Part shown: piece after piece, positions 1 through 64,000 of the stretch
How positions within the stretch are numbered: the stretch's first letter is position 1
How the letters are laid out: each line of letters begins with the position of its first letter
Source: Xenopus tropicalis
Taxonomy: Eukaryota; Chordata; Amphibia; Anura; Pipidae
Direction of reading: 5' to 3'
Length of the DNA: 64,000 nucleotides
Assembly: GCF_000004195.4 (NCBI RefSeq)
Contig: NC_030685.2
Coordinates: 57,102,048-57,166,047, forward strand
The notes under the pieces: model-generated
Told to the model about the DNA's origin: nothing
What the model saw: the letters and a program-made list of their open reading frames with translations, nothing else
Database searches by the model: none
Position numbers and translations under genes: made by a program

Positions 1-415
1 ACTTCTACTGAATTCCAGCGAGAGCATTTCAAAGGCGCGCAGCTTTCCCTTGTGCCATGGATCATCTCTCTTTGGCTTCCTATGGCAGCATTTCTGCAGC
101 AGCACTGAGCAGCATTTATTTACAAGTCTGTGTATAGCATCTAATATTTATAGCGTTTGGATGTTGCCATCGTATTTGACAAATGCTATTATTGGCCATT
201 ACTAAGTTTGTACATTTTCATCATGATACCCCCTTAAGGCACTTCTTTTTTTCTAGTGAAAACAAAGCCAGTGTGTGCATGACAGGTGGATTCCTGCCAA
301 AGAGTCTCACATGGGGAAGTAGGACACCAAATAACATTAGCTTAGGGGCCTATTTTTCAAGCAGAGTGAAATGATTTACACTGAAAAACATGGTAACATG
401 TGGTATAAAATAGCA

Positions 416-724
416 TAGATCCACTTCTCTCAGCCCTGCGTTTTCCGTCAGCCTGAAAGAAGCGGATCCACTTCCCTACACTGCCTGTGTGCCTGCACTG
501 AAAACTACAGAATCTGCTTCAGAGCAGCCACACATGGTGGAGCAGAGCGCAGGTTCACCCATAAATGCCTACTTTCGCATTTTGCAGGAGGACCTACGCT
601 CCCCTGTGTGTGCCTACAGACGCAGATACTGTAGTTTTCAGCGCAGGTACACGGGCAGCGTAGGGAACCAGATCTGCTTTGATCAGATTGACAGAAAAAC
701 ACAAGGCTGAGAGAAGCGGATCTA
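416..724. repeat. 309-bp foldback (MITE-like) element
   Basis: The two ends are inverted copies. The left end reads TAGATCCACTTCTCTCAGCC, and the reverse of the right end reads TAGATCCGCTTCTCTCAGCC. Pairing continues inward with mismatches through the CTGAAAACTACAG motif (about 498-510 and its complement near 628-640). No coding capacity and no clear target duplication were seen. Confidence 0.75.
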
Positions 725-764
725 CTCTATGTTTGACCTCGCCCTAAAGCTGCTCACACTTAGG

Positions 765-1070
765 AGGTGATTTATCAACAGTTGACCTTGATTTTTTTTT
801 CTCGATTCAATTTTTTTTCTTGAATTCGAATTCGAGTTATGGTTGCAAAAAACCTGGGAACTCAAATGTAAAAAATTGCCAGGTAAAAGCTTGTGAGTTT
901 CTATAGAAGTCAATGGAGTTGTCATAGCAAAGTCTACATATTTGAGTTTTTTATTTGAACAAGTTTTCCTTATTACTAAATAATGACCATTCGGTATGCA
1001 ATTTTTTTCCATTTAGAAAAACAAACTCACAATTCACAAACTCAAAAATTGATAAATAAGCCCTTAAATT
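765..1070. repeat. Degraded foldback repeat with GATTTATCAA ends
   Basis: A left end containing GATTTATCAA and a right end containing TTGATAAATAAGCCC are inverted. The interior is AT-rich with GAATTCGAATTCGAG. It resembles other frog foldback elements but the arms are diverged and the borders are uncertain. Confidence 0.4.
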
Positions 1071-1365
1071 TCACTGTGAACCCTGGAATCGACCATTGCC
1101 AACAGAAATAGTGTTATGCAGCCAGATTGCCATAATTTGCATCAAATGGTGTAGACTATTCAAGCCAATAGAAAAAAATTATGCGGCAGCAAAATGACAG
1201 TAAAAGTGGCCATGTAAAAAACAAGATAAGATTTGAAGGTTACACAGCATTCTTGATGCAAGCGCAGCTGTTAACACCAGAATTTTACAACAGACTCAGC
1301 AATCACCTAAAATGAATAGACGACTTGATAAATACATTGGATTTTACACAGCATTGCCTGGCATT

Positions 1366-1443
1366 TAGTGATGAGTGAAATTATTCACCAGGTTTTGCAA
1401 ATTTTTGCTGTTTCATTAATTTTCCCAGATTCACTCATCATTA
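1366..1443. repeat. Short internally deleted copy of the TAGTGATGAGCG MITE family
   Basis: It starts TAGTGATGAGTGAAATTATT and ends with TTCACTCATCATTA, the inverted form. It matches the ends of the fuller copy at 33551-33862 but most of the interior is missing. Confidence 0.6.
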
Positions 1444-4400
1444 ATGGCATTAAAATAGCCATGTGGTATATTTATTTACCACATTTATTTTATTTATTTT
1501 AACACAGCTTGATAAATAAGCCCCTACATCTTCCTGAGCCTTATGTGCAAACTAAGTTCTGTGGGGCAGGGCCTGAGCAATTATTGTTACAGTTCTGCAC
1601 ATAACTAGTAGAACTGAATGGAAATAAAGGTAATAGTAATATAAATCTTTAACTGGTCAGTATAATGTTCCTTCTAAGACACAAAGCTTATAACTGTCTA
1701 AAGATAGATTTATCATTAGGCTATTTGCCAACTAGATAATACACAATTTTATATGTATGTTTGTATGGTATTAATGCCCTCCAGTAACTGAAGCACAATG
1801 TTCCAGTGACCCCCTATGGCCAAAATGATCAGACTGCATTTTCTGTTGCTGTTATAGTATTAAATATGTCATCAGAGAAGCCATAGCCAGTAGAGACACT
1901 GCTGTGACTTGACGTGACAGTCCTACCTTAAACGTTATCGGGCAACTCACGTCTGATAAATGCGCCTGACAAATTTCCAAACAGACTGTCCAATTTCCTA
2001 ATCTATGTTATCCTTCTCCATAGAACCAGCTCTTTTACCATATTAACCTCTCTCTTATAGGCTATAAATACACAGCAAGAATCTGCATTGTCAGGCTCCC
2101 GCTCTCTTTCAAAGAAGCGTATTTAAAATGGATTACTTCTGCTTCTTAGGCAGCCGATCAATACGGATGTGGTTGTGAATAAGTAGTGAGACGTCAGTGG
2201 ACTGAGGGAGTTCTGCTCAGTGCCTCTCGAAAAAAATAATTAAAAATCAATGAGGTGTGCTGTCTATTAATACAGCTGCTGTGGGATTAAGAGACTAAAG
2301 AAGGGATTGCTCTACATTGCTACAAGTAAGGGGGATTACACCAATATAAAGCTGCACAGTATTACAGACTATAGAATCCCGAAAAGCTATAGCATGTTGA
2401 GCAGTCAGAGAACAATATGGGGCATGCCCTTGTACTTTACTATATACCTTTTTGACAGGAAGCTTGTTTCACCCTTTTATGGCCAAGGCATGAATAAGAA
2501 TATTGTGATTTCAATAAAGAATATTCTATCATAGGAAAAAATTTGCCATAATGCCAAGTGCTTTAAAGTCACATAGTTTAGGGCCTAAAGGTTGGCAAAC
2601 ACTGTAAGATCTGCTCATTTGGTGAGGTCACCAAGCAAGGGGATCTTCTCCTGATATGCCCACCTACTGGTGGGCGAAATTAGGCTAATTCGATCGTTTG
2701 GCCCCAGGGCCAAATGTTGAGCATAGGTGCTGTCGGTTCGGAGACTGCATCAACAAGCCCTAAGCAATTGGCATAATGGGTCCCATACCTGTACAAGAAA
2801 CTGTTTTATTTATAAAATGTAAATCATTATAAAATATCTGAATTATTTGGTAAAAATTGAGCCTAGGGAAGATGGCCTTCCTGTAATAATGGATAATGGA
2901 TTTCCAGATAATGAATTCCATATCAGAACCAGGAAACTGCAAACATTCATGTGTGGTTAGCACTGGTCAATAATATAACAAGGTGTGCAGGTCTTTTACA
3001 ATATTTCTAAAATTGTCAAATAATATAGCACTTTCTCTATGTATTAGCTTTTTTATGGGTCTTTAAGACATGTTATGGACCTAATTGTACACATCGAGCC
3101 ATGGAATGTTTAGATTGATCTTCTGCTCTATCGAGAAAATGGGGGTTTTCTGCTTTTAGAAAAGATCTATACCCTAATTGCTCTATGTGCTAGTTTCAAT
3201 TAAGTCAAGTTAAGACAGATGCAAATTGTTGATGGATTTTTGTTAACGCTAAGATCCTACTGAGTGCAGTTGCCCTACTACAGCCTGTCAATGAATCAAT
3301 TCAGGCACTAGATTTACACATGTTTTATAGGCTGCAGGGGTTTATAAAGGAGGTCTTCAACACCAGCTTGACCAGTTTGAGTACAAGGGCAAATCATCCA
3401 TATAACTAAGAATTCATTAATATATTAATTATACTAGTTAATATTTTTACTTGAAAGAGTAAGTTATAGAGCATAACGTTAGATACAATATATTTAGAAT
3501 TATTTTTAAGTGTAGACATATGGCAAAGCCCTGATTTATATAAATGATGCAAATTTTTAAAAAGCAGAGCAGATACAAGAAATTTCTTTTTTTTGCTAAG
3601 TCATCGTTCCCTCACCCCCCCCACCTCAGTTTCTCCTTCACAACCATAACATAAGCTGTGAAACTTCTTTAAAACTAATGCTTGATAGCTGTGCTTTAGC
3701 ATTCATTTTCTGTTATTTGATCACCCCATACTCCACCAAATGTCCCTCTACCCCTGCACCTAAGCCCATTTTTTTATATTTAATAATTCTATTGCCACAC
3801 CTTCATCCTACCCCTGCGGCCTTGGGATAATCTCCAGTTTCACCACCTCTTTGAAAACTAACTTGCTGCTTTATTTTCACGTGCAGGTGGTAATGAAGCA
3901 GGAGTGGAACTAAAATGAAGAGATTTGTGGGATTTTATGAAAGTGGTGCAAAAAGGAGGAAGGGAGTAAAAGTAGAGGGGAAAAAGTAAACACAAAGTAA
4001 GGAAAAGAAATTTAAGAGACAAAGGGATGTAAGGGATAGAAATGAAGTGAAATTGTGACAGGTAGAGAACAGACGATTGTAAGGAAAATGGGATTTGGAC
4101 TACAAATTGTTATGGAGAGGTGAGCAGAGGGACAGGTGGCACTGGGCCAGAATGGAATGGAAAGGATGGCCATTTAAATTGCATAAAGTGATGGAAAAGG
4201 AGTTTAACAGAGGAGAAGAATGGTTTTTGTCAGAAGTGAGGTATTATAGCTATTTAACAAAAAGAGATGCACAGATACAGCACCCCTCCTGCTCTTATTC
4301 CCCCAATGCCCCCAGTGCACAGCAAATTTTGAATTAAGACAATCCTTCACAAATAAATACATTTCAGATCTTAACCTTACCAGCAAGGTCATTTGACTGG

Positions 4401-4509
4401 TTGAAACAAAATCCTATAGATTATGATTTAAAAGGTAATGTATTGCAAATATCTCTTTCTTTTGAAACAATATCGTATTTAATAAACCCCAACATCTTTG
4501 AAATATATT

Positions 4510-4830
4510 TCTTTCAGTTTGTTCGATCGGACCGTTCGCGTTTTCTGCGACTTTTTCGTTCCTTGCATTTTAGCGCGACTTTTTTGTACTGAGCGTAAAA
4601 AAAACACGACACAATCGTATTGTCGCAATGAGTACGAAAGTTTCGGATTCATTCAAGCTTTGGTATCATGACTTTCCTTGGTCCAAGTTGGAGCTGCAGA
4701 GTGCCATTGAGTCCTATGTGAGGTTTCCAAATCATGCACAGAAGGATCAAAGTTGGAAAGGTTTTCCTGCATTTTACGATCGTTCGGATACGAAAATTTC
4801 GTGACTTTCGTATCGTATGGCTTTACATTG
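4510..4830. repeat. CG-containing foldback-like repeat
   Basis: The flanks are rich in TTTTTCG/CGAAAA words (GACTTTTTCG near 4550, ACGAAAATTTCG near 4790). They enclose a middle segment around 4670-4740. CpG is locally dense compared with the surroundings. It is probably related to the elements at 24544 and 34939; the borders are a guess. Confidence 0.35.
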
Positions 4831-6329
4831 GGGTGATACAGCAGTAATATTGAATTCTCCCACAGAAATAAAGAACAATTGTTTCCTAATGTATATCATG
4901 TGAACCATATTATTTTTATTTCCTATTTTATTTACTATAAATGCAGAACTAGTAATGCAGTAATTACTTGGAAACCTTTATAATAACTCCATGGAAACAG
5001 TTCTAATGCCTCATTGTACATTCACTCTTACAAATATGACATGTCAAGAGCTTTCTGTTTTCAAAAACATTTACACCAGGGATTGGGTAACACCCCTCCC
5101 CGAAATGTTGTAATTGGTGTGAATTGTGTTATGCTAAAACTTATGGAATAAATAATCACTTTTCACTTACAAGTGGATTAAATAGTAAATAAAGAAACTG
5201 TGCAACAATTCACCCAAATCCTTATAGAGATCATTTAAACAAATACGTGTTAGTATACTCATATCTAGCCAGGGGCTATCATTTACACACAAGCAAAACA
5301 GATAGCAAAGTTTAACCCACATCTAGATATTATGGGTAGTTACATGTAAATATTGTTTATGCTTTATCCAGATATTTTTATCCCAAATCAAAAGTGTTCA
5401 AATGTATGAGCCCCAGTTACAACTTGTGGATACACAGTGTATAATGTTAGAAGAAAACTAAAAGGTAAAACATAATAATGATTCCATTATAAAGTATGTT
5501 GTTAAATGGGTAATTTACAAGAGGTGCACCTTGGAACAGTAGAATGCGTATGTAAATGTCGCCCTTGTGCCTCAGGCTCGGATACAATACTTTTATGCCA
5601 ACTGATTTGTGGTTATAACAATAAATAAACAGGTCTAAAGTTTCATCTTACGAACAAGTCGCTTTAGTTTCATAAGACCTAATTATCACCACTATCTGTT
5701 TCCTCTTCTACTATCTGTATCTCTCTTCTTCCACTACTCTAACAAAAGTCATTAATCCCCTAACAAAGCACAATGAACTCACCTATGGATTAATCAGCAT
5801 GGGACTGTTCAGCAGCTATCCAGGTTGAGTTTATTATTGGAATTGGCTAATTATTTGCTTATGTGATATTGGTTCATAACTGGTGCATCTGTCATTCTGG
5901 CAACCAGAGACTAACCCACTTTTAGTCAGACAATATATTCTCTAAAATAGCTCTGTAAACTGCTACATTGTGCTTTATGATTGCTGATCTCCAATCTTCT
6001 ATTAGGCTCCCTTCATTGTTATTAATACACAACAAAGAGGGGCTATCTATTTTTTTTTGCATAATAAATTTCTATTAAGCACATATAAGGGAAAAAAATT
6101 ATAGAACAAATGAAAGCAAGGAAAGGAGGATAAAAAGGGAAAAAAGGAGGGGGAGTTGGTACAGCTTCCAAAAATAATAATACATAAAACATCTATAATT
6201 GCAAATTATTATTGCAAAGGAAAAGGGGAATGTGGAACTACAATGTTCCCACTTAAAAGTTCCCACTATGATCCTATAACCAATAAGGGTAAACCACATG
6301 AACTATAGAAAAGAAAAAGAAGACAGATG

Positions 6330-6596
6330 ACCCACTTTTGTTTTTAGACCTATATACACCTTCCCTTGATACTCAAGAAGAGATTTTTATATTTTTACAT
6401 GCCTACCTAACCAGTTTGTTTGGCCTTAGGGTCGAACACTCTAATTGCAATGATGGGAATAGGAGCCATCGGACAGCATCAATGGGCCAATCTTTGATCC
6501 GATGGAAAACTCAATCCTCCCCGATAGACATCTGACCAATTTTCAGCCAGATATCAGTCAGGTAGGCCTATTGGAGGGCCCCATACACGGCCACCT
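6330..6596. repeat. Fragment of a GGCCCCATACACGGCC-type repeat
   Basis: The segment contains ATCGGACAGCATC and ends in GGGCCCCATACACGGCC. The same end type occurs in the insertion at about 57773-57905 (CTGGCCATACATGCACC). No coding content was recognised. Confidence 0.4.
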
Positions 6597-6704
6597 TAAA
6601 GGACATGTAAACCCCACACACAAAAATATAATCAGTGAACAGCCTTTTTGAAACCTTTCAATAATTTAAAACAAGGCTGCAGCGCCCTTATAAATAATTT
6701 TCTT
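6597..6704. repeat. Left end of a TTAAAGGACATG MITE, apparently split by the L1 element
   Basis: The stretch begins TTAAAGGACATGTAAACCCC. A diverged inverted counterpart (GGATTTACAGGTCCTTTAAA) occurs at 11033-11052. The two may be ends of one element that the LINE interrupted, but I cannot prove that they belong together. Confidence 0.45.
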
Positions 6705-9414
6705 AAAGATTTAGACTTAGACTGATAGTGACCTACGTATCCTGAATAAAGAAATAGATGCAGAGGAGCTCGCCTTTACTCTCAAAAAAATGCTGAATGG
6801 TTTTCCATACAAATATTATAAGCTTTATCACCATATACTGTCACCCTACCTATTACAACTATTTAACCAATTCATGCAGGGCACACCACTTCCAAATACT
6901 TCCTTAATGTCCCATCTTTTGCTATCGTTAAAGGAAGGCAAGGACCCTACCCAATGCACAAATTATAGGCCAATTGCTCTCTTAAATTCTGACCTTGAGC
7001 TTTTTTTAAAAAAATCTTAGCTAACCGTTTAGCCCCAATTTTACTAAAGCTCATACATAGAGACCGGGTTGGGTTGGTCCAGGGCTGCCAAGCAGGTGAT
7101 AATACTAGACGGGTAATCAATCTTATTGAAATACTCCAGAGGCAGAAAACCCTGTCTCTAATTTTAAGTCTTGATGCTGAAAAGGCCTTTGATAAACTAA
7201 ATTGGCCCTATCTATTTACACTATTAAAACACTTAAATCTTACAGGCCCCTAACTTTCTGCTCTAAATCTTTATAGCATCCCCACAATTTATCTAAAACT
7301 ACCAGGCCAATCTGGAAAACCTATATCAATATCTAATGGAACTCACCAAGGCTGCCAATATCACCTCTTCTATATGCCTTAAGCATAGAACCACTTGCGG
7401 CGGCCATTAGACCCCACCCTGACATTAAAGAGGTTTTAGAAAACTCAGGTCACTACAAAGTGGCCCTGTTTGTTGATGATGTTTTATTGACCTTAACCAA
7501 CCCATTGATCTCAATTCCAAACTAACTCAATATAGTGCGTTCCCTCCTAAAACATTAGAGATCCTTAAAGGACAAGGAAAGGCTAAGTCACTTGGGGGTG
7601 CCAAAATGTTAGGCACCCCCAAGTGACTTTAATCGCTTACCTTGCATCCCGGGCTGGTGCCCCTGTTAGGAGAAAACAGCACCAGCCCGGGGTACCTGGA
7701 GCGAGCGCTTCCTCCTTCCTGCTTCGTTTTGCAAGGACTACACGACAGGCGCATGCGCAGTAGCGTGAAATGCCGACTTCTCTGTTAAAGTTTGGCTTTT
7801 TCACTCTACTGTGCATGCGCCCGCGAGCGATACAGGAAGGAGGAAGCGCTGCAGGTACCCCGGGCTGGTGCTGTTCTCTCTGTACAGGGCCACCAGCCCG
7901 GGGTAAAAGGTAAGTGATTTAAGTCACTTGGGGTGCCTAACATTTTGGCACCCCCAAGTGACTTTGCCTTTCCTTCTCTTTTAAAATAAACTTCAACTAT
8001 AAATGGAAAACAGATTGAATCACTTATTTAAGAACCCATATCCCTGCAGCCTATGACCGGATATCTGACCTTAATTTCAAAGCTCTTTTACATAAAACCA
8101 AAACTAATCTCTCAGAATGGGCTAAGTACAAATTTGCACACTGTCAAAGATATGCTAGAACCCCGGAACCATACAGTACTACCATTCCAGAGACAAAGCC
8201 CCACAAGTCAACCTCAAACAATTCGAGTATTTCCAACTCCAGCACTTTCTACAACCATACGCCACATCAGCAAAGACTAACCACCCAACGATATTTGAAA
8301 TAACAGCAAAAAAAGGCCTCCCACAAAAAGGCTTGATTTCTATTCTCTATAACATCCTCATGATCCCACCAGATAGCTCACAAAATCAGCATAAATATAT
8401 GGACAAATGGGATACAATTCTTCCCCAACCATTATCCGAAACAGATTGGACAAATATTTGGGACAATGCAAGGAAAATGGCTACATGCGTTAGACAAAAA
8501 GAACACATATATAAAATTCTGATGTTCTGGTACCACACTCCAGAATAACTGCACAAGCTCTTTCTGGATCACGCCTTAACCTGCTGGAGAAATTGTGGAA
8601 TGCAGGCATCCCTGCAACCATTTTCTGGGACTGTCCTATAATCCAATCTACCTGGAAAGAAGTAGCAAACCTTTTATTCTGCGGTGTGGTCCCTCTAGAC
8701 CCTTCCATAATGCTACTAGGGAAGACATTCCTGAAAATGTGCAACAGCGGACAGGCCCTGATCAATCAAGTACTTACAGCTACCAGACTGGCTATCGCAG
8801 CCAAATGGAAAACATCTGTAGCACCCACCATGCCGAGATAATGAACCGGGTAAACTCTAACAGGAAATTTGAATACGGGATAGCTGCTCTCCATAACAAT
8901 ATTCCTCAATATCTTAATGTCTGAGATCTCTGGGAACTGCGGGGCCCAGCCACTTCATTAAGTGTAAATTGGAGACACCCGCCTATCGCCTCTGGTCGCC
9001 ACTCATTATCTAATTTACTTTCTCTGTTGATCCTTTGCCTCCAACATCTCTCTCAGTTTCCCCATACACTTATGATTTAGCATCCACCACTCACATGTAC
9101 GTTTAAATTCCAATTTTAACCAATTTGTTAGTTACTATTATAGTTTCTTTATCCTTCAAGGTTATACTACTATTGCCTTCTATAATTTGATTTTCATGAT
9201 CACATTCCTCTCCACGTTAGGATTGGTAAGACTTTGATAGTTAAAGATATAAAGCACACAATCTATCATTCGAAGCAATGTTTTATTTTTCTTTTCCACT
9301 AGATGACTGATACTCAATATACGCTTTCATATTGCATTGTATTAAGCTTGATTTCTTCTGATTTTTTTTTTTCTGTATAAACAAAAAATAAAATATAAGT
9401 TACAAAAAAAAATC
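6705..9414 (+). mobile_element. L1/Tx1-like LINE, 5'-truncated and decayed
   Basis: This is the 3' half of a non-LTR retrotransposon, antisense to erbb4. Broken reading frames carry reverse-transcriptase landmarks in order: NYRPIALLNSD (about 6961-6993), DNTRRVINLIE (about 7100-7132), the catalytic block SLDAEKAFDKLNW (about 7168-7206), SNGTHQGC (about 7334-7357) and FVDDVLLTL (about 7469-7495, in place of the usual FADD). After a hairpin insertion at 7565-7984 the frame resumes. The far C-terminus, with TCWRNCG and FWDCPIIQSTW patterns (about 8579-8664), is typical of the L1 tail region. The end is an A-rich tail at about 9385-9414. Stops, frameshifts and loss of the 5' half make it inactive. 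The 5' border is approximate. Confidence 0.85.
7565..7984. mobile_element. Multi-hairpin MITE inserted in the LINE
   Basis: This 420-bp palindromic element starts TTAAAGGACAAGGAAAGG and ends CCTTTCCTTCTCTTTTAA. Each arm is itself a hairpin built on CACTTGGGGGTGCC and GGCACCCCCAAGTG, followed inward by a second hairpin on CCCGGGCTGGTGC. The middle carries GCATGCGCAG. It splits the LINE between the FVDD motif and the C-terminal part, so it is the younger insertion. The TTAAAGG end resembles Xenopus T2-type MITEs. Confidence 0.85.
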
Positions 9415-11052
9415 ACGCAGGATTCCTTCTCCTCCTCTAACTCACTTCCCCCCTCCCTTAGGAATTGACTTTGGCTCTGGCTTACTGAACATGCTCAGTT
9501 CTTCTCAACTCAGGTTACCAAACACACCCTCCAGTCTAGCCAATGAAGAGATCATACAGGAAGCCCTGAAGCTATAAACGCAGGGGCTGCATCACAAGGG
9601 ATCCGAATGACCAGCAGCCAGATTACACTGCTTTATGTTTAAAGATTGGCAAATCAGATGCAGCTGTGATTGGGTGAGAAGCAATAAGTTAAGGAGGGGA
9701 AAAGCTGGGCTGGGGGTGGAGATGTCACAAGAGAAGCAGTTCACTTCCTTTTTCCTGAACAGGTAGAAACACCCCACCCACCCTCCCATTATTTTTGCAT
9801 ATTTTGTAAAATGCCAGGATATTCTCTTCTTTATGCTCTCATATTATCTATTAATAACAGAATGTGAATGTTTTCCTATATGCCCTGTTATATTGTGGTT
9901 TCGGTAACATTATACAGTATGAATGTGAGAGTCTGCATGGTATTATTTATGTTAAATGAAAGTCCAATCCTTGATCCAGGGAATTTTCCGATAGCCAGAG
10001 GGGTCAGGAAGGAATTTTTTCCCTCTTGAGGCATAATTGGCACAGGCTTCAGGCTGGGTTTTTTGCCTTCCTCTGGATCAAAACAGTGGCTATATGGTAA
10101 TGTATTTTAAGTTGTATCTGTCACAGCAGCGGTAGGACCTTGCCAGAGTACTGCACAGGAAATTTTAGAAGAGGGAGAAAGGAGCTTCTCTCCTTTGACT
10201 GCACGGTGGGTTGATTGATACAGACGCTACTACTGCTTGTGCTAGGTGACAGCCTGCTTGGATTTCCTATCATCGAGGCACTGCAGATTCTGGACTGGCA
10301 GCAGGGCTGCCGAACTTCTCTCATGGTGGGAGATGCAGCTCCTGCTGGTAGCAGAGTTTGGGGCCATCCTCTCTGCAGCCTAATACTCAGTGGTGGATAT
10401 AATAACATAGTGCTGATCTCAAGTCTTCAGTAAGGGACAGCAGAGCATAGTAGCGTTCTCTTATGGAATTCTGGCTTTGAATATTGCCTTGGGGTGAGGC
10501 TGGCAAGGTCCTATTTATTTGATAAAATGTAAATAAATGCTGTGGCCTCTTTTTACCCATTTCTGGCTCCTGGTGTTTTATTAAGGTATGCAACAATGGG
10601 GTTCAGAGGGATGGTTGAAAGCGAAGGGCAATTGAGGAGTCCCCTTGTCATGCTGGTTTCCATAGAAACTCTGCTCTAGCTGTGAACTCTGCTGGAGAAA
10701 CTTGATTTTTCTCCTAACCTTATGTCCTGAGCTCAGCTTAACCATCACAGGGCACAATCCAAGCAGGACTTTTTTTTAATCAAAATACGTTATGCCTGTG
10801 TAAGCCTGTATTCTAAATTGCATGAATTTTACAGTGCACATGTGCTGTTTGCAGATGCAAATGTCACTTATGAAGTTATAGAGAAAAATGGCTGCCGACT
10901 GAAAGCTGCTATTTGATTTAGGAAAATGTGATGGTACTGGTGAACAGAGGGGATATATGCAGTAAAAATTATGGGGGTAGGGATAGGGTGGGCTGATGTG
11001 CCCAACTTATATGCATGGTAGGAAAACGTAGGATTTACAGGTCCTTTAAAAC
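9415..11052. repeat. Composite repetitive region
   Basis: From 9415 to about 9790 the text follows directly on the LINE tail and may continue the MITE that begins at 6597. A segment at about 9960-10080 with GGGTCAGGAAGGAATTTTTT and TTGCCTTCCTCTGGATCAAA resembles a common dispersed frog repeat. The right end, GGATTTACAGGTCCTTTAAA, looks like a MITE end. No coding sequence was recognised. Confidence 0.4.
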
Positions 11053-12370
11053 ATCATGTAACTTTGAGATCTATTCGGACATAAATAATTTAAGGCAGAA
11101 TAGTCTATGACCTGCTGCCCCCAGTGTTTATAAACAAACTATTTATAATAATGGCCTAGGTCTGTCTATGTACTCTCAAATCCCAACGGACCTATTTCAC
11201 CAACAACATAATTGTTTCTTTCTAACCAATGTGTTGTATAATTAAACAGTAATCCCACAGAAATAAACAGGCACCATCTCTCTCATTAGCAGGACACAGC
11301 ACATTGCTATGAGCTTAACAGCCCTAATAAAGGAAACAGTTCACTAATGAGCTGCTGTGACACCTTTAATTCAATGCCTCACAAATGCACACTAACTTGT
11401 TAAGCACTTTACTGCTGCCAGGCATTCACAACAATTCATTCAAGGGAAATATCTGTCTTTCTTCTGTGGTGCTAAAACAGGCAAAATATATCCATCTGAG
11501 TAAACAAAACACAAAGGTTATTTAAAAAGCTGCAAAGGTTATTAAAAAGGCAAACATAAGGCATTAATCAGTTAATATAAGACAGAACCTGACTTACAGT
11601 TTGCTTTTGTTTAAATTTAGTTCTTGTAACTTTTAAGTAAACAAAAATAAAAAAATCAAAATGATTTCTTTTGCTATAGCCTCAGTTTCCAAAAACTGCA
11701 TTTTCTTTAATTAAAGGGGCTGCTATATGGATACAAACCCACCAAACTGTAGTGGAGTTTAAACAAACATATTTCCGAATTTGTGAACTAATTTCAGAAT
11801 ATTTTAAGTTGTGTCTGTTTGCACCCTCATCTTAACATCTTAGCTTATTTACTAACACAGGGTAAATTTGCCTGGTGCAGTAACCCATTGCAACCAATCA
11901 AAGTTCCAGAATGGAGCTCAAGGACCTGCCCTTTTACTATAAATACAGCAATGCATTTATGATGGGTGGGTCAGGGCCAGAACATCAAAATGACACACAA
12001 ATTAAGGAGTGCCAAAAAGTACAAGGTGCAGCAGAGCCCTGCACTTACCATCTGTCCATGACACAGCAATCCTGCTGTTTTGATTTATTAGATGAATAGA
12101 AAGATGGCCATAACATGTATGAACTCTCATACGGTATCCGTCTGTTCGACCTGCATGATCAGTGGGATATGGCACGGGGAAACACATTTACAGTGTATAT
12201 GGCTGCCTTATGATAACAACACATTTTAATGAATAAAGCATTATTATGTCGTTCCTTTCTATGTATATTGTGATTCTACTTTCCCTAAGCATCTCTTCAG
12301 TGTACAAATATGCCAACTTTGCCAAACTTTCATGAGTGAGATCTTCCATAATCCATACCCTTCCCTTTAT

Positions 12371-13060
12371 CACATAGTTACATAGTTAATTGTGGTTGAA
12401 AACAGAAAACTATCCATCAAGATCAACCCTTCCATTAGACCCCTTACTAAAACTTGCAGAGAGGGAGTTCCACAGCTTTATTACTTTTGCACAGCTTCAG
12501 TTTTTCTGAATGGGTGGCCTACTATTTTCTATGTGAACAAAGATCCCACACTACCCATTTATAATAGCATTTAATATCCTGATAAAAAGCACCAATTTTT
12601 CCTTATGAATTAGCATATTTGTATTGCATTTCAGTAATGCCCCTTTTGAATGATGGGAACCAACGCTGCATTGCATATTTTAGATGAGGCCTTACCAGTG
12701 CTTTAAAAGGGGAAGAATCATTCTCTTCTATGTTTAAGCTATACCCCTTCTAATGCAAGACAGTACCATGCTGGCCCTTCCTACTATAGTCTTCCATTGT
12801 TTGCTACAACTAAGTTTATAAGTTCTTCATCAAGTATTCACCTGTCTTGTTCCCATTAAGCTTAGCCTGCAAATATTTGCATAACCTTACATTTCCACCG
12901 TGAAAGGTAACACATCTTGGATAAGTTCAATTGTGCATCCCAGCGCACTGCAGGTCACCACTACCCCCCAGTAAAATATCCTTCAACCAGTTCTTTATCC
13001 ATGTACCAATAGCATCACTAAACAAAATGACTGGTAGCATGTGGGATCATAATCTGACAT
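12371..13060 (-). mobile_element. LINE 3'-end fragment, reverse orientation
   Basis: It begins with the tail TCACATAGTTACATAGTTAA and continues with CCATCAAGATCAACCC. That is the reverse of the 3' end of the LINE at 49940-51182 (GGTTGACCTTGATGG ... ATGTAACTATGTAAC). The interior includes GAGGGAGTTCCACAG and CAACCAGTTCTTTATCCATG. It is diverged and non-coding, and the far border is uncertain. Confidence 0.55.
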
Positions 13061-15418
13061 ACCTTCAACGACTGATACTCGTTTCTTGTATAGTACCAAG
13101 AAAGATACATCTTTCCCAGTTTAAAAGAGTGTGTGCTGCTTTCAGCAGGAAAAGTGTTAACACAGTTAATTTACTACAAAACAAGGATCTAAATACTTAG
13201 TGTTAAGCACAGCGGAATTAGATTTATTGTGTGTATACTGCAGTCGTTGGATAAGTAGCTTTCCAAAATCAATATTTAATTAGCTACCATACTGTTTTAT
13301 TACAGGCGCCACTGAGAATCGCAGAGTATTTTCCCTGCTGCCTTCCCAAGACGCAGCTTTGGTTTCTCGGGAAACAGGCTCTGGCACACCGGGATTTCAC
13401 AGTGGGGGCTGGACTCCCCTATCTCCAACAAGACAGAGATGTCACATTGTTTGCATTTGATGTGAACTTGTAAACAAATCCCAGCTTGTAGCTTTTATTG
13501 TAGTGTAATGAGAGAACAGTAAAGCTTTGGCAACCCTCAGCAAAGAGGCTAGACAGTTGCTTAGCCAGCCGGGTGCGAGTTTGTATTGTAGCGTTCCTCT
13601 TCAGATATTGTGTAAGAATCACATTATCTTAATTCATACTTGTTGGATCCAGGCTTTGAAAAAAATGCTACAAACACAAATTCAAAAAGGTAGACACAGA
13701 GTAATGATACGCTAAGCTGATCTTGTGTAGCTGCAGTTTCCTAGGTATTATAGTGCCCAAAATATTTATCATTGCTTGCACTGTTTCTCTGGATGCCTTT
13801 GAGAACATTCTGAGAAATGTTTTCCAATTATATCTAAACATCATCACAATCAGCTATGCGTATAATCAGATTTTGGCCAAAAAAAGTAGAGGTGAAACTG
13901 TCAGAATTGTTATGTACAATTATAGAGATGTTGTCATCATAGTCATTATGCTATCGTGTGGAAGTGTCTATGATATTCTTGCAACTGTTTTGTATAAATG
14001 TCTTTTCTTCTTTTCTGGCAAAAAACTGCAGTCCTGTTTTGCTTTAAAAAGGGAATTCTAGATATTACTTAGGATCATTGTGATTTAGTAGCCACAAGGT
14101 AGGATCTCTACGGCTTGTCTAACTATAGAGTTCTATTGCAGTGCCATACCCCCATCTTACATGCCTCAAAATATCACTATAAATCATACCAGAAGTTAAC
14201 TCAAAGGGGAAAAACCCTTTTAAGGTATGGTGATATAAATTATGGAAACACCAAGGTCCCAAGCATTCTGAATAACAAATCCTATACCTGCTTTTCCTTT
14301 TAAAAAGTCCCCATGGTTTAGCCTATCAGACACAGACACACAGATTCTGGAATTGAGCTTGGAACAAGAAAATATTTGGTTGCATTGAGATATCTATAAA
14401 CACATTTCTGTCCATGATATTTTTACTGCAATCTGGAATACTGAATATTGAGAAAGGAATTGCAGATACCGGCAGAGGCAGGGCAGTCGTTGTATGCAAT
14501 GCTGTTTCATGGTTCTATAGAATCGGTTGCTGGCACCTTATAGATAAATTAAATAAATTGAAAGATCATTTACCCACTTGGCAAACTGTTGTCGTGGCCC
14601 ATATGTGCCACCTGTCACTCATTTCCTATATGAAATGTAACAGACGGAGAGCCATCAGTTTGCCATGCTTATAACATCCTTCAGCCTCTTGCTTAATAAT
14701 GGCAGAGACTGTAAGCTAAGAGCCTTTTGATCTTCCAAAGAGATACTATGGAGTCAGTTGCACATCAAGGGATATTAAATGAAATACAGTATGAATGACT
14801 TTCCGCTACATTCCTTGCTGTTTACATTATAAACATAAAACAGAAAACATCATTGGGGACCAGATCTTTTCAGAACATTTATCTCTCAGAAGGAAACACC
14901 AGTGTAAAAACTGCCTTTTTTTTCAAGCACACAACTATAAAAGCAGCAAAAGGGTATTGATATTCTAAATAATTCCTTTTCCCCTCGGTGACCTTTTATT
15001 TTGTGAATATTCAGGGTTTGGTTTGAAGTGTTAAAAAATGCTTACTACTTGAAGGACCAGTAAAACGAGCAAATAGAAATGCATTGAAAGCATTTACATT
15101 TTAAAATTCACTTAGTCCGCGCTTTTGAAAATTTGTCACCATTGCTAGAAAGCGTGACATTTGTATATGGAAACACCAATACGTTTTCTGAATTATAAAA
15201 AATGGCTCAACACAGCAGCGTGGACGGCCAACACAACATATTTTAAAGTTTCGTTTTTTTAGTGTCAGTATTACACCTATGGGCAATTTTCACCTTGCTC
15301 CCTTTTTGTAAATAAGCCAAAATATTTTATCCCTATTTGGCTGAAAGAGCAGCTGTGTAGCAAGGGTTCATACCTGCATGATGTTTATTTAATAAACTGT
15401 GTCTTGGCTTCTGTCTCA

Positions 15419-15754
<336 letters not shown>

Positions 15755-17874
15755 CTATGCCATCTTCCACCTATGCCAAGTGGCAGTTGTTCATGTGTAC
15801 ATAAGGCACCCACGCTCTTTAGATGCTAACAACTGAAGTTAAAAATGATGCACCGAGTTACACTTTTAGCAAGACAGTGCTATTTATGAATGGATTATTA
15901 AATAGAGTGGGATATTTCATACTATTTACACCAATTTATACATTTAAAAAAAAAAAACAGCTTAGATTTAGGCCAGTACAGTAACTATTTCTGCTGTGTA
16001 GCAAAGTGTGGTTGAAGAGAAGCGCTTGGCAGAAAATTGCTCAACATTTGCATAATAGTTCTGGTTTTGAATAAGAAAAGCTGAAAAAGTCTTAATTACT
16101 GGTTTCATTTCTGATTTTTTTCTCTTTGGAAGGAAAGAGCAGATGTCCCAGCTCTGTATTCTTGTTGGCATAATCATATATTCAGAGAAGAACAAATTTA
16201 TATACATATATTTGATGGTGCTGAATTGCTAGAAAGCAATCCAAAAACTTGTAAGATTATACAAATCTTGGAGATGTGCTGAGTTGTACAATAGTGTAAC
16301 ACATGCGCCCCTTGCCAAGTTTCACACAAACACACAAAATAGGGCTTGATGAATCTTAGATGTGTTTACTTTAGAAAGAAATCTGGTGGACCAATAAAAA
16401 AATACATATACATATGCACGGGTCACTCAGGAGCCAGCAACATGCATAGAGTTAGTAATTGCAGTTAGTAATTGCAGGCCCATGTAGTTACACTGTGAGT
16501 AGAGATTGGGCAGCTGTGCTTTCTTATTATTGGATAACGTGAATCGTAAAACTGAACCTTTTGTCACAAATGCACTTGGGTCTCCAAAAATATTCAGTTG
16601 AAACATCCTTATCATCATTTGACTAAGGCCTTGTATATATTGGCGTAATATTGGTTTACATAAAAAATCAGACACAGATATTCTAAAGGGCACAGAATAG
16701 TCTTATCGAAGAACTTTCATTATACATCATAGCGTGAATGGACAAGTTTACATTATGATAGTTGACAAAGCTAAACAACTTGCTGAATACAGTATAAATG
16801 CAGGGGCTTCTGCTGCAAAATATTTGAAGAACCAACATTTGAGGCAACAGCACCAGACTTGATCACTCAAACCACAAGAAGGCTCATTTGTGAACCCAAG
16901 TGCAACATGCAAAGTGCCAAAAGTGTGCAATGGGCCATTGTTTGTACTTTTCATGCTGCATTTGGGTGTGCTGATATAGCTGCATAGCCACAGAACTGTA
17001 TATCATTCAGACCTGCAGCTCCGTTCACAAACACAGCACTGATTGCGTGTAAGCGCCCATGTTTGCTCCTTAGTGCACTTGCATCCCCAGGGGTTATGAG
17101 AAATACAGTATGCTATGTCTTCAGTAAGAATACAGAAATATATCCTTTTTTTTCTTTCATGTCATCAGATATAACACAGCATTAGCTAAACCTGTGGAAA
17201 AATAACAGACTATAAAAGTAAATTCTGTGATGATAGGCATCCCTTTAAAATGTAGATCCAATTTTTCCCATGTCAAATTCATTCAAGATTTTATCAAATA
17301 TAAACATAAGCAGTAAAATAAAATCAGATAAAATCAAAGTAAGACTTTTACAACACAGTAATATATAACTCTCTTGGAGTGTAGACTGGTCAATGAAATG
17401 TTGTCACCAGTGCATTAGAAGGAGCACCAATCAATCATTTCAATACATCCAATGTCATTAGAAGACCATTTCAATCGTTCATAATAAGACACACTCACTG
17501 TTGACACTTGACTTCATTAGAAGTCAGTCTCAGTCACTCATTTCATTAACTGCCAGCCAGTCATTAAGAGATAGTATGATTAATTCAAAGGCAATGATAT
17601 TCATTAATGATTCATTAATGACTCATTTTCTTGGTTTGGGTGTTATAGAACTTAGATGTTATTTCACTAATCTTTAGTTCCTAAAGCACCTACAGATCCA
17701 AATACAGAGCAACCCATAAAGTGACATAACCAAGTGACTATGGCCTGTTGCATAGATCCTTAAAACTATTCATGTGACACATCAACCACCACTTCTATAA
17801 AACATAGATAACTTGGTTCTTCTGTGTGGATAAAAGAATCTAAAACTATTTTGTGGCCAAATGGGCAGTACGGT

Positions 17875-18035
17875 GGTGCAGCTGTTAGCACTGTGGTTTT
17901 CAGTTTGATTCCTGGACGGTTCCTGATAATACTGACCTACAGTGTCTGGATATGATAGGGTCTTACACTGTAAGCTCCACTGGGGCAGGTACTGATTTCA
18001 ATGATGCAGAGTTTGGTATGTTGGTACTAGCTAAT
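17875..18035 (+). repeat. Dispersed repeat fragment (GTAAGCTCCACTGGGGCAGG family)
   Basis: It runs from CAGTACGGTGGTGCAGCTGT to ACTGTAAGCTCCACTGGGGC. The same family lies in the opposite orientation at 20050-20300. I recognise it as a widespread vertebrate interspersed repeat, but I cannot assign the class with certainty. Confidence 0.5.
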
Positions 18036-18372
18036 TTTTTCACCAGGCACGGATTCATGGCGAAATTCCACATTCTGACATTGGAATTTTTTTTTGTTAA
18101 ACTGCAGCAAAAATTTGCTGCTACAAAAATTCCACAGAGAAAAAATGCCTATTGACTTTAATGTAAGAAAAAATTGTCAAGCAGTAGAGGTGAGAAAGAA
18201 CATCCATTGACTTTGAAATGCATTTGGCGTGAAAAAAAAGTTGTGCGAATAAGAGAAAATTGTCGCATGTAAAAAAAATTGTCACCTGTTGACTTCATTA
18301 CACTTTGCAAATTTTTGCTGTTTTGCAAATGTTTTGGCAAGGCGAAACGGGACATATCCACCCAACACTAGT
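18036..18372. repeat. Copy of the TAGTGATGAGCG MITE family
   Basis: It contains TTCACCAGGCACGGATTCAT near the left, runs of AAAAAATTGTCG-type words inside, and AAGGCGAAACGGGACAT near the right, ending at CACTAG. It parallels the fuller copy at 33551-33862. The borders are approximate. Confidence 0.55.
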
Positions 18373-20049
18373 TGGTACGATACAAAAAAAGGATAGTAAT
18401 TATAGTGACCAACTGAGGGTAAAATACTTACCATAAACAATTAGCTGTAAACGTGGTGAAATTGCAGAAAATTCAATGGCAATAAAATCAGGTTTATTTT
18501 TTATAAGCATAAGTATGACTTAATTGAAGCAAGACCATCCAAGACAAATATGACATAATAGAAGTAAGACCACCCAGCACTATTAAAGCAGTAAACAAAG
18601 TATAGTATAGGGGAGAAACAATATCTCCAAAGGTTGCCCTTTAATGCCTGCTTGAGTGCCAAGCCCTGCATTGGCATAGTTTATGGTTTAACTAAACAAA
18701 CATAATATAGGAAAGCAATGATCTTGGTGAAGCAGTCAAATTCTTCATGTGCTTCTAAAAAGGTTACAGAAGAGAATTATTCCCCCAAACACTTCCAACA
18801 TTATTTATATTATTTTTTAACCACCAGTGGGCATGCTTTGTGCCTGATTATTAGGGGGTAGAAATGATTGCTTGAAGTGTCCGTTTTCCCACAGCTCCCT
18901 GAGACTGACAAGACTTACTCACAATGATCCGAAGCAGAGAACCGATTAAAAGGACACCCCATGTGGGATCTCTTTTTAAGCGAGGTTCTGAGCCCACACA
19001 GTGCCAAGTCATTAACTAACCCCTGGGGGATTCTTTACAGCTTGAAGTATATGATATTTCCATTAACACCTTCCCCTTGTATTAGCAATGAAACCGCTGG
19101 CACTAGCAAATGGCAGAATATAATGGCTGCGTCCTTCACTGTGCTGGTCTAGAAGATCTGTGAGTTATGAAATAGTGTGCTGATGTTGATGTTTAAATGT
19201 CCATAGAATTGCATTCAAGGCCAAGTTATTAAGCCACAATATGAGATTTTCTACAGTACAACTTGTTGACTGTTACGTAAAAGGATTGTTACTTTTCATG
19301 TTGAAAATTAAATAACATTATTCAGTAAACCAAAAAAATTCAGACAACTAAATTATGTTTGTGATAGATTATGCTACAACAAAACATGACATTTACTATT
19401 TCCATTTTTAATAGATTCCCTGTCATAAAAAAAACCTACACTAACTTCTAAAAATACCAGAGGCAGAGAAATATGGGCCTGTTGCAGCCAGGAACATAAA
19501 ATTAGACTTAAACAGAGGACTACCAAACCTTTGATGTAGACCAATTAAGCAGAATTATAGGAAAATATAGACAATTGTTAAGATTACTATTTTGGTGTTA
19601 CATCTGCTTGATAAATTCCCTTGCATACTTTTTTCCAGCCCAAAGGGAGATCAGTAGTATGTTCATTTATCGGTAATGTCTCACTTGCACATCTCCAGCT
19701 GCTGTAGGGCTACAATTCCCAGAATCCCTTCTCTAGCTTAGGTGATTGGTTATACTGAGAGCTGTATCTCAACAACAATTGCTTACCCTTAGTTAACAGC
19801 TGAGACCTGTGGATACCTGGTACGTTTTAGAAGGTGTAACAAGCTGTTAAATAATATGGACTAGTTAAAAGCCAGGAATGTAACATTAAAGCAGCATATG
19901 AATCTGGTACTGTTTATGAATATGCTTTCCTAATGTTGTATTTTTATCGTACAGGTATACAGTATAAGATAGGATCTGTTATCCAGAAAGTATAGGGGAG
20001 CAAATTATTCCCTTTTTTTTTTAAACAATTACATTTTATTTATCTTACT

Positions 20050-20300
20050 TATTTCCAGCATTTATTTAGCACCACACATTTCTGCAGTGCTTTACAGAGA
20101 TTATTATAATATCAGTCCCTGCCCCAGTGGAGCTTACAATCCCTGTCACATTCACACATAGAAGGGACAATTTAACCTTCCTGTATGTTTTGTAGTGTGA
20201 GAGGAAAATCGGAGTACCCAGAGAAAACCCATGACATGGGGAGAACATTCAAAGATAAGTGCTAATGCCGGAATCAATCTCAGAACCCCAGCATTGCAAG
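20050..20300 (-). repeat. Dispersed repeat fragment, inverted relative to 17875
   Basis: It contains CCCTGCCCCAGTGGAGCTTA, the complement of the motif in the 17875 copy. Further on it has AGTACCCAGAGAAAACCCAT and a TCTCAGAACCCCAGCATTGC end. It is non-coding; open frames here are accidental. Confidence 0.55.
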
Positions 20301-22593
20301 GCAGACATGGTATTTTAATAGCAGAAAAATAGCATTGCATTTAACTAAGCTGCATGAATCTATATTGGTGGCAAAACAATCCCATTAGGTTTATTTGGTG
20401 TGAACCCTCAAAACAAATAAAACAATTGCTATTGAGCACTTTTGAAATTTGCATAGTTTTTTTAAATGTCTTTTTTAGTTTTTAAGATTTAAGAAATTAC
20501 AGCTAATAAATTGAAACAACATTGTCCATTCTGGTCTGACACACGGGAGAAAAATTTAAGAGAGAAGTGCAACGTTTTCTAATGTTGCTCTGTTTACAAA
20601 AAAAACGAATTAATTTCAGATGGCCCTTCTTTCTAAGCATAACAACATCAGACCTCAGTTGGAATTTCTTCTGACCAGGCCCGGATTTGTGGTGAGGCCA
20701 CAAAGGCCCGGGCCTAGGGCGGCAGAAATGTAGGGTGTGATTTTGCTCAATTAGAAAAAATATGTTTGGTGTAATGCTTACTACCAGCCACAAGAGGGTG
20801 TTAGAGGCAAAAGTGTATAAAATGGGGCCACACTCGGGGTCACTGTCTTTATGGGCGGGCAGCACCGCACACCGAGCTGGAAGAGGAGAAGTATGGACCA
20901 GAATAGAAGAAGAATAGAAGAAGGCAAGGATAGGTAAGGGGGAAGTGGAGTAGGCATGAGGTGTCTAAAACAGGTTTTGTAGCATGGGCCGCCTAGTGCT
21001 CCAATGAAGAGGGTAGCGGGAATAATTTTCCCAGTGGATCATCCACAAAATAGGGACCCAAGTGTACAGGAATAGGCTGGTGAGAGGGGTTTCATAGGCT
21101 TTGGATCAGAGGTCTGCCAGTGAGAAAAGGTCTGGTAGGAATAGCAAATTGTCACAGCAGGGAGTGTTGGATTGCTGAGACAGGTGAGGAAAAGGGATTC
21201 CCAGGGACTGGAGATGTGTGTGAGAACCCAACCTAGCCATCCTTTGGACAGTATATTCTTGTGTGATCAGTCTGCATTGAATGTTGTACTATTGTGTATG
21301 TATGCTTCTTTGAAAAACAACTGAATGCCGCTTGTTGCATGTTTGACTGAAGTTTCTGTGACCTTCATATGTGTAAGATGTGAACTGCTGGTTGCCCTCC
21401 CTACAAATATCTTGCAAACTACAAAAACAAATAATAATCATAATATTTACTGTAATTTGAAAAATTGCTTAGAAAAGCACTCAGCAATCTTTTAGCAATT
21501 TGTTTGGAGGCTGCTACATTTGTGCAGGGACATTTCTTTGCACAAAGGAAAATTGTTTGCATATTACACATATATTTTCTGTTAATGACTTTTATTACAT
21601 TCCCACAGTAACTACAAACGGATGGTTTATCACCCTGGTTGATATTCAGATCCATTAACAGACCTGCCAATCCCATAAGGGATGCAGCACAATTCAAACA
21701 GCTAATTTGGTCATATGAAACTTGCTACTAAGAAATATTGTGAACACTGTAGCATAAAGTAGCTGCCTAAGGGTACAGGAAATAAAGGTATATTTCTATT
21801 TTCATCCTTAGAATAAATATTGAGGAGATGAAGGTGTTGTGTGATGAACAGAATTCCCATCAATGATAATTTTATTAAACTCAATTTTCTAGCAGCATGA
21901 AATGCTATTCTGGCATAAACACTCCATTGGATATTGAAATTCCTCATTGCATGCTTGAAGCTTTATTAGGAAGAGCAGACCAGCAAAGAGCTACACTATA
22001 TAATGGGAAGTTCTTAAGTATAGGCTTTCAATTTCTTATTGTACCATTCTGGCACTAATTGCTTTACTTACAAAGCTGTAATGTACTTACAGTTAGAGGT
22101 CTTTGTCTGTTTCATTGTGATGAATGTATCAAAGCTGGCCAGTAATTGTTTGCTGATTTATACATTCTCTTATTATCATTTTAATATGTGCCGCAAAATA
22201 AGTACTCATGACAGCAAACTTTAATTTCCTTTCCAGCTGGAAAGTCTCATATGAATATTAATCCTTTGGATGCCAGGGATGTCATCTCTAACAGTCTCTC
22301 TGGGAAGACGTTTAGTACTCACCAAGAGCTTCCTGAAGCTCCTGGGAAGTCTGCTAGGTCTACAGTATGTCCTGTGTGCAAGTTTTTGTTCTAAACCCCA
22401 TATGTAATAAAAGTCACTGTGTTTGCCCAGGAGCAGTAACATACAGCATATATATTTAATAAGATATTTAAGATATTTGACCAGTAAATTCTACCTGCTG
22501 ATTGGTTGGTAAGAATTAATGCTCCTGGGAAACCTTAGTGCCTTTTATTACAAAACCCCTGTAATTTTTAAAACCTTCAATATTTTTTAATCA

Positions 22594-23550
22594 TACAGGT
22601 ATAGGGTCTAGTATCCAGAGTGCTTGGTACCTGGGGTTTTCTGGATAAAGGGTCCTCCATAATCTGAGTCACTATTTCTTAAAGAGAATGTAAAGGCAAA
22701 ATCTAAACTCAGTGTATATATAGCCTAAGATAGGACAGCATTATAAGACATTTTGTTCTAAAATATTTAAATGGAAAAGCAGTTAAAACAGGTTTAAACA
22801 CAGCTAACTGGGGCCCTCAGTGTCTGCAGCCCAATCAGGAGCGCGTGTGTTTCACTTCCTTATCTAGAATGCTTGGTACCTGTTTTTTTCAGATAAAGGG
22901 TCTTTCCGTAATTTGGAAAACTATACCTTAAATCTACAAAAAATCATTCAAACATAAATGCTACCAATATGGATTCATGTAGCTTAGTTACTGGCAAGTA
23001 CAGGGCACTGTTTTATTATTATAATAAAAAAAAAATTATTTGCTTAATGGGGTTGTTCACCGTTTTAGTATATTATAGAATGGGCAATTTTTGGCAACTT
23101 TTCATTTGGTCATCATAATTTATTTTCTATAGTTTTTAAATTATTAGTGTTCTTCTGACTCTTTCAAGCTTCCAAATGGGGGTCACTGACCCCAGCATCC
23201 AATAAACTATTGCTCTGTGAGGCTACAATTTTATTGTTATTGTCATTTTTTATTACTTTATTTTTCTATTCTGGTGCTTTCTTGTTCATATTCTAGTCTT
23301 TCATTCAAGCTACTGTGTGGTTGCTATGGTAATTTGGGCCCTAGCAACCTGATTGCTGCCAATATTCCAAACTGGAGAGCTGCTGAACAACATGCTAAAC
23401 AATTCAAAAACTATAAATAACAAAAAATGAAGACCAATTGTAAATTCTCTCAGATTATCACCCTAATTCAACCCCTTTAATATGGAGTCTATGGGAGATG
23501 GCCTTTTTCCGTAATTCAGAACTTTCTGGATAATGATCCCCATACCTGTA
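22594..23550. mobile_element. TACAGGTATAGGG MITE interrupted by later insertions
   Basis: The left end TACAGGTATAGGGTC and the right end CCCCATACCTGTA are inverted, with TA at both borders as in the intact copy at 26799-27120. The body is split by a TTAAAGAGAATG-type fragment (about 22680-22860) and by a complete 437-bp element at 23044-23480. A stretch of about 55 bp around GAGTGCTTGGTACCTG (22610-22665) recurs in direct orientation around GAATGCTTGGTACCTG (22862-22917). Confidence 0.65.
23044..23480 (+). mobile_element. MITE of the GGGGTTGTTCACC family (here called family A)
   Basis: It begins GGGGTTGTTCACCGTTTTAG and ends CAACCCCTTTAA. The interior includes GGGGGTCACTGACCCCAGCA. Related copies lie at 46861-47292 and, in reverse, at 33432-34139, with a fragment at 49655. 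It lies inside the element at 22594-23550 and is therefore younger than that copy. Confidence 0.7.
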
Positions 23551-24328
23551 TTTCAAAAACAAACAAAAAGTAATAATGATATAAACTGGTATGAAGTATA
23601 TGGAAATGACTAGAAAGCATAATGCTGCTTGACTCGAAGGGGCAAATGCATACATTTTACTATTTACTACTATTCAAACTGGAATTATAACTTCAAATCA
23701 AGTATTTATTAAGCTAAAAAAAATACTTGAAACATTTAAATGTACAACTGCATCTAAAAGCTCGCAAGGTCCTGTATTATCAGTTGTCATTGTCAGTGAA
23801 CGCTGTCCTAAGCAAAATGTAAACCATTTATTTAATTCAAGGTATTCAAACTTTTTTTTACCATTATCCAATCCAGTTTTTTATATTCTGATTTTTTAAT
23901 AAATAAGCAAAAATTGTAAGTAAAAGTACTCTGAAAGAGTAAATACAATGCTACAAAAGTAAACTACACAGCATAACCTGTAGTGTTATGATAAAGTTAG
24001 CTAAAAGGAGCTAAAAGCCTGCCATACAAAATTATTTTACACTTCTTTCAACTGGGGTTGCACTGAATCCATCCTTTGTAGATTCTGCCATTCTGGCAAA
24101 CATCAAGCCATTCACATAAGACTTGGCTGAAAACCAAACTGAATCTAAGCCCAGATTTGCACATTGAAATTTGAGGAAAAAAAACTACATCTCTGAGCAA
24201 AAAGTTGCCCCATGTACAACAGAAGTCACGGCTTTAGCTATAAATATTGCATAAATATATAATTGCTTCACAGTCACAATATACAGATTTTTAAAGCAGA
24301 TTCCTAGGGGTTATGTTGGGTGAGGATA

Positions 24329-25072
24329 TTAAAGGAGAAAGAAAGGTAAAAACTAAGTAAGCTTTATCAGAAAGTTCTATGTAAATACAGCCATAAGCAC
24401 TCACAGAAACGCTGCACTGACTTCTCTGAAAAAAGATTTCTTGTGTCTGTAATTCCTGTGCCAGAGACACGCAGCTTTCTGCTTTCTGCTCTCTCCTGCT
24501 CCCCCCTCCCTCAAGAATGCTAAGAACTCTGGAAGCTGACTCTTAGAGGCAGATTTAACAAAACACGAGTTCGAATCCCGAATGGGAAAAATTCGGATTG
24601 GAAACGAAAATTTCTGAAGATCGCAAATATCCCGAAAATGCTTACGAAAAAATCGCATTAGTCACGATAATATCGTATTGGGGATCCGAAAGTCACAAAA
24701 TGTCACAGCATGCTAACCTTTCCGATTTTTCCGTGCAAGCATACGAAAAAGACGCACGGGCGTCGAAAAAGTTGTGCAAGCTACAAAAAATTAGTCAGAA
24801 ATATGCTTGGAATGTTCGAATGAGTGTCTTAGTAAATCTGCCCAATAGTCTAACTAACTGGGCATGTTCAGTTTGGTCTGCATGTCTGTGCAGGAGTGAG
24901 GCATTATGGGAACTTTCTTTACACAGCTCAGCATTTTTTCTTCCTGTTTGGCTTCTGATCATCTGAACAGGAGAAATATGGGGAGACTTAAGGGCACTAT
25001 TGAGAGAACTGAAGGTATGCCTGCAGCTTGGGATTAACTCTTAACTCTACTAGCCTTTCCTTCTCATTTAAA
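24329..25072. mobile_element. TTAAAGGAGAAAGAAAGG MITE, split by a second MITE
   Basis: The left end TTAAAGGAGAAAGAAAGG pairs with the right end CCTTTCCTTCTCATTTAA. The block containing AGCACTCACAGAAACGCTGC (about 24398-24417) is shared in reverse with the copy at 47427-47871. The interior is interrupted at 24544-24846. Confidence 0.7.
24544..24846. mobile_element. AGGCAGATTTAAC foldback MITE nested in 24329-25072
   Basis: The left end TAGAGGCAGATTTAACAAA and the right end TTAGTAAATCTGCCCAATA are inverted. The interior is rich in CGAAAA/TTTTCG words. It belongs with the longer copy at 34939-35343. Long open frames through it arise from the low-stop CGAAAA composition and are not genes. Confidence 0.65.
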
Positions 25073-25240
25073 AATGAATCTAAGAACTAGACAATTAAAT
25101 AGGTCAATTAAATCATTAAGTTGAATCCTCATAGTGTCATGCACCCTATAGGACCAGCATAATATCACCATTGTATCAACTACTTAGGTTCTGTGGTTCC
25201 TGGTTCTCCTTTGCTCTATGCTGTGTCTTGTGTTTACTGG

Positions 25241-25615
25241 TAGGGATGTAGCGAACATCGCCAAAAATTTTCGCGGACCCGTTTGCGGACTTTCGGCAAA
25301 ACTCGCGAATATTCGCGAACTTTGCGAACCCCATAGACTTCAATGGGAAGGCGAACTTTAAAACCTAGAAAAGCCATTTCTGGCCAGAAAACTGATTTTA
25401 AAGTTGTTTAAAGGGTGCCACGACCTGGACAGTGGCATGCAGGAGGGGGATCAAGCAAAAATTTCTCTGAAAAATACTTTGTAAAAATAACGCCAAAAAA
25501 AAACGCGGCGAACCCAAAATGGCGAACATCGCCAAAAGTTCGCGAATTTGCGGACTTGCGAACACCCGATGTTCGCGCGAATTAGTTCGCCGGCGAACAG
25601 TTCGCTACATCTCTA
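25241..25615. mobile_element. hAT-type MITE with perfect 8-bp target duplication
   Basis: The 375-bp element begins TAGGGATGTAGCGAAC and ends GTTCGCTACATCTCTA. It is flanked on both sides by the 8-bp direct repeat TTTACTGG (25233-25240 and 25616-25623). An 8-bp duplication together with TAGGGATG-like termini is characteristic of the hAT superfamily. The interior is dominated by TTCGCGAA-type words, making it unusually CpG-dense for this region. There is no transposase, so it is non-autonomous. Confidence 0.9.
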
Positions 25616-26798
25616 TTTACTGGCAACATGCAGGGTGGCAAAATCAAAGGGACCCTAAAATAGACAGCTTTTTTTTTTTTCCTGTGTATGGCCACCTTAG
25701 GACTTTGAGGGGAAATAAACAATGAGGGAAGATTTGACATTGCATCATACAGTGCGTAACTGGTCAGTCTGTGACTGGGACTTTTTGTTTTTCCTCACTC
25801 TGCGGATTTTTTCTCTAGTTTCACAAAAAAATTTACAAATGGCAAAATGCGGCATTTCACAACGAATTCATATGAAAAAATGTGCTCATCACTAATTGTA
25901 ACTGTATAAAAGTGAATATGGAAACTGTATAATCCAGATACCGCCATGTCTTTATATAGTCGTGACAAATTACATGTAGAAAAGATCTTTAGATGGATAA
26001 GCAATGCATAAAGAATACATGTGTTTGTATAAAACAGGGCATGCCTTTCTATATTTAGGCACATACTAAGAAAATCCTTAAATAATTAGTTGTGCACTCT
26101 GTTCATACGTCCCTGATTAAGTTCTTATTTATAGAATGCTGGTATCCTGGGTCCCCCAGCTCCCCCGACTGCCTTTTTCTACTTTCAACAAACCACTTGA
26201 GTTTCTCTAAAGGGATTTCTTAAAACAGGCAGCCTTGAATATAAATTGGATAACATGTTAATTAGTTGCAGGCAATGTGGAAAGGGAGAAGTACTCCAGC
26301 TCTAATTTTCTCTTCTAGCCTTGATAAGAGGGAAACATGCCCCACCCAGTAATTCACAAAGTGCGCATTTGGTTTTGGCATTTGGTGGAGCGTGTAATCT
26401 GAAGAAAGGCCAGGGGCCTAGAAAACTTTTAAAGTAAACACAAATTATTCTTAAAGGAAGACTATAACCCCAGAATGAATACTTTACAGATAGTTTATAT
26501 CATATTAGGTTTCCTATGAAATAATACTACCTAACCGGAAGATAAATATCAGTAAATATTGCGCTTTTACACCTTTTACCTTGATCCACCATTTTGTGAT
26601 GGTCTGTGTGCTCCCTCAGAGATCACCTGACAGGAAATTATGCAACTGTTAGTGTAATAGGAAAAAGCATGGAAGCAAAAGAATTTTGTCTATTAATTGG
26701 ATTATGTGACCTGACATGTATGTGTGTCCTTGATTTGTCCTTGGGGCTTAGTACTTAAAATGGCAATAATTTATTTAGGAGTACCCAATGGCACATAA

Positions 26799-27120
26799 TA
26801 CAGGTAAGGGATCCCTTATCTGGAAACCCATTATCCGAATTACGGAAAGCCTGTTTCCCATAGACTCCATTTTAATCAAATTATTCAGAATTTTAAAACT
26901 GATTTCCTTTTTCTCTGTAATAATAAAACAGTACCTTGTACTTGATCCCAACTGAGATTTAATTAATCTTTATTGGATGCAAAACAATCCTATTGTGTTT
27001 GATTAATGTTTTATTGATTTTTTTGTAGACTTAAGGTATGCAGATCCAAATTACGGAAAGATCCCTTATTCAGAATACCCTTGGTCCCGAGCATTCTGGA
27101 TAACGGGTCCTATACCTATA
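26799..27120. mobile_element. Intact copy of the TACAGGTAAGGGATCCCTTATC MITE family
   Basis: The left end TACAGGTAAGGGATCCC and the right end GGGTCCTATACCTATA are inverted and TA-bordered. Inside, ATTACGGAAAG occurs near both arms, and CCCATAGACTCCATTTTA near the left. It is 322 bp and non-coding. Class uncertain; the TA borders would suit a Tc1/mariner-type or similar TA-target element. Confidence 0.7.
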
Positions 27121-29256
27121 TTAAAAAAGTATATTTTAATGAAAATGGTTGGTTTGGATGAAGCATGGTTTTATATCTGAACTGTTTTATGTGATATATT
27201 TTAAGAGACCTACATTGTTCAGTGGTATAGTTTTCATTTTATGTATATCATTTGATGATATGTATCAGGCTTTCAGATTTTAAAAGGGCATCAATACAAG
27301 AGAATACAAATTATGGTCAGATGTCCCAGGATAAACAGCCTTGAGTAACATCTAGTATAGGCCTCTGGATGTATTTCCTAAACAACCACACAACTAAATA
27401 AACAGAATTCTAATAACTAGATAATGATGGCATCTAGATGGCTGATGACAGCAGTGTTGTAACTAATATTAATATAAGTTAATTGCAGCAAGGCATTAAA
27501 AGAAAATATTTAGTTAGAAATGAATGTTTTTTTTTTGTGTTATACCGAGCCATGAACCGAGGAGTTAACACATATCCCTTCTGTATGGAAACAAATTCTG
27601 CTGGTGTGAAATAAAATCAGGCAGAAGGAGTGATCATTCAGCCAAGTAAATATTTGAAGAGGAAATGAGCATAAGAAGGAGGAGGAGAGGGGCTCCCAGT
27701 GAGCATTTCCAGACAGTCTTCCTCTTAGAGAGGTAGCAGATTGTGATCAGGGCTCAGCTTTGGACACCAGCACTGGCATCTGGATGGGTCTTGGATCTCA
27801 TAGCCTGAGGCTAACAATGATATGTAGATATGTACATAAGTGATAAAGATGTGAAGAAAGAGCATAAATGCAAGAAATATAAAGGGAGGTGGGAAAAACA
27901 AAGTTTAAGCGAGAGGAAGATGAAGAGAAAGCTACAGACAGAAACATATGGGACATTCCTACAGCTCTCAAGCATCAGGATCACTGTTATTATGCTTGTG
28001 GTGGCGCAGTGCAGGGTATACACAACACATTGCTCTTGGCTTATCCACACTAAAACCAATGAGAGCAATAATGCTGTTTTTTGTCTGTATTAAATATCCA
28101 AAGCCAGATTATATGTTCTCCACCATACACATTACTTGCTGAGATGAATAGTACAGAAATTAAACACATGGTTTCATCTTTAAAGACAGACAAAGGAAAT
28201 GGCTAATTTTACTTTTGAATTATAAATATGACTGCCGCATTTTGAATTGCTGGCGTTGCTGAAATGCAGGTTTGTCCGGGAATGCTAAAGTTTATATATG
28301 CCATCGGAATGAACCCCAAAGCCATGGTTTTGGTTGAGTTAGTAAGTTATTAGTAACCACAGGGAAGCTGATTTATTAAAATTCAAGTTTTAATAAGAGG
28401 GAAAAAAAAACTTGAGTAAGAGAAAAAATCCTACAATACTCATGCATTTTTTTTTCTTGAACGCTAGCTTATTTAAGAAAAATACTTAATATAATTGCTT
28501 GAGATTATTCCTATTGACTTCTGTAGACCCTCACGAGCATCTACTTGCCGAGTTATTTCTGGTGACTTATATCTGTAATTTTCTTTATTTAATTCTGACT
28601 ATTCAAGGTTTTAGAAAATTCCTGTGTGAGTATTCAGGTGTTTGTGTTTTTTGCCGTGTTTCTTGTCAAATTAAGAAAAAAAAACCTTGTTTTTTAATAA
28701 TTTGCTTAATTTTGGTATTTATCAACCCAAATAAAGAATCTAAAAACTTATAATTTAATAGTTTTTTTGCTCATGAATGGGTAAAACTCTCTGCTTCTGA
28801 AAGGGTTAATTTATTGGATTATTTTCCATTTTGTAACAGGCACACTCTGTTCTTAGTAGAGGCAATATAATGCTGCCTATTTCTGTGCCAGACTATCCAC
28901 TCTGATGAAAGTGCTCTTTTATAGTGATGAGGGAAACACAAAGCCAGTCCTTCCTTTGTACATTTTGGCTAATGAAGTATTTGCCACCAGCAGTTTCTCA
29001 GTTGGTCAAGACACCTGCCTCAGGCAATGTAGATACCGCTGTCCTTTTTAGTTTACGCAGGAAAATAAGCAATGTAGTTCCTTTGTCAGTAACCAATTAG
29101 CAAGCATGAGTTGTGCTAATGTCTATTTTATATTTAGGGTAACTCTATCTCTGCCTGAAGGTATAGTAAAGCAACTAAAACCTAACCCTCTGAAATATAA
29201 CAGTTTTTCTAGGATGGCATACTTTTCATTTACAGATCTGTTAATCAGAGAACATG

Positions 29257-29462
29257 TAAGGCTGATGCCAAAAATTCAGCCCTACGCCTGCTACTTGTGC
29301 CTGCACCCGAATGAGTGTATATCGGCTACATGTGCCTGCACCCGAGCGTATTCCATTCATTTGGGTGCAGGCACAAGTAGCAGATGTAGGGCTGAATTTT
29401 CGCCAAGCGTTTTTCCGCTTGCCGAAAATATCAGCCCTACGCCACGTGTGGCATCACCCTAA
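29257..29462. repeat. Compact multi-hairpin foldback element
   Basis: The outer ends are inverted (AAGGCTGATGCCA near 29259-29271, TGGCATCACCCTAA near 29448-29461). Inside, 29271-29400 forms a long hairpin. Its left arm runs AAAATTCAGCCCTACG then TGTGCCTGCACCCG, and the complement lies at 29357-29400. A second small hairpin uses GCCAAGCG / CGCTTGCC near 29402-29424. TGTGCCTGCACCCGA also occurs twice in direct orientation. Open frames here are not genes. Confidence 0.7.
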
Positions 29463-29668
29463 GATTGGGAGAACTGGAATCTTGATTAAAACAGAGCTGA
29501 CTGTGGCAACATTGTTTCACTGGTACATGTGTTCAGAACCAGCAATCAGGTAATAGCAAGGGACAAACAGACACTACTTTAGGAATGCACCAAATTCATA
29601 ATTTTTACTAATTCTCCCCGAAATCAAAGGTTCAACTTTTAATTATGAGATAAGGGTTAAGGGTTATA

Positions 29669-29932
29669 AGTACTGTTAATATGAATGCATTTTGCTGGTC
29701 ACTTTCCAAACATGAAGTCGTGGAGGACGTAGTGGAGGATGTTGTCAGGAGGAAGAAAGAGGGCTGATCTAAGGTTATTCTGATAACTTTTCCCACGTCT
29801 TTCCTAACCAGAAGAACATTTCTCATTCCCTCTTTCTCCTGATAACTTCCTCCACAACGTCCTTGACTACTTCATGTTCAAGTGAAAAGCAGAAGGCGCT
29901 TTTGTAACAGAATGCATTCGTATTAACAGCAT
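29669..29932. repeat. Imperfect palindrome of about 264 bp
   Basis: The left arm (about 29669-29763) includes AACATGAAGTCGTGGAGGAC. The right arm (about 29827-29932) includes the complement GTCCTTGACTACTTCATGTT, and the outermost parts GTTAATATGAATGCATTTTG and GAATGCATTCGTATTAAC also pair. It is a foldback element of unknown class. Confidence 0.65.
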
Positions 29933-31048
29933 TTTAGCTCTTAATATATTTGGAATAAAAATAAATAAATAATGAATATTAATTTGAAATCAACTTATTT
30001 TAAAGGGTTACTTATCGGTTAAGCAAGACTTTTTTCCCCTAAATTTTTGTCATCTGTAACCAAAAGCTTTACACACATGTGTCAAACACAAGGCCCGGGG
30101 GCCAAATCCAGCCAGTCTGGCTGTTTGTGTGCCTGACCGTCCAGCTGATCAACTGCCTTACTGCGCCACTCCAAGCACCCACTCTTGTGTATTATGTCAT
30201 TCTGCACCACATACCCTGCAGGGCAGAACGTAAGAGCGGCTTCTGGAATGTTTTGTAATCGTAAACCATCGTACATTGATAAATGGGCTACTAAGTATCT
30301 TAATAAAAACATTTGGCCCACAACTTAGCCTGTGCTTTAGATTTCAGCACCACAAGTGACAGTACCCAAAACCAATCATTAGCATGTTCCCTCATTTGCC
30401 AGTTTGTTCATAAAAATTAAAAACAGATATCCCTATCTCAAAGGAGCTTTTCACCCAAAAAGTGATGACATTTTCACAATGCACTGGCTTCCAGGCTTAA
30501 AAGTTAACAGCCAAACAACAACACCCATAGGAACAAGCCCATCTTACTAATGAGCAGGGCTGGATGACCAGAAAGATGCAAATGCCGGTTAAAAAGATCC
30601 CAACTTAAATTTTGTATTTTATCGACCCAGGCATATTATTTTTCCCCTAGAAATTTATACACAGAGGTCAACCCTATCAGCTAACTTTATAAATTATGAT
30701 CAAAAAGAGACCAGTACATCTCAGCTAAGACACTGGCATACCTAGCATACCTACCACAAAGTTCCTTGCAACATTAGAAAAATGAATTTATCTTGTTGGG
30801 CAGGGTTATCATCCAGGTAAAGGAACTATTGTACTTCACAAAACAATAGGCTTGTTTGTCTCTTTCACCTTTTCCCTACATTGATCGTGGTCATTTTAAG
30901 GTTTCTAAAGATGTTAATTACTGGCTGTGATGATGCCACATCCAGTTTTATGGTAGCGAGCAGGTAGCAGGTCATATCATGGATTTAGCAATTGTGGATG
31001 AGATCAGGTGGTTCCAAGCTGGTAAATATGTAGGTTACAGGTACTGAT

Positions 31049-31121
31049 GAGATTAAGCCACTTTATATGCCACAATGAACAATATTACATATTTTTGTGG
31101 CATATAAAGTGGCTTAATCTC
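31049..31121. repeat. Perfect 27-bp stem, 19-nt loop hairpin
   Basis: Positions 31049-31075 (starting GAGATTAAGCCACTTTATAT) are perfectly complementary to 31095-31121 (ending GTGGCTTAATCTC). They are separated by a 19-nt AT-rich loop. The next bases out do not pair. It could be the core of a small MITE or a transcribed pre-miRNA-like hairpin; see findings. Confidence 0.8.
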
Positions 31122-32049
31122 CAGAATTTTAATTACAGAAATGATTGAAGTTAAGTATCTCAAACCTTTTTTTCTCATTTCCCACCCACCCTCTGCTCAA
31201 GCTGTGTTGAAAAACCATTTACAAAAGAACTGTGTTCTTTCTCTATGAAATTCCCAAACGGCTTAGGGGCTACAAGTTTCATTCTCTGTTGTTGGCACTG
31301 CATCAGTCTCATAGACATCAAAATGAGGAGCACAGAAACACCAGGAAACCTGCCTGTGTAAGCTTTCCACTTTTAGCTAGTAATTATATCTAGTCGGCTA
31401 ATGGAACACTAGGGTTTAGAAGGGTTGCATAAAGTGCTGTAATAATCAAGTAGACATCAGCTAGTAGCAAAATAAATTTTGCTAGGAAATATAGTTATTA
31501 TACACAGTGGACCCCTTATTCTAAACAAGAAGTGTGCAGGAAGGGGAATTTTGTTTTTGAGTAAGACCACAGAAGATGTTAATGGGACATCAACTAGAAA
31601 TTAACCAAATGCTTAGCACATTCATCATAGCTAGCTTAGCGATCTAAATACTGTCTATAAGAAGCTGCCCATATCTACTGCACACTCTTTAATTCACTAA
31701 GATAAAGTAACAATAAAGTACATGAAGATCAATTTCTTAGTTTCTGAATTAACTATACCCCAGAGCTAAAATCTAACTCTAACCTGGATGTTCTGTCCAC
31801 TCCCTTCATCTGTAGCTTGTATTGATGGGAAATGAATGAATGATGGGAGTGAAGCTGCCTATGTGTCAAAACTGGACCTCCTGTTACTTCAGTAATGTAT
31901 CTTTACCTCAGCATAGGGGTTTAGGACTAGTTTAAGCTAGCAAAGCAATACACTTGCTTAAAACTGATAAGGGATTTGTTTTGACAAGACACTCCTGGTG
32001 TTGGTTTTTAGGATTTCAGTTATGTTTGGAGAAAGAAATTAGGCCTCAT

Positions 32050-32091
32050 ATATATATATATACAGTATATATATATATATGGGGTATGTGT
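32050..32091. repeat. Short TA microsatellite
   Basis: Two runs of alternating TA are separated by CAGTA. It is a simple repeat prone to slippage. Confidence 0.85.
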
Positions 32092-33431
32092 AAGATATTA
32101 ATTTAGTACTTCCCTATTTCTATAGGTTACATGAAAGTAAAGAAACATTCTCATTTGTCTATCATTTGCTCACTCACTGCATTTGTAGAAAAAACTTTTT
32201 TTTGGATCTTTCACATGATGTTACCAATTGTTTTACTTGTTGTAAACTACTTAAATTAAAATGGGGCAGAAGAGTCACCAATGTGTTATTATGAGGAGCA
32301 TTTTTTAACCCACACATTTTTTCCCCTATACTTGACACAAAAACAGAAAAAATGGCACTTGGAGATCTATACACCCAGCAACCAACAGGTCACATTCTAT
32401 AAGCCATTCCCTTTACATCTTACTATGGACAGCAGCAGATCATATTTGTGTCTCATAGGGAAGATATAACCTGTAAATGCAACACTAGGTAAAAATTCAT
32501 CAGGCGCCTATATATCCCTGAGAAGTAAGGCTTAGGATGAGAATAGCATCAACCAGCCACATATCTTCCCCCACCTCAGCAGATCTGACCTCATATTATT
32601 AGGGACTATGCCATTCTGAAATGCAGGAGTACATTCACCAAAATTTGAGCACTAAATAAAGACCACTTTCTATAAATTATCCTGAGAATAGAAAGTTAAC
32701 CAGCTGAAGATGGGATATTATGCTGCTTCAAGGAAGTGGTTAACATAAATTGAGCCTCTAAGAAAAGTGTATAGGCAAGGTAATTTGGCAATGGGGAAGT
32801 CATTTTTTTGTGCTCCTCACCTTCCACTAATGGATCCCTAATAACTGTAACAACATAATGCCTGTTAGTAAATAGATTGCTTGATAACCTATTCAGGGAT
32901 AAGATGAAGAACAGCACTGAGTAAAAAAATAATCCTTACAAACCTTCATGGCCCACAATACAACCAATTTACACTAAAACTACTGCACTAATTTTGGATG
33001 AAATTTTCCATTCGATTTCTCACAATGAGGCTGTTTCTAAGGAAACCCATCTAGCTAGGTGACATAATCATGTAATGAGATTCTTTACCTCATCTTTCCA
33101 TGAAGCAGGTAACAGTGTAAGTCTCATTCTGTGGGTATCACCAACATTAATGTAAACCTCATGGGCAGATGAGGACTGAACCTTGCAGTTTCTGCTATAG
33201 AATAAATAAATGTGAGCTATAAAGGTGACCTAGATAACTAACGTCTCACTACAGTGATGGAGCATTCTATTAACAAACCATATATTGAAGTAATGTTTTA
33301 AAAATATTTTAGATATTTAGGAAGGTAAAAACTTCAGAATGTTGTTCATAATGTTCAAGTTTATTTCTTTAATAGGGTTGCTGTTTTAAAGGGGGGGGGG
33401 GTCACCTCTTACCCTTTTTTTGCATAATATA

Positions 33432-34139
33432 GACACTGATATTCAGTTTGCAACTGGTCTTTATTTTTTATTTGTTTTTTTTTGTTATTGAGCTTTTTCT
33501 TCAGCAGCTCTTCAGTTTGGTATTTCAGTAGCTATCTGCATGCTAGGGTTTAGTGATGAGCGAAATTATTCGCCAGGCATGGATTTGCTGCGAATTTCCG
33601 TGTTTCGCCATTGGCGGATTTATTCACGAAACAGGTGAAAAAAGTCCCTACACAACAAAAAATTGTCGCCGGCATCCAAAAAAATGTTGCACGTGTAAGA
33701 AAAATGACATACTGTACGTCAAAAAAAATTGTTGTGCGCATCATTTTTTTGATGCGGGTGACATTTTTTTTAGACCTGCATTATTTTCACAGTTTTGCAA
33801 ATATTTTTAAAGATTTGCGCATTTTTCAGCCAAAGCGAATAAGGATAGATTCGCTCATTACTACTATGTCTTATTTACCCTAGCAACCTGGCAGCGGTTT
33901 GAATGAGATACAGAAATAAGAATAGGAGACAGTCTGCACAGAAAGATTTGTAATAAAAAGTAACGATAAATTGTAACCTTACAGAGCAATAGTTTTTGGT
34001 TGCTGGTGTCAGTGACCCCCAATCAAATGCTAGAAAGAGGCAGGAGAGGCATATATTTTGAAACTATAACAAATAAATAATCAAAACCAGTTGCAAAATT
34101 GCTATGAACATGGAATTCTATAACATACAAAAGGTTAAC
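33432..34139 (-). mobile_element. Family A MITE, reverse orientation, split by another MITE
   Basis: It is the reverse of the copies at 23044 and 46861: AACTGGTCTTTATTTTTTAT near the left, CCTAGCAACCTGGCAGCGG and GTCAGTGACCCCCAATCAAA further on, and ATTCTATAACATACAAAAGG at the right. The copy is cut at 33551 and resumes after 33862. Outer borders are approximate. Confidence 0.65.
33551..33862. mobile_element. TAGTGATGAGCGAA MITE (family B) nested in family A
   Basis: The left end TAGTGATGAGCGAAATTATT and the right end ATTCGCTCATTACTA are inverted, with TA at both edges. It is 312 bp and non-coding. Other copies or fragments lie at 1366, 18036 and 43025. It lies inside a family A copy and so inserted later. 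Confidence 0.75.
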
Positions 34140-34650
34140 TTAAAGTGGACCTGTCACCCAGTATAATAAAAGCCCTTTTCAAATTAAACAAGAAACCCAA
34201 AATCATTTTTTCATTACCACATCCATACCTATTATAAAAGCATTTAAAAATCCCAGCTGTCAGTCATATATTGCCTGCCACGCCTCTATGCCTTAGGCAT
34301 AGAGGTGTGGCAGACAGTTACTTTCACTTTCAATTCAGAACTTCTTAGATGTTGCTGCACCCCTCACATTCCCCCTCCCTCCTCACCATGTAATTTTGTA
34401 ACCAGTGCATGGACATGGGTATCAGGTCCCTCCATACTGGCACAGAAACAAGATATTGGCAGAATGCAATGCCTGCTTTGATAACAGTATCCACAAAATG
34501 GCCCCTGCCTGCATGCTGCAATTGTGAATTCCAAGGCTGAAGAAACTAAGATTTAAATAATTTATATAGTGTAAGTAAAGTTTATTTTGCTTGAAAACCA
34601 CAATAGAAAACATTTTGGAATTATTTCTTAAGGTGACAGGTCCGCTTTAA
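34140..34650. mobile_element. TTAAAGTGGACCTGTCACC MITE
   Basis: The left end TTAAAGTGGACCTGTCACC matches the inverse of the right end GGTGACAGGTCCGCTTTAA with one difference. The 511-bp interior has a small inner hairpin (GCCTCTATGCCTTAGGCATA) and no coding sequence. The TTAAAG end resembles T2-type MITEs. Confidence 0.8.
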
Positions 34651-34938
34651 AGGTAAAACATTGACATTAGTTTGACAGTTATAGACAGTGATTTTTATAC
34701 CCCATTACTGTGGTTTTTTTCTTTGGGTGGAGATTGTAGGGGTCATTTACCGAGTTGACTATGATCTTTGAATAACATGCAAATTAGTGGGCAGGTAGGG
34801 GGTGGAAAGAGGAATGCCTATATGCCTCCCCCTCCCAACCCCCATGAATACAGCACTGTCAAACCCTGGCAACACTGTATTCATTGGAGGAAATAATGTG
34901 TTTGGTCCCCGGTGGCTTAAGTTAACCATCTCTACACA

Positions 34939-35343
34939 TAGGGGCAGATTTACTAATCCACGAATCCGAATCCCAAAAAGGAAAAAATCGTAGTGGAAAC
35001 GAAAAGTTTGTGACTTTTTCGCTGCCGTCGTGATTTTTCGTATTTGTCGCGACTTTTTCATCGCCGTTGCGACTTTATCGTATTTTGCACAACTTTTTTG
35101 CCGCCGTCGCGATTTTTTCATATTGAGCAATAGTAAACGCTGGAAAAACCAATCAGAGTTTTTCATGCCGGCGACAAAAAAGTTGCGGAAAATTTACGAA
35201 AAAGTCACAACGGCAATGAAAAAATCGCGGGACATACTAAAAATCGCGACGGGGACGAAAAAGTCGCAAAAAATACTGATCATTACGAAAAAACGCATTC
35301 GGACGCTTTTGGTCCATTCGTGGATTAGTAAATCTCCCCCTTA
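34939..35343. mobile_element. TAGGGGCAGATTTACTAATCC foldback MITE
   Basis: The left end TAGGGGCAGATTTACTAATC and the right end GATTAGTAAATCTCCCCCTTA are inverted. The arms are packed with GCGACTTTTTCG and CGAAAAAGTCGC words. It is 405 bp and non-coding despite a low stop-codon density. A further GGGGGGATTTATTAACATTC repeat of another type abuts it on the right (about 35344-35640). Confidence 0.75.
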
Positions 35344-35834
35344 GGGGGGATTTATTAACATTCGGATTTTCATATTTTTATATTTTTTTTAAAACAAAAT
35401 GACTAAACTCATTTCCATGGATGGCAGTCATTTATCAAAAAATCTAAATAAAGAAACAGGTATGAAAGAACGTTGCGGGAAAAAATGCGAAAACCAGACT
35501 TTTCTGATTTGTCACGTGAAAACCACGATTTTTTCGTGTTGTCCCACAAAAGCCAGTGTAGAAAAAAAAACCCAAAAGCCTCTAAAAGCACGAAGCCAAG
35601 AAAGATGACTTCTATATGATCTTGTCAGGTTTTAGAGGACGAAAATATATTTGCATTTGGCATTGTTGCGGTTCTGATACATAATACATTGTGGGGGGGT
35701 TTTCCCGCAAAATTGGGTTTTTGGTGACAAAAAAGCTGAACCAAAGGAATTTTTGTTGTTCAAAAATAAAATAAGCCAGAAGACATGTTTTGTTAGACAA
35801 TCATTATATTAACCTGTGGAACTCAGGTTGTAAG

Positions 35835-36471
35835 TGTCAGGATCAGCTAGGTTTCGAACACCACTTGTGGTGTTCCTGGCGGCATGCATTTGCCTCTGTA
35901 GCCACTGGAGGCATTTCGGTCTGTCTGTTTCTTCTCTTGTCTCCTACTTTCTGTCTGCTCTCTTTCCTCCGCCCACCTCATTAACCTCATGTGTTTCCCA
36001 TCTCCTAATCTTCACCCTTTATAAGCCTTTCCCTGACCATTGCCCCTTGCTTGGTCATTAATTGTCTCTCGTGACCCTGCCTTCGTGTTCCCTGTTCCTG
36101 TGTCTGTTCTTGTTCCCGCTGGTTCCAAGCTCCAGTTCCGTGTCCTGATCCTGCCTTCTGCCTTGTTCCTGAGTCCTTTCTAGTTCTGCCTTGATTTCCC
36201 GGTTTTGACCTTGGCCTGTCCTTTACTTCGCTTGACTGCCGCTTGCCCTGACCTTTTGCCTGTTTTGGATTCTGCCTCTGCCTGCCGTTCAAGATTCAGT
36301 CTGTATATCCTTTGTGTGCACTGTTAAGTCACTAAGTTTATTAAAAGTTCTTCACTATCAACATGGCCTCTGACACCAGTTCTGTGACCTATGGTTACAC
36401 TCCGGGTTACCCCGTCTTCAGGCTCCCACCTTCCTGGTACTCCACTGGGTCTCCTCAGGGAGATCGTGACA
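35835..36471 (+). mobile_element. Solo LTR of a retrotransposon with 5-bp target duplication
   Basis: The 637-bp unit starts TGTCAGGATC and ends GATCGTGACA (TG...CA). It is flanked on both sides by the direct repeat GTAAG (35830-35834 and 36472-36476). A TATAAG box lies at 36020-36025 and an ATTAAA polyadenylation-like hexamer at 36340-36345, consistent with an LTR promoter and poly(A) region. There is no internal retroelement sequence on either side, so recombination between two LTRs probably removed it. The termini would suit a Ty3/Gypsy-type element, but the family assignment is an inference. It is antisense to erbb4. Confidence 0.88.
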
Positions 36472-38673
36472 GTAAGGTTCAATGTCCAGATCATATACTT
36501 ATGATTGACATCCTTGGCAGATAATGCAAGGGCAGATGTAAGATAATTATGGGCCACAGAGACCAATTTGTACAAACTGGTGGAGCAGCTAACAGAAGTG
36601 AGGTGGAAAATGAGCAGCTTGTTTTAACTGCTGTCTGGAAGTCGGCATTAAGCAAAGTTCTCGTCAAGATTCTTCATGTGCCATTAGGAAAAATGCTTTC
36701 TAAGAAGGTGAAGTAAGGATAAGCTTGTTTCTGTTCTGAACAAATGTACTGAGAATAAATTAGTGATCTCATGTGCAGTTAAAGTGCAGTTAAATGGCCC
36801 TATATTTAGTCCTATACATATAGAATGCAGGGTGGGACAAAAAGAGTGACAGGAGTGATTAAGGTTCAACAAAATCTGCTTTTTGATTACACAGACAGAC
36901 ATAACGCACAACAATCCGTCACACCTTCTTTGCTCATGATCCTTTCTTTCCCATTATATTCTTACATTCCTGCCAGCTGTTTCCCAGGCTGGACCATCGC
37001 TATGTAAAGAGATCAGAGTAGATGATCCATTGTCCTCTACTTCCCAGCATGCTGCTTCAGCTTCATTAGAAGGGATGAACTAACAAACACTAAGCTCTAG
37101 CTTCAGCACAGCTCAGCTTCTGAGGCACAACTAGCACTAACTTGCCTGCAAAAGGGTGTTCATCAGTAGGTTTAGAAAAGCAGATCAACATTGGGTTAGC
37201 ATTAGGTACAGGTCACTACTGAAGCAGCTGCCCCCAATAGCTGAGCATTAATTGTACTGGCTCTCACCTCCTGCCCCTCATGAGTACAGCACCACCACCA
37301 CCCTTGACTCTTCTTGGAAGGTTTTCCACTTGACTTGACATTGTTGGTGGTATATGTAACATTGGGTACTCATTTGGGGGATCAGGCCTTGCTTACATTT
37401 TGCATTCCAGATTGCCCCGCATGTCAGGGCTCTGTGCAGGCTATTCAAGTTCTTGCTCTCCCCACACCCATGCTGTATTGACCTCACTTTTTGCATGGGG
37501 GCATTATTGTGCTAAAACAAGAATGACACTTCCCCAAATAGTTGCCACAAAAGTAAGAATCACGGAATTGTTAATAATCTCATAATGCTCTGTAGCCATA
37601 AGGGTTGTTTTTAATTGAACTAGGGCCCTAGCCCAAGTAATATAAAACAGCCCCAGACCATTACTCCAACACTAAACTTCTTTACCGTTGGTATTAGGCA
37701 TTCTGCCTGGTAGTGTTCTGCTGGCATCTGCCAAAACAAGACCTGCCAGATGGTAAAACACCATATATCACTTCAATAGACTCATATTCAATGCTTCAGA
37801 GTGCTACGGTTGTCACTTTTTACCATTTCATCTGATGCCTTGCATTGAACATGATAGTGTTAGGTTTTTTTTTATTGTAATTGTCCATAAAAGCATAAGA
37901 ATAGTTGTTGTGGTGAAATTGCTATTGGAAACAGTTTGGCACAGAAATGGCACTGTCTGGAAACATTTGACCACATAGTGTGTATCATCCATCAGTTAGC
38001 AACAATGAGAATATTCCTAAAAGGTCACACTAATTACATTAATGGTATTCTTTGTCATGATGTTTAAAAGTAAAATTGTGTAGTCGTTTTGTAAATTAAA
38101 TGTACATGAGATAGAACAAACCTTTCCTGAGTGATCACTATGATAAATACAAACTACTGCATTTTTATCACATAAATGATCACAAGAGTAAACAGTACAA
38201 ATGTCTGAAAAAATGGTACTGGCCCCCAAACTGTTGAAAAGATTGGTTTCTCAAGCTGCATACAGTAGGCAAGTAGCTGATTTATTTATTCAGCCGAGGA
38301 TTAGTGACAGGTACACAGCAGAAGATTATTTCCTCTATGAACTCCTTTTGATAGTAAAGGGCAAAGAACCTTCTTGCTTTTCTGGATTTTGAAGAAAGTA
38401 ACAAGGAGCGATACAATTTTCTGAATTTTATATAGCATATACACAATGCTCTTTTTTTCTAGGAGATAAAGGGGATTTAAATCCTACATTCAAATGAGAA
38501 AATATAGTAAAATAACTTTCAAGAATAATGGTAATATCAAGAATGAGTCTAGCACAGAGCTAAGAAAGCTTGAATAAGCCTTTTGCTAAATTATTATACA
38601 TCCATGTAATGAAACCCTCTACTAAGGAGAACAAACAGCACTACTCGACTGAGATCTGGGGAGGGTATCACTA

Positions 38674-38829
<156 letters not shown>

Positions 38830-41800
38830 CTATAAAAAGGCAACAAACAATTAGGAACATTTCACAAAACCGTTTAGTTAAATACCTGTATGCCTAACTT
38901 ACTTACAACTGCCATTAAGCATTGTTCTTTTCATTATATCTTCATAAACGCTTCCTTTTACTCCCTTTTACTATTTGTTTGCTTACCACTGTACTGTCTT
39001 CAATTCAGTAATATTTCTTTTGACTCAGTGCCCGTACCGCACCTAGAGCATACTAAATATTTACACATGGATAAACATAAGGGATCATTTACATTATAAG
39101 GTGCAGTAATTGGGGGCACAAGGCGATATGTTTTATACCTACAATGAAACATTTTTACCCATAATTCTTCTGTATGTATGGTCACAAGGTGGCAACGCAC
39201 CTCATGTATTAAGCCACTTAGCTTAAGGAGAACTGCCTGGCCTGTTGCACCCATGTTTACTTAAATTTTGCTTAATCCATGTATTGGTATTTTTGTTGTC
39301 TCTCATTAAATATTATTGTCATGGGTCTCTTTAATTGCAAGGCTTCACGCAGATGCTTTGCATTTTTTCTCCTCATACTGATTTTTTTAACCTTAAAATT
39401 ATTCACTGATTTTTGGATTAGAACATATGCTATGGTTTTGCATGTGCACATGTAAACAGGGAAATAACATTTAGAAACATGTAAACTGTACTAATCAGAG
39501 ATCACTGTTGTGTTCTATTTGTTTTCTGTTGTATGTATATAGCTACTTATACACAATACACAGCTTTATATTCATCAAAGCAAGTCCTTTTCTTAAATTC
39601 AGCCATGCTTGTCTCAAATCCAATCCTCCATCTGTTCTGCTATCACCCTCAGCCAGGCATATTTAATACTATGATGGTGTGTAGGATTATAAATGTATGA
39701 TCATTTTCACTGTAAATCTAACGAAAGCTAGTGGATAAGTTAAAACTGCCTGTCTTTCGTAAACACTAAAGGGGTTATTTAAAAATGTGGGCATGCAGAT
39801 TCACTAGTAGACTAGGAAATGTTGTGTCTATTGATGCCATTCATTATACAAAACATGCTTCTTTACTTCCATTTAGTTGTGGCAAGCACCATTGCATCCA
39901 TCGTATGCAGAAGTGTCTGCCTATGTGCCTACTGATGCTGAGGGTCATTGCATCAATAGGAGCAACAGGCTTGTGCCAAATATATATGTATGTATATATC
40001 ATTGGGGCTTGTTTTGCCTGAGAGTTTCTCTGTTGCCTGCTATAGTACAGCAGCTCTAATGGACATATCTTGGTGTTGCTGTTGCCACTTTGTCTCAGAT
40101 GTGGTAAGCAATATTGTAGATTTCACCCATATTTGCAAAACTGTTTGATAAAGAGGTGTGCCTTAAAGCTTCTGATTAGACAGCTACAATACAATTATTT
40201 TGTATAACACATACAAACAATTACTATCACACAGAGAATTTAAATGCTTTATGCCTGTAGCTTATTACCCCTAAGGTACTGATATGTATTTCATTGCTGA
40301 AGTAGCCATGTGGTTGGGAAATGTGCCAGCCCAAGGGACAGCGAGAGAGGGAGAGATGCTTGCCAGCTGAATATCAATGCGGGGTGTTTGTATAAGGCAG
40401 ACAGACAAAACAGCAAACAGCTCCAGGCCAGAATATCCCTGGATAAAGAAGCTATTTTGTCATATAACTGGTGAGTGCGCAAGATGGCATAGTCTGGGGA
40501 TTTTACCCGTGCCTCTAAGCAAGCTGTGCTCAATTGATATGGTCGTGGAAATTATATAACAATTTGTGGTCTACCCGTCCCCCTCTTGTTATACCCCGGA
40601 AGTTATATTAAAGTCAAATAAAATAACTTTCTTGTCTGTAAGCAGATGAAATGATTTTGCAGGTAGTAGTCAGCACAATACCATGGATTTATTTTAGATC
40701 AGTGCAGGTTCTTCCAATGGCCACTCCCCATCCGGATATCCAGACGAAAAATAGTTTAGAACAGCACCGTTTGTATTTCTTATTTTAAAATGGGTGTTCT
40801 AAACTAGTTTTCAGCAGATGAAATGATTGCAACCCATACATATAAGCCAAACGAGTCATCTCCAGGACTCGGAGAAATAGACTATTGCATAAACAGCTGT
40901 CACATTTTCCTACAACAGCCTTTTCAGCATGGATAGGAGAGAAATGCAGTTAATGAAACAGCACTCTACAGCACAAGGTCTTTTTCATCTTGATCTATAA
41001 TGTCTAGTAGAAATGTGTAGATGAAGGCTTTCATCAACAGTCAGAGAGGTGCAGTAATGACCAAGCTATGGCTCTGGCTATTATACTATACTGTAGCACT
41101 CTCTCTCACATACAGTATCCCATTTGTTTGGCTCCCCAATTTTAACTGCCTTGTATTGCTAGTGTAAAGGCTTACTGGAGATACAGTATAATATTATACT
41201 GCAGTCGCCCCACTAACATCCAGATTCTATACATTGAAATCATTCAAATTTTAATGTCTGTCTGCCTGTTCAAAAATAACAGACTCATGTATAAATTGAT
41301 ATGTTTCACATCATATATCTTAAACAAAACTATAACTATGAGGATTATTTCATTTTTCCCTAGGGTGCAAAACCCCTTAGTGTTCATCTAACAAGCAATT
41401 ATGCCCCAGGGAATGCTTCATTCTGCTCCTCACTGGATTAAAAATTTGACACTAGTAGCGGACCTTTAAGGGTAAGAACCCATGGAGCAGTTCAGTTGCC
41501 CGTGATAGATCTTTGCTATTGCGGGCAACTAACCACTCTAAAATGGCCAACAACAATAGAAATGTTGTTATTTTATTATGTTTTTTATTGGTTTTACCAG
41601 CAACTTGCAGTTACAAGGCTAAAGCTCCCAAATGGTTGACCTTGGATGATGACAAAACTATGCTACGGATTTTTTTTAGTGTAAATGTTTTACATAGACT
41701 TAATACATAAGAAAAAGAAAGACATATGAAAGACTTGGACAAAGACCCTAACCATATTATTGGATAGGGTCATACATTATTTTCCCATTTCTTGGTTCTT

Positions 41801-41844
41801 TCATTGCTACAAACCTCAGTAACATTGACCAATGTGTTTCTTAC
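38830..41844 (-). other. erbb4: erbb4 intron 18 (3.0 kb)
   Basis: This lies between the exon 18 donor (gtaaga) and the exon 19 acceptor. Apart from a short repeat near 41465-41545 I recognise no element or gene in it. Open frames are short and carry no recognisable family motif. Confidence 0.9.
41465..41545. repeat. Fragment of a GTTGCCCG/CGGGCAAC hairpin repeat
   Basis: GTTGCCCG at 41495-41502 pairs with CGGGCAAC at 41522-41529, next to AAGAACCCATGGAGCAG. It looks like one end of a dispersed foldback repeat. Confidence 0.4.
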
Positions 41845-41967
41845 CTTGTAGACAGTCCCAAAAGCACCAGATCCCAAGATTTTTATCCTTTTTAGTTCTG
41901 TTTCCTTTAGAATCCTCAGCTGGGCCTGATTTGGGGCTGTGCCACTGGGTGTCAGTGGTTCTACCAA
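41845..41967 (-). CDS. erbb4: erbb4 exon 18: juxtamembrane kinase segment and P-loop
   Basis: The minus strand shows a ctattcag acceptor, a 123-bp exon of 41 residues in phase 0, and a gtaaga donor. It begins [20 protein letters not shown] and ends [17 protein letters not shown] is the glycine-rich nucleotide-binding loop. The preceding LVEPLTPSG to LKETELKR segment is the activating juxtamembrane region that latches the receiver kinase in ErbB dimers. The 123-bp length equals the mammalian exon. Conservative Ile replaces Val twice just before the P-loop (RIKILGSG). It joins to exon 17 (FLETE) upstream and exon 19 (GIWVPEG) downstream without loss of frame. Confidence 0.97.
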
Positions 41968-42148
41968 CTGAATAGAAAAGTAAAGTATTAGCATGATTAC
42001 TCTTTACAAGTACATGACATTACATAAACTTTATTATTTTGATTGAAGTCCTGTGAGTGCGGCATCTTCTATGGACTGTATGATATTGTTATACTGCACC
42101 CAGGCATAGTGGATCCATTAGTAGACACGAGTGCCTCTCTTCCTCTGC

Positions 42149-42150
<2 letters not shown>

Positions 42151-42205
<55 letters not shown>
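42151..42205. repeat. (TA)n microsatellite
   Basis: About 27 uninterrupted TA units, followed by TGTACAGTATATATT. It is likely length-polymorphic. Confidence 0.95.
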
Positions 42206-42210
<5 letters not shown>

Positions 42211-43024
42211 GTATATATTTTGAAGGGTCAAACTTGAATGACTTTTGTCTTTTTTCAACCCAGGTTCACTATGTATGTAACTGTAAAATCTAGAAACAAA
42301 CAAAGATCACTTATTTACCCACATATTAATAAAGTACATGTTCCTTGGATACATAGTGATGAAGCCCCCTTGTGAATGTAATCTGTTTTACTTGCAGCAT
42401 CTTTATACCTCAGTTGGTAAAAGTGTTAAACAATGCACAGGCCCCTTTTATTAATAAATTATAAATGTCAATGAGATATAGATGTTATCCCAGTGACATA
42501 TAGAATGAAATTAAGGGCTTTTTCAGGTCTAAAAAAAGTTGATAGTGTCTATTGCAAGGTTAATACAAACAACCTACTGAGAGCAGCAGTCCAAGACCAG
42601 CGCAAGCCTACGTGGTTTAATGATTTACGTTCTAATGAAAATTGATTTTTTTAAGCATTTAAGACCAATGTTTTATTGGGTGGATGTGTATAGAAGCGGA
42701 AAAATGCCCTTTAAGTGGTGGTATAAGTAGTTACTGCACTTCCATTTTAATTGTAAGGTGGCTGAAACCCCCACAGAAAGTGCCATTACCGAGTATGCAG
42801 AAGGAAAGAGCTACTTTGAAAGGACTTCTCAACATTAAAACATTTTTGGAAATGCTGTCATAAACAGCAAGCAAAAGGACATAAAAGTGACCATTTTCAC
42901 TACTTTGTGTGGTACTAGCCAATTTTTTACACAACAAAGCATTAAGTTAAAAAAAGGTGTAACATTTGATGCAGGTCTGGTCACCTATAAAACATATATG
43001 GGGTTATGTAATAAAAGACACTAA

Positions 43025-43308
43025 GGGGGCCATTTACTAACGGTCAGATTTTTTTTCTGATTTTTTAGTGCTAGAGGTCATTGAAAAAAATTGCATCAAA
43101 AGAATTGTTGTGCGTCAAAAAGAATTGTCTTGCTCGTCAAATGTATTGTCGTGCATCAAACGTATTATCTTGCACCAAAAAGAATTATCTCTAGCATCAA
43201 AAAGAATTGTTGCACGTAAAACGTTTTGTTTTTCCCCGTTTCGCTTATCTGTTGAAAGATCCACAATTTTTTCTGCGAAATGATACAGGACAGATTCGCT
43301 CATCACTA
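43025..43308. repeat. Family B MITE remnant with short internal tandem motif
   Basis: The right end ATTCGCTCATCACTA matches the ends of 33551-33862. The interior (about 43090-43215) repeats a roughly 20-bp motif of the form CATCAAAAAGAATTGTTGTG about six times with drift. The left border is uncertain. Confidence 0.55.
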
Positions 43309-43650
43309 GTTACTGCTCCTGGGCAAACTTAGTGCTTTTTATTACATATGGGGGAAAGGGCAGGTAGCATTTACTAGTCACTTGTAAACATCTTATTGGT
43401 TGCTATAGGTTACTGCTCCTAGGCAAACTTAGTGCCTTTTATTACATATGGGGGAAAGGGCAGGTAGCATTTACTAGTCACTTGTAAACATCTTATTGGT
43501 TGCTATAGGTTACTGCTCCTAGGCAAACTTAGTGCCTTTTATTACATATGGGGGAAAAAGCAGGTAGCATTTATTGGTCACTTGTAAACATCTTATTGGT
43601 TGCTATGGGGTTACATCTAAACAAACACTGTGCCTTTTGTTGTATATGAT
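43309..43650. repeat. 100-bp tandem repeat, about 3.4 copies
   Basis: Units start at 43309, 43409 and 43509 with GTTACTGCTCCT, giving an exact 100-bp period for the first two. The third is 101 bp and a degenerate fourth starts at 43610. Each unit includes TTATTACATATGGGGGAAA and ends TCTTATTGGTTGCTAT. Units 1-3 are nearly identical. A diverged relative occurs near 22495-22555. The array lies just downstream of the exon 17 splice donor in transcript direction. Confidence 0.92.
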
Positions 43651-43691
43651 AATTATTATAACACCTTTACAATGGATTCCTGCAATCTTAC

Positions 43692-43824
43692 CTCTGTTTC
43701 AAGGAATCTGCGTAAAGCTCTCTTCTTTTTGATGCTTTTCCTTCTAATGTAAACGGCAAAGGTCAATGCCATGATAACTATTATGAAGAGCCCTCCAATA
43801 ACACTGGCTGCGATGAGAGGAGTC
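43692..43824 (-). CDS. erbb4: erbb4 exon 17: transmembrane segment and basic stop-transfer
   Basis: The minus strand gives an acceptor (ttacatggcag, with a weak pyrimidine tract), a 133-bp exon and a gtaaga donor. The first base completes an Arg codon begun in either JM exon, then 44 codons follow in frame. They begin [11 protein letters not shown], continue with the hydrophobic [15 protein letters not shown], then the basic [14 protein letters not shown], and end LETE. This is the single ErbB4 membrane span. The basic cluster serves as stop-transfer and, in the released intracellular domain, as part of a nuclear localisation signal. Mammals read FAVYV where this gene has FAVYI at the inner membrane face, near the gamma-secretase site. 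The 133-bp length equals the mammalian exon. Confidence 0.97.
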
Positions 43825-44048
43825 CTGCCATGTAAAGTCAGATACATTAAAATACAGAAATAAAAGCGGACTCAGGTAACAATGAAAGTGCCAAAGAAAA
43901 TCATGCAAGGAAAATCTGGGAATGGGCAAGTACCACACAGAGGTAAGATACATCTTTAAAATGCCAGTGATAGGGATTTAACTTGGCCTGGTCAGGATTT
44001 TCCCTATGCATGCATGATGGCATAGGAAGAAGCTTGATATACAAGGCC

Positions 44049-44230
44049 AGATTCAAACTGATGAGAAAAACATATCGTCTAACTTAGAGCCAGATGCAAT
44101 TCAATGAGAAAAACTTATTTCACGGTCTATCACATGAAAACTCCATAGAAGTCTATAGGAAAAACTTGCCTATTTTCTCATGTGGTAAACCATAAAATTA
44201 CATTTTCTCATGGATCCGAATCTGGCCCAT
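44049..44230. repeat. Small GGCCAGATTC foldback repeat
   Basis: AAGGCCAGATTCAAACTGATG at the left is inverted relative to CATGGATCCGAATCTGGCCC at the right. TGAGAAAAAC/TTTTCTCA also pair inside. It is about 180 bp and non-coding. Confidence 0.6.
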
Positions 44231-44997
44231 AATTGGGTAAGACCCTGTATAATTTGATTCACCTATTTAAAGAAACCCTTGTATGAGAGCATATATGGAT
44301 ATATTCACATCTGGCCATCAAAAAAAACCCATACTTAACCAAGATACCTTAGAAAGATAATATATCCAAGATATAATACATCTTAGAAAGAGAATATTTG
44401 CAAAGGGGATCTGAACCGACCCTTGCCTTCAAGCCCTTTCAGGTTGGCATTAACTTATGGTGTGTTTTCCTTAGACTGGAGCACTTACAGCAAATGTGAT
44501 CATTTATATGCATGAGATGCTGTTTTATGTATATATTAACAGTGGAGTTTTGACTATTGCTTTTATTATACCTGTCTTAAACGTGTGTTTAGCAGCACAT
44601 GGCTAAATAAAGAAAGGAATATTCAGCATCTACCCTAAACTATGTTCCCTTAAAATCCAAATTGTAGAACACATTTTATGTTTATAAAGGTTTTGCACAT
44701 TTTGCAGGTAAAATCTCTCCTTTTTCCTGCAAAAGTCAACTAGTACTAAGTGGTATGGTGCCTTATTTGTATCAGCCAAGGCTTTATTTACATTTACAAT
44801 GGCTTTAACTTGCACCATTGTTTTCAATTAAACTTTAGCATTAAGCTAGTTACTATCATGTACTGATGTTTATCTATAAGAATGTCTGCCCTTTTTATAG
44901 GGTGTGTCTACTATTTTCAAGTGAGACTTATTTTCAGGGCACTTTATTCCTGTACAATTCATGGCACTGTCTGGCATCATTTTAAAGCCCTGGATCT

Positions 44998-45462
44998 TTA
45001 AAGGAACAGTTCTGTATAACACTGGGTAAAATAGATAGACTGCATGTTTCCAATATAGTTAGTTAGACAAAAATGTAATCTATAAAGGCTGGAGTGAGCA
45101 GATGTTTAACATAATAGCTAGAACACTACTTCCTCAAAGCTGTTAGCAGTCAGTAACAAATCATTAACTTTAGGGGGGCATATGGGACATAACTGTTTAG
45201 TTGCATTTGAATCTGACCTGTGTGCTCACAAACTAACTGACAGTTATGTCCAATATGCCCCCCCCCCACTAAAGTCACTGACTAACTAAGAGGTTAGAGA
45301 GCTGAAAGCAGGAAGTAGTGTTCTGGCTATTACATTAGTCATCTGCTCACTCCACCATTTATAGATTACAGTTTTGCCTAACTAACTATACTAGAAACAT
45401 TTTTATTTTGCGCAGTCTATCTATTTTACCCAGTTTCATTTTTACCCCGAACTGTTTCTTTT
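44998..45462. mobile_element. Palindromic TTAAAGGAACAGTTC MITE
   Basis: The two arms pair over most of the 465 bp. TTAAAGGAACAGTTCTGTAT opposes a right end of CCCGAACTGTTTCTTTT. TGGAGTGAGCAGATG (about 45089-45103) opposes CATCTGCTCACTCCA (about 45340-45354). GGGGGGCATATGGGACATAA opposes TTATGTCCAATATGCCCCCC. No coding sequence. Confidence 0.8.
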
Positions 45463-46860
45463 GTATGTTTGAGAGATGTTCTTGGTGTATTTAATGCCTA
45501 TGTTTAATTACAAACTCAACATAATACACCAAGGAGAACATTAGGTTTTCCTAAGACATCACCATATATTCAAGAACTCAGGCGTAAACAAACCTCTGAC
45601 ATGAAGTCAAAGCTACCAACATTAGCGATTTCAACCCTGATAAAGCAGCACTCTGAGCATCCAATGCTACAAAGTGGCTAATAGAGATACGGTGCTCTGT
45701 GCATAGGCAGTCAATTATCTCTTTAATGAAGCAATGGCCTGATTACAACAAAGGCTGCTGATACCTTACCCTTGAGTATTAGTGGAAACGCAAAAGGAGT
45801 TCTTGGTTTAGTAGGATTTTGAAGCCCAAGGACCATGCTGTGCTGTCTTATCTCATTATTGGCTGAAGCAGTAACTTGCTAAAATGGTGTGTTAATTTGG
45901 CCGAGAAACAATGAAACAAGGTGGACAATCTGTTGTCTGATAACATTAGTGCATTCCTATCATGGGAACTTGCCATCTAAATTACAAGAACATATACACA
46001 ATTCTGCTCATTTGCCCTCCCTTTTTGCATCTGAATCCAAAAGCAAAGAACCTTTTGATCAGGATCTTTTACAAATATGTTATTGCCTCGAAGATTCCAA
46101 TTGCAGAAGGTTTTTATGAGCAGCAGCAGTACAGTAACATAATGTTGTATCATTTAAACAACTGTGCTCAACACTAATAGGGAAATGTAATAAAGGACAT
46201 TAACAGAACAAATATGAGCAATAATGATTTTTTTTCCCTTTTGTTCTGTTGCTGCTCCACAGCCAACGGGCAAAGATTCTGCTTATTGCCATTTGCCCCA
46301 GTGTGTAGTGTATGAAATAAACTGTCTTACTGAAACTGTTCTTATTTTGCACCAAACAATGATACAATGTGCAAGCTGTGCAATTAAGGTTCTAATGAAC
46401 ATTATTACATTGCATTTGTTAAAATTCTGTTTTTTAGAAATGTTAATTCTATTTACATCTTTTATAATATACCACTATAAGTGATCTTTGGCCAAAAACA
46501 TGAGCTATTGGATGGATGCATTTTAGTTCCTAGTTATTGCATTACAATGTAAATGCATTAAGCTAGCTATACATTTGCCTATAATATTACGAGAAGCATA
46601 TAATCTCATTAATGTGGGTTGGATGAGTCCTACCAATAACTGAATACTATGGATATTAGTTGGTATAATGAGTGGATATGTATGAATATTTCATGTGTCT
46701 ATGCGCCATGTTGGACAGTGCATTGTGCATCAGATAAGGAAGTGATAATTTGTACTGTTGTCTCAAACAAACAGAACAATAGAAAAGTAGCCATAATGTG
46801 TATGTCCACTCATGCAGTACCTTTCTGATCCCCATGTATGCCATTGTATGGTGTATGGTG

Positions 46861-47292
46861 TGGTTACCTTCTCTAACTTTTAGTATGTTATAGAATGGAC
46901 TATTCTCAGCAAGTTTTCAACTGGTCTTTATTTTTTATAGTTTTCAAATTACTTGCATTTCTCCCCAGCTATTAAATGGGGGTCACTGACCCCAGCAGCT
47001 ACAAAACTGTTGCTCTGCCATGATTTTAATCGTATTGTTACTTTCAATTCCTCATTTTTTAATTTATACCCTCCTTTATTCATATTGCTGTTTCTCTTTA
47101 AAACCACTACCTGGTTGCTAGGTTAAATTAGAGCCTACCAACCAGCTGCTGAAATTACAAACTAGAGAGCTACTGAACAAAAAGCTAAATAATTTAAAAA
47201 CTGCAAAAATTAAGGCCAATTGCAAATTGTCCCAGAATAGCATTCTCTGCATCACACTAAAAGTTAATTCAAAGGTGAACAACCCCTTTAAT
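46861..47292 (+). mobile_element. Family A MITE copy
   Basis: It starts near TTCTCTAACTTTTAGTATG and ends AAAGGTGAACAACCCCTTTA. In between it has GGGGGTCACTGACCCCAGCA and CTACCTGGTTGCTAGG. It is closely parallel to 23044-23480. Confidence 0.7.
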
Positions 47293-47426
47293 TTAGCTTC
47301 ATAAGTTTTGCTGAACTCTGAAATGGCTTAAAGGCTTAAATGATGTCTACATTGTTATATTCATGAGTGACAAATATGTCTGTGTCCTTATAGCCCCAAA
47401 GGCATGGATTATAAGGGTTAGCCCTA

Positions 47427-47871
47427 TTAAAGGAGAAGGAAAGTCATTTTGGCATTTTACTGCCAATAGATTCGCCACATTAGTGCCACCTAGAACACTA
47501 TATTTATTCTGCAGAAAGCTTTATCATACCTGAGTAAAGAGCCCTAGAAGCTTTCTCTGTTTGCTTAAGATTGCAGCTGTCATTTTAGCTTGGTGTTCAT
47601 AGCTTCCTGCTGTATAGCTCTAGCAGTTATAGGTCAGATTACACATTCCTAAGAGAGGGGGGAGTAAGTTCTTAGCATTCTTGTGGGAGGGAGGTGCAAG
47701 AGAAGGGAGAGAGGAGAGAACTGCGCAGAAGTTTACAAAAAAGGAGACAAGAAATCCTGTGTTTCTTTTGATAGAGAACTAAGTGCAGCGTTTCTGTGAG
47801 TGCTTATGGCTGTATTTACATAGACCTTTCTGATAAAGCTTACTTAGTTTGTACCTTTCCTTCTCCTTTAA
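47427..47871. mobile_element. TTAAAGGAGAAGGAAAG MITE
   Basis: TTAAAGGAGAAGGAAAGTC at the left pairs with the right end CCTTTCCTTCTCCTTTAA. It is 445 bp. It shares GCAGCGTTTCTGTGAGTGCT with the inverted copy at 24329-25072. T2-like by its TTAAAGG end. Confidence 0.75.
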
Positions 47872-49654
47872 GGATGTCTATAATGACTTTTGGTATAACT
47901 GTATAATTATGATTTGTTGCAGTAAAGAAATGTGACACAATTTAGGATGCAAATTCACAATAACTGCAGCCCCTGTTCTGATTCCCAGAACTCCACCTAT
48001 TTGGACCAAATTTTTCTGATCTCTTGGTGTTATTTTCACAGAAATGTTTCAAATATTGAACTGTTTTCAACAAACAACCCCAGAGTCCAAAGGTGAACAG
48101 TTCAAAGGCAGAAAAACACAAACATGCTAGAAAGAAAACTACACAAAGCGGTAATTTGGATATTGCTCTGCATCTTAGCAACTATCTCATCAAAGGGAAG
48201 TCATTTAGTGTGATGGGGTGATTTGCTGAGCCTGGAAGGTTTAGCCACTGTCGAGATTCCTCTTAATGCAGTAATTTCTGGTAATTGGCACAGTGCAAAT
48301 TTAAAGCAACAATTTGGTGAAAAGGCACAAAATCCATTTATCTCTCCTGAACAGGTGGCAAATGTGTGCAGAAATTAGTCCCAAATTAGCAAGTATTAAC
48401 CATGTAGGTACTGCGGGCAGGAAAACATGACTCCCTCTGCCTATATCTGCATTCTGCCTCGGAACTTCTCTGTTTGAGTCAAACTAAATATAAACAGGGG
48501 GAAGTCTGCATTTCAAACACTACCCCTAATTTAAAACTGCTTTCTATTTTTGTCCTTTTTTCCAAAAACATTGGTTTAGTATTTATATCTCTTGTGTTGC
48601 CCACAGCAGCTCAAATCTCAAATAAGTTCCAATTTGGTCCATTAGTAGTTAATATTTTGCAGTAGAAGCAGCTTCAGCCCCCATTCTGCATGCTCCCTGA
48701 GGCATTGCAGCGACTAATGCATTACATTTTTTGTTCTGCATAAGTCTACATAAACATACAGGAGCATGCTCAGTAGGGGCTAAGAAATGTTTAGGGTATA
48801 CTGTTTAAAAAAAAATCTAAACTACTACTTAATAGAATATTTTTATTCCATAGGTTCAGTTTCAGTTTTTATATGTCAGTTATTTGTTTCAGGGGTAACT
48901 TATTTTTGACTATCTGGGTATCCTGGGAGTTATAAGCAAGCAACAGCAGGAGACCAATCAGATTACTTGATGAAATCGGTTTCAGACTAAGTAGAAATCA
49001 ATAGGGCAGGATGGATGACGAATGCATTGGCATGTATGGGTGGTAATCAGCAAATCAGCACATAATGCTCCCTGGGTCTCACACTGATTTCTTTTTTTGA
49101 AAGGCCATAAAATATAATGTCCAATTGCTCTGTAATGTGTGTTCTCAGGTTAAAATGTCTGTCAGGCAAAACGATATGATACCTTCATCTTTATATAATA
49201 TAAAGTGTAAAAATATTATCTGCATTATACAGTTACAGATGTTTCAATGAGTTACAGTTATTCACCCAGAAGGCCAAGGTGAGAAGTGCAAAGTGCCATG
49301 TATTTGTACAAATTGCAAATTCCACTTCAGTAGGGTCCTCATAGGACAGCAAATGCAGGTTCTGTTAGTCACAACTTACATCTGTCATGTAAGGGTCATG
49401 CATGTTAGTAGCCCATCATCATCCCCATGCAGCTCCAAACATGTCTACAAGTAGGAGCCCCTGTAACAACATGGCATAACATAGAGACCCTGTACATCCT
49501 GCCTGGTATAGGCCTTTCTTGTGCCACAGTGATTAATGTGTGGAACTCTATGGGGCACTTTCAAAAAGACCAAGGTGGCAATTTCACAAGATACAATATT
49601 TTGTGTGTGTTATCAATGCTTGTAAAAAGATAACAATATTTCCACGTTTTCCAA

Positions 49655-49775
49655 AAGGAAATGTATGCTAATTTTTAGCAACTTTTCAATTGGTCTTCAC
49701 TTTTTATTTTTTATCTTTTTTTTAATTATTTGCCTTCTTTCCAGCTTTCAAATAGAGATCACTGACCTCTTTGTG
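49655..49775. repeat. Fragment of a family A MITE
   Basis: The stretch TTTTTAGCAACTTTTCAATTGG then AGATCACTGACCTC matches the left third of the 23044 and 46861 copies; the rest is missing. Confidence 0.5.
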
Positions 49776-49939
49776 AAATGTAAATGGCACTGTACTGTGT
49801 GGAGCAATTTCTCAAAGCAAGGAGCCATTCTATGTTACGTAGATTAGAATGATATATCACCAAAAAGAGGAAAGTGGAGCATGTGAATACCGCCATACTG
49901 CAGTATTTACTTAGCAATGGTGAGTAAAACTTAAAACCT

Positions 49940-51182
49940 GGCACCGTGGCAGTCTGGTCTCTATCCTGCACAGGTTACAGACGTGTTACCAAGTGCTACA
50001 ATACCATATGTTTAGGGGTTTTTGTAGATAACAAGTTGTCTAATTCCAGGCAGTGTCATTCTGTGGCTACTAAAGCAAATAAAGTGCTGTCTTGTATAAA
50101 AAAGGGCATTGACTCAAGGGATGAGAACATAATTTTGCCCCTTTATAGGTCCCTGGTAAGGCCTCACCTTGAGTATGCAGTGCAGTTTTGGGCTCTAAAG
50201 GAAATGTAACTCTAAATTTTTTTAAGTAAAAAAGCTATTCTACCCTGCACCAATAACTGCCCTATCCTGCAAACCACTTAGTATTTTAAATGCTTTAATA
50301 GAAAATACCTGCTAAAACTTGTCTTCCTGTCAATTGCACTACAGCGATATGGCGAAGGAAGGAGCAGCATCCACTATGCAACGATCGATTGATCGAGCCT
50401 AGCCTATACAGAAAGAAGGCTAGGCTTGATCAATCGATCGTCTCATAGTGATTGCTGCTCCTTCCTTTGCCGAATCGCCTTACTTCAATTGACAGGAAGC
50501 CAAGTTTTAGCAGGTATTTTCTATTAAAGCATTTAAAATACTAAGTGGTTTGCAGGATAGGGCAGTTATTGGTGCAGGGTAGAATAGCTTTTTTACTTAA
50601 AAAATGTTAGTGTTACTTTTCCTTTAAGAAGGATATTAATGAGCTGGAGAAAATGCAACTAAACTGGTAAAGGGGATGGAAGATTTAAGCTATAAGGTTA
50701 GACTGTCGAGGTTGGGGTTGTTTTCTCTGGAAAAGAGGCGCTTGCGAGGGGACGATTACTCTGTACAAGTACATTAGAGGGGATTATAGACAGATAGGGG
50801 GGGGTTCTTTTTTCACATAATAACGATCAGCGCACCAGAGGCCCCCCCTTTAGATTAGAGGAACGGAGCTTCCATTTGAAGCAGCATAGGTGGTTTTTCA
50901 CGGTGAGGGCAGTGAGGTTGGGGAATGCCCTTCCTAGTGATGTGGTAAGGGCAGATTCTGTTAATGCCTTTAAGAGGGGCTGGATGAGTTCTTGAACAAG
51001 CAGAATATCCAAGGCTATTGTGATACTAATATCTACAGTTAGTATTACTGGTTGTATTTATAGTTTATGTATGTGAGTGTATAGATTGGTAAGTATAGGT
51101 TTGTGAGTGCTGGGTTTACTTGGAAGGGTTGACCTTGATGGACTCTGGTATTTTTTCAATCCTATGTAACTATGTAACTATA
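49940..51182 (+). mobile_element. LINE 3' end (CR1/L2-like), split by a palindromic MITE
   Basis: A frame at about 49997-50206 reads as the C-terminal end of a non-LTR reverse transcriptase. It includes LGVFVDNKLSNSRQC, ATKANKVLSCIKKG and LYRSLVRPHLEYAVQFW. The text resumes at 50628 with AAGAAGGATATTAATGAGCT and continues through an untranslated 3' part. It ends in GGTTGACCTTGATGGACTC and the short tandem tail ATGTAACTATGTAACTA. It is 5'-truncated and decayed, and antisense to erbb4. The CR1/L2 label rests on the motif pattern and the short tandem tail in place of poly(A); the 5' border is uncertain. Confidence 0.75.
50196..50627. mobile_element. Long palindromic MITE inside the LINE
   Basis: A 432-bp near-perfect palindrome from TAAAGGAAATGTAACTC to GTTACTTTTCCTTTAA. 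Arms pair through CCTGCACCAATAACTGCCCT/AGGGCAGTTATTGGTGCAGG and AAAATACCTGCTAAAACTTG/CAAGTTTTAGCAGGTATTTT, down to GATCGATTGATCGAGCCTAG near the centre. It interrupts the LINE right after LEYAVQFWAL. The TAAAGG end is T2-like. Confidence 0.88.
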
Positions 51183-52438
51183 TATGTGTTACTGATCATC
51201 GGCATACTTCCCTGCCGTGAAAATGGCACAGTCTGAAAGCACAGCAATTTACAAGGTGTCATTTCCTGTAAAATCTATATTTTGAAGTGATCTGAACTGT
51301 GGCATGAATTAAATAAGAATAACTTTCATTTTTATCATGGTATCCCTCAGTCAAACAGTGTTTCATTTTCAGATGAAGGGCACAGAGATCTCTGTGAGGA
51401 CATCATTTCTTACAATAACAGTCCTGTGCCAGTCAGACAGGATGAATGGGTCACTGTAGAGAGGAAAACATTCCAATGTACTTACATTAATATTCTCTAG
51501 AAATTTTTTTTGGGAGTGGGAGAAGGTTAAAATAAAGGGGAGAAATGAATGAATGAATGCTGTGTTTAGCATGCTTGACAGAACCAAGTATGCTGTGTTG
51601 ACTTTAACTACTGCACATTTCAATAGTGCTCAGAGGAAGTTGTTCTCTATAACAAAGAGGGACATTTATTAAGCTTATATTAACACTGGATTTCTATGCA
51701 GAATCACAGCATTTTCCTAGCAATACTAAATATTAGTGCATTGGCCTCATTTATAATCATAGGAGCCCCCCACGTAGGATTAGATCTTTATGTTCCTGAG
51801 CAGACCTGTGCTTTTCTCATAAATAAAGCTTTGCCTGTTTTTGTCAGCCCTCTAATTATTAGGATAAGTTTGGGGGTGCCAGACGGGCATCCTTTTTTGC
51901 TTACATATGTAAAGTGCTAAGGAGCTTATTGCTAGAAATAAATACAGGGCTCCCATGCATGTGATTGTGTTGTTTCCTGCATCCTTGGCCACATTTTTAA
52001 AACAGATCAAGGTGGTAAGCAAAGCCAAACTCACAGGCACAAGTGCTCAGTGAATGGGTCCAAGGGGGTGCAATTCTGTGACCCTTAAGACTCTTGCACT
52101 TGCATTGTGGGATTGTGTATACAGAAGTGGCACCTATCATGCTGCTGGGATGGCATTATTTTAAATGTTCGCTGTCAAAATGACCTCTGTGCATGATTCT
52201 TTAGGCGCACATCTGCTTGCCCTTTGTTTGAGGCAGCCCACAGTTTGAACCATGGAATTACCACAAGCCTAAATAGGCAGCAGTTCCAGTGTTCCCCTTT
52301 GCCAATGGGCACACTTGAGCATGACTCAGAACAGGAGGGAAGGCAGTCACACCTATGGGGGCATAAAAAAAATCAGAACATGCTACAACTGCATCCAGTA
52401 GCAATGATAAAGCAAATGTTCATTTAAAGCCTCATATA

Positions 52439-52637
52439 CAGGTCCTTTTCAAAAAATTAGCATATTGTGATAAAGTTCATTATTTTCTGTAATGTACTGA
52501 TAAACATTAGACTTTCATATATTTTAGATTCATTACACACAACTGAAGTAGTTCAAGCCTTTTCTTGTTTTAATATTGATGATTGTGGCATACAGCTCAT
52601 GAAAACCCAAAATTCCTATCTCGAAAAATTAGCATAT
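52439..52637 (+). repeat. Left terminal inverted repeat of the Tc1-like element
   Basis: Outer repeat TTTTCAAAAAATTAGCATAT and inner repeat CTCGAAAAATTAGCATAT are in the same orientation; they are the likely transposase-binding direct repeats. Confidence 0.92.
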
Positions 52638-52764
52638 CATGAAAAGGTTCTCTAAATGAGCTATTAACCTAATCATCTGAATCAACAAATTAACTCTAAA
52701 AACCTGCAAAAGATTCCTGAGGCTTTTAAACTCCCAGCCTGGTTCATTACTCAAAACCGCAATC

Positions 52765-53741
52765 ATGGGTAAGACTGCCGACCTGACTGCTGTCCAGAAG
52801 GCCATCATTGACACCCTCAAGCAAGAGGGTAAGACACAAAAAGAAATTTCTGAACAAATAGACTGTTCCCAGAGTGCTGTATCAAGGCACCTCAGTGGGA
52901 AGTCTGTGGGAAGGAAAAAGTGTGGCAGAAAACGCTGCACAACGAGAAGAGGTGACTGGGCCCTGAGGAAGATTGTGGAGAAGGACCGATTCCTGACCTT
53001 GGGGGACCTGCGGAAGCAGGGGACTGAGTCTGGAGTAGAAACATCCAGAGCCACCGTGTACAGGCGCGTGCAGGAAATGGGCTACAGGTGCTGCATTCCC
53101 CAGGTCAAGCCACTTTTGAACCAGAAACAGCGGCAGAAGCGCCTGACCTGGGCTACAGAGAAGCAGCACTGGACTGTTGCTCAGTGGTCCAAAGTATGTC
53201 ATTCGGAAATCAAGGTGCCAGAGTCTGGAGGAAGACTGGGGAGAGGGAAATGCCAAAATGCCTGAAGTCCAGTGTCAAGTACCCACAGTCAGTGATGGTC
53301 TGGGGTGCCATGTCAGCTGCTGGTGTTGGTCCACTGTGTTTTATCAAGGGCAGGGTCAATGCAGCTAGCTATCAGGAGATTTTGGAGCACTTCATGCTTC
53401 CATCTGCTGAAAAGCTTTATGGAGATGAAGATTTCATTTTTCAGCACGACCTGGCACCTGCTCACAGTGCCAAAACCACTGGTAAATGGTTTACTGACCA
53501 TGGTATTACTGTGCTCAATTGGCCTGCCAACTCTCCTGACCTGAACCCCATAGAGAATCTGTGGGATATTGTGAAGAGAAAGTTGAGAGACACAAGACCC
53601 AACACTCTGGATGAGCTTAAGGCCGCTATTGAAGCATCCTGGGCCTCCATAACACCTGAGCAGTGCCACAGGCTGATTGCCTCCATGCCACGCCACATTG
53701 AAGCAGTCATTTCTGCAAAAGGATTCCCGACCAAGTATTGA
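52765..53741 (+). pseudogene. Tc1-like transposase, frameshifted by a small deletion
   Basis: The first part (52765 to about 53196) begins MGKTADLTAVQKAIIDTLKQ and has a paired-type helix-turn-helix (KEISEQIDCSQSAVSRHL). A basic GRK-like linker (GRKKCGRKR) and a second DNA-binding helix region (SRATVYRRVQEMGYR) follow. At WSKV the frame breaks. The catalytic domain resumes in another frame at SFGNQGARVWRK and runs to SAKGFPTKY at 53738. The missing bases, of the form 3n+1, include the segment that carries the first catalytic Asp (the SDE motif in Tc1 relatives). The second Asp (FQHDLAPAHSAK) and the Glu (NSPDLNPIENLWD) are present with exactly 34 residues between them, the DD34E spacing of Tc1. 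No other stop is visible in either part. The copy cannot encode an active transposase but has intact ends. Confidence 0.93.
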
Positions 53742-53818
53742 GTGCATAACTGAACATAATTATTTGAAGGTTGACTTTTTTTGTATTAAAAACACTTTTC
53801 TTTTATTGGGCGGATGAA

Positions 53819-54017
53819 ATATGCTAATTTTTTGAGATAGGAATTTTGGGTTTTCATGAGCTGTATGCCACAATCATCAATATTAAAACAAGAAAAGGCT
53901 TGAACTACTTCAGTTGTGTGTAATGAATCTAAAATATATGAAAGTCTAATGTTTATCAGTACATTACAGAAAATAATGAACTTTATCACAATATGCTAAT
54001 TTTTTGAAAAGGACCTG
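53819..54017 (-). repeat. Right terminal inverted repeat of the Tc1-like element
   Basis: Reverse complement of 52439-52637 with one difference that I can see (CTCAAAAAATT here, CTCGAAAAATT at left). Confidence 0.92.
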
Positions 54018-55759
54018 TATGTAGTAAACATTGAGTAAAATCAATGTAGTAAGTAAATCTCCATAGGGCTTGTTGCAGTTTGCAAAAATGGACACAGTCA
54101 TTGCATACAATGAAACTATTCACTACATGTACTTTTGCCAAAACAGTTGCACACATTTGTGCATTCGTGGCAGGTGTCCTGATGAATTGCACATAAATGC
54201 ATCTACTGATGCTGGAGAACCATGGAATTTCCTCCATCCTAAAGGCTGCATTAATAGGTGCAGCAGATTTGCACATAAAAAAACACGCACATTTATCATT
54301 TTGACACCATGCGCCTGAACTAATGCAATCCTGCATTTTGTCTGAATGCATGAGTGCTTGTTCTGTTCCATATAGCAAAGAGAGCCAGAGGATGTACAAA
54401 ATCCACTCTAATTTTGGCATGAGTGGTCTGTATAAATAGGTTCACCATATGGAATGTGCAGTGACACCATATATGCAGCATTCATTTAGCTGAGGTGCCC
54501 TGATATCATACAGTACTATATATATTGTAATGTGGGGTTCTAGTGTAAGATAATGCTACCTATGTGTAATTAAAGTGTATTTAATGTCCTACTAAAAAAG
54601 CAGATCGAAGACATGTATTGTGGATTCTTTAACTATAAAATAATCTTTATTTAGAAATCAGAGTAATTGTTTGAAGTGCATTTAATGTTCTTTCATGGAG
54701 CGGAGCAACTGTCAGGGATATGCAAATTAAATAGAAAGAAAGAATGTCAGCTTCAGAGACGGGTTAGGGCTGTATTCTTGTCTGGTGCTGCCCTAGGCGC
54801 CAGAGCAGATCAGAACCCTATGGCGACTGGCGCATGTGCAGCACAGCTTGCTTAGAGTGCATGCACTGATCTCCAGAGAAATCGGAACCCGCTTCATCTC
54901 AGCTCCACTGGCAGTGCCAAGAGGTGCAGACGCCAAAGAGAAGTGTCATTTGGTGCACTACTGTCCAGGGTCAAAATACATGACACTTATCTGTCTTCTC
55001 CTTTTCAATGTGTCTGGGAATGGTTATTATGCCTTCAGGCCGCACTGCATATATTCAGTAAGAAACATTTGTAGATTTACCTGGCACTAAGACAGCACTA
55101 CTACACCCTGGGTTTCCTCCTTATCCCCCACAACTCTCAGGCACTAGAACGGTGCATTGTACTTTTACAAGCTGGCATCAAAAAGAAGGTGACTATGGCA
55201 TACAATATTATAACCTATACAGCAGCCAATGCTATTTTCAGGCAATAATCACACCTGTGTACCAGCCAGAGCCCTTCCTTTTGACTATAATCAGAAGCAA
55301 TAAGCCATTTTGCTCATTTTACCCACAAAAGCATTCCATGGAAAAGTCAAAGTAATCCAAACACTGAGTTATCACCTCATGTGCCATTAACTTTACATAG
55401 GAAAAAGCACTAAGCTGTCATTAGGCGTGAATACAAAAAGGGCTAGAGCCAACCATTCTCAGCAGGAGAATGCCTTTTTCACGTGTGCATAATGACCTAA
55501 CTCAGAACAGGGAGACTAATGAAGCCTTTACTTTCTATTTTCTATTTCTTTTTTTTTTTTTTCATTTCTATGAAAATCTCAAATTCATTCATTCTCTCTG
55601 TTATTTAATTGTGAAAGCTGAACTGTGGCCATTATTTAATATTTCACATTCCATGCTCCTATTGGTAGGGTATCTTTCCTGTTTCAATATTTATTATTCT
55701 GGTAAGGAGTTAATGTATCCATTCTGTGTGGTTTGAATGTAAGTGAAGTGGGGTGTTAC

Positions 55760-55825
55760 CTAGCATGTTGAGGTAGGGTGAGAGGGTCGTTCCACAAGCA
55801 GTCATGGGAGGTAGGGTTGTTACAC
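55760..55825 (-). CDS. erbb4: erbb4 exon 16: cleavable juxtamembrane exon JM-a
   Basis: On the minus strand a gattgcctgcag acceptor precedes a 66-bp exon, followed by a gtaaca donor. With phase 2 at both ends it reads CNNPTSHDC, then LWNDPL, then TLPQHA and the start of an Arg codon finished by exon 17. Human JM-a has the same CN-PTSHDC and TLPQHAR flanks, but the central part is IYYPWTGHS. The frog exon is therefore three residues shorter (66 versus 75 bp). JM-a is the isoform whose stalk is cut by ADAM17/TACE, allowing gamma-secretase to release the intracellular domain. The exon is an alternative to JM-b at 55944-55988. Assignment is firm from the flanking motifs, splice phase and gene position. 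Confidence 0.93.
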
Positions 55826-55943
55826 CTGCAGGCAATCACAGAACACAGTAGGGGGGTCACTGACATGCACAGACATGCAGCATCATGCTCTCTAGCGCCA
55901 CATAGGGGACAGGAGCAAACATTCCTTAGCTGCTAGCAAGTAC
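55826..55943 (-). other. erbb4: 118-bp intron separating JM-b and JM-a
   Basis: It starts with the JM-b donor gtacttgc and ends with the JM-a acceptor tgcctgcag. It contains a T-poor stretch before the JM-a acceptor, so that acceptor looks weak. Its short length may disfavour splicing JM-b directly to JM-a. Confidence 0.9.
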
Positions 55944-55988
55944 CTATCTATGATTCCAATGCAGTCCTTCAAACGTGGTCCTCTACAC
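55944..55988 (-). CDS. erbb4: erbb4 alternative juxtamembrane exon JM-b (exon 15b)
   Basis: The minus strand has a strong acceptor (a run of nine T then AG), a 45-bp exon with phase 2 at both ends, and a gtactt donor. Reading in phase from exon 15 it encodes CRGPRLKDCIGIID, then an Arg codon completed by exon 17. Human JM-b reads CIGSSIEDCIGLMD in the same place and is also 45 bp, so length, the Cys pair and the DCIG..D core agree. JM-b lacks the metalloprotease site, so this isoform is expected to resist shedding. A second AG six bases into the exon (GTGTAG) would give an in-frame form two residues shorter. Charge differs from human (Arg-Arg-Lys here, Glu in human). Confidence 0.92.
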
Positions 55989-58900
55989 CTAAAAAAAAAT
56001 TTGGGAACAGGCAGAGTGAAACAAAAGTAAAAAGTAAAGGAGAAAAGAAGGGAGATAATCTTGATTATAATAGATGTACTTTTAAAGAAGGAGGACATTT
56101 AATAAAGTAGTGATAACATGAAGGGCCAATAAGAATGGGCAGTAGGAAAATGAATGTGATAGTAGATAGGTCAATGCTTTTACAGTTCTTATTGGCTGAA
56201 AGATGCAGGCCTAAGGAAAAAGAGTACAAAAAAGAAACATATTAACGCTTAAACAGAAAGCACACACAGCATGGATAAAAACATTATATATAAACCCCAG
56301 TGCAGATGCACCACTGGCTGAATGTGTTGATGAACTAGAGATTACCTCAGCCACTGGGGTTTAATAACAGCACCAGTGACAAAGGTTATACACCACAAAT
56401 TAGACAAAAAGATGAAAAAACAAGATCAAAATCTATTACTGAACAGATTTTATCAGTATGTATTTCTGACACTTTCCCCCTAGCAATGCTATTACTTTTC
56501 CAAGGGGTTAACTAGACCAAGCCATGGTTGAGGTGCAGTTGAAATAATTAGAGTGTTTGGTTTCCAGACTGAAACAAAAAATAGTCACCAAAGTGCTTCC
56601 CGCCCCTCCACAGCTGGTATCAGCCTTACAGGGACAGCCTTCACCTGCACCCGCCAGGAGTCTTGTCACTGCCAAGGTCTTGTTTTTCTGCCCCTCTCTG
56701 TTTCTCCGGTTTGCAAAACACAGAGCCCATGATTATTACACAGAATAAGAAAAAGCACATCAGAGCGTATCTCCATTAGAATGGCAGTTTAATGGCCAAT
56801 GCACAATCATTTTCTCTTTCTTTTCTATTCAAAACCCCAAGAGTTTGAAATCAGAATTGGCAACAGCAGTGCAGACTGATGCAGACCTGTCTTTTTCAAA
56901 TGAAATAAAGTAAGGGCATTCAAATGGATAGGAATTTCTGAAAGCCAAACAACTTGTATTCAACGGCAAAGCAAGGCTTAAGATTTCACACGCTGGACGT
57001 AGAAAACACCTGGACTTTTCTTTTCACTTCCCACCAGAAGCAGTTCAGCCAGGTGCTCATTAAGCTCGTGTTGCTTAGAATTTTGTTTGCACTTTTTAAG
57101 CTGCTCCGAATAATGTTCACATGATTAAAGAGATGGAAGGTTATAAAATGAGCTTCTTCTGGTCCTTTTGACATCCAAAAGATAAGATACAGTAGTTCGT
57201 ATAAGAGGTTGGTTTGCTGGTGGTTGCAGGCTTATATTAATTGTTACTTGTGTTTGGAAGCAAGTTTCCTTCTGAGAAAAAAATTCCATCTGAAACAGTG
57301 AGTTTAATCAGTGCTTTTCTCTTGTCATTCATGTCAACAGAAATAAAAGAATCCCTTGCAACAACACATTTCTTTTAAATTGGAAAGGAAGAACTTAATG
57401 GAGAACTAAAGCTTAGAAAATAATTAGGCTAGAAATGCTGCACATTATAATTTGGGCTTCTGTAACTGCCCAAGGCAACCACAGCCCTTTAGCTGGGAAG
57501 ATCTGTGACTCCAAAGATGCCCCAGTAGCTCCCCATCTTCTTTTCTACTGATTTACTACACATGCTCTTAGCAGCTGTCAGTTGCAAGATCTTACAAATA
57601 TTTAGTACCCTTATATATGTAAAAGTATACTTAGCAATTAATTCAGATTCACATTGCATGGCAGCTCAGAAACCAATGCATTCTTCTTCTAGTATTTAAT
57701 AATCAGCCCAGTAGCATCAGCCTCTGTGACAGACAAACCTCATTTTCTGCTTGATGATTAGTGACAACCCCTAAAGCTGGCCATACATGCACCAATAGTA
57801 TTGTACGAAACCTTGTTTCATACTATATTGTGTGCATGTATGGTGGATTCATGAGATGACCAATGGTCGCAGGAAAGATTTAATTGAAAGATGTATGGTC
57901 ACCGTATGCTTAGCTTCTCAGTAGCTGCCATGAACACATTGAGCATGTGCAGTGTTACTGGCACTAGGGTCTCCACCCGACTGGTATTTGACTAGCCAGC
58001 AATGTACTTACTGGTAAATTTTAAAGGGTGGCAACCCTACCTATATACACATCCCATTCCTGACCCTGTCTGCTGCTAGTCACCCCTTAGAAGTAGAGGC
58101 CTGCCCCTGCTCATCAAGCCCATTTCCCTGCCTCATCCACCCTCCACATTACATCATCTTCCCTCCCCCAAATGACCTCATTCTCTGCCCCTGACACGAA
58201 CGCCACTATTAAAAAAAGGTGGCAACCTTATATATATATATAATACACAAGAGCCATGAATACCCTGTAAATGATATAATTAGAAATGGAGCTTAGTGAT
58301 GCCATTAGTTATAATCAGTGCATAGTGACGTAATTTCACGTCACATGACTCACTGAAACTTGTGTATTATAATAAATAATGTACCCCCTCTTGTAAAATA
58401 TGAGAATATTAGTACCATGACCTGGAACTCAGCCTCATGCAACTCCTTGGTGACTTATAATATCTCTATATTTTACAACAATAATACAACATTTCTAGCC
58501 ATATTCTTTTTTAACCTTTAGTTTTTCTTTATTTGTAAATCTTTCTGAATACATTCCATCTCTTCTCCTTGGTACTGTGCTTGTTATCAGCTCTCCTGCT
58601 TCTACTTAGCAAGCAGAAACTACAAAAAATATATTTTAGATAGGGAAAATAAGTTGGGCTTTGGCTTCCGAAGCTAAATTGACCCTTTAGATTTTGGGTC
58701 TTCTTTAAAATGATTTTATACATGTGTTGCGGATACATTTCTTAACAAAAGCTTATAAATGATTTATATGTTTTGGTATAAATTGCATGAGCCCTAACTA
58801 CATGACATGGCATGATAAATTTACTTAGTAAAATGGGATGCTTAAAATACAAATTGTAAAACTGTAGGCCAGAACAACCCCCCCTTACTTTCTTTACTAT

Positions 58901-61900
58901 CTTTAGTGGGAGTGGGGAGTACCAGTCATATATTATTTACAGCACCGTGTGCCAAGCTTGTTATGTAGAGTCATTTTTATTTTCTTTTAATAGAATATTT
59001 TATTTCCATTTGAAAGGTCATCTTGTTAGGTACTGTAAATATTTTATGTGCCGTTCTCAAATATTGCCCACTGAGCTTTGCAGCAATATATGATAAATGC
59101 AGATTTATTTAAATCAGGAACTTGGCACAACTTATTGAAATTTCCATTTAATGGGTGGGATAATGGTGAAAGCCTCACATATTTGGAAAGGTTTTTGTAT
59201 CATGAATGAGCAAAAGTCAAATCCTGAGTCAAATCCTGGGAAACAGCTGTGCACTGAGGCTACTGAATAAAAATTTATTTTAACCAAGAACTATTCCCTT
59301 TAATGTCTTCCGTCTTCCTGAACGGCACCAAATTGCTGTTAAACTGAGCCTGTTTAATTCTGCTTCTTCCCAGAATAATTTCTCTGCAGTACATATTATG
59401 ACAAGCAATGGAAAAGCATCCTGGTTGAGTTAATGACCCCTACAGATGTGTTTGTCATTCAGAGCTAGCTGAGCTTTAATTGACAAGCAGGTGAGAGCAG
59501 CATGTTTGCATAAACTCAGCTCTCAGACGCCTTCTGCATCCCCTGGACATGGGTATCTCTATGTCCTTTATTGTGTCCTCTTCCTGACAGGACGGAAAGA
59601 TTCCATTCTCTGGGCTGTACTGATTGGTAGCATTGGTAATGAAGGAACCATTTTCATACAGACTGTTCCTGTAAGGTGAGCACACCACCTGCTATAAATA
59701 CAATCAAGGCTGCAGGCCAAAGACAAAACCAAAATACCGGCATAGAACGCCTCTATAATTTTCTATTATTTTGCAATAAAAAGACAATTACATTGGCGTG
59801 TGTCTTTAAATCTTCCTCAGTTTCTTCTTTTGCTTGGTTTTGTATGTTTAATGCAGAAATGATCATATGTTTATCATTAGTGTTGCTTCACATATTAAGG
59901 TATTTTGCAGACATCTTATAGCTGATTAAAACAAAGGACATCTAAATGGGTCTCTTCATTTCTCGCTGATCATACATGTCCAGCATTTTTAACAAATAAG
60001 CTGCTGTTGCCTGCTATTGCAGCAACATAATGTAACAATTATGTGAAAACACAGATTGCATGTGTTTTTTCATTATCCAAAACACTAACTGCAGGTATAA
60101 GAAGAGGGTTTAAGAAGAAGTTAATATATAACCACTATGGCCACAGGCACTATAAGAACAGGCACTGTATTTAGGTCTAGTGCTGCCCTATTCACTGGAC
60201 CTCCACCAGCTCATCCAATTGTCGGTTGCGTACCCCCACTAGCCATCATCTCCACCACTGAATTTAGCAATGAGTATTAAGCAGCGCAAGGCGGAATTTT
60301 TTTAAAGCCTTTTTATATATACATTATATAAGTACCCACGGTCTGCTACCCTACAGCTGCAATCTGGACATGGGGCCTTGAAGCCTACATAGAAATAGGG
60401 TCTGTTCAAAACCCTTCAGTGACGGCACCTACCATATGTTGAATGGGAAAACTATACACTAATGAGCCCCTGTAAAAACAAAACTGATCTGTAATTGTCA
60501 TGGGAAAACATTTTTTCCAAAATGCATCAGTTAATAGAGCAAGATAGCAGCTCCCAGTAGATATCAGAATAGCACTCAATAGTAAGAAATCCAAGTCCGG
60601 TTTGGGACTCCTCCAGTTACATGGGTGTAGGGAAAACAGGTTATCTGAAAGCAGTTCTAATTTTTAGCGCTGGCTCCTTCTATAAGCTCAGAATTAGGCA
60701 CAATGCACTGAGATGGCTGCTTACACACCAATATTCCAACTAAAAAAATATATTTGTTGATTCAAGAATAGAATTTAAAATGGTAGAGTGAATTATTTGC
60801 AATATAAACAGTGTAACTTGATGAAATCCCTTTGAGGATTGATCAGCAACTACCTTGTCTTTGCTTTAAAACCCAGAGAGCATGATCCCACATAGCAAAA
60901 ACTTCCTCCTGGATTCCTTCTGCTTTGCATACAAATGACAAGGTTCTCCTCACAATTAATGCTTTTCATGTGGTTACATTTTCACATATAACAGATGACT
61001 TGTGTTTGGAGATGTAATTTACTATTATTTACACTACTGCCTAGGTATTTTGCCCACATGAAGCTATGGTTATTCTTTACGGTGGCCCTGCCAGAGCTTA
61101 TTGCAGCTATTGCAAATGCTATCTATTGCTTGCTGCATTCTTCTTTCTTGTATTGCACCCAAAGCTCCTTCCTTGTCTGTAAAAGCGTGCTCGCCGAACC
61201 CCAAAGTGATGCACTTATGGGAAAGAAAAGAAGAAGACTGCCACACTTCCATCAGAGTCGTTTCTCCCTCGTGGCACTGTTGTAATTAGATTTGTGAAAA
61301 TGGTAAAAGGTCTCATTGTGAATGGCAACAGCTGTTGACATCAATGTGCTATACTGAATAATTTACTGCATTCATTTTACTTGCTAAAGAACTGTGAGAT
61401 GGAATTGTCTGGCTCCAGCGACACCTTGGCATTTCTCCTTGCTATATTTGCATTGTTCTTCGATTCCGTCTCCATAAAAAAAAATACATTTCAAAAATAA
61501 AATATATGGATGCAACTCCTTTCTGCTTATGTTATAGATTTGTCCAAAGTGTCATCAGACTGAACACCCACAACAAAAGTCGTGCAAGTGTCAGGTTGTC
61601 GCACCTATATGGGATGATTATACCTCATGGGGTCATTTTACATAGAAAAACACAAATGTATATTCCTCTGAGAATGTTCTCTATTGACAGAGAAACTTCT
61701 AACAGGCCCCCAACTCCAATTTCTCATGCTAGAGTTCGCCAACCTGTTTGGTGCCCAAGGGGTGAAATGAATTGTGTGTACAGCAGAAAACACTGGAGTT
61801 TGTTGATAATTTGCAGTCACTCACTATGAAGTCAGTACAAAGCAATTTAGTTTAATCACCATTATACTTGTGCTTCTAGCAATTCTAGCTCATTTCACCT

Positions 61901-62750
61901 CCTTCCCTCAGAGTTTTTGCTAATAAAGGATTCAGCTCCGCGTGGCTGTGTTCTGATAAGTAGGCCACATATATCATAACTGCAAATAAACAGAGAGCAA
62001 CAGCTTTGGCACCTGGATTACTCTCCATTTCTTCCTGTCAGCACTAAGGGGAAGAATGGGATATCTCTAGATTTCCCTGCACAATCTAAGACTCCATCCC
62101 AGAAAGAGCTGACATCATGGAAATGAAGCAGGGATGGACCTGGGAGACATTTATTTCCCTCTCCTCCCTCCCCTCATAACAGTGCTCTAAGAACTCAGCG
62201 AAACAATGTTTTTATTAGTGCTCATGTAATTGCTGCCCATTACCTTTCGGCATTTTGCTGTGGGTGCAGATTCCAATTTAAATTGTGCAGCCCCTGCGGG
62301 ACCTGATTTCACATTCTTAGACTTGGCCCAGGGGCACTGAATGAGAGCGGAGGGATCTCTGTTTCTCTTCAATGACTGACTGGTTTGCAAATATTGCATA
62401 TAAAGCACCTCCGCCTTTGCTAAAAGAAACTATTTGTGTTATATTGCATAGCAGACAAGCAGAAAAGAAGCTTTCATGTAGACCATACATTTGGTCACTA
62501 TTGTTATAAGCTAGAAATGAATTACATAGATTCTTTCTTTGCAAAAGTTATGATATATATCGAAAGCAACCTCTTAAGTAACCCGAGCACAAACGCTGGC
62601 TTTGGTGCTGAAGAGGTTAAAGAAAAGCATGTATTTATAATAACAATATACAAACATATAAATATTTAGACTGCTTGTAGTAGCTTGCTGCGAATCCTAA
62701 TAACCCAGACACTTCACAAAGTCCCCACCACACAAGAAAAAAAACCTTAC
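55989..62750 (-). other. erbb4: erbb4 intron 15 (6.8 kb)
   Basis: It lies between the exon 15 donor (gtaagg) and the JM-b acceptor. It is the least repeat-rich intron in the window. Apart from the repeat at 57401-57960 and a short TA run near 58232-58242, I recognise no element, RNA gene or coding sequence. The stretches 55990-57390 and 58250-62740 appear unique and are where conserved regulatory sequence would be sought. Confidence 0.9.
57401..57960 (+). repeat. Dispersed repeat copy 1, with nested CATACATG insertion
   Basis: It starts GAGAACTAAAGCTTAG and includes CAACCACAGCCCTTTAGC, AAAGATGCCCCAGTAGCTCC and CCTCATTTTCTGCTTGATGA. The same text recurs in direct orientation at 63187-63612. 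At about 57773-57905 it is interrupted by a segment with inverted ends (CTGGCCATACATGCACC and its diverged complement). After that it resumes with CTTCTCAGTAGC. Confidence 0.7.
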
Positions 62751-62905
62751 CCATCTGTACAGTTAGGGTGGCAAGGATGGCATTCTTTGTCCTCATCTGC
62801 GTATTTAAAGATGAAGCTGTTTGCCCCTTGAAGACCTTCTGGACATTTTTCCACGCAGTTGGGCCCATCCTTAAAGTTTGAGCATTTTGTGCAGTGATCT
62901 GGGCC
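62751..62905 (-). CDS. erbb4: erbb4 exon 15: end of extracellular domain IV
   Basis: On the minus strand a ttattttcag acceptor is followed by a 155-bp exon that starts in phase 0, ends in phase 2 and has a gtaagg donor. It begins [20 protein letters not shown], continues with [17 protein letters not shown] and ends [12 protein letters not shown]. This is the cysteine-rich (furin-like) membrane-proximal part of the extracellular region. The spacing C-T-K-C, N-C-V-E-K-C and C-H-P-C-H-P-N-C is diagnostic for the ErbB family, and [11 protein letters not shown] fits ERBB4. The length equals the mammalian exon. The last two bases begin a Gly codon that either JM-b or JM-a completes. The longest open frame over this exon is in a different frame and is not the protein. 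Confidence 0.97.
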
Positions 62906-64000
62906 CTGAAAATAAATAGGTTGTTAGGGAAAATTTGGGTAGAGGGTAAAAATATAACCAACATTATCTTCTTTCGTTTTACCAGATGGAGATTTGTTAG
63001 CACAGAATAAAAGTGATATAACAGAACCCATGGGTATTTTTAGGGTTGGACCAGCCAATCAGAGTACCAGAGAATCTCCCAATGGGCCACAGCCCTGGTG
63101 GGCTTCCCATGAGCCCTTTTTTTTCTCCCATAGGCCTATATGATATGCATTACATTGATCACTATCTACACTGAATCGTTTTTAAGAAGAACTAAAGCTT
63201 AAGTAAAGAAGTAGAGCAGAAATGTTCCATATTATGTTTTGGGTTTCTGTATCAGCCCCAGTCAACCACAGCCCTTTAGCAGGGAAGATATGTGCCTCCA
63301 AAGATGCCCCAGTAGCTCCCCATATTCTCTTCTACTGATTCACTGTACCTGCTCTGTGCTGCTTTCAGTTGCTGAGCTTAGGAACTGCCTCACAATATAC
63401 TTTATATATAGAATATAAATGTCACACACAATATAAGGCTGATGAATAAAAAATTTGGATTAGTACATGGCATTTCTGAAACCTGTATAATTAGCATCAG
63501 AATTTATTAATGAGGCCTGCAGCATCAGTTTATATGGTAGTAAAACCTCATTTTCTGATTGATAATTTGTGACCACAACTAAGCTTCTCAACAGTATGTG
63601 CAGTGCCACTGAAACTTTAACAAAATCCAAGATAACTCTGAAGACCTGAGTCATTACTACTATAGAGATGCTGAACCTTTAGGCTGTTGCAACAAGTTCA
63701 GTATATTACAACAAAACCCCTTAGTAAGTCTGTTTTTATTCTGGTGAAGAAGAAGGTCCATAAGCTCCGTGCGAAGTAAGCTGTGACTAAAGCAATCACT
63801 CTAACACGTGCCGTTCCGTTAGGCCTAATTTTCTTTGATATCTCACTTAAAAAGAGAACTATATGGAAAAGAAATGGATCCAGCTTTCAGCCAATTATTG
63901 TACAGCTCTGTGTCTCATTACCAACAATCAGAGCCAGCAGTTAAAAATGTCTTGCCATGGATCTGAATCATTGGCCATTTGCAGTAACAAGAAAAAAAAA
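62906..64000 (-). other. erbb4: erbb4 intron 14 (partial, runs off right edge)
   Basis: This is upstream of exon 15 in transcript direction. No exon 14 (segment ending in LLTCHGP in human) was found. It contains the repeat at 63187-63612 and otherwise nothing I recognise. Confidence 0.85.
63187..63612 (+). repeat. Dispersed repeat copy 2
   Basis: GAACTAAAGCTTAAGTAAAG, CAACCACAGCCCTTTAGCAG, AAAGATGCCCCAGTAGCTCC and CCTCATTTTCTGATTGATAA match copy 1 at 57401-57960 in the same orientation. No inserted segment is present here. Confidence 0.7.

Follow-up and report, generated by a model that had tools for sequence, protein, structure and literature searches.

The juxtamembrane (JM) choice of the receptor ErbB4 decides between signalling at the cell surface and release of a nuclear fragment, and it differs between heart, brain, and kidney. 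Does a frog have the same pair of alternative exons, and what would set the choice between them? We analysed a window (the whole stretch of DNA under study, 64,000 nt or 64 kb) from Xenopus tropicalis.

The exon pair in the frog

The minus strand of the window carries seven ErbB4 exons, namely exon 15, JM-b, JM-a, and exons 17–20 (Table 1). Exons 15 and 17–20 are 82–97% identical to human ErbB4 (tblastn), and the Pfam domains of the gene are domain IV, TM_ErbB1, and kinase. A UniRef protein from X. tropicalis (A0A6I8SHJ1, or P0221) contains the peptides of all seven exons, letter for letter and in order. The initial annotation had named the gene as a frog ErbB4 with JM-b and JM-a exons, and this is supported by homology and by the public protein; judged by these, the locus is the alternative JM exon pair of X. 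tropicalis ErbB4. The exons themselves are not new, as they are already public, joined to each other in that one protein. (An ErbB-like kinase match, P0032, is filed in nr as Listeria monocytogenes and is probably animal contamination or a mislabel.)

Table 1. Features of the ErbB4 locus, by position in the window
Feature	Position	Strand	Remarks
Exon 15, constitutive, 155 nt	62751..62905	(-)	upstream partner of the JM choice; tblastn 88% identity to human ErbB4; identical in P0221
Long pyrimidine tract before JM-b	55989..56063	(-)	ends in a T run; 79% C+T over 75 nt
JM-b exon, micro-exon, 45 nt	55944..55988	(-)	peptide CRGPRLKDCIGIID + R split codon; phase checked
Intron between JM-b and JM-a, 118 nt	55826..55943	(-)
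Extra GCAUG	55884..55888	(-)	intron +56, 10 nt further upstream
First UGCAUG (RBFOX motif)	55874..55879	(-)	intron +65
Second UGCAUG	55864..55869	(-)	intron +75
JM-a exon, 66 nt	55760..55825	(-)	peptide CNNPTSHDCLWNDPLTLPQHA + R split codon
Exon 17, transmembrane (TM) exon, 133 nt	43692..43824	(-)	downstream partner of the choice; donor GAG/gtaaga
Exon 18	41967-41845	(-)
Exon 19	38829-38731	(-)
Exon 20	15622-15437	(-)

The geometry first described for the pair is exact in its coordinates, lengths (45, 118, and 66 nt), AG/GT borders, and common phase, and the frame through exons 15–20 does stay open with JM-b alone, JM-a alone, both, or neither. JM-b precedes JM-a, both lie between exon 15 and the TM exon, and their phase is identical. 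The human and mouse ERBB4 counterparts, exons 15b (JM-b) and 16 (JM-a), belong to the same gene and have the same order, and their JM-b is also 45 nt long. In human, JM-b lies 121 nt upstream of a 75-nt exon 16, compared to 118 nt and 66 nt in the frog, and the two JM exons are described as mutually exclusive (PMC2944867).

Scored against the peptide of human JM-b, the frog JM-b exon reaches 47. The next best score is 10 among 216 open cassettes of AG, 45 nt, and GT (102 on the minus strand and 114 on the plus strand) and 29 among 57,228 open 14-residue peptides, and none of 20,000 shuffles of the human peptide reached 47. JM-a matches human JM-a by tblastn (E = 7e-5, 64% over 25 columns), and it has SHDC and LPQHAR as in human and mouse. 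The stop-to-stop frames that contain JM-b and JM-a have only 68 and 58 codons and are unremarkable in the list of open reading frames, so ORF length would miss both exons. To this extent the remark that they are missed by ORF-length annotation is right, but both are present in the public protein.

Gene models of other frogs have JM-b alone (Mixophyes and Eleutherodactylus) or JM-a alone (Ascaphus), and an X. laevis gene model (P0273) skips both. Six gene models from five genera join both exons (Xenopus, Chrysemys, Ara, Pelodiscus twice, and Polyodon). The joined form (JM-d) and the form that skips both (JM-c) are already named as rare human isoforms. If the frog JM-b/JM-a intron were retained, translation would stop 16 codons past JM-b, ahead of the membrane segment. 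Such retention would give a soluble ErbB4 ectodomain, as would the turtle (P0268) and vole (P0271) models that stop there. In a set of bird gene models (P0259-P0263, P0267, P0269, P0270, P0291, and P0292, from owls, pheasant, woodcreeper, white-eye, and tit), another stretch replaces the JM exons. It ends in LIL-I/V-AR before the TM segment and is probably an upstream extension of the TM exon; either the models lack exons and this is an artefact, or birds have a third JM form. Near the TM exon of the frog, a 100-bp tandem repeat (three copies, 96% match, window 43309-43614) ends about 78 nt downstream of that exon's donor on the gene's strand.

Candidate control of the choice by RBFOX

By analogy with known targets, the most likely explanation, and one that we consider probable, is that the choice between JM-b and JM-a is set by RBFOX acting on twin UGCAUG motifs between the exons. 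Both motifs lie near JM-b in its downstream intron, as is characteristic of RBFOX-regulated micro-exons (+65 and +75), and no other TGCATG pair with a spacing of exactly 10 nt occurs on either strand of the 64 kb. At least two TGCATG occur in 0.24% of 118-nt windows across both strands of the 64 kb, and at least three GCATG in 0.09%. When a chain trained on the intron itself serves as the background, P is 0.012 for three GCATG and 0.034 for two TGCATG. As the motif was spotted by eye and then run in a panel of 14 patterns, these window and chain figures are after the fact. Two further TGCATG are on the minus strand at window positions 44014 and 43907, which puts them about 190 and 83 nt before the TM exon.

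The turtle (Natator, P0268) and vole (Myodes, P0271) gene models read through the JM-b donor, and the final 26 and 30 residues thus look like translated JM-b/JM-a intron. In the turtle tail, the only TGCATG pair with 10-nt spacing that the codons permit is at +58/68, and in the vole tail it is at +59/69, compared to +65/75 in the frog. Thus the pair is codon-compatible in both of the two gene models whose tails reach that far into the intron; this is compatibility of codons rather than DNA that was read, and the tails fix four or five of the six bases of each site. Among control peptides from the window (overlapping samples), 8/6664 and 9/5386 permit such a pair anywhere, and none at that place. 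The GCAUG at +56 in the frog has no counterpart that the turtle or vole tail would permit. We suggest that the motif pair may be kept from frog to rodent. What is new here is the twin UGCAUG, 10 nt apart, between JM-b and JM-a, with which the turtle and vole peptides are compatible. A 9-mer that the frog intron shares with a mouse genotyping primer (PMC9568506) was taken as chance because 0.4% of 6084 windows do as well and because the turtle and vole tails are incompatible with it anywhere.

The donors of the pair are the weakest of the seven exons (JM-b −1.2 and JM-a 0.6, versus 3.2 to 7.1 for the five constitutive exons). The initial annotation had contrasted a long T run in the JM-b acceptor with a pyrimidine-poor JM-a acceptor. 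The T run is real, but the second half of the contrast is not borne out: JM-a has 11 pyrimidines among the 17 positions from −20 to −4, the same as exons 15 and 20, and its acceptor scores higher than that of JM-b (5.5 versus 3.7). By composition only, the tract before JM-b is of the PTBP1 type, and the 150 nt before JM-b contain YTTYTY nine times, which 0.9% of windows match. We also considered whether RNA structure holds the exons apart and saw none: shuffled sequences were at least as stable in 137 of 200 cases for the intron (z = 0.58) and in 189 of 200 for the whole region (z = 1.56).

We propose that UGCAUG downstream of JM-b, a micro-exon with a weak donor, would let RBFOX promote its inclusion, while the same motifs, being upstream of JM-a, would let RBFOX repress JM-a, so both effects would favour JM-b. 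RBFOX-rich tissues (neurons, heart, and muscle) would then make JM-b, and JM-a would be used where RBFOX is low and PTBP1 occupies the long pyrimidine tract before JM-b. For the frog, we infer the action of both factors as well as the tissue pattern. Among alternative micro-exons of at most 51 nt, TGCATG is reported as the one motif highly overrepresented downstream, with pyrimidine-rich motifs upstream; splice sites are weaker in RBFOX-enhanced micro-exons, RBFOX bound downstream is known to enhance inclusion, and pyrimidine tracts are described for PTBP1-repressed micro-exons (PMC4317164). Frog JM-b shares with these exons its size below 51 nt, the TGCATG downstream, the pyrimidines upstream, and the weak donor. 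However, RBFOX-regulated micro-exons tend toward long flanking introns, with a 3′ median of 2.2 kb (PMC4317164), whereas the 3′ intron of frog JM-b is only 118 nt and leads to a second, coupled exon, which argues against a close fit; RBFOX binding here is putative.

In FGFR2, Fox2 is reported to repress the downstream one of two exclusive exons via UGCAUG between them (PMC2880598). FGFR2 thus resembles ErbB4 in that exclusive exons (IIIb/IIIc in FGFR2) of a receptor kinase flank an intron with UGCAUG. In contrast to ErbB4, whose upstream exon is the heart form in mouse, Fox2 works on FGFR2 together with ESRP and favours the epithelial exon; we claim no homology between the exons. As for tissues, JM-b is described as the sole form in mouse heart and JM-a as the sole form in kidney, with both in cerebellum (PMC9471956). 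RBFOX proteins are said to be exclusive to neurons, heart, and muscle (PMC4317164), but Fox2 is called broadly expressed (PMC2880598), so a tissue-specific choice would need RBFOX1/3 or differences in level. In the literature that we searched, one review alone joins ErbB4, RBFOX, and UGCAUG: the part available to us states that FOX2, TIAR, and HuB regulate ErbB4 JMa in lung cells and does not give the direction (PMC10835012). Related searches of that literature turned up no other source for the JM-b/JM-a pair. The twin UGCAUG is a named motif and gives a direct test of what sets the JM choice.

The gene models do not all sit easily with control by RBFOX, as the public X. tropicalis model joins both exons and the X. 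laevis model skips both. Taken at face value, the former could mean that X. tropicalis always includes both exons and has no switch. We consider this very unlikely, given the JM-b-only and JM-a-only models of other frogs and the X. laevis model with neither (these are gene models rather than reads) and given that JM-d is rare in human. We give an equally low probability to the opposite idea of steric exclusion, by which the 118-nt intron would be too short to splice and the exons could not join. The intron is similarly short in human, where the exons are called mutually exclusive (PMC2944867), but six gene models in five genera join both exons and JM-d is a named human isoform. Also, the sole branch-like match in the intron places its A 31 nt before JM-a and about 87 nt from the JM-b donor. 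A distance of about 87 nt between donor and branch A is ordinarily room enough for splicing.

A more serious alternative, which we nevertheless think improbable, is that the exon pair works but another factor decides (PTBP1 alone on the tract upstream of JM-b, MBNL on YGCY, ESRP, TIAR, or HuB), with UGCAUG playing a minor part. The repeated YTTYTY before JM-b is consistent with this, and so is the intron itself for MBNL, as it contains YGCY five times (1.6% of windows) and is also high in TGC (0.8%). The naming of TIAR and HuB besides FOX2 in the review (PMC10835012) and the broad expression of Fox2 (PMC2880598) point the same way. However, another factor would leave the compatibility of the turtle and vole tails with UGCAUG at a fixed spacing without explanation. 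That the exons are chance resemblances or are dead has next to no probability: the gap between a score of 47 and 10 or 29, the identity with the public protein, and the presence of similar exons in many vertebrates all count against it, and we found nothing in its favour. Control by RBFOX through the twin UGCAUG is thus the explanation that we prefer.

Shedding and the JM-a stalk

The initial annotation had stated that the exon choice decides whether the receptor is shed and signals to the nucleus. Homology supports this, but the human scissile pair is absent from Xenopus JM-a, so cleavage in the frog is putative. In human JM-a, TACE is reported to cut between His651 and Ser652 (PMC3382207). 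JM-a has 22 residues in Xenopus and Ascaphus, versus 25 in the other 18 JM-a proteins, and in the tblastn alignment to human JM-a the three-residue gap falls in the stretch of the TACE site. New here, by comparison of sequences, is that both frog JM-a proteins fall three residues short and that the cleavage pair mapped in human is absent from Xenopus. At the TACE site, where human JM-a has Gly-His/Ser, turtles, birds, and a skink have Arg-Gln-Ser.

The stalk from the last cysteine to the membrane has 13 residues in frog JM-a, 16 in human JM-a, and 6 in JM-b. A stalk of 13 residues should make the frog receptor sheddable, as in mammals, and one of 6 should not. In mouse, H641N;S642P is reported to have abolished E4ICD in transfected cells, whereas E4ICD persisted in vivo (PMC9568506), so the cleavage pair counts in cultured cells but not in the animal. 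We therefore infer that frog JM-a is probably still shed.

Age of the pair and residue 631

The conservation of the pair in a frog had been taken to show that the switch predates the split of amphibians and mammals. This is supported but too modest, as JM-a also occurs in an elephant shark and in non-teleost ray-finned fishes. Stein and Staros (2006) place the long form in tetrapods, with X. tropicalis in their ErbB4 set; which tetrapods is not stated in the part available to us (PMC1618406). We recognised JM-a in 20 of the 314 proteins compared, including those of the elephant shark Callorhinchus milii (P0258), Huso (P0250), Polyodon (P0306, joined with JM-b), and Erpetoichthys (P0255 and P0256); JM-b is present in the whale shark Rhincodon (P0145). 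With JM-a in the elephant shark and in three genera of non-teleost ray-finned fishes, the pair would be older than tetrapods, against the 2006 reading, and it seems to have existed before cartilaginous and bony fishes diverged. The lack of JM-a in teleosts looks like a loss: there is none among the best 120 of 532 matches listed, from 90%-identity clusters that hide isoforms.

We considered a tandem origin of the two exons and rejected it. In 15 JM-b and 10 JM-a sequences (hand-picked, one per genus), the first nine residues of JM-b and JM-a agree beyond column shuffles (28/362,880, or 14/5040 with the cysteines fixed), and the JM-a of the elephant shark is closer to shark JM-b than human or frog JM-a is. 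However, C-x-G-P-xxx-D-C recurs in other ErbB cysteine modules, so the likeness may be shared structure.

According to Vaparanta et al. (2022), STAT5a-type receptors are marked by a hydrogen-bond donor with an acceptor next to it and a glycine close by (His631, Asp632, and Gly627); donor and acceptor are at 631-632, 3–4 residues from glycine 627 (PMC9663514). JM-a is reported to stay partly active when H631 is replaced by R, K, Q, or N and to lose its activity with H631E (PMC9663514). We matched 159 of the 314 proteins as JM-b; the other 155 are fragments, other ErbBs, JM-a only, intron-derived, or unmatched. All 15 amniote proteins (10 genera) have Glu at residue 631 of JM-b, and none of the 144 others does. 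Positions 631-632 are Glu-Asp in amniotes, including human JM-b (PMC2944867), and in the 144 non-amniote proteins they are Gln-Asp (139), Lys-Asp (4, from three frogs and the whale shark), or Arg-Asp (1). Unlike amniote JM-b, frog JM-b has Lys-Asp, in Gly-Pro-Arg-Leu-Lys-Asp, which by sequence fits the STAT5a-type motif as published; frog JM-a has His-Asp, but Asn for Gly627. Under the published rule, and with Glu631 only in amniotes, non-amniote JM-b would carry a STAT5a-type motif, and the STAT5a/STAT5b split between the isoforms is predicted to be an amniote addition, which is new here. The Glu631 pattern ties the published rule to one datable amino-acid change, so a single point mutation could be used to test when the JM switch gained its second function.

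Other receptors bear on the rule. ErbB3 has Gln-Asp at 631-632, as does most non-amniote JM-b, and is reported to activate STAT5a (PMC9663514). ErbB2 is also reported as a STAT5a activator (PMC9663514), with Asp-Lys-Gly here and without the glycine, so the rule is wider than two fixed positions. Against our prediction, both motifs are reported to be conserved across 16 taxonomic categories (84% similarity); also, no JM-b substitution described changed STAT5b activation, and Gln631 appears in JM-b only in combination with D632L (PMC9663514). Of the 20 JM-a proteins, 16 retain the donor His (as His-Asp in 15, from tetrapods, and as His-Asn in the elephant shark). Residue 631 is Ala or Gly in the remaining four (Huso, Polyodon, and Erpetoichthys), which by the rule would be a loss and complicates any simple history.

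With that complication in mind, we tentatively outline a stepwise history, which is possible but for which we would not claim even odds. The JM-b/JM-a pair would be as old as jawed vertebrates, given elephant shark JM-a and whale shark JM-b, and JM-a would have been lost on the way to teleosts. Early JM-b would also have had a STAT5a-type motif, so that the switch controlled shedding only. Glu631 would then have arisen in the JM-b exon in the amniote stem and removed that motif from JM-b, so that one splicing decision came to include a choice between STAT5a and STAT5b as well. On this view, frogs would still have the earlier switch, which governs shedding alone, and their JM-a stalk would have been shortened.
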